Positions 1-22,458 of a DNA stretch of 22,458 nucleotides are shown here, in pieces. Under the pieces are notes generated by a model. That model was not told the origin of the DNA and ran no database searches. It saw only the letters and a list, made by a program, of their open reading frames with translations. Each line of letters starts with the position of its first letter. Position 1 is the first letter of the stretch. The translations under genes were made by a program, and so were the position numbers. The stretch is from a virus, in the IMG/VR virus record IMGVR_UViG_3300009285_008471, positions 1 to 22,458 of that record; one strand, 5' to 3'.

Positions 1-144
1 AGGAAAAACACCACCTCCCCCGCCATTACGGTTGGGGGAGGCTTGGCGGCGGGGGAATCGATCCGCTTTGACGTGACGAATGCGGTGAGTCCTGAGACGG
101 ATGAGTATTTGATCTGTTTCACCTATACCGTGGATCGGCAATAA
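1..144 (+). CDS. C-terminal end of a virion-type protein (5' truncated)
   Basis: Frame 1 is open from the first base to a TAA at 142-144, giving the last 47 residues of a protein that begins outside the window. The tail is Gly/Thr rich and beta-strand-like (for example GGGLAAGESIRFDVTN), as in tail or receptor-binding proteins. A good GGAGG for the next gene follows 13 bases later. Its place just before a repeat-built tail-type protein suggests a virion gene, but the fragment is too short to identify. Confidence 0.6.
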   Translation, partial: RKNTTSPAITVGGGLAAGESIRFDVTNAVSPETDEYLICFTYTVDRQ

Positions 145-157
145 CCGGAGGACGGGC

Positions 158-592
158 ATGAAAACGTGGAAGCCGGATACGTGCGAGTGCGAAGTCGAAG
201 AAGTCTACGTGGGGACGGCCATCATCGGGGGCGGCGCGGTGCTGAAGAAATGCGTGGCTCACCAGAGCGTCCCTGACGCCGACTTGTATGGCGTGCTGTA
301 TGCGAACCCCGACGGCGAAAACAAGCGGAAGAATCAGGTCTATCGGGTGCTGCTGGGACTGGAAAGCGTGAAAGGATTAGGACTGGAAGAAACGAAGGTC
401 AACGAGGATGGCTCGGACGGGGGGGTAGGTTTTAAGAAAGGTGTGAACTATGCGTGGTCATTCACGGGCACTGGCAAAGACCGCGTGCTCCAGGTGGACG
501 TGAAAGGCGCGACGCTGTCCGCGCTACAGAAAGCCGCCATCAAAACCTTTGGCGATACGGCGTTTGGTCTGGGGAGGGTTGAGGTCGTGTAA
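158..592 (+). CDS. Small hypothetical protein of the tail gene block
   Basis: A 144-residue protein with a clear ribosome site (CCGGAGG at 147-153). The N-terminus has the pattern DTCECEVEEVY followed by a Cys and a His (KKCVAHQ). Short proteins starting with a DTCxC-type motif and a later CxxH are, as I recall, common near tail genes of environmental phages; they could bind metal, but the virion role is not established. The C-terminal part is soluble alpha/beta with no signal peptide or membrane segment. It lies between two virion-type genes with 2 bases to the next start. Confidence 0.75.
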   Translation: MKTWKPDTCECEVEEVYVGTAIIGGGAVLKKCVAHQSVPDADLYGVLYANPDGENKRKNQVYRVLLGLESVKGLGLEETKVNEDGSDGGVGFKKGVNYAWSFTGTGKDRVLQVDVKGATLSALQKAAIKTFGDTAFGLGRVEVV

Positions 593-594
593 CG

Positions 595-1821
595 ATGGCG
601 AACTCGTGGATCATCCGAAGCCGCAGTCTGGCGGTAGGCGATAACACGACGCGGTATCATCATCCATCCGGATCTGGCCTCGCAGCGCATGCTGCGGTGG
701 CGCGAGCCGAAGCGCCGATTCGAGACGCGGGGGTCTTCAGCAACCTGATCGTGAACGCGCCCTCGAATACGGCGACCGTCACCTCGACGGTGACGTTGCA
801 AGTCAGCCAAGTTGATTCGGCGTTGACGGTCTCGTATACCTCCACCCAGACGGGCATCAAGGAAGACACGTCGAATACCGTGACGGTCGCGGCGACGGAT
901 GAGTTGGACTACGAAGTGACCGTGCCGGATACCGGCCCGGCGACGACGTTGACGGTCGCAGCGGTCGGCGTCCAGTTTGCGCCCACGACGACGACGGACT
1001 GCATCGCGCTGTTGGTGGCTGGCGGGGACTTTAATTTTACCACGGCGTCGACATCATTTTTTATGTCTCCGAATAGTCGCGTGAACAACCCGACGACGGA
1101 AGCCAATGAGAAATATCGGGTGCGGTTTTCGTTCACGGCCTCGGATTTGTTTGCCTATTCCTACTCGAATGGCCGCACGACGGACGTGGTGGTGAGCACA
1201 CGAAAGAGTGGGGGCGCTGGTGCGCAATCCGTCACCTATACGTCGGGGCAAACGGGCACGAAAGAGGACACCTCGAACACCGACTCGTTGGCGGCGGGTG
1301 ATGATTTTTACTATAGCGTGGTCACGAGCACGGGGACGGGGGGGATTCAGATCACGACCATCTCGTGCAGCTGCATCAACACCGCGAGCCTCTTTCCGTT
1401 GTTGGCTGGCGATCCCGCCCCGACCGCCATCAATTTCAATGTCACGACCTATTTTCCCGTGTCGGGGAGCCTCGTCACCACCAGCACGACCGAAGCCAAC
1501 ACGCAGCTCTACCCCCGCTTCACCTTTACCGCGTCGGAGTTGGGCGCGTTTGTGTCCGCCAATTCGATTGCGACGAGCGCGACCACCGTGACGCTGATGG
1601 ATAACGGGAGTGCCAGCGCCCTGACGGTGTCGTATGACGCCGCGCAAACCGGCCTGAAGAATGACAGCTCGAATACCGCCGAGATCACGACCGGATCGGA
1701 TGAGGCGGATTATCGCATTGTCACCCCGAATACATCAGGATCGATCACGTTCCGGTGGATCGGGATCGTGGGCAGCACGGCGGTGGCGGCGGTCAGACGG
1801 CGATTCAAAGTGTCGGGATGA
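595..1821 (+). CDS. Tail/receptor-type protein with three ~132-residue beta repeats
   Basis: A 408-residue, Thr/Ser/Val-rich, charge-poor protein. Three units recur: QTGIKEDTSNT near residue 85, QTGTKEDTSNT near 219 and QTGLKNDSSNT near 351. Each is followed by an acidic turn and a Y-x-V/I strand (DELDYEV, DDFYYSV, EADYRIV). Linkers also repeat (TTEANEKYRVRFSFTASDL and TTEANTQLYPRFTFTASEL). About 132 residues per unit fits a beta-sandwich array, as in phage fibres or surface decoration proteins. There is no signal peptide. Its neighbours are virion-type upstream and membrane genes downstream. The repeat is visible directly; the receptor-binding role is inferred. Confidence 0.8.
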   Translation: MANSWIIRSRSLAVGDNTTRYHHPSGSGLAAHAAVARAEAPIRDAGVFSNLIVNAPSNTATVTSTVTLQVSQVDSALTVSYTSTQTGIKEDTSNTVTVAATDELDYEVTVPDTGPATTLTVAAVGVQFAPTTTTDCIALLVAGGDFNFTTASTSFFMSPNSRVNNPTTEANEKYRVRFSFTASDLFAYSYSNGRTTDVVVSTRKSGGAGAQSVTYTSGQTGTKEDTSNTDSLAAGDDFYYSVVTSTGTGGIQITTISCSCINTASLFPLLAGDPAPTAINFNVTTYFPVSGSLVTTSTTEANTQLYPRFTFTASELGAFVSANSIATSATTVTLMDNGSASALTVSYDAAQTGLKNDSSNTAEITTGSDEADYRIVTPNTSGSITFRWIGIVGSTAVAAVRRRFKVSG

Positions 1822-1947
1822 ATGGGGCGCCTCGATCCCAACACGCTCTGGCCGAACGTCATCGAGGGACTGTTGCTGCTGGTGGGGATGGTCTGGGCGG
1901 GCTGGTTGGTGGCGCGGGCGATTCGGCAGATCGGGAGTAAGAAGTGA
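1822..1947 (+). CDS. 41-residue single-span membrane protein
   Basis: It starts at an ATG one base after the stop of the tail-type gene and encodes a short N-terminus (MGRLDPNTLWPN), one hydrophobic span (residues about 14-29, GLLLLVGMVWAGWLV) and a basic tail ending GSKK. Its stop overlaps the next ATG (TGATG), so the two genes are probably translationally coupled. Size and topology fit a holin-like or other lysis-cassette peptide, but there is no diagnostic motif. Confidence 0.65.
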   Translation: MGRLDPNTLWPNVIEGLLLLVGMVWAGWLVARAIRQIGSKK

Positions 1948-2270
1948 TGGCGAAGAAACCGATGGCGTGGTGGGTCGTGCCGGGGATCGTCACCGCCATG
2001 CTGGCGGGGCTGGGGGCGGTGGGGACGTTTATCGTCAAGTCGGCTGACTATATCCGTTTGCCTGAAGTCGTGGCAGCGGAAGCCAAACGCAACGACACCC
2101 AGGATGCGCGGCTGGATAAGCTCATCACCTTGCAGGAGTATCAGGTATCAAACCGGCAGGCCCCGCGTGCCCAGACCTTTACCGAGGAAGATGACAAGGG
2201 ACGCTGGGTCTGCGTCGCGGAACGCTACGAGGAGTGTTGGGAACGCGACCTATGGCAAGCGGCGGAGTGA
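1947..2270 (+). CDS. N-terminally anchored membrane protein, possible holin or spanin partner
   Basis: A 107-residue protein with a basic N-terminus (MAKKPMAW), a membrane span at residues about 9-29 and a charged, helical soluble part with an acidic end. The ATG overlaps the upstream stop; an in-frame GTG lies one codon earlier. One span plus a helical domain is compatible with an i-spanin or a class III holin, but no family match is evident. Two Cys residues near the C-terminus (WVCVAERYEECW) could form a disulfide if the domain lies outside the cytoplasm. Confidence 0.75.
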   Translation: MAKKPMAWWVVPGIVTAMLAGLGAVGTFIVKSADYIRLPEVVAAEAKRNDTQDARLDKLITLQEYQVSNRQAPRAQTFTEEDDKGRWVCVAERYEECWERDLWQAAE

Positions 2271-2572
2271 TGGGACGCAAACCGTGGGTCGTCAGTGAGA
2301 CGTATCAAGGAGCGTGTCGTCGGATGGCGAACGGTTCGCAAAAGCTCGTCTGGACGCTGGCCGTCTCGTCCTGCGGGGTGGTGTTTGCTGGTCTGATGGC
2401 CTGGATGACCTCGCTGACCGGCAAGGTGGACGTGCACGCCTCCACGATTGCGGCGTTGGCGTCCACGATGGAATCGACCGAGCGGCGTTTTACGGGCGTC
2501 GATGTGCGGCTCGTCCGCATCGAGGATAAGGTGGATCGGCTGTTGGAACGCCGTCCGATGAACGCGAAATGA
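2270..2572 (+). CDS. Membrane protein with C-terminal coiled coil
   Basis: I chose the ATG at 2270 because it overlaps the preceding stop as TGATG and has GGCGGAG just upstream; an in-frame ATG at 2252 is the alternative. The 100-residue product has a hydrophobic span near residues 28-47 and then a heptad-like helix (STIAALASTMESTERRF, then VRLVRIEDKVDRLLERR). Span-plus-coiled-coil proteins of this size are common in phage lysis cassettes (XhlA/hemolysin-type or spanin-like). The assignment is by architecture only. Confidence 0.75.
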   Translation: MGRKPWVVSETYQGACRRMANGSQKLVWTLAVSSCGVVFAGLMAWMTSLTGKVDVHASTIAALASTMESTERRFTGVDVRLVRIEDKVDRLLERRPMNAK

Positions 2573-2736
2573 CGCGCAAGCAGCCGACCACGGTTGCCCT
2601 GGTGTTGCAGTCGGCATTCGACGTGCTGGGCCTGTGGGGCGCGAGATGGGCGCTCCAAGTGGCCTTCTGGTTCGGGTATGGGGCAGCGGTAGGGGTGACG
2701 ACGACGCTATGGATCGCACACCAGTTGACACAATAA
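2569..2736 (+). CDS. 55-residue membrane protein
   Basis: The ATG overlaps the upstream stop (ATGA at 2569-2572). The product has a basic start (MTRKQPTT) and a long hydrophobic region with many Trp and Gly residues (residues about 9-50), enough for one or two spans. The last 28 bases are shared with the next gene in another frame. A holin-class membrane peptide is a reasonable guess; there is no specific motif. Confidence 0.6.
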   Translation: MTRKQPTTVALVLQSAFDVLGLWGARWALQVAFWFGYGAAVGVTTTLWIAHQLTQ

Positions 2737-2903
2737 CAGCCGATTTCCCGACCCCACAGCAGGAGCGGCTGGAGGAGCGGCACGACACTGCGCAAGGGAT
2801 CGCTTACTTGCTGATATGCATTCTCATCGTCGGGGGTGCCCTGGCAGGGCTCGTGTGGGCGATTCTGGCAACCGTGAGGGGGGTGTTGGCATGGCTGATG
2901 TAG
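2709..2903 (+). CDS. 64-residue single-span membrane protein
   Basis: The chosen ATG gives an acidic soluble N-terminus (MDRTPVDTITADF onward) followed by one strong hydrophobic segment at residues about 32-53 (YLLICILIVGGALAGLVWAI). It overlaps both the preceding and the following gene. No recognisable family; it belongs to the same coupled cassette of membrane peptides. Confidence 0.65.
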   Translation: MDRTPVDTITADFPTPQQERLEERHDTAQGIAYLLICILIVGGALAGLVWAILATVRGVLAWLM

Positions 2904-3049
2904 AGGATAAGGCGTGTACCGTGTGCGGGCACCCAATGGAGCTGGTGACGCGGGAGCGTGAGGATACCATTGAAGTTCCGACGCAATGGGAGTGTTCGTG
3001 CGGACACCGGCAGCCACATGTGGCAGCCAAAGAATGGGGAGAAGCGTGA
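2891..3049 (+). CDS. 52-residue zinc-ribbon protein
   Basis: The sequence carries CTVCGH near the start and CSCGH near the end, a compact two-knuckle zinc ribbon. There is no signal or membrane segment, unlike its neighbours. The ATG lies inside the end of the previous gene and the stop overlaps the next start (TGATG at 3047-3051), so it is coupled on both sides. Function unknown; small zinc ribbons of this kind occur widely in phage accessory genes. Confidence 0.7.
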   Translation: MADVEDKACTVCGHPMELVTREREDTIEVPTQWECSCGHRQPHVAAKEWGEA

Positions 3050-3297
3050 TGAAGAAGATTAGTAGTTGGTTAGTAGTTGCGGGGTTGTTGGTGATCTTGG
3101 GGGCAGGGACAGCAGAAGCGGGGGTAGGGGATTCATTGAAGAATGCGTGGGGCTATTTATTCTCTCCGATTAACGCCGTCGGGATTTTTGCCAAAGAGAC
3201 GGGTTCCTGTCTGCTGACGAATGCGGTCGTCTTGATTAAGAACGTGATGAGCAACGCGAACCGCAATCCCTTGACGTTGACGCCGATTATTCCATGA
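3049..3297 (+). CDS. Small secreted or membrane-anchored protein with signal peptide
   Basis: An 82-residue product with a textbook signal sequence: MKKISSW, a hydrophobic core VVAGLLVILG and an Ala-x-Ala-type site (TAEA followed by G), with cleavage predicted near residue 24. The mature part is about 58 residues with a hydrophobic middle (SPINAVGIFAK; TNAVVLIKNVM). Codon use is a little more AT-rich than in its neighbours at the 5' end. Export from a phage lysis region suggests an envelope role, but no family is recognised. Confidence 0.75.
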   Translation: MKKISSWLVVAGLLVILGAGTAEAGVGDSLKNAWGYLFSPINAVGIFAKETGSCLLTNAVVLIKNVMSNANRNPLTLTPIIP

Positions 3298-3533
3298 GCG
3301 ATCTGCCGTCCTGGCGCAGCAGCACCTTATCTCAAGCCTTCGTCTTGGCGCTGCTGTTCTACATGGCGTTCTTACTGATGGTGACGGCAGGCGTGATCTG
3401 GCGGGGTCTGTCGTTGGACATCGCGGAGAAGATCATCCCCTGGGGCAGCGCGTTGTGGGGCAGCGTCACCGCCGCATACCTCGCCGCCAGGAAGGGGAAT
3501 GGCAATTCCGTACCCGAAGGAGGCAAACCATGA
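3294..3533 (+). CDS. Two-span membrane protein, holin candidate
   Basis: A 79-residue protein overlapping the previous stop by ATGA. Residues about 15-36 form a first span (FVLALLFYMAFLLMVTAGVI) and about 48-64 a weaker second (PWGSALWGSVTAAYLAA), followed by a basic, Gly-rich tail. Two spans and a positive tail fit class II holin topology, making this the best holin candidate in the cassette. This is inferred from architecture, not homology. Confidence 0.7.
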   Translation: MSDLPSWRSSTLSQAFVLALLFYMAFLLMVTAGVIWRGLSLDIAEKIIPWGSALWGSVTAAYLAARKGNGNSVPEGGKP

Positions 3534-3736
3534 GTCTCAAAGAGTTCGTGTGGTCGAAGCTGGCCGCCAAAGCGGTCAAGGGGGCCGTCCAAGCCGCCCT
3601 AGCGGGCATCGGTGCAGCGCGCTTGGCTGCCTGGGGGGTGCAGGTCGATCCCATCGCCCTGACGGCAGCACTCTATGGCGCGTTGGAAGGGCTGCGGAAT
3701 TGGCTGAAGCATAAGCGCGGGGTCAATTTTCTGTGA
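3530..3736 (+). CDS. Amphipathic small protein of the membrane-gene cassette
   Basis: A 68-residue protein with a strong ribosome site (AAGGAGG at 3517-3523) and an ATG overlapping the previous stop (ATGA). It is rich in Ala, Gly and Lys (SKLAAKAVKGAVQAALAGIG) with a basic C-terminus. The N-terminal half could be an amphipathic or membrane-associated helix. No family recognised. Confidence 0.7.
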   Translation: MSLKEFVWSKLAAKAVKGAVQAALAGIGAARLAAWGVQVDPIALTAALYGALEGLRNWLKHKRGVNFL

Positions 3737-3745
3737 GCTTCCCAC

Positions 3746-3946
3746 ATGGAAGTCGGCGACATCGGGTTGAAGTGGACGCCAGGAGTCCCCTACGCGCCAG
3801 GGTTACATGTCGGTGAAGTGATAGATGATCTATTTTTTGAACACCACCTTGAACAGATGTGGAAAGTGAAGCGGTTTATTCACGCGATCCCCTACGGCTT
3901 TAGTTATTGGCCGCAGCGATCAAACGTGCTGAAAAAAAAGAGTTGA
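3746..3946 (+). CDS. 66-residue hypothetical protein
   Basis: The open frame begins 10 bases after the previous stop and has no clear Shine-Dalgarno, which lowers confidence. The product is soluble, rich in aromatic residues and His, and ends in a run of lysines encoded by an A-rich stretch. Its stop codon lies inside the -35 box of the next promoter (TTGACA, 3943-3948), so the operon ends here. Confidence 0.5.
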   Translation: MEVGDIGLKWTPGVPYAPGLHVGEVIDDLFFEHHLEQMWKVKRFIHAIPYGFSYWPQRSNVLKKKS

Positions 3947-3971
3947 CAATTTCATAAAATCGCTGTACTGT
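3943..3971 (+). promoter_or_regulatory. Sigma70-like promoter (TTGACA-17-TACTGT)
   Basis: A perfect -35 TTGACA at 3943-3948, a 17-base AT-rich spacer and TACTGT at 3966-3971 as -10. The start of transcription would fall near 3979. It is one of the best promoter matches in the window and reads toward the replication block, but a terminator follows at once. Confidence 0.7.
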
Positions 3972-3978
3972 GCTTATT

Positions 3979-4047
3979 ACGATGCGTAGTAGCGATGGAA
4001 CTCGACTGGTGTTTTCCCGACCCGATTCTTCATCGGTCGGGTTTTTT
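3979..4047 (+). ncRNA. Candidate ~70-nt small RNA or attenuated leader
   Basis: Between the promoter start point near 3979 and the terminator ending at 4047 lies a unit of about 70 bases with no convincing reading frame. Such a promoter-to-terminator unit is either a small RNA or a leader whose read-through feeds the replication genes. Only the arrangement is visible; transcription is inferred. Confidence 0.4.
4016..4047 (+). terminator. Intrinsic terminator
   Basis: CCCGACC (4016-4022) pairs perfectly with GGTCGGG (4035-4041), can be extended by GAT/ATC inside, and is followed by six T residues (4042-4047). Confidence 0.85.
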
Positions 4048-4159
4048 CATGCCCCCGAACGCCATAACGGGGTATCGCTACCTCGCGCATCGCTGTGGTT
4101 GAACCGCAGCTTGTGGTTAGTAGGGGGCGTCTTTTTCTCCCCCAATACGGGAGGGGTTC
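4048..4159 (+). other. Gene-free leader with two hairpins
   Basis: This stretch between the terminator and the next gene has no convincing gene. GCTGTGGT (4092-4099) can pair with ACCGCAGC (4103-4110). GGGGG (4123-4127) can pair with CCCCC (4139-4143) just before the Shine-Dalgarno GGAGGGG of the next gene; the same C run could alternatively pair with that ribosome site. Possible untranslated-leader control of the replication block. Confidence 0.35.
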
Positions 4160-4384
4160 ATGGACTGGCTCGGTCTTGATGAGAAGGAGTTTCACGTTTG
4201 GTTGCGTGAAAACGCGATGGGATACGCTGACTCCCACGGCTACCTGAATAACGTGGAGACCATGCGGATCATTCACGGCTTGCTTGATTGGCAACTCACC
4301 CACATGAGCCTAGATCAATCGCAGCAGCTTGACCACCTCCAGGAGAGCAAGCATGTCGATCCCGAATGCCCTGCGGAAATGTGA
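4160..4384 (+). CDS. 74-residue hypothetical protein, first gene of the replication block
   Basis: A soluble, acidic, His-rich protein with a strong ribosome site (GGAGGGG, six bases before the ATG). It has predicted helices (DEKEFHVWLRENAMGYADSH; ETMRIIHGLLDWQL) and no membrane segment. The end overlaps the next gene by 32 bases. Not recognised; position suggests an early phage protein. Confidence 0.65.
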   Translation: MDWLGLDEKEFHVWLRENAMGYADSHGYLNNVETMRIIHGLLDWQLTHMSLDQSQQLDHLQESKHVDPECPAEM

Positions 4385-4592
4385 TTGGTGTCTTCGAGAC
4401 TACCCGGACGATGAGGTGCGAGCGGCCATCCAGTCCTCCCGCATGAGATTGTGTCGTGGCTGTCTCTACTGCTATTGTCATGGCGCCCCGCGCATCGAAC
4501 GAGAGGCGGGTTCCAAATACGACAAGTTCGTGGAGGCATTGTTCCAACCCCTCCCTCGCCATGCCTATAAAACCGCCGCGTCCTCACCCTGA
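4353..4592 (+). CDS. Cys-rich zinc-binding small protein
   Basis: I chose the ATG at 4353 because AGGAG lies at 4341-4345. The 79-residue product contains CDWC near the start and a dense CRGCLYCYCHG cluster, enough ligands for one or two zinc ions. The C-terminal half is basic and Pro-rich. It could be a small nucleic-acid-binding protein, but no family is assigned. Confidence 0.65.
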   Translation: MSIPNALRKCDWCLRDYPDDEVRAAIQSSRMRLCRGCLYCYCHGAPRIEREAGSKYDKFVEALFQPLPRHAYKTAASSP

Positions 4593-4698
4593 GCCCAGAC
4601 CGCAGCCGGCGCCTTGTGCGGGTTCTCGCCCTCTCTCCCGCATTCTGATGGCGCACCGGGAGGCGTTAGCGGCTGGGCTCGTGTGTTCCCATGACTGA
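4561..4698 (+). CDS. 45-residue Pro/Arg-rich small protein
   Basis: A short frame starting MPIKPPRPHPEPRPQ and overlapping the genes on both sides (32 and 8 bases), in keeping with the coupled layout here. The N-terminal half is proline-rich and probably unstructured; the second half could form one helix. It may be real or a by-product of the overlapping frames. Confidence 0.4.
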   Translation: MPIKPPRPHPEPRPQPAPCAGSRPLSRILMAHREALAAGLVCSHD

Positions 4699-5392
4699 CC
4701 TTAACCCCAACATCGAGACGGCGCTGGAGGCCGCGATCCTCAACGGACGCCGTGCGCGAGAACCCCGCGAGCATTTCTGGGCCTCCAGCGTGGGCATGTG
4801 TCCCAGGAAACAGATCGCGGAACGTGCCGGCCTCGCTCCCACCAACCCCCCGGATTCCCGCTCCCACTTCAAGATGATGGCGGGGAGCGTCATCGGCAAG
4901 GAGATTCAGCGTCTCCTCGAATCCACCGGCTACCTCTCGCCGGACTGGCACGAGAAGCATGTCACCTACCGCAGCTACGTCGGACGGGTGGATGGCTACA
5001 CCGACCGCATCCCTGGGGGGGCGATTGTGGAGCTCAAAACCTCGGATGATCGGAGCATCCTCAAGTACCAAGACACGCCTGAACACTACCTGTGGCAGGG
5101 GTATCTCTACTGCCTCGCTACCGGGGTGGACACGCTGCTGCTGTTTCAGGTGGGCAAGAACCAGGGGATTTCGCGTCACAGGGTACTCAGGATCGATTCC
5201 CAGTGGCGCAAGTCCTTAGAGACGCATATCGACATGATGGAGCGTTTTTGGGCACGTTTTGTTGAACAGGGGGGCACGCTAGCCGCGCTCCCCGACCATT
5301 TGCACAACTTCGGCTGGGAGGCCAAATTGTGCAGCATGAATGAGTCGAAACCCACCCAGGAGGTGACCGATGCCCTTGACTCACCCGGATGA
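4691..5392 (+). CDS. RecB/Cas4-like PD-(D/E)XK nuclease
   Basis: A 233-residue protein with the core motifs of the PDDEXK exonuclease superfamily: motif I near GSVIGKEIQ (residues 65-73), D101 in GRVDGYTD, E114 and K116 in IVELKTS, and the RecB-type QxxxY motif in YLWQGYLYCLA (Q136, Y140). Only one N-terminal Cys is present (SSVGMCPRK), so a complete Cas4-type iron-sulfur cluster is unlikely. Phage members process DNA ends during replication or recombination. It is followed with overlap by a conserved-looking small protein and then the helicase, which supports a replication/recombination role. Confidence 0.8.
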   Translation: MTDLNPNIETALEAAILNGRRAREPREHFWASSVGMCPRKQIAERAGLAPTNPPDSRSHFKMMAGSVIGKEIQRLLESTGYLSPDWHEKHVTYRSYVGRVDGYTDRIPGGAIVELKTSDDRSILKYQDTPEHYLWQGYLYCLATGVDTLLLFQVGKNQGISRHRVLRIDSQWRKSLETHIDMMERFWARFVEQGGTLAALPDHLHNFGWEAKLCSMNESKPTQEVTDALDSPG

Positions 5393-5747
5393 GGCGTCAG
5401 CGTATTTCAATCGCACGAGTGGGCGGTTCTTCAATCTGTCCAAAGACCTCGAACCCGGCCAAAGCTGGCTGATTGACATGGTGGACGTGTCCGAAAACAC
5501 CAAAACCAAGTATCCGATCCCCGGCAAGACCTTTTGTTATCGGTTCATCTTTCTCGATCCGCAAGGCGAAACCCGCCTGATGGACATTGCCGGAGCCGAC
5601 GCGATTGCCCAAGTGTTCCGAGCCCTCTACCCTCATGGCATGGCGGCAGGGCTCCAACCCGGCCTTGCCACCCTCACCCGCCGAGCGGAGCGTTCCACCA
5701 AACAAGCCAACTTTTCCCTCACGCGAGAGAAGGCGGTCGATCCCTAA
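5370..5747 (+). CDS. Candidate ssDNA-binding-type protein of the replication block
   Basis: A 125-residue soluble protein overlapping the nuclease gene by 23 bases. It has alternating strands and a KTKYPIPGKTFCYRF segment followed by LMDIAGADAIAQVF; the C-terminus is basic. Predicted strand content and position between a RecB-like nuclease and a DnaB-like helicase suggest an OB-fold ssDNA-binding or annealing partner. No diagnostic motif is visible, so the role is inferred from context. Confidence 0.6.
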   Translation: MPLTHPDEASAYFNRTSGRFFNLSKDLEPGQSWLIDMVDVSENTKTKYPIPGKTFCYRFIFLDPQGETRLMDIAGADAIAQVFRALYPHGMAAGLQPGLATLTRRAERSTKQANFSLTREKAVDP

Positions 5748-5770
5748 CCCCTCTTCTTATGATAGTAGAC

Positions 5771-5784
5771 ACGTTATACGTTAT
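5771..5784 (+). repeat. Tandem 7-bp repeat ACGTTAT x2
   Basis: Two exact head-to-tail copies (5771-5777 and 5778-5784) immediately left of the nested inverted repeat. Short direct repeats next to AT-rich DNA are typical of replication-initiator or regulator sites. Confidence 0.5.
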
Positions 5785-5785
5785 A

Positions 5786-5886
5786 AGAGATAAAAGACAA
5801 AAGAAGTACGCTAACAGTTTTAAGGTTCAAAAACCGTTAGGTCTTTTGAACCTTGATAGAACTGTTAACTGTTATCTTTTATCTTT
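5786..5886. repeat. AT-rich nested inverted repeat, candidate replication origin or structured RNA
   Basis: In the gene-free gap 5748-5978 three inverted repeats nest around one centre: AGATAAAAGA (5788-5797) with TCTTTTATCT (5875-5884), AACAGTT (5813-5819) with AACTGTT (5860-5866), and AAGGTTCAAAA (5822-5832) with TTTTGAACCTT (5844-5854). The region is much more AT-rich than its surroundings. It sits beside the helicase gene, where phage origins are often found. There is no T tract to suggest a terminator. The rest of the gap holds nothing else I can support. Confidence 0.55.
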
Positions 5887-5978
5887 AAGTTCCTTTGTTG
5901 TTAGAAAAGTTTCGAGCCGTTGGTGGGGTCGGCGCTTGGGCTGGCGCCCGCGCCTCCCCCTCTTGGCGTCCTCCGTTT

Positions 5979-6194
5979 ATGCTGGAAAAGCATAGTCATA
6001 GCGACCCGTTGTGTGTTCCAAGTTGTCCGATGTGGAAAAGTGAGTCCCTGGAAGAATCCCGCCGGGTCTATCGCCTCCGAGCCGAACGTGAGAAGGAGTT
6101 TGCCAAAGCATGTCCGTCCTCCCCGCTGCTGATGCAACAGTTGCAAACGGTGCAGCGCCGCCACCCCAATCGATGGCCGAGACTCCCCCGGTAG
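5979..6194 (+). CDS. 71-residue hypothetical protein overlapping the helicase start
   Basis: The frame begins after the AT-rich region, has Cys residues (CVPSCPMW) and a charged helix (SLEESRRVYRLRAEREKEF), and overlaps the helicase gene by 85 bases. It lacks a clear ribosome site; an in-frame ATG at 6030 is an alternative. A short helical accessory protein is possible, but the overlap makes this uncertain. Confidence 0.45.
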   Translation: MLEKHSHSDPLCVPSCPMWKSESLEESRRVYRLRAEREKEFAKACPSSPLLMQQLQTVQRRHPNRWPRLPR

Positions 6195-7120
6195 CGCCCA
6201 ACTCGAACGTGAGCTATTTGCTGTCAGCCTACAGCACCCACAATGGCCTTCCGACGGTTCCGACGGGCATCCCCCGCCTCGATCAATGGCTTCAGGGAGG
6301 CATGATCCCAGGGACGCTCTCGATCATCGCCGGACGCGCCGGCGAGGGCAAAACGAGCATCGCCCTTACCATGTCCCGCCGGATGGCCGAGCAGGGGTTC
6401 CGCGTGGTGTTCTTCAGCCTGGAAATGAGCGCCCACGAGCTGACGGAGCGGTTGATCTGCCAATGGCTCTCCAAGACGAGTCTTGACCTGCGCCTCCACC
6501 GCGATAGCAAAACCCTCGAAGCCCTCGTGCGCCCGTTGGTGGCCCAAGCCAAGCGCCAACTCAATCTCCAAATCCTCGATGAGGGTGGCGGGGGGATTGC
6601 GGACATTCGCTTGTTGTTGGAGAGTTTCAAGCGCAAGGACGGCTTGGTGCCGGATGTGCTCGTGATTGACCATTTGCAGCAAGTGTGGATGCCCGAAGGC
6701 ACCTCGCGTGCGGATGGGATTGCGGCCTATCTGCGCGATCTGAAAGAGGTGGCGAAGGAGTATAAGTTGGTGGTGATCCTGTGTTCCCAACTCAACCGTC
6801 AAGTCTACCAGACGAAAGATAAGAGCGGCGCGATCCACCCCCAGCTTTACCATTTGAAGTCGAGCGGCGGGATTGAAGAAGTCTCGGATTTGGTCTTGAT
6901 CTGCTGGCGCAAATCGATGGATGAGCAGTTGGATGAGCAGACCCAATCCCACGACACCGAGTTTGCGGTGTTCATCGCCAAGAATCGCAGCGGCCCCATC
7001 GGAGAAATCACCCTCAAGTTCCGTCCCCAGCACTATGACTTCGTGGAATACGAATCGAGTTGGGATGCGCCGCCTCCGTCCGGCGGGCAAGATCGGGCGG
7101 CGGGGGAACTGGCCGTATGA
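6110..7120 (+). CDS. DnaB-type replicative helicase (RecA-fold domain only)
   Basis: A 336-residue protein preceded by AAGGAG. After a Pro/Ala-rich N-terminal tail (residues 1-35) comes the hexameric DnaB C-terminal domain: Walker A GRAGEGKTS (75-83), FFSLEMS (101-107), Walker B VLVIDHLQ (183-190), SQLNR (226-230) and a GGIEEVSDLVLICWR segment (253-267). It lacks the DnaB N-terminal primase-binding domain, so it is about 100 residues shorter than bacterial DnaB, as in several phage versions. It should unwind DNA 5'-3' at the fork. The next gene overlaps by ATGA. Confidence 0.9.
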   Translation: MSVLPAADATVANGAAPPPQSMAETPPVAPNSNVSYLLSAYSTHNGLPTVPTGIPRLDQWLQGGMIPGTLSIIAGRAGEGKTSIALTMSRRMAEQGFRVVFFSLEMSAHELTERLICQWLSKTSLDLRLHRDSKTLEALVRPLVAQAKRQLNLQILDEGGGGIADIRLLLESFKRKDGLVPDVLVIDHLQQVWMPEGTSRADGIAAYLRDLKEVAKEYKLVVILCSQLNRQVYQTKDKSGAIHPQLYHLKSSGGIEEVSDLVLICWRKSMDEQLDEQTQSHDTEFAVFIAKNRSGPIGEITLKFRPQHYDFVEYESSWDAPPPSGGQDRAAGELAV

Positions 7121-7236
7121 CGCCCCGGATGACGCGCATCCTCCGCCTCATCGCCGCCGTCTTTCCCGGCACCCAGCTTGAGCAACCGGATGGGCGCTGG
7201 ATCACCCTCATCCTCAAGGAGACTCCCCGCTCATGA
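7117..7236 (+). CDS. 39-residue hypothetical protein
   Basis: It overlaps the helicase stop (ATGA at 7117-7120) and the following ATG in the same way (7233-7236). The peptide has a basic N-terminal helix and a short beta-like end (GRWITLILKE). The double coupling supports translation, but the function is unknown. Confidence 0.55.
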   Translation: MTPRMTRILRLIAAVFPGTQLEQPDGRWITLILKETPRS

Positions 7237-7310
7237 ATACTCGAACGAAAGGGCAGCGGTCGGTGTTGAAAGCGATCCGCTACGCCCTCAGCTTCCACAT
7301 AAGTAAATGA
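7233..7310 (+). CDS. Small ORF truncated by a homing-endonuclease insertion (5' part)
   Basis: The frame starts MNTRTKGQRSVLKAIRYAL and stops after 25 codons at a TGA that overlaps the endonuclease ATG. GC-rich phage-like codons end at the CCACAT motif (7295-7300), after which the sequence becomes AT-rich. If bases 7301-8189 are removed, this frame continues without a stop into the short frame at 8188-8256, giving a 44-residue protein. It is therefore either an independent tiny gene or the 5' half of an interrupted one. Confidence 0.5.
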   Translation: MNTRTKGQRSVLKAIRYALSFHISK

Positions 7311-8189
7311 GAACTACAGAGATATTGAAATCATGTCAAGAATGTACTCAAACATTTATCGCTAACGATCATTCTGTACGACATCAACGAAAGTTTTGCA
7401 GTAAAAAGTGTGCAGGGAAGTTTCATGGAAGGCAAAGAACGGAAAAGATTGCTTGTCTTCCGAGAGATAGCGTTACGTATGTTTATCGTAATCGGAATGG
7501 AAGACTATATCGAGAGCGCAAAAATCTTTCAAAGAATTGTCGCGCATGTTCTAAACAATTTTTTGTGTCTTCAAGGAGAAAGAAACAGCAATTTTGCAGT
7601 CCAGTCTGTCGTTTGCAAACAATGACACCAATCTGGGCACAATTGATGAAACGGACACAAAGAATAGGCAGTGAAGCAAAACGTATTGCTACAAAAAATG
7701 AGATTTTTCAAGCATGGCAACGGTGGCTTCGCTCAGAAGGGAGGATCCCACTGAGAAGGGCATTTATTATGTTGGGATATAATCGTATTCCAGATAATTT
7801 ATCGGAATTGGTAGGAAAAAAACTTTATCGAGATGCCATTAAACGATTTTCTCGAAGACCAACTCGATTATCTGTTGGAATCAATAATGAGCGAAAAACA
7901 AAAAATACATTTGAACTACATGGGTGGTATGTGATGCGTTCTGCTGGATCAAAAGGTTTGTGGGATTTATTTGTTTTGAATATGAATCCTCCGCATGATA
8001 TGAAATTGCTACAAATTAAATCAGGATCGGGAGTATCAGGGAAAAAACGCATTGTATTGGAACAGTTTCAGGTGCCGTCATTTTTGAAGAAGGAATTATG
8101 GGAATATGAAAAAGGTGAATATATTCCAAAGATTCTTCAATGGGATGGTCTGGAATGGATTAAACAAGACCCTCCATGGGAAACCACAT
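7301..8189 (+). mobile_element. Inserted homing-endonuclease element
   Basis: An AT-rich block of 889 bp in GC-rich surroundings, flanked by the 6-bp direct repeat CCACAT (7295-7300 and 8184-8189). It consists almost entirely of one endonuclease gene. Excision between the repeats joins the flanking short frames in phase. Boundaries are inferred from composition and the repeat. Confidence 0.55.
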
Positions 8190-8191
8190 GA
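7307..8191 (+). CDS. Zinc-finger PD-(D/E)XK homing endonuclease
   Basis: A 294-residue basic protein with markedly AT-rich codons. Two N-terminal zinc knuckles are visible: C10-x2-C13 with C31-x3-C35, and C78-x2-C81 with C97-x3-C101. A central basic linker follows. The C-terminal domain has the resolvase-like PD-(D/E)XK signature VMRSAGSKGLWDLFVLN (D220) and LLQIKSGSG (Q236, K238), with a preceding acidic helix around NTFELHGW. This resembles the I-Ssp6803I/Hjc-like branch of homing nucleases and the zinc-finger free-standing endonucleases of phages. The flanking repeats and composition support mobility. Confidence 0.75.
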   Translation: MRTTEILKSCQECTQTFIANDHSVRHQRKFCSKKCAGKFHGRQRTEKIACLPRDSVTYVYRNRNGRLYRERKNLSKNCRACSKQFFVSSRRKKQQFCSPVCRLQTMTPIWAQLMKRTQRIGSEAKRIATKNEIFQAWQRWLRSEGRIPLRRAFIMLGYNRIPDNLSELVGKKLYRDAIKRFSRRPTRLSVGINNERKTKNTFELHGWYVMRSAGSKGLWDLFVLNMNPPHDMKLLQIKSGSGVSGKKRIVLEQFQVPSFLKKELWEYEKGEYIPKILQWDGLEWIKQDPPWETT

Positions 8192-8460
8192 CTTCGCCTG
8201 ACCCCAATGACCCCCATAGCGCAAGCGTGGGAATCGCGTTTTCCGGCATTGACTAGGAGACCTGTGACTAATGCCAGAACTAGTAGGAGGAATACTACTA
8301 GCACTGTTAGTGCTTCTTTGGGTAAGTCTTGAACGACTTTCTGCAAGATGGGGTAAACGCCCCGCGAGAATAAACCTGCGAGATACAGTATGGTTGCTGC
8401 TAGTAGCGTTAGGACTGTTCGAGGTAGGTTGTCTAACCGGAAGGCTTCTTTGGGGTCCAT
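8137..8460 (-). CDS. Two-span membrane ORF (leftward alternative)
   Basis: The leftward frame encodes MDPKEAFRLDNLPRTVL, a span (LAATILYLAGLF), a loop (SRGVYPILQKVVQDLPKEAL) and a second strong span (VLVVFLLLVLALVTGLLV), which reads like a natural protein. Its C-terminal 40 residues run into the endonuclease gene and look arbitrary, so the original end may have been lost. There is no strong ribosome site, but it lies nine bases after another leftward membrane ORF. Mutually exclusive with, or overlapping, the rightward ORF at 8271. Confidence 0.45.
   Translation of the reverse strand: MDPKEAFRLDNLPRTVLTLLAATILYLAGLFSRGVYPILQKVVQDLPKEALTVLVVFLLLVLALVTGLLVNAGKRDSHACAMGVIGVRRSHVVSHGGSCLIHSRPSH
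8188..8256 (+). pseudogene. Candidate 3' half of the interrupted small ORF
   Basis: A 22-codon frame (MTSPDPNDPHSASVG and on) starts with an ATG overlapping the endonuclease stop. It returns to GC-rich codon use and is in phase with the 7233 frame when 7301-8189 are excised. TAGGAG spans its stop and can serve the next rightward gene. It could be translated on its own as a tiny peptide. Confidence 0.4.
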
Positions 8461-8462
8461 GA
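8271..8462 (+). CDS. Two-span membrane ORF (rightward alternative)
   Basis: A 63-residue frame with TAGGAG at 8254-8259 and spans near residues 3-19 (ELVGGILLALLVLLWVS) and 38-55 (TVWLLLVALGLFEVGCL), separated by a basic loop. Its codons are unusually rich in A/T at third positions for this phage (CTA, GTA, GGA, ATA). The opposite strand encodes an equally plausible membrane protein over the same bases, and probably only one is real. Confidence 0.45.
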   Translation: MPELVGGILLALLVLLWVSLERLSARWGKRPARINLRDTVWLLLVALGLFEVGCLTGRLLWGP

Positions 8463-8469
8463 CGGGGTT

Positions 8470-8565
8470 CTACTGGTTACGCTTGAGCAAATAGTCGTGT
8501 GCGGCAAGGAGTCCGATACCTGGAACCAGCGTCAAGGCGATGAGTGACACGAGAACGCCGATCAT
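8470..8565 (-). CDS. 31-residue leftward membrane peptide
   Basis: It encodes MIGVLVSLIALTLVPGIGLL followed by AAHDYLLKRNQ: one hydrophobic span and a basic end, with GC-rich third positions as in the phage genes. It covers the otherwise gene-free gap 8463-8539 and ends nine bases before the leftward ATG at 8460, suggesting a two-gene leftward unit. The ribosome site (GGGTGAG) is weak. Confidence 0.45.
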   Translation of the reverse strand: MIGVLVSLIALTLVPGIGLLAAHDYLLKRNQ

Positions 8566-8779
8566 GCTCACCCACTACCGCGCCCAACGGGAACGAGTGC
8601 TCACCTTCCTCGAACAGCATGGCGAGGAATCCACGCTACGGCAGCGGGGCAGTGCCTGGGTGCCCTGCCGGTGGCGAGAGCTGTGCCGAGAGGCGTTGAG
8701 TTGTTACGACCAGTTCATCCGCGAGCTGCAGGACGGCACCTATGCGTGGAGCGCCCATGCGGGGCGGTTGGATGCATGA
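8540..8779 (+). CDS. 79-residue hypothetical protein
   Basis: A soluble, Arg/Glu-rich helical protein (YRAQRERVLTFLEQHG; RWRELCREALSCYDQFIREL). The ATG at 8540 has weak AAGGCG upstream; an in-frame ATG at 8564 is an alternative. The stop overlaps an ATG of a 13-codon ORF. No family recognised. Confidence 0.6.
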   Translation: MSDTRTPIMLTHYRAQRERVLTFLEQHGEESTLRQRGSAWVPCRWRELCREALSCYDQFIRELQDGTYAWSAHAGRLDA

Positions 8780-8817
8780 GAGATCGGGTCGATCGTGATG
8801 AGCACGTCAACTGGTAG
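8776..8817 (+). CDS. 13-codon coupling mini-ORF
   Basis: MRDRVDRDEHVNW, starting in ATGA overlap with the preceding stop and ending at a TAG that sits in the Shine-Dalgarno TAGGAGG of the next gene. The placement suggests translation through the ribosome site of the next gene rather than a functional peptide. Confidence 0.3.
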   Translation: MRDRVDRDEHVNW

Positions 8818-8828
8818 GAGGGACGATC

Positions 8829-9143
8829 ATGGAGAGTGATATGGGAGGGGGAAACTGCCAGCCGCGATACGTCATTGTGCGGACGTACTCCGCCGGCGTG
8901 TTTGCGGGGTTGTTGATCGCTCGGACGGGACAAGAAGTCGTGTTGGCGAAGGCGAGGCGTCTTTGGTTTTGGAGTGGGGCGGCATCCCTGTCACAGTTGG
9001 CCATGGAGGGAACGATACAACCCGACAAGTGCAAATTCCCGTGTGAAGTTGATCGCGTGGAACTCCTGCAAGCCATTGAGATTTTGGACGTGACACCGGC
9101 AGCGAAGGCTTCCATCCAAGCCGTTCCTGTGTGGTCAGCATGA
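8829..9143 (+). CDS. DUF6948-type conserved phage protein
   Basis: A 104-residue protein with a strong ribosome site (GGAGGG). The sequence YVIVRTYSAGVFAG, then ARRLWFWSGAASLSQLAMEG, a KCKFPCEVD segment and ELLQAIEILDVT match what I recall of the DUF6948 family, widespread in tailed phages. Its biochemical role is unknown. The Trp-rich LWFWSGAASL core and the KCKFPCEV segment are the most diagnostic parts. Its stop overlaps the start of the Gly-repeat gene. Confidence 0.75.
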   Translation: MESDMGGGNCQPRYVIVRTYSAGVFAGLLIARTGQEVVLAKARRLWFWSGAASLSQLAMEGTIQPDKCKFPCEVDRVELLQAIEILDVTPAAKASIQAVPVWSA

Positions 9144-9283
9144 CTCACTCCTACTCCGGCTCCGGCGACGGCTTCGGCTCCGGCTTCGGCTCCGGCTCCG
9201 GCGACGGCTTCGGCTCCGGCTTCGGCTCCGGCGACGGCTTCGGCTCCGGCTTCGGCGATGGCTTCGGCGACGGCTCCGGCTAA
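9140..9283 (+). CDS. 47-residue Gly/Ser/Asp/Phe low-complexity protein
   Basis: It starts inside the preceding stop (ATGA) and after MTHSY consists only of the dipeptides SG, DG and FG, for example GDGFGSGFGSG. The DNA is a 6-bp repeat array. Tiny Gly-alternating proteins of this look (GDGYGSG types) occur in other tailed phages as I recall, so it is probably translated. The role is unknown; a disordered or phase-separating peptide is possible. Confidence 0.6.
   Translation: MTHSYSGSGDGFGSGFGSGSGDGFGSGFGSGDGFGSGFGDGFGDGSG
9155..9280 (+). repeat. 21-copy hexamer array (TCCGGC/TTCGGC/GACGGC)
   Basis: Positions 9155-9280 are 21 consecutive hexamers of the form NNCGGC or GATGGC, each coding for one dipeptide ending in Gly. 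The array is in frame throughout, so length change by slippage would keep the reading frame. Confidence 0.9.
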
Positions 9284-9299
9284 TGGAATCTTCAGACGG

Positions 9300-9398
9300 A
9301 TGATTATGCTCACGCTCCCCTGGCTCCGTGAGTACGACGCCTGCCAAGAAGGACTCGACTGGTTTGCCGCTCAACGTGAGCGCCAGTGCGGCCGGTGA
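9300..9398 (+). CDS. 32-residue conserved-looking peptide with ACxxGLDWF motif
   Basis: Encodes MIMLTLPWLREYDACQEGLDW and ends QRERQCGR. The WLREYDACxEGLDWF segment resembles a short motif seen near accessory genes in many phages. There is no strong ribosome site. It overlaps another short frame from 9328. Confidence 0.45.
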   Translation: MIMLTLPWLREYDACQEGLDWFAAQRERQCGR

Positions 9399-9498
9399 GA
9401 CGGCCAGGGTGGCCAGTTGGGCGGCCAGGGTGGCGGTCATGCGTCAGCGGATCATCGAGTATGGGATCGGATTGTTGGAGGGGACGCATGACGGATGA
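9328..9498 (+). CDS. 56-residue hypothetical protein (start uncertain)
   Basis: The frame ends GIGLLEGTHDG with a TGA overlapping the next ATG (ATGA at 9495-9498), which supports translation. Possible starts are GTG at 9328 and ATG at 9439; the latter would give only 19 residues. The longer form is Ala/Val-rich in the middle (RVASWAARVAVMRQRIIEYG). It overlaps the 9300 frame. Confidence 0.4.
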   Translation: MSTTPAKKDSTGLPLNVSASAAGETARVASWAARVAVMRQRIIEYGIGLLEGTHDG

Positions 9499-9929
9499 CG
9501 CGCTTTTGGTGCCTCCTCTGCCTGAGTGGATGGTCTTGGGGATTCTCCGCCCTGCAGCCTGCCGCCACGAAACAGCACCCGGATGCGCTGCACCGGCTCG
9601 AAGGCGAGCTGCGGACGACCCAGCGCCGCATGACCTACTGGCACCTGCGGGCGCATCTGACCGACTTGCAACTGACGATGCAGCTCTGGGACAAGTCGCC
9701 CACCTTCAGTCAAGTCCGGCTCATCAAATGGCGTCGAGAGGCCGTCGCACTCCTGCGCGCCCTCGAACCCGACAATCCCTACCGCGATGCGCTGTCGATC
9801 CGTCTAGACGATCTGACGCTCTCCCTGAGCCACTACGGGCCGATTCCCGACGTGCGGCAGCGGTACCATGAGACCTATGCGATCTTTCGGAAGGCGTACC
9901 GGTGGCATCGGGTGCAGCAGCGGAGGTAA
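9495..9929 (+). CDS. 144-residue hypothetical protein, possibly exported
   Basis: The N-terminus (MTRFWCLLCLSGWSWGFSAL) is hydrophobic and could be a signal peptide or anchor. The rest is strongly helical and Arg/Leu-rich (LHRLEGELRTTQRRMTYWHL; RRAEVALLRALEP-like region). GGAGG lies a few bases upstream and the ATG overlaps the preceding stop. No family recognised. Confidence 0.6.
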   Translation: MTRFWCLLCLSGWSWGFSALQPAATKQHPDALHRLEGELRTTQRRMTYWHLRAHLTDLQLTMQLWDKSPTFSQVRLIKWRREAVALLRALEPDNPYRDALSIRLDDLTLSLSHYGPIPDVRQRYHETYAIFRKAYRWHRVQQRR

Positions 9930-10091
9930 ATGTGGACTGGGCGGGTCGTCGGGGTTGGAGTCGGGGTAATTCAATACACCACCGAGGGGGTGATAATCCT
10001 GAAAAACATAATGAACAGCACTGAGTGTATCCATGGTATTAGATTTGATGCTACACAAAGCTGTCGTTTGTGTCAGCCCAACCCCGCGTAA
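9930..10091 (+). CDS. 53-residue protein with C-terminal zinc knuckle
   Basis: From the ATG at 9930 (CGGAGG upstream, tight spacing) the frame reads to a TAA at 10089-10091. The C-terminus contains ECIHGIRFDATQSCRLCQP, a C-x2-H ... C-x2-C arrangement typical of small phage zinc proteins. A shorter start at ATG 10011 keeps the zinc motif. Confidence 0.5.
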   Translation: MWTGRVVGVGVGVIQYTTEGVIILKNIMNSTECIHGIRFDATQSCRLCQPNPA

Positions 10092-10134
10092 ATAGCCGCC
10101 AATGTCAGCGGGACGGCAGAGGGACGAAGGAGGG

Positions 10135-10221
10135 ATGAATGAACCAAATCGTCCACGTAGAAGGTGGTCATCCGCTGCCCAAGAGGCGACGGCGATGAGG
10201 TGGTGGGGGAGGAAGAAATGA
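10135..10221 (+). CDS. 28-residue basic peptide
   Basis: A short frame (MNEPNRPRRRWSSAAQEATA and on) with a good ribosome site (GAAGGAGGG) whose stop overlaps the next ATG (ATGA at 10218-10221). A second ATG four bases later opens an even shorter frame. Either could serve mainly to couple translation. Confidence 0.35.
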   Translation: MNEPNRPRRRWSSAAQEATAMRWWGRKK

Positions 10222-10466
10222 TTGCCCAGGAAACGTTTGAGGCGTGGTGGCGACTACGCTCGTATGATGGTGGACACCCTGTCTCAAGGTACTCACAAGC
10301 CTGGGCTGCCTGGCAGCAAGCGACGGAGGTGGAGCGGGCACGGGCCGTCACGATTCTGGATCGGTATCTCAATGATGGTACCACGCAGGCAGAGGATGAG
10401 CGTGTGCGCCATATGCAGGCAGCCATCCGCCAGTCGCCCGTAGTAGAGCCCGACCCGTCCAGATGA
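10218..10466 (+). CDS. 82-residue hypothetical protein
   Basis: The ATG at 10218 is preceded by GGAGGAAG and overlaps the preceding stop. The product is a soluble helical protein (YSQAWAAWQQATEVERARAV; DRYLNDGTTQAEDERVRHM) without membrane segments. The stop overlaps the next start (ATGA). No family recognised. Confidence 0.65.
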   Translation: MIAQETFEAWWRLRSYDGGHPVSRYSQAWAAWQQATEVERARAVTILDRYLNDGTTQAEDERVRHMQAAIRQSPVVEPDPSR

Positions 10467-10660
10467 CCTGTCGCATCGTGACCTTCGGGTTGCCACCAAC
10501 GACGCGGACACCTCGCCTTCCCTGGGGCAGCCGGTGGATGCTCTCCTGGCGGTGGTGCAATCACGGCCATCGCGTGGTGGCCTGGACGATGACACGAGAC
10601 CAGCGGCTGTGTCGATTCCATCACCTCGAAGAAGGGTATCGGGAGGTGGGTCATGCTTGA
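10463..10660 (+). CDS. 65-residue Arg/Trp-rich hypothetical protein
   Basis: Starts in ATGA overlap with the previous gene. The product is basic and Trp/Arg-rich (WGSRWMLSWRWCNHGHRVVA). It has no clear ribosome site of its own, so it would depend on coupling. A gap of 42 bases follows it. Confidence 0.45.
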   Translation: MTCRIVTFGLPPTTRTPRLPWGSRWMLSWRWCNHGHRVVAWTMTRDQRLCRFHHLEEGYREVGHA

Positions 10661-10702
10661 GTCTACCCGCACCACCCTCGGCAGACAATCTAGGGAGACC
10701 TA

Positions 10703-10966
10703 ATGTCTGACCCGCTGACCCCCTTCCTCGACGCGGTGCGCGAGCGGCTGAAGGTGTGCGCGAGCGACCCATCGTACAACGAGCACGATGACTGCCATCT
10801 CGATCTTGCCCGTCTGCTTGCGCTGGTGGAGGCGGGGGAGGAAGTCATTAACGCTGCCCACGCGCTCCGACACGATACGAGCGGAAATCCTGGTGTGGTG
10901 TTGTCGTTCGACGAATTGGAAGCCCTCTACCACGCCACCATCCAGGAGGCGACGTGGGATGGGTGA
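10703..10966 (+). CDS. 87-residue acidic hypothetical protein
   Basis: A soluble acidic protein (DPLTPFLDAVRERLKVCASD; ARLLALVEAGEEVINAAHAL) with GGGAG upstream. The helix pattern resembles short phage early proteins that form helical bundles. It overlaps the next gene by 8 bases. No family recognised. Confidence 0.7.
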   Translation: MSDPLTPFLDAVRERLKVCASDPSYNEHDDCHLDLARLLALVEAGEEVINAAHALRHDTSGNPGVVLSFDELEALYHATIQEATWDG

Positions 10967-11150
10967 GATCGTTAAACGCTGTCCTTGCTGTCGGCGTCCG
11001 CTCCTTGCGCAACCATCCCGCATCTGCGCGAACTGTCAGCGATCCCTACCCGCCTCACATAAATACATTCTGGAATTGAGAAAGGTTCGCGGGAAGACTT
11101 GGGCTGTCGTGGTGCATCGCAACTGCAAGGAACCAGAGGGGTATCATTGA
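10959..11150 (+). CDS. 63-residue zinc-ribbon protein
   Basis: Starts MGEIVKRCPCCRRPLL and carries CPCC and CANC knuckles about 17 residues apart, a compact zinc ribbon, followed by a beta-like basic part (GKTWAVVVHRNC). CAGGAGG lies upstream at 10942-10948. The stop overlaps the next ATG (TGATG). Confidence 0.7.
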   Translation: MGEIVKRCPCCRRPLLAQPSRICANCQRSLPASHKYILELRKVRGKTWAVVVHRNCKEPEGYH

Positions 11151-11329
11151 TGACGATTGTGGTAGTCGCCTTCCGCGACGACGCCGGACGCGCCGTGGCG
11201 TATCGAAAGTTTGACGGGCCAGACTGCGTGGCGCTGGCCTCCAAGTGTTATCAGGACTTGCTCGATGATGCCATGTTTGCCACGACGAAACAGAAGCCCC
11301 GCGTGATTTCGACGCGGATTATCCTGTGA
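11150..11329 (+). CDS. 59-residue hypothetical protein
   Basis: Coupled to the upstream gene by TGATG. Starts MTIVVVAFRDDAGRAVAYRK and has an alpha/beta look with no Cys cluster or membrane segment. No family recognised. Confidence 0.65.
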   Translation: MTIVVVAFRDDAGRAVAYRKFDGPDCVALASKCYQDLLDDAMFATTKQKPRVISTRIIL

Positions 11330-11342
11330 GCGGAGGTCGCGC

Positions 11343-11711
11343 ATGACCCTTGATCTCGATCGGTTGGAACGGTTGGCACAGGCGGCGACGCCAGGGTCAT
11401 GGAAACATGAACCAGGACGGCATCTTATCGATGTCACCTCTGCTGATAGCAGTGAACTGATTTGTCGATGTTCCTCGTATCCCCCACCTGTCATGGCGTC
11501 TAATGCTCTCTTCATCGCCGCTTGCTCTCCCGATGTCATTCTGGCGCTGGTGGCGCGGGTGCGGGAAGCTGAAACGAAATTAGCCAATCTCTGCAAGTGC
11601 ATAAACCGCTATCCTGATCATCCTGATCCTGAATATAGTCGGCAACGCTGTCCAGTACACCAAGGCACCTCAGCGTCTGCCCTTACCCCATCGGAGCCAC
11701 GGGATGGCTGA
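11343..11711 (+). CDS. Ead/Ea22-like protein
   Basis: A 122-residue protein whose N-terminal part has the family pattern LERLAQAATPGSWK, then ASNALFIAACSPDVILALVA and RVREAETKL, characteristic of Ead/Ea22-like proteins of lambda-type accessory regions. The C-terminus adds a Cys/His segment (CKCINRYPDHPD; RCPVHQG), perhaps metal binding. The biochemical role of the family is unknown. The next gene overlaps by 8 bases. Confidence 0.75.
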   Translation: MTLDLDRLERLAQAATPGSWKHEPGRHLIDVTSADSSELICRCSSYPPPVMASNALFIAACSPDVILALVARVREAETKLANLCKCINRYPDHPDPEYSRQRCPVHQGTSASALTPSEPRDG

Positions 11712-11925
11712 GCCAACCTCCCCCCACGCGACTCGGCAGGGAGCCGAGTTGTGTAGATGCGGCCACGAACGACAGGAGCATGGGCAGGAGCGTCAGTTTT
11801 ATGAGTGCGATGATTCCAAGCGAGCAGTCTGCTTAGCGTGTCCTGGGTATGAGGTTCCTGGCTATCCAACAGGCAATGCCTGGCATCGGTTTCGCGCTGT
11901 CCTTGCAGCAGGAGGAACACCATGA
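11704..11925 (+). CDS. 73-residue zinc-binding-type protein
   Basis: Contains CRCGHERQEHG, then CDD and CLACPGYEVPGY: several Cys/His ligands in a small soluble protein ending in an aromatic/basic segment (NAWHRFRAVL). The C-terminal end overlaps the next gene (ATGA). A small nucleic-acid- or protein-binding zinc module is likely; the target is unknown. Confidence 0.65.
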   Translation: MAEPTSPHATRQGAELCRCGHERQEHGQERQFYECDDSKRAVCLACPGYEVPGYPTGNAWHRFRAVLAAGGTP

Positions 11926-12194
11926 CTGACCCCACGGTGGCGGAGCGGATTGTGGAGCAACTGTGTCACGAACTCATCGGCGTCCATCCACAAGCGACAG
12001 GAAGGAAACTCATCCCCATTATCACCACCGCCCTGGCCGAGGCGCGGCAGGAGGTGTGGGAGAAGGCGGCTTGTCAATTAGACCTACGCTGTATTTGTGG
12101 TCAATCCCATACGACGCGCTGTGCATGGTGTATGGAGGCAGCTAAGTTCCGCCGCCAGAGCCGCGCCCGAAGGAGCGTCAATGAACTGGCATAG
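11922..12194 (+). CDS. 90-residue helical protein with CxC and CxxC motifs
   Basis: The N-terminal half is helical (AERIVEQLCHELIG; RKLIPIITTALAEARQEVWE); the C-terminal half has RCICGQSH and RCAWCMEA, a possible zinc site, and a basic tail. AGGAGG lies upstream. No family recognised. Confidence 0.65.
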   Translation: MTDPTVAERIVEQLCHELIGVHPQATGRKLIPIITTALAEARQEVWEKAACQLDLRCICGQSHTTRCAWCMEAAKFRRQSRARRSVNELA

Positions 12195-12372
12195 GTGGTT
12201 TCTGCTTGGATTAGTTATCCTCCGATTTTGCCGTGCAGATGGACTGACGAATCTCCAATGTATTGATGGTGCCTATTTTCTTGAGCGTCAATTATGCACG
12301 TGGGCGATTGAGGGACATGAACGGTGGGACAATGGCGCAGACTCTTGGTTCATGTACTGTGTAGAAGCATGA
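12181..12372 (+). CDS. Small exported or anchored Cys-containing protein
   Basis: The ATG at 12181 gives MNWHRWFLLGLVILRFCRAD, a short signal or anchor, and a 43-residue mature part with Cys residues that could form disulfides (LQCIDGAYF, LCTWAIEG, MYCVEA). It overlaps its neighbours on both sides. Export and disulfides point to the envelope. Confidence 0.55.
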   Translation: MNWHRWFLLGLVILRFCRADGLTNLQCIDGAYFLERQLCTWAIEGHERWDNGADSWFMYCVEA

Positions 12373-12617
12373 TGCGCTATCTCTGGCTGTGCCTGCTCCT
12401 GTCCGGCTGCGCCACGCCTCCGCCGCAACCGGCTTCGGATATGTCCCCATATACGTCCCCACAAATGTCCGCTCCCATGTCTCTCGCCGCCCTCCGTGAC
12501 GCCGCCCAGGATGCGGACGCGTTTGCCCCCTGGCTGGGATGGCTCGTCGTCGGGGCGGCAGGAATATGGCTTGCCGCTCTGATGTGGCAGGAGTGGCGAT
12601 GGAAGCGGGTGCGATGA
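12369..12617 (+). CDS. Lipoprotein with C-terminal membrane span, u-spanin-like
   Basis: An 82-residue product with a lipobox LLLSGC (Cys14), so it should be lipidated and cleaved. A Pro/Ser-rich linker follows (ATPPPQPASD onward, about residues 15-53), then a membrane span (WLGWLVVGAAGIWLAALMW, residues 55-73) and a basic end (RWKRVR). An outer-membrane lipid anchor plus an inner-membrane C-terminal span is unimolecular-spanin topology. The linker is short for that role and the gene is far from the other lysis candidates. ATGA overlap on both sides. Confidence 0.6.
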   Translation: MMRYLWLCLLLSGCATPPPQPASDMSPYTSPQMSAPMSLAALRDAAQDADAFAPWLGWLVVGAAGIWLAALMWQEWRWKRVR

Positions 12618-14581
12618 GTTGGGATGTGCGGGAAGGGCATGTGCTTGATTGTCTACGAGTGATGCCCGCCGAGTCGGTGCAGTGTGTGATAACTTCTCCA
12701 CCTTATTGGGGTTTGCGGAGTTACAAGACCGAGCCGCAGGTGTGGGGTGGGGAGCCGCATGAGCATGAGTGGAACGACCAGTCAAGAACCGTCGGAACAG
12801 GTGGACAGACGGAGAAGCAGACAACGAACCGAGGACAGACTGGACAAGGATATGTGGCCGGTGGCTCTCAATGTCCCTGCGGCGCCTGGCGTGGCGAGTT
12901 GGGGTTGGAGCCGACGCCGGAGCTTTTTTGCCAGCACATTGTTGAGGTGTTTAGGGAGGTCAGGCGAGTGTTGCATCCTTCGGGCACGCTTTGGTGCAAC
13001 CTCGGGGACTCTTACGCTGGCTCGGCACAGGAATGGGGTCACGGCAAACAATATGCCGGCCAAAAACAATCCACAAACAGAGGCAGTCTTAATCAACCAC
13101 TGACTGAATCAAAAATTGGATTTGATCGTCCACCCGGCTACATCTCCTCACGGCAGCCCAACGGCCTGAAACCCAAAGACCTCGTCGGCATCCCGTGGCG
13201 CGTCGCCTTCGCGCTGCAACAACCTTATGAGACCCACTGCATAAAATTGGAACGTGATAGAGCATGGTTGGCAGCTTTTATTGATGGAGAAGGTTGCATC
13301 AGCATCAGACGCCACGATTCAAATAGTAACGCAGAGGGAAACCCACGGTGTCAGGATGGTTTTATTCCTTTTGTCTGTGCGACAAATAATGATATAGCCT
13401 TACTCGAATACGCCAAATTGATTACAGGAAAAGGGTCGGTGTTATTGAAACAGCGAGCTGGAAGCACAGACAAACGACAAATTGTAAGTCGGCATGATTC
13501 ATATGGCTGGCGTGTAGAAAGTCGCGCATCTATCGAAATTGTTTGTGATATTTACCCTTTTCTCATCGCAAAGCGAAAGCAAGCCGTTCTTGCATATACA
13601 CTTCAACAGTCAAATCTTAACGGGAAATCTCTGAGAGGAAATGGGCCGCTTCCTCATGCAGAGCAGGAAAAACGAGAGTTGCTAAAACAACTTATTAACG
13701 ATTGCAACCAACGGAAACCAGTTGATATACCGTCTTGGTGTCTAGAACCAAAGACGCAAGTTGAACCTGGCTGGTGGCTGCGCTCGGCCATCACCCTGTG
13801 CAAATTGAATCCCATGCCAGAGAGCTGTCGAGATCGACCGACTTCAGCCACCGAAATGATGTTTTTACTAACAAAATCTGCGACATATTTTTATGACATT
13901 GAGGCCACACGAGAAATCCGACGAACGCATGAGCAGCGTATGGATGGCATTGTGCGAGATCGAGTCTATGATTATGACAGTAAGCAAAAGCAGATGGGTC
14001 GAACCGCATCAGGGTCCAATGAGCGATGGGATGCCAATCCGACGACGGGTCGCAATCTCCGCAACTGGTGGCCGGTCGTCTCTGAGCCTTTTCCTCTCGC
14101 CCATTTCGCTACCTTTGGTCAGAAGTGGATTGAACCCTGTATCCGCGCAGGCACGAGTGAGCGAGGCTGTTGTGCGGCATGTGGTGCGCTGTGGGAGCGA
14201 ACCGTCTCCATTCCGTATGACAAAGACCATCCGACCTACAATGAGTGGCGGAAGCAGCATCAAGGAGGAGCGAAGTTTCCGACAGGTCAGCGAGTACCTG
14301 GCGATAGTCGTGGGTATGGTTCAAGCGTGTCTCAGTATTATGCCAAAGTCTGGGGAGGGAGCACCAGTCCTGCTGTTACAACTGGCTGGCACCCCACCTG
14401 TTCACATCCTGGCGATCCGATTCCGTGCACCGTCTTGGATATTTTCTGTGGCAGCGGGACGAGCGGAGTGGTGGCCTTAAAACTTGGCCGGAGCTTTGTG
14501 GGGCTTGAGCTTCAGCCTGATTATGTAGCGATGGCCCGGAAACGGATCGGAGCCGTCATGCCCCTGTTTCAGCCCGCATGA
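12614..14581 (+). CDS. DNA methyltransferase (beta-type, N4-C/N6-A) interrupted in frame by a LAGLIDADG domain
   Basis: The ATG at 12614 overlaps the previous stop and gives 655 residues. The catalytic TSPPYWGLR (27-35) comes first and the SAM-binding LDIFCGSGTSG (608-618) last, the motif order of beta-class amino-methyltransferases. Between them, KDLVGIPWRVAFALQQP and PGWWLRSAITL are typical methylase blocks, but residues 205-385 are foreign: they contain the LAGLIDADG-type motif LAAFIDGEG (219-227) and AT-rich codons. Removing the 543-bp insert rejoins ALQQ to PGWWLRS in frame. Whether the fused protein still methylates DNA is unknown. A Cys cluster (GCCAACG) near the C-terminus is normal for phage methylases of this kind. 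Confidence 0.85.
   Translation: MSWDVREGHVLDCLRVMPAESVQCVITSPPYWGLRSYKTEPQVWGGEPHEHEWNDQSRTVGTGGQTEKQTTNRGQTGQGYVAGGSQCPCGAWRGELGLEPTPELFCQHIVEVFREVRRVLHPSGTLWCNLGDSYAGSAQEWGHGKQYAGQKQSTNRGSLNQPLTESKIGFDRPPGYISSRQPNGLKPKDLVGIPWRVAFALQQPYETHCIKLERDRAWLAAFIDGEGCISIRRHDSNSNAEGNPRCQDGFIPFVCATNNDIALLEYAKLITGKGSVLLKQRAGSTDKRQIVSRHDSYGWRVESRASIEIVCDIYPFLIAKRKQAVLAYTLQQSNLNGKSLRGNGPLPHAEQEKRELLKQLINDCNQRKPVDIPSWCLEPKTQVEPGWWLRSAITLCKLNPMPESCRDRPTSATEMMFLLTKSATYFYDIEATREIRRTHEQRMDGIVRDRVYDYDSKQKQMGRTASGSNERWDANPTTGRNLRNWWPVVSEPFPLAHFATFGQKWIEPCIRAGTSERGCCAACGALWERTVSIPYDKDHPTYNEWRKQHQGGAKFPTGQRVPGDSRGYGSSVSQYYAKVWGGSTSPAVTTGWHPTCSHPGDPIPCTVLDIFCGSGTSGVVALKLGRSFVGLELQPDYVAMARKRIGAVMPLFQPA
13226..13768 (+). 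mobile_element. In-frame LAGLIDADG homing-endonuclease insertion
   Basis: Exactly 543 bp (181 codons), flanked by AACCT at 13221-13225 and 13764-13768, and AT-rich against GC-rich flanks. The LAGLIDADG-like LAAFIDGEGCISIRR begins about 15 residues in; later FLIAKRKQAVLAYTL fits the second half of a single-motif endonuclease. No intein splicing blocks are visible, and the coding domain leaves little room for a group I intron core. Confidence 0.75.
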
Positions 14582-14718
14582 ACCCATTCCTTTTCGCCCT
14601 CCTCTGCCTGAACGTCGCCGCGGCGGGGTGGTTCGCCGTGCGGCACGAGTGGCCGTGGGTCGTGATTTACATTGGGGCGGGGCTGATTCAGGCCGGGTGT
14701 CTGTGGGAGAGTCGATGA
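14578..14718 (+). CDS. 46-residue two-segment membrane peptide
   Basis: The ATG overlaps the methyltransferase stop. Two hydrophobic stretches (NPFLFALLCLNVAAAGWFAV and VVIYIGAGLIQAGCLW) are separated by a short polar loop. Its TGA overlaps the ATG of the HNH gene (ATGA at 14715-14718). Function unknown. Confidence 0.6.
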   Translation: MNPFLFALLCLNVAAAGWFAVRHEWPWVVIYIGAGLIQAGCLWESR

Positions 14719-15167
14719 AGGAAATTAATTTGACTCAAAATAAAGTGGCATTAGTTGATGATGAAGATTTTGCATACTTATCACAGTTTACTTGGAGATA
14801 TTCTTGTGGGTACGCAAGACGCAGATTGCCATTACTAAAAGGAACGCGATTCAAAGATTTGTTTCTACACCGTGAAATACTTCGGATTCCATTTGGAAAA
14901 GAAGTAGATCATATTAATCATAATTCTCTTGATAACAGAAAACACAACTTGCGTTTCGTGACTCGTTCTCAAAATATCCAGAATTCCAAACTACGAAAGG
15001 ATAATACATCTGGTGTAAAAGGGGTTCACTGGTTTGCTCCTGCCAATTTGTGGACAGCATCTTTAATGACAAATGGAGTTACGAAAATGACTTATCATTC
15101 TTCAAAAGAAGAAGCCATCAATGCTGCTTGCCAAATGAGACGAAGCATAGGCGTTCCTAACGTCTGA
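14715..15167 (+). CDS. HNH homing endonuclease with AP2-like C-terminus
   Basis: A 150-residue AT-rich gene in a GC-rich region. VDHINHN followed by LDNRKHNLR and TRSQNIQN (residues 64-90) is the HNH_3-type catalytic pattern. The C-terminal SGVKGVHWFAPANLWTASL and the following strands resemble an AP2-type DNA-binding domain, usual in phage HNH endonucleases. It is free-standing between two small membrane genes. It should nick or cut homologous phage DNA lacking it. Confidence 0.85.
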   Translation: MKEINLTQNKVALVDDEDFAYLSQFTWRYSCGYARRRLPLLKGTRFKDLFLHREILRIPFGKEVDHINHNSLDNRKHNLRFVTRSQNIQNSKLRKDNTSGVKGVHWFAPANLWTASLMTNGVTKMTYHSSKEEAINAACQMRRSIGVPNV

Positions 15168-15177
15168 GAATAGATTG

Positions 15178-15390
15178 ATGTGGCCGACACGGATTGGATG
15201 GTGGACAGCGGCTTTTTTGGCTGCCTATATTATATTCCTTCATAGCTTCTGGTGGACAGAACGCCAAACCTGGCGGCAGGACTGGATGGAGGGCGTCACG
15301 CAAGCGGTCGATGAACGTCTGATTGAGCATGAACGGGCAGGCGTCTATCACCATCAACACCGCATCCTTCACTGGCGTTGGAGGAAGTAG
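15178..15390 (+). CDS. 70-residue N-terminally anchored protein
   Basis: One span near residues 8-26 (WWTAAFLAAYIIFLHSFWW) and a charged, His/Arg-rich soluble tail. An in-frame TTG lies one codon upstream. It follows the HNH gene by 10 bases, and its stop directly abuts the next ATG. No family recognised. Confidence 0.6.
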   Translation: MWPTRIGWWTAAFLAAYIIFLHSFWWTERQTWRQDWMEGVTQAVDERLIEHERAGVYHHQHRILHWRWRK

Positions 15391-15828
15391 ATGGATCGAG
15401 ATTGGCTGTGGGCGTTGGCGGGGATCGGCTGGGCGTGTTGGACAATGGGGGGTGCTGGACAGAAATGGATCAGGAGGTTTCTATGGCCGGGTGTGCTTGC
15501 GAGCCTTGCAATACGCTATGGCGTCTGGTGGATACCAACTTGCGTCTCAAGTGTCTGTTTATGCCTCGCGCATTCATTCGGGTACTCGCCCCAACGGACA
15601 TCCGGTGCGTGGCGTGTGGGCATCGGGTTGTGGTACGGGTATGCGCTCCTGCCGATCTTGTGGCCGCACGTATGGCTCGGCTTGGTGAGTGGACTCCTGA
15701 CGAGCCTTGTGTTTAACGGGGGGATGGTCGTGAGCTTACGGGTGCCCTGGATCACATGGAAATGGGTCGAGGGCAGCGTGGGGGCCGCTCAAGGCGGATT
15801 GGTCGCGTGGCGGCTGCTGCACCCATGA
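15391..15828 (+). CDS. 145-residue multispan membrane protein
   Basis: Several hydrophobic segments rich in Trp and Gly (WLWALAGIGWACWTMGG; FLWPGVLASLAIRYGVWWI; LWYGYALLPILWPHVWLGLV; a VFNGGMVVSL segment), so three to four spans. The GxxxKWIRRFLWP block and the HSFGYSP turn look like a membrane family I have seen in environmental phages but cannot name. An internal Shine-Dalgarno starts another frame at 15483. Confidence 0.65.
   Translation: MDRDWLWALAGIGWACWTMGGAGQKWIRRFLWPGVLASLAIRYGVWWIPTCVSSVCLCLAHSFGYSPQRTSGAWRVGIGLWYGYALLPILWPHVWLGLVSGLLTSLVFNGGMVVSLRVPWITWKWVEGSVGAAQGGLVAWRLLHP
15483..15716 (+). CDS. Nested 77-residue Cys-rich ORF in another frame
   Basis: Entirely inside the membrane gene, but with a perfect AGGAGG (15472-15477) five bases before its ATG. 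The product carries CACEPC near the start, C24 and CVACGH (42-47), a possible zinc-ribbon pair, and has natural-looking composition. Either it is a true overprinted gene or the membrane frame is wrong here. Confidence 0.45.
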   Translation: MAGCACEPCNTLWRLVDTNLRLKCLFMPRAFIRVLAPTDIRCVACGHRVVVRVCAPADLVAARMARLGEWTPDEPCV

Positions 15829-16034
15829 CCTTCCTCGGCGTGATCCTGCTGGCCTTGCTCGCCTGGTCAGTGATTGCCTGGCGGGTGGATCGGGTGTCCG
15901 TGCCCGCCTATCGGGCCCGCAATGTCTACCGCGCTCTCTCGCTGATCCTCGCGCTCTTGCTCGCGTGTCTAGCCGTCAAAGCTTTGCGCTGGCATGATGA
16001 GCTCGTGGTGACGATTCGGCAGGCCGCACGGTGA
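15825..16034 (+). CDS. 69-residue two-span membrane protein
   Basis: ATGA overlap with the previous gene. Spans near residues 2-19 (TFLGVILLALLAWSVIAW) and 36-52 (ALSLILALLLACLAVKA), with a basic loop between them. Its stop overlaps the next ATG (TGATG). No family recognised. Confidence 0.65.
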   Translation: MTFLGVILLALLAWSVIAWRVDRVSVPAYRARNVYRALSLILALLLACLAVKALRWHDELVVTIRQAAR

Positions 16035-16204
16035 TGGAGGCGGTAGAGCGCGAGCAGTTTATCGAGCAGGCGATTGCGCTTTTTCACCAGCTCTTCGAAT
16101 CAGCCCGCAAAGCCGACGTGATCTTTCTCTTTGGTCGTCGTGAGTCCACGACGGGGGAAGTACAGGTGCCGAGGGTTCGGGTGCAGTATCATGGATTCGG
16201 GTGA
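16034..16204 (+). CDS. 56-residue hypothetical protein ending the rightward run
   Basis: Coupled by TGATG. A helical acidic N-terminus (EREQFIEQAIALFHQLFESA) is followed by strand-like sequence (DVIFLFGRRES). Its 3' half overlaps the end of the leftward gene 16100-16408. It is the last rightward gene before the leftward operon. Confidence 0.55.
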   Translation: MEAVEREQFIEQAIALFHQLFESARKADVIFLFGRRESTTGEVQVPRVRVQYHGFG

Positions 16205-16408
16205 GACGCATGGATCATGGCTGGCCTCCTGCTGTAACTTTAGCTCCGGTGCATCCTTCGCGCTGTATCGGATGTCATGCAATTCAATCCGTCCCGTCTC
16301 AGGGTCTTTGAGTTGGACTTGCACGAGGGCATGGTGTACTTGCATAAACGATTGTTCCCGTTGGTCAAATCGAGCTTGAAGTGCTGGGAGCCATTGATCT
16401 AGTCGCAT
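16100..16408 (-). CDS. 102-residue hypothetical protein, last gene of the leftward operon
   Basis: The ATG is preceded by CGGAGGACAGGAAG. The N-terminal part is helical (LDQWLPALQARFDQREQSF), followed by VQLKDPETGRIELHDIRY, and the C-terminus is basic. The last 105 bases overlap the convergent rightward gene. No family recognised. Confidence 0.55.
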   Translation of the reverse strand: MRLDQWLPALQARFDQREQSFMQVHHALVQVQLKDPETGRIELHDIRYSAKDAPELKLQQEASHDPCVSPESMILHPNPRHLYFPRRGLTTTKEKDHVGFAG

Positions 16409-16431
16409 CTTCCTGTCCTCCGAGGTTGGGG

Positions 16432-16635
16432 TTACTTGCCATACTCGACTAGCTTGGCTTTAATCGCCAGGTCCTGCGTCTCAGTGGACCCCTCCCATCC
16501 CACAATATAGCGTTGATCTGCAGTCCCTTGTTTGACCGTAAACCGAACGCCAAGGAAGGTGTCATGCAGGGTAGTGAGCAATAATTGCCGGACCTGGTCT
16601 GGCGTTGGCTCTTTAATGGTGGTTTCCTCAGTCAT
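16432..16635 (-). CDS. 67-residue hypothetical protein
   Basis: The start at 16635 was chosen for its GAGGAG leader. An acidic N-terminus (MTEETTIKEPTPDQVR) and strands later (GVRFTVKQGTADQRYIVGWE) suggest a small alpha/beta protein. It is preceded by the intercistronic hairpin at 16652-16667. Confidence 0.65.
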   Translation of the reverse strand: MTEETTIKEPTPDQVRQLLLTTLHDTFLGVRFTVKQGTADQRYIVGWEGSTETQDLAIKAKLVEYGK

Positions 16636-16651
16636 TCTCCTCACTCCTTCT

Positions 16652-16667
16652 CCCGCGCTGTGGCGGG
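16652..16667 (-). repeat. Intercistronic hairpin, copy 1
   Basis: CCCGC (16652-16656) pairs with GCGGG (16663-16667). On the leftward transcript it lies between the stop of the 16670-16903 gene and the ribosome site of the 16432-16635 gene. A near-identical copy lies at 17071-17085; the shared unit in leftward sense is about TAACCCCCGCC-(C)AGCGCGGGAGA. Confidence 0.6.
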
Positions 16668-16669
16668 GG

Positions 16670-16903
16670 TTATACGAGACTCCGATACCCGAGGCCCTGC
16701 CGACCTGGTGTGATGTTGAGCCGATCCATTGCACATTCTAGATCGTTGAGGCTGTAGGGCTGATCTGCTCGCTGCGGACAGCCACACTCGATGTGGGAAA
16801 CATGCCCGTTGGCCTGGAGCGTGTTACGAAACGCATCCTCCATGCGCCAAATTGTCCGGGCGCGTTTTAGGCTGATCCCAGATTCCCGGTCTCGGTTTGT
16901 CAT
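16670..16903 (-). CDS. 77-residue hypothetical protein with CGC motif
   Basis: The start at 16903 has GAGGAGGGG upstream. A basic N-terminus (MTNRDRESGISLKRARTIW), a helix (RMEDAFRNTLQANG) and a HIECGCPQR segment are visible. Small DNA-binding proteins can look like this, but no helix-turn-helix is clear. Its TAA begins the hairpin repeat unit. Confidence 0.65.
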   Translation of the reverse strand: MTNRDRESGISLKRARTIWRMEDAFRNTLQANGHVSHIECGCPQRADQPYSLNDLECAMDRLNITPGRQGLGYRSLV

Positions 16904-16917
16904 TCTCGCTCCCCTCC

Positions 16918-17055
16918 TCACTTAATAGGTTCAATTCTGGCATGGTGAACAAGCTTGAAGGCCATCGCTCGCGCATAGGACACATTCGCCTCCCACAGCT
17001 CCCACCCTAAGTCAGGATTCAGCCAGTAGATATTCCATCGCCCGTTAATTCTCAT
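16918..17055 (-). CDS. 45-residue aromatic-rich small protein
   Basis: It encodes MRINGRWNIYWLNPDLGWEL and a helical remainder (SYARAMAFKLVHHARIEP). The leader GAGAGGAGACGAGAGG matches those of its operon partners. Unrecognised; the unusual WNIYWLNPDLGWELW stretch is its most distinctive part. Confidence 0.6.
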   Translation of the reverse strand: MRINGRWNIYWLNPDLGWELWEANVSYARAMAFKLVHHARIEPIK

Positions 17056-17070
17056 CCTCTCGTCTCCTCT

Positions 17071-17085
17071 CCCGCGCTGGGCGGG
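17071..17085 (-). repeat. Intercistronic hairpin, copy 2
   Basis: CCCGC (17071-17075) pairs with GCGGG (17081-17085). It sits between the stop of the 17088-17231 gene and the leader of the 16918-17055 gene, the same relative position as copy 1. Confidence 0.6.
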
Positions 17086-17087
17086 GG

Positions 17088-17231
17088 TTACTCCACAATC
17101 TTTTCCATCACAAGAATAGACCGATTGCCGTTATCATCCTCATACCATCGTTCTATCTGTGCATCTCCTATTGCGATTTCCTTAATCTGTTCAATGTTTC
17201 CTTCAAGCATTTCGAACGGGACTAATGCCAT
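17088..17231 (-). CDS. 47-residue acidic small protein
   Basis: It encodes MALVPFEMLEGNIEQIKEIA, then IGDAQIERWYEDDNGNRSIL and a short end, probably one helix and a beta hairpin. The leader GGGAGGAGGTGAGCGAGG is an excellent ribosome site. No family recognised. Confidence 0.65.
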   Translation of the reverse strand: MALVPFEMLEGNIEQIKEIAIGDAQIERWYEDDNGNRSILVMEKIVE

Positions 17232-17251
17232 CCTCGCTCACCTCCTCCCTC

Positions 17252-17434
17252 TCAGCCCTCCACAATTTGCACGTAGCCAAGTCCATGATTCCGTGCGGCC
17301 TCTTCCACGTAGCTCCGCAACTCAATGGTCCAGCTGGGGCGGCCATACTTCCAGGCCCATCGAGCGACTACCATCCCATGCCCCTGCGGTTTCTTTTCTG
17401 TGAAGAATGCCGTTCGCGCGGCCCTGCGTGTCAT
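17252..17434 (-). CDS. 60-residue basic hypothetical protein
   Basis: The leader GAGGAGGTGAGACGAGG directly precedes the ATG at 17434. The product is basic and aromatic-rich (MVVARWAWKYGRPSWTIEL; EEAARNHGLGYVQIVEG), soluble, without Cys. Second gene of the leftward operon. Confidence 0.6.
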   Translation of the reverse strand: MTRRAARTAFFTEKKPQGHGMVVARWAWKYGRPSWTIELRSYVEEAARNHGLGYVQIVEG

Positions 17435-17492
17435 CCTCGTCTCACCTCCTCTCTCGATGGTGCCACAAATGTGGCCTGCTCCCCAAAAAAAA

Positions 17493-17627
17493 TCACAGCT
17501 TCCTGATCCATAGTCGAATCGCTTCCAGCACGGCTTCCATCAGCGTTTTCCGTTCAAGCGCCGCTTTCGACTTCAGCTGGGCGTGATCCTCAACCGGAAT
17601 CCTCACGTTGAGCTTGACCTGTTCCAT
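17493..17627 (-). CDS. Ribbon-helix-helix (CopG/Arc-type) regulator
   Basis: A 44-residue protein with the ribbon-helix-helix plan: a beta strand (VKLNVRIPV), helix A (EDHAQLKSKAALERK) and helix B (TLMEAVLEAIRLWIRKL). It is first in the leftward operon and next to a divergent promoter region, so it probably represses one or both promoters. The -10 box ends six bases before the ATG and there is no good Shine-Dalgarno, suggesting a near-leaderless message. Confidence 0.75.
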   Translation of the reverse strand: MEQVKLNVRIPVEDHAQLKSKAALERKTLMEAVLEAIRLWIRKL

Positions 17628-17633
17628 GCCTCA

Positions 17634-17662
17634 AATGTACCATACGCGGCAAGCTACGTCAA
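17634..17662 (-). promoter_or_regulatory. Leftward sigma70-like promoter (TTGACG-17-TACATT)
   Basis: On the minus strand TTGACG (17662-17657) and TACATT (17639-17634) are 17 bases apart. Transcription would begin at or next to the ATG at 17627. Confidence 0.65.
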
Positions 17663-17671
17663 GAGATAATA

Positions 17672-17699
17672 TCGCACACACACGTCTCATTTTCGCACA
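17672..17699. promoter_or_regulatory. Direct repeat TCGCACA x2, possible operator
   Basis: TCGCACA occurs at 17672-17678 and 17693-17699, 21 bases apart (two helical turns), between the two divergent promoters. This spacing suits cooperative binding by a ribbon-helix-helix dimer, for example the product of 17493-17627. Confidence 0.4.
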
Positions 17700-17707
17700 T
17701 TTTCCGC

Positions 17708-17735
17708 TTGACATCGGGCCGGCCTGGCGTACAGT
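17708..17735 (+). promoter_or_regulatory. Rightward promoter of the packaging genes (TTGACA-16-TACAGT)
   Basis: A perfect -35 TTGACA at 17708-17713 and TACAGT at 17730-17735 with a 16-base spacer, upstream of the terminase genes and divergent from the leftward promoter. Confidence 0.65.
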
Positions 17736-17797
17736 AGGAGTACGCTCACGCCTTGTGCCGACGGCCTCGTGCCTGTGTCTGACGCCCACGGTGTCGC

Positions 17798-18289
17798 ATG
17801 GCGAGAGCTCGCACGCACTCCGCATCCCCTCCCCGCTCCGCGTTCGAGTCCCTCAAGCCCTCGCAGCAAGTCGTCGTGGCCGCGTTCACCGATCCGCGGT
17901 CTCCTGGGTTCCTCAATAAACGTCAAGCGTATAAAGTCGCCCATCCACGCGCCACCATGAATACGGCCGCGCAAGAAGGGGTCCTCACCCTTAACAAACC
18001 CCACGTGCGCGCCGCCGTGGCCGAGTCGCTGAGTGCGGCTGGGATCACGAAGGATGATCTTCAAGGTGAACTCAAACGCAATTTTGAGAAATGCTGGACG
18101 TTGAATAAGATGTCGGATCACCGGGAGGCCGTGTTCGCGCTTGCGAAACTCATGGGCCTCGTGACCGAGAAACGCGAAACGAAAACCTTGACGGAACACG
18201 AAGGCGAAGCGATCCGTCAACTCGTCAGCGCCGCGTTGCAGTCGCAACCACCGACGGTGACAGCGACGGTGGCGGCTGGGTCGAATTGA
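17798..18289 (+). CDS. Terminase small subunit candidate
   Basis: A 163-residue protein with an N-terminal helix-turn-helix-like region (SPGFLNKRQAYKVAHP; NTAAQEGVLTLNKPHVRAAV) typical of small terminases that recognise the packaging site, then AESLSAAGITKDDLQGELKR and a helical C-terminus for oligomer contact. It precedes the large terminase by one gene and is read from the promoter at 17708. The ribosome site is weak. The assignment rests on the helix pattern and gene order. Confidence 0.7.
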   Translation: MARARTHSASPPRSAFESLKPSQQVVVAAFTDPRSPGFLNKRQAYKVAHPRATMNTAAQEGVLTLNKPHVRAAVAESLSAAGITKDDLQGELKRNFEKCWTLNKMSDHREAVFALAKLMGLVTEKRETKTLTEHEGEAIRQLVSAALQSQPPTVTATVAAGSN

Positions 18290-18314
18290 GAATGTCTGAT
18301 AATAGCAATAATGT
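18286..18314 (+). promoter_or_regulatory. Possible promoter (TTGAGA-17-TAATGT)
   Basis: TTGAGA (18286-18291) begins in the last codons of the small terminase gene; TAATGT (18309-18314) follows after 17 bases. It would start transcription near 18321, just before the next frame. Confidence 0.5.
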
Positions 18315-18326
18315 AAAATAGCCAGA

Positions 18327-18677
18327 ATGATTCAACGTCCTGAGGCTACAGGGGTTAGAGAAATGATGTATCTTCCTGCTGACATTCCTGCAGGGGAAAC
18401 CACCACCGGTAGTAGTCGTCAGCCCTCAGCCGGCGATGGCATCGCTCGCCAGACCGCCCCGCATTCGCACACAATGGCCTCATCCTGCCACGATCAGGCT
18501 GCAGGTGATGATCTGATGGCGGGGCGGTTGGGAGCCGCGTTGGCGTGGTGTGAACGCCGACGACGGGAACGGGGACTGGAGCACTTGACCCCCCACCCCA
18601 CCGCTTCCACGATGATATCTTCTCCTCTTGACCCCACCTCCCCGCGCACACCAAAAATTGGGAACGCCTCCCGATGA
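18327..18677 (+). CDS. 116-residue hypothetical protein between the terminase genes
   Basis: The frame starts right after the putative promoter at 18286 and ends in ATGA overlap with the large terminase. Ser/Thr/Pro-rich, probably disordered ends flank a helix (AGRLGAALAWCERRRRERGLE). The start is uncertain (in-frame ATGs at 18363 and 18366). It may be a packaging accessory protein; no family recognised. Confidence 0.5.
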   Translation: MIQRPEATGVREMMYLPADIPAGETTTGSSRQPSAGDGIARQTAPHSHTMASSCHDQAAGDDLMAGRLGAALAWCERRRRERGLEHLTPHPTASTMISSPLDPTSPRTPKIGNASR

Positions 18678-20257
18678 GTGCTGATCCCAACGTCCTCACG
18701 CTCTCCCCCGCCCGCGCCACCCAAGTCACCGACCATGTCCGGTGGGCCACCGAGCTGGAAGTGTTCTGCCGCGACATCCTCGGATTCCACGACCTCATCG
18801 CCCCCCATGCGGAACTCTGCCGCTTTCTGCAAACGGATCGCACCCCGACCAAGCTGATCTTGATGCCCCGCTACAGCTTCAAGTCGTCGATTGCCACTAT
18901 CGGCTATAGCCTGTGGCGTCTCGTCCGTGACGATAGCCTCCGTATCTTGATCTACTCCCACTCCAACGCCAAAGCGGAAGGGTTCCTGACCGAAATCAAA
19001 AACCATGTGCTCGGCCTCAAAACCGGCTCCCGCTTCCGGCAGGTCTATGGCCCCTGGGAAAGCGACCCCAAGCAAGGCCTGTGGAACCAAGCCGCCATCA
19101 TCGTCTCGGCCCGGAAGAACGCCCAAGCGGAACCGTCCATCGATACCGCCGGGATCGAAACCGGCAAGGTCGGCGCGCACTACGACCTCATCGTCTTCGA
19201 TGATATCGTGGCGAAGGAGAACGTCACCACCAAAGACCAGATGGACAAGGTGCTCGATGTGTACCGCGCCTCCCGCTCGCTGCTCAAACCGGGCGGGGAC
19301 GTGATCCTCCTCGGCACCCGCTGGCACTTCGGCGATCTCTATGGCCGGCTCCTGGCCGAACGCGACCAGGGCGCGACCCTGGCCGTGTGCCGCCGCCAAG
19401 CCCAGGAGGAGGATCGCTATCCCTTCGCCGCCATCGGGCTCACCCCCGGCTTTCTGAAGGAGCAGCGGAGCATTCAAGGCACCTACGTCCATTCCTGCCT
19501 CTATCAAAATGCGCCCGTCGATGACGCCACCGCCCCCTTCAAAGCGAGTGACTTCGCCTTTTACGACCCGACCCTGCGCGCCTCCCGTGGCTTCCAGGCC
19601 GGCCTGTTTATCACGTGCTGCGTCGATCCGGCGATTTCGTTGGCGCAAGACGCGGATCAGACCGCCATCACCGTCGTGGGCACGGACGACCAATGGAATC
19701 TGTATCTGCTCGACCTCGTGCTCGGACGCCTCCTGCCGGATGATCAATTAGAAGCCATCATGAGCCTGCACGCCCGTTGGCGCTTTCAGGTGTTGGGCAT
19801 CGAAACCACCGCGTTTCAGCGGATGCTCGCGCGCGACCTTCACCGCCGCGTGTGGGAGCAGCGCCGGCGGCAAGGCGACTTTGCGATGTTTCAGATCGAC
19901 GAGCTCAAGGGCTTTTCCCAGCGCAGCAAGAAACAACGGATCATGGGCCTGCAACCCTACCACGAGGCCGGGCGGATCAAGTTCCCCGGCACGCGGCTGG
20001 AGCTCTTGGAGGGGGACTGGAAGACGCTCGCCCATCAACTGCTGGAGTTTCCGCACAACGCGTATGACGACGTCGTTGATTCCCTCGCCAGCCATGTGCA
20101 TATTAACCGGATCGGCCAGGCCCCGATCGCCCACGAGGCCATTCCGTACGGCTCGCCGGCGTGGGCCGAGCGCCAACAGTTCGAGGAGGACATCACCGTG
20201 ATGGAACAGCGCCCCCGCTGGCTGCGGCAGCCCGTGGATGCGCTCGTGTTCAGTTAA
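18674..20257 (+). CDS. terL: Terminase large subunit (ATPase plus nuclease)
   Basis: A 527-residue protein of normal length. The ATPase domain has a divergent Walker A (MPRYSFKSS, residues 64-72), Walker B DLIVFDD (171-177) and a coupling segment GTRWHFGDLYG (214-224). The RNase H-like nuclease domain shows DPA (D318), GIETTAF (E377) and YDDVVDSLA (D465-D469). It translocates DNA into the prohead and cuts it at headful or site-specific ends. The ATG overlaps the previous stop; gene order with the portal downstream confirms the call. Confidence 0.95.
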   Translation: MSADPNVLTLSPARATQVTDHVRWATELEVFCRDILGFHDLIAPHAELCRFLQTDRTPTKLILMPRYSFKSSIATIGYSLWRLVRDDSLRILIYSHSNAKAEGFLTEIKNHVLGLKTGSRFRQVYGPWESDPKQGLWNQAAIIVSARKNAQAEPSIDTAGIETGKVGAHYDLIVFDDIVAKENVTTKDQMDKVLDVYRASRSLLKPGGDVILLGTRWHFGDLYGRLLAERDQGATLAVCRRQAQEEDRYPFAAIGLTPGFLKEQRSIQGTYVHSCLYQNAPVDDATAPFKASDFAFYDPTLRASRGFQAGLFITCCVDPAISLAQDADQTAITVVGTDDQWNLYLLDLVLGRLLPDDQLEAIMSLHARWRFQVLGIETTAFQRMLARDLHRRVWEQRRRQGDFAMFQIDELKGFSQRSKKQRIMGLQPYHEAGRIKFPGTRLELLEGDWKTLAHQLLEFPHNAYDDVVDSLASHVHINRIGQAPIAHEAIPYGSPAWAERQQFEEDITVMEQRPRWLRQPVDALVFS

Positions 20258-20271
20258 CCCAGAGGAGTCCG

Positions 20272-20373
20272 ATGCCACGCAAACCGGAGAAGGAATCGGA
20301 GAAGAAACCGGACGTGTCCACCGAGGAGAAGCCGGAGGACGTGATTACGTCCGGCCCGACGATCACCGGATGA
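20272..20373 (+). CDS. 33-residue charged peptide
   Basis: AGAGGAGT lies upstream. The peptide is almost entirely Lys/Glu/Pro (MPRKPEKESEKKPDVSTEEK and on), therefore disordered. The stop overlaps the next ATG (ATGA). Unknown role between terminase and portal. Confidence 0.55.
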   Translation: MPRKPEKESEKKPDVSTEEKPEDVITSGPTITG

Positions 20374-20543
20374 AAGATCGGGATAGTCTCGTCCTTTTGA
20401 ATCGGCCCCCCGTGGGGGGGATGCGCCCCTCCGCGCCCAAGAAGCTCGTGCGGAAAGGCTTGGTGCCGCTGTCCCTCGCGCGCGCCAACGCCCTCGGCTC
20501 GCCCGTGGGGCCTTCGAAACCGTGGAGACGCCGCATCGGGTAA
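20370..20543 (+). CDS. 57-residue basic peptide
   Basis: Coupled to the preceding gene by ATGA and ends one base before the portal ATG. Basic and Pro/Gly-rich (RPSAPKKLVRKGLVPLSLAR), so a small nucleic-acid- or capsid-binding peptide is conceivable. No family recognised. Confidence 0.55.
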   Translation: MKDRDSLVLLNRPPVGGMRPSAPKKLVRKGLVPLSLARANALGSPVGPSKPWRRRIG

Positions 20544-20544
20544 G

Positions 20545-22458
20545 ATGCTGCCTCTGAAGGACGACGAGAAGCGCCGCTGGATTGCGGAGATTGACCAGGC
20601 CGAAGCCTTCCGCGACAAGGAGTTCGGCGTCTATCGCCGGGGGGGCAAGACGACGGAGCGCGCGGGCATCAACCTCGATTACTTCGAGTATGGCGCGAAT
20701 GTCCAGCAGGACGGCTCGCGCGCGCCGGTGAACCTCGCGTTTATCCTCGCCAAGAACATCGTGCCTCTCTTGTTTCCCAATAACCCCCGCGTGCTCAGTT
20801 TCCCGACGCGCAAGCAGGACGCAGCCTCGGCCCCCGTGTCGGCGTCCATCCTCAATCACTATCTGCGGCTGCTCAATGTCAAGCAGATGGATCAGCAAGT
20901 GGTCTTCGACACCTGGCTGCTGGGGTATGGCGTCTCGAAGGCGGGCTATCTGGCGCAGGCGGGCGCGGATGTCGGGCGCACGGAGGCGGAGACGCGCCAA
21001 CGCTTGCGGGATCGGCTGAAAGCCCAGGCGGATACGATGCTGACCGCCATGGGACTGAAGAAACCCGCCGAACCCGAACCGCCTCCGATGATCACCGAGG
21101 ACGGGTTCTTGCGCGCCGAGAATCCCTACCTGCGCTGGGTCGATCCCTTTGACTTTCTCATCGATCCGCGCGCGCGGTCCATTCACGACGCGCAGTGGGT
21201 GGGGGAATCGTGCCGGCGCACGCTGCGCTCGGTCAAGGCCACGACCCGCTATCATGCGGATCGGTTGAAGCTGAAGGCGAGTCCCGTGGAAGGCGTGGAC
21301 GTGCCGGAAACGCAACTCGACCAATTTGAAACCGTCCAACTCTATGAGCTGCACTACAAACATCCCGATGCGCCGAATGGCATCACCATCCTCATTCTCG
21401 GTCAAGCGTCAGGGCAATGGGTCACGCTGTACCACGAGCATTCCATCTATGAGCGGATGCGGGGCTGGCAGTATGATCTGCTCGCCTTCAACAAGCACCA
21501 GCACAAGCTCTATCCCATCGCCGATCTGTCGCATGTCCGTCCGTTGTTGGATCAATTCAATAACACGTTCGTGTCGGTGTTAGAGCAAGTGAATAAGTTC
21601 GTGAGCAAAGTCGTGTTCAACACGGATCAAGTCTCGGCGGAAGGGCAACTGGCGCTCAAGAACTCCGAGATCGGGTCGCTCGTCAAAGCGACCGGGGACT
21701 TAGACAACGCCGTGCGCATCGTCAACATGGATCAGGTCAAGCAAGACCTGGTGGTGCTGATTGAGAAGATTCTGGATTTGATCGTCCTCGTGACCGGACT
21801 GACCCGTGCGCAGCTCACGGGACTCACGACCGCCCAGACCGCCACCGAAGCCCAAATCGGCCAAGGGGGCACCGTGAACCGCCGCAGCGATCAGGTGGAT
21901 GCGGTGATGGAGTTTGTCACGGATCAAGTGGAAAAACTGTGGAGCGTCATCACCGAGTTTGTCGAGTTGGAGGATGTGCAACTCTTGGCGGGCGAGCCGA
22001 TGTACGAGGATGAAACGGGCTTGCCCAAATACAGCTTTCTGCCGGAGATTGCGCCGGAGCACGCCGAGGCCCTGCGGCATGGAGAGTACCGCTTCCAGAT
22101 CGAGGTCACGTCCATGCAGCGCCCGAATCTGGAAATCCTGCGCAAGCAAGTGGAGAACATGGCGGTCGTCTTGACCAACGAAGCGATCCACATTCAACTG
22201 GCCCAACAAGGCAAGATGTTCGACGTGGCCGAAGGGTTGCGCGTGTGGTTGCGGTTGTATCCCGAATTGATCGCGGACGTGAATCGGCTCATCCGTCCCG
22301 TGAGCCGGCAAGTGTTGGAGGGGGCGGCCGCCGCGCCGACGAATGGCCCCGGCGGGGATCGCGGGGGGGCTGCGGAAGCGGTGCGGCAAGCGCCGCCGGC
22401 GAATACGGCGGATATTGCGAGCGCGGCGGCCGGGGAGCGCGGGCAGGGGATGCCGTTG
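20545..22458 (+). CDS. Portal protein (3' truncated)
   Basis: The frame is open for 638 codons to the last base of the window. The start MLPLKDDEKRRWIAEIDQAE is followed by an N-terminal domain (RVLSFPTRKQD), a long helical region (DNAVRIVNMDQVKQDLVVLI; IEKILDLIVLVTGLTRAQL) and a QIGQGGTVNRRSDQVDAV segment typical of portal stems, ending in a Gly/Ala-rich tail. Length, helicity and position directly after the large terminase fit the dodecameric portal vertex. I did not find an internal stop. The C-terminus lies outside the window. Confidence 0.85.
   Translation, partial: MLPLKDDEKRRWIAEIDQAEAFRDKEFGVYRRGGKTTERAGINLDYFEYGANVQQDGSRAPVNLAFILAKNIVPLLFPNNPRVLSFPTRKQDAASAPVSASILNHYLRLLNVKQMDQQVVFDTWLLGYGVSKAGYLAQAGADVGRTEAETRQRLRDRLKAQADTMLTAMGLKKPAEPEPPPMITEDGFLRAENPYLRWVDPFDFLIDPRARSIHDAQWVGESCRRTLRSVKATTRYHADRLKLKASPVEGVDVPETQLDQFETVQLYELHYKHPDAPNGITILILGQASGQWVTLYHEHSIYERMRGWQYDLLAFNKHQHKLYPIADLSHVRPLLDQFNNTFVSVLEQVNKFVSKVVFNTDQVSAEGQLALKNSEIGSLVKATGDLDNAVRIVNMDQVKQDLVVLIEKILDLIVLVTGLTRAQLTGLTTAQTATEAQIGQGGTVNRRSDQVDAVMEFVTDQVEKLWSVITEFVELEDVQLLAGEPMYEDETGLPKYSFLPEIAPEHAEALRHGEYRFQIEVTSMQRPNLEILRKQVENMAVVLTNEAIHIQLAQQGKMFDVAEGLRVWLRLYPELIADVNRLIRPVSRQVLEGAAAAPTNGPGGDRGGAAEAVRQAPPANTADIASAAAGERGQGMPL

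What the first reader, a model, noticed from the sequence alone, without database searches (positions are those of the whole stretch)
5771..5886. AT-rich nested three-tier inverted repeat beside the helicase gene: candidate phage origin
Perfect arms of 10, 7 and 11 bp nest around one centre at about 5838, next to a tandem ACGTTAT repeat. They lie in the largest clearly gene-free gap of the replication block, between the SSB-like candidate and DnaB. The symmetry and composition match initiator-binding and unwinding regions, although a structured RNA is an alternative.
Basis: partly seen in the sequence, partly recalled or inferred. Interest (0 to 1): 0.6.

Follow-up and report, generated by a model that had tools for sequence, protein, structure and literature searches.

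The report
Orphan AT-rich phage hairpin beside helicase
A short AT-rich stretch of a GC-rich phage genome, just upstream of its helicase gene, can fold into one long hairpin built partly from 7-letter tandem repeats; it is clearly not chance and might mark where DNA copying starts, but no relative carrying it could be found, so its job is unproven.

Summary
The structure is real. Perfect arms of 10, 8 and 11 bp nest around about 5838 in the lowest-GC 150 bp of the record (30% GC). Only two distinct places in about 2.3 Mb of other phage DNA equal it. Two corrections: the "three tiers" are one near-continuous 36-39 bp hairpin closed by a GTTA tetraloop, and the "tandem ACGTTAT" is one of four period-7 arrays inside 116 bp (2000 shuffles never gave more than two at one spacing).

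The origin reading is plausible but unproven. In favour: AT-rich, intergenic, 220 bp from a DnaB-type helicase. Against: no iteron family, no initiator gene found in the record, no clear GC-skew switch. In nine other helicase-bearing phage loci the same scans found repeat arrays inside initiator-type genes (the lambda arrangement), which this element does not share. No homologue of the element or of its exonuclease-small protein-helicase block was found in the collections searched, so conservation and compensatory change could not be tested. RNA-level function, a heptad-binding protein site and an inert remnant remain open. Best reading: a DNA-level replication-initiation or unwinding site, about 0.38.

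The parts
5748..5978 (.). gene-free gap that holds the element, between the 125-aa ORF and the possible small ORF at 5979
   Evidence: ORF list; the 150 bp from 5754 are 30% GC in a record of about 57%
5771..5784 (.). tandem heptamer ACGTTAT x2
5783..5804 (.). period-7 array, about 3 copies (ATAAAAG unit), forms most of the left outer arm
5788..5797 (.). outer arm, left (AGATAAAAGA)
5812..5819 (.). middle arm, left (TAACAGTT)
5822..5832 (.). inner arm, left (AAGGTTCAAAA)
5833..5843 (.). loop region ACCGTTAGGTC: ACC/GGT pairs closing a GTTA tetraloop, one bulged C
5844..5854 (.). inner arm, right (TTTTGAACCTT)
5860..5867 (.). middle arm, right (AACTGTTA)
5860..5873 (.). tandem heptamer AACTGTT x2; the palindromic motif AACNGTT occurs 4 times in the element (5813, 5832, 5860, 5867) of 9 in the record
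5872..5886 (.). period-7 array TTATCTT x2, forms the right outer arm
5875..5884 (.). outer arm, right (TCTTTTATCT)
6110..7120 (+). DnaB_C helicase-type ATPase downstream; lacks about 130 N-terminal residues present in the uncut relatives compared

Best explanation
A cis-acting DNA element of the phage's early/replication operon that melts or extrudes as a hairpin and serves as a start site for replication (an origin or a single-strand helicase/primase loading site). SHOWN: the 36-39 bp imperfect hairpin, the heptamer arrays in its arms, its extreme AT-richness, its intergenic position and the DnaB-type ATPase gene downstream. INFERRED: that selection acts on the DNA rather than on an RNA; that a protein recognises the arms (AACNGTT or heptamer motifs); that the AT-rich arms open; and that the neighbouring helicase loads there.
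For: Not chance. 30% GC in a record of about 57%: a stem selected purely for RNA stability in a GC-rich genome would be expected to be GC-rich, whereas easy melting demands AT (inference). Total fold energy is nearly equal on the two strands when identical bounds are folded (-37.1 and -38.9 kcal/mol), so there is no real strand preference. Four AACNGTT palindromes in 61 bp. Intergenic, 220 bp from a DnaB_C gene. The same repeat/palindrome scans picked out probable origins in other helicase loci, for example L064 with five copies of an ATTATCAATATTGATAA-like repeat in an O-like gene, so this kind of signal next to dnaB is often an origin.
Against: No repeated iteron of one consensus; no initiator gene detected in the record (PHROGs and Pfam scans); no clear GC-skew switch; not inside an initiator gene, unlike nine comparators; no E. 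coli-type DnaA box on inspection; conservation untestable. A hairpin that pairs down to a tetraloop suits a single-strand or RNA hairpin at least as well as protein half-sites.
Confidence: 0.38

Rival explanations
1. RNA-level element: the hairpin forms in the polycistronic message between the 125-aa ORF and the helicase (an RNase III-type processing site, stability element or attenuator controlling helicase expression), or in an antisense transcript.
For: Very stable fold on both strands, near-continuous stem with a tetraloop, starts about 40 nt after a stop codon inside a co-directional gene run; minus-strand z = -7.2, and -9.3 in the window scan.
Against: No Rfam family; stem AT-rich; no good intrinsic terminator on the plus strand and no sigma-70-like promoter nearby; no strand preference with equal bounds; covariation untestable.
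Confidence: 0.27
2. Duplex-DNA binding site for a protein that reads 7-bp units (an operator or centromere-like site); the phage encodes a small ribbon-helix-helix-like protein (17493-17627, minus strand).
For: Heptamer phasing in both arms; weak HicB/Arc-like matches for the 44-aa protein; the 9-mer AAGAGATAA is shared with the region upstream of that gene (17661). The omega protein (ParB) of pSM19035 binds contiguous 7-bp repeats, direct or inverted (PMC9499535).
Against: The heptamers here share no single consensus; the shared 9-mer is reached in 53 of 1000 shuffles; no ParA was seen among the ORFs scanned; the regulator match is weak.
Confidence: 0.14
3. Inert or selfish remnant: an old inverted duplication or a small mobile palindrome of AT-rich origin, without present function.
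For: The record carries other AT-rich apparently foreign inserts (HNH-type genes, GC3 about 0.3); no homologue anywhere; arms diverged to about 70%.
Against: No target-site duplication seen by eye; no second copy in the record; the stem is still well paired, and phage intergenic space is usually under pressure.
Confidence: 0.15
4. Recombination or telomere-resolution site (protelomerase tel-like, or a tyrosine-recombinase core).
For: Nested inverted repeats around one centre recall the N15 tel site (own knowledge).
Against: No protelomerase or integrase domain in the record (the family controls rang); the centre is not a perfect palindrome and the 11-bp spacer is too long for a tyrosine-recombinase core (own knowledge).
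Confidence: 0.03

Closest known systems
Lambda-type phage origin (O-protein iterons plus AT-rich tract; PMC7466680)
   Same: AT-rich DNA with repeats and dyad symmetry close to replication genes
   Different: Here the element is intergenic, has no set of same-consensus iterons, and no O-like gene was found; lambda's origin lies in the middle of gene O
RepA_N-type origin of the PLE satellite (PMC7145576)
   Same: Non-coding region with inverted sub-repeats
   Different: PLE has a direct-repeat iteron set bound by a RepA_N initiator; neither is seen here
Heptad-repeat parS of pSM19035 bound by the ribbon-helix-helix protein omega/ParB (PMC9499535)
   Same: Contiguous 7-bp units in direct and inverted arrangement; a small possible ribbon-helix-helix gene exists in the record
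   Different: No common heptad consensus, no ParA seen, and an added long hairpin
Intergenic RNase III processing hairpins of T7-like phages (own knowledge)
   Same: Long imperfect intergenic hairpin in an early operon
   Different: AT-rich, heptamer-built, no transcription or processing data

Membership tests
Lambda-type phage origin | Three or more iterons of one consensus | tested here: not met
   Only heptamer pairs of differing sequence and four 7-bp AACNGTT motifs at irregular spacing; comparators L064, L040, L042 and L031 show proper arrays
Lambda-type phage origin | Lies inside or next to an initiator (O-like) gene | tested here: not met
   Intergenic; Phage_rep_O absent from the record and no initiator among the ORFs scanned; nine comparators lie inside initiator, O-like, DnaD-like or primosomal genes. 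The record is a fragment, so an initiator elsewhere is possible
Lambda-type phage origin | AT-rich unwinding tract | tested here: met
   30% GC over 150 bp, lowest in the record (tied)
Replication origin (any kind) | Strand-composition switch or replication peak at the site | tested here: inconclusive
   Only a shallow skew dip near 6.5 kb in a fragment; no read data
Known structured RNA (Rfam) | Match above gathering score | tested here: not met
   None; best sub-threshold match 15.8 bits against 55 needed
Conserved cis element | Arms kept with compensatory changes in relatives | not testable with these tools
   No homologue of the element found in about 2.1 Mb of fetched related loci or in the collections searched
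Intrinsic terminator | G+C-rich stem followed at once by a U tract | tested here: not met
   No plus-strand site; one weak minus-strand site with 3 G-C pairs
Omega-type heptad centromere | Contiguous heptads of one consensus | tested here: not met
   Contiguous heptads, but ACGTTAT, AAAAGAN, AACTGTT and ATCTTTT differ
Protelomerase tel site | Protelomerase gene in the genome and a perfect central palindrome | tested here: not met
   PF16684 absent; centre ACCGTTAGGTC is not palindromic. The record is incomplete

The most novel reading that the evidence does not exclude
An initiator-less phage origin: a heptamer-built AT-rich hairpin on which an N-terminally truncated DnaB-type helicase loads directly, without iterons or an O/RepA-type protein.
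Probability: 0.08. Interest if true: 0.75.

Novelty: new variant of a known kind. Interest (0 to 1): 0.33.

Why it matters
If it is an origin, it would be one without the usual iterons or in-gene location, next to a helicase that lacks the usual N-terminal domain, and would suggest another way for phages to load their helicase. If not, it is still a clean, testable cis element: deletion of 116 bp, or a single binding or RNA-mapping experiment, would tell.

Tried and rejected
Close relatives of the helicase, the 125-aa protein and the exonuclease: none in viral contigs, and none of the helicase in genome contigs; phage records give no exonuclease or 125-aa match and only distant DnaB. The terminase clade gave 51 loci up to 57% identical and the methyltransferase clade 80 loci; none holds the helicase, the hairpin or an equal structure, so the replication block seems to be swapped relative to the packaging genes, or lies outside those fragments. 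Terminase in genome contigs: nothing. Exact inner-arm pattern in viral contigs: nothing. Intrinsic terminator, sigma-70 promoter, known RNA family, tRNA, integrase and protelomerase: rejected. The strong minus-strand z-score suggested an antisense RNA, but with identical bounds the two strands fold almost equally well. The shared 9-mer upstream of the small regulator gene is within chance. A structure of the 125-aa neighbour was low-confidence and matched nothing, so 'SSB-like' stays unproven.

Full report
WHAT IS THERE. The window is a 22,458-base linear virus record. Genes run mostly rightward: structural ORFs, a Cas4/RecE-type exonuclease (4691-5392), a 125-aa ORF (5370-5747), the element, a possible small ORF (5979-6194), a DnaB_C ATPase (6110-7120), an HNH-type gene, a methyltransferase with an HNH insertion, a small minus-strand cluster, then the terminase subunits and a portal-like ORF. 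The element lies in the 30%-GC stretch starting at 5754, in a record of about 57% GC.

Perfect nested arms of 10, 8 and 11 bp (5788-5797/5875-5884, 5812-5819/5860-5867, 5822-5832/5844-5854) total 29 bp; 500 dinucleotide shuffles reached at most 18. Of all 110-nt windows of the record, this one has the most extreme folding z-score on both strands. Two corrections matter. First, the loop also pairs (ACC-GTTA-GGT), so the whole is one imperfect hairpin of 36-39 pairs; with identical bounds the two strands fold to -38.9 and -37.1 kcal/mol, so the large difference in z-scores is not evidence for a strand. Second, the tandem ACGTTAT is only one of four period-7 arrays inside 5771-5886; four runs at lag 7 against 0.06 expected, and never more than two at any single lag in 2000 shuffles.

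HOW UNUSUAL. The same nested-arm scan over about 2.3 Mb of other phage DNA reached 29 bp at only two distinct places: L064 (repeated identically in L065 and L067) and L026. L064 is the palindromic repeat array of an O-like initiator gene, in effect a positive control for origins.

COMPARISON WITH HELICASE-LINKED ORIGINS. Eighty viral loci with DnaB relatives were collected. Scans for repeats and palindromes picked out arrays or nested palindromes in L064, L042, L040, L031, L083, L092, L036, L047 and L044, all inside genes that PHROGs calls replication initiation, O-like, DnaD-like or primosomal. The window element differs: it is intergenic, has heptamer pairs of different sequence rather than one iteron, and no initiator was found in the record. 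The adjacent helicase also differs: it lacks about 130 N-terminal residues that the uncut relatives compared carry.

CONSERVATION COULD NOT BE TESTED. No close relative of the helicase block was found. Relatives by terminase (up to 57%) and by methyltransferase lack the helicase block in the held DNA. A covariance model of the element, built from its two strands, finds only the window itself; elsewhere just two chance-level hits.

WHAT IT MOST LIKELY DOES. The combination of extreme AT-richness, dyad symmetry, repeats and a helicase gene next door best fits a DNA-level initiation or unwinding site; I give this 0.38. The strongest rival is an RNA hairpin acting on the operon message (0.27), then an inert remnant (0.15) and a heptad-reading protein site (0.14). 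The origin reading has specific negatives: no iterons, no initiator, no convincing skew switch. It cannot be filed as a lambda-type origin because two defining features were tested and not met; whether it nevertheless works as an origin is open.

VERDICT. A real, statistically strong, orphan cis element; function undecided; moderate-to-low interest until a relative or a replication profile is available.

Noticed in passing
   Followed up: yes
6110-7120: The DnaB-type helicase lacks the roughly 130-aa N-terminal domain seen in the uncut relatives compared.
   Followed up: partly
12539-14581: DNA methyltransferase ORF with an HNH-endonuclease-like insertion (residues about 239-392); L108 and L109 carry a version in which the flanking parts lie together, without the insertion.
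   Followed up: partly
7307-8191 and 14628-15167: HNH-type genes with GC3 about 0.3 in a record whose other genes mostly have GC3 of 0.6-0.8: probable recent mobile inserts.
   Followed up: no
9131-9283: Gly/Ser/Asp/Phe-rich ORF built of 12/30-bp repeats (GSGSGDGFGSGFG).
   Followed up: no
17493-17627 (minus strand): 44-aa possible ribbon-helix-helix protein (weak HicB/Arc-like matches), first gene of a small leftward cluster; the cumulative GC skew peaks at about 16.5 kb near this cluster.
   Followed up: partly
L064:4165-4400: Five copies of a palindromic ATTATCAATATTGATAA-like repeat inside an O-like gene just downstream of dnaB: a probable lambda-type origin in an AT-rich phage; the contig of L065 and L067 holds this region twice.
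   Followed up: partly
L055:1-68: Four CGCTCTCTCCGAGCG palindromic repeats just upstream of dnaB at a contig edge, not inside a long ORF: a possible intergenic iteron array.
   Followed up: no
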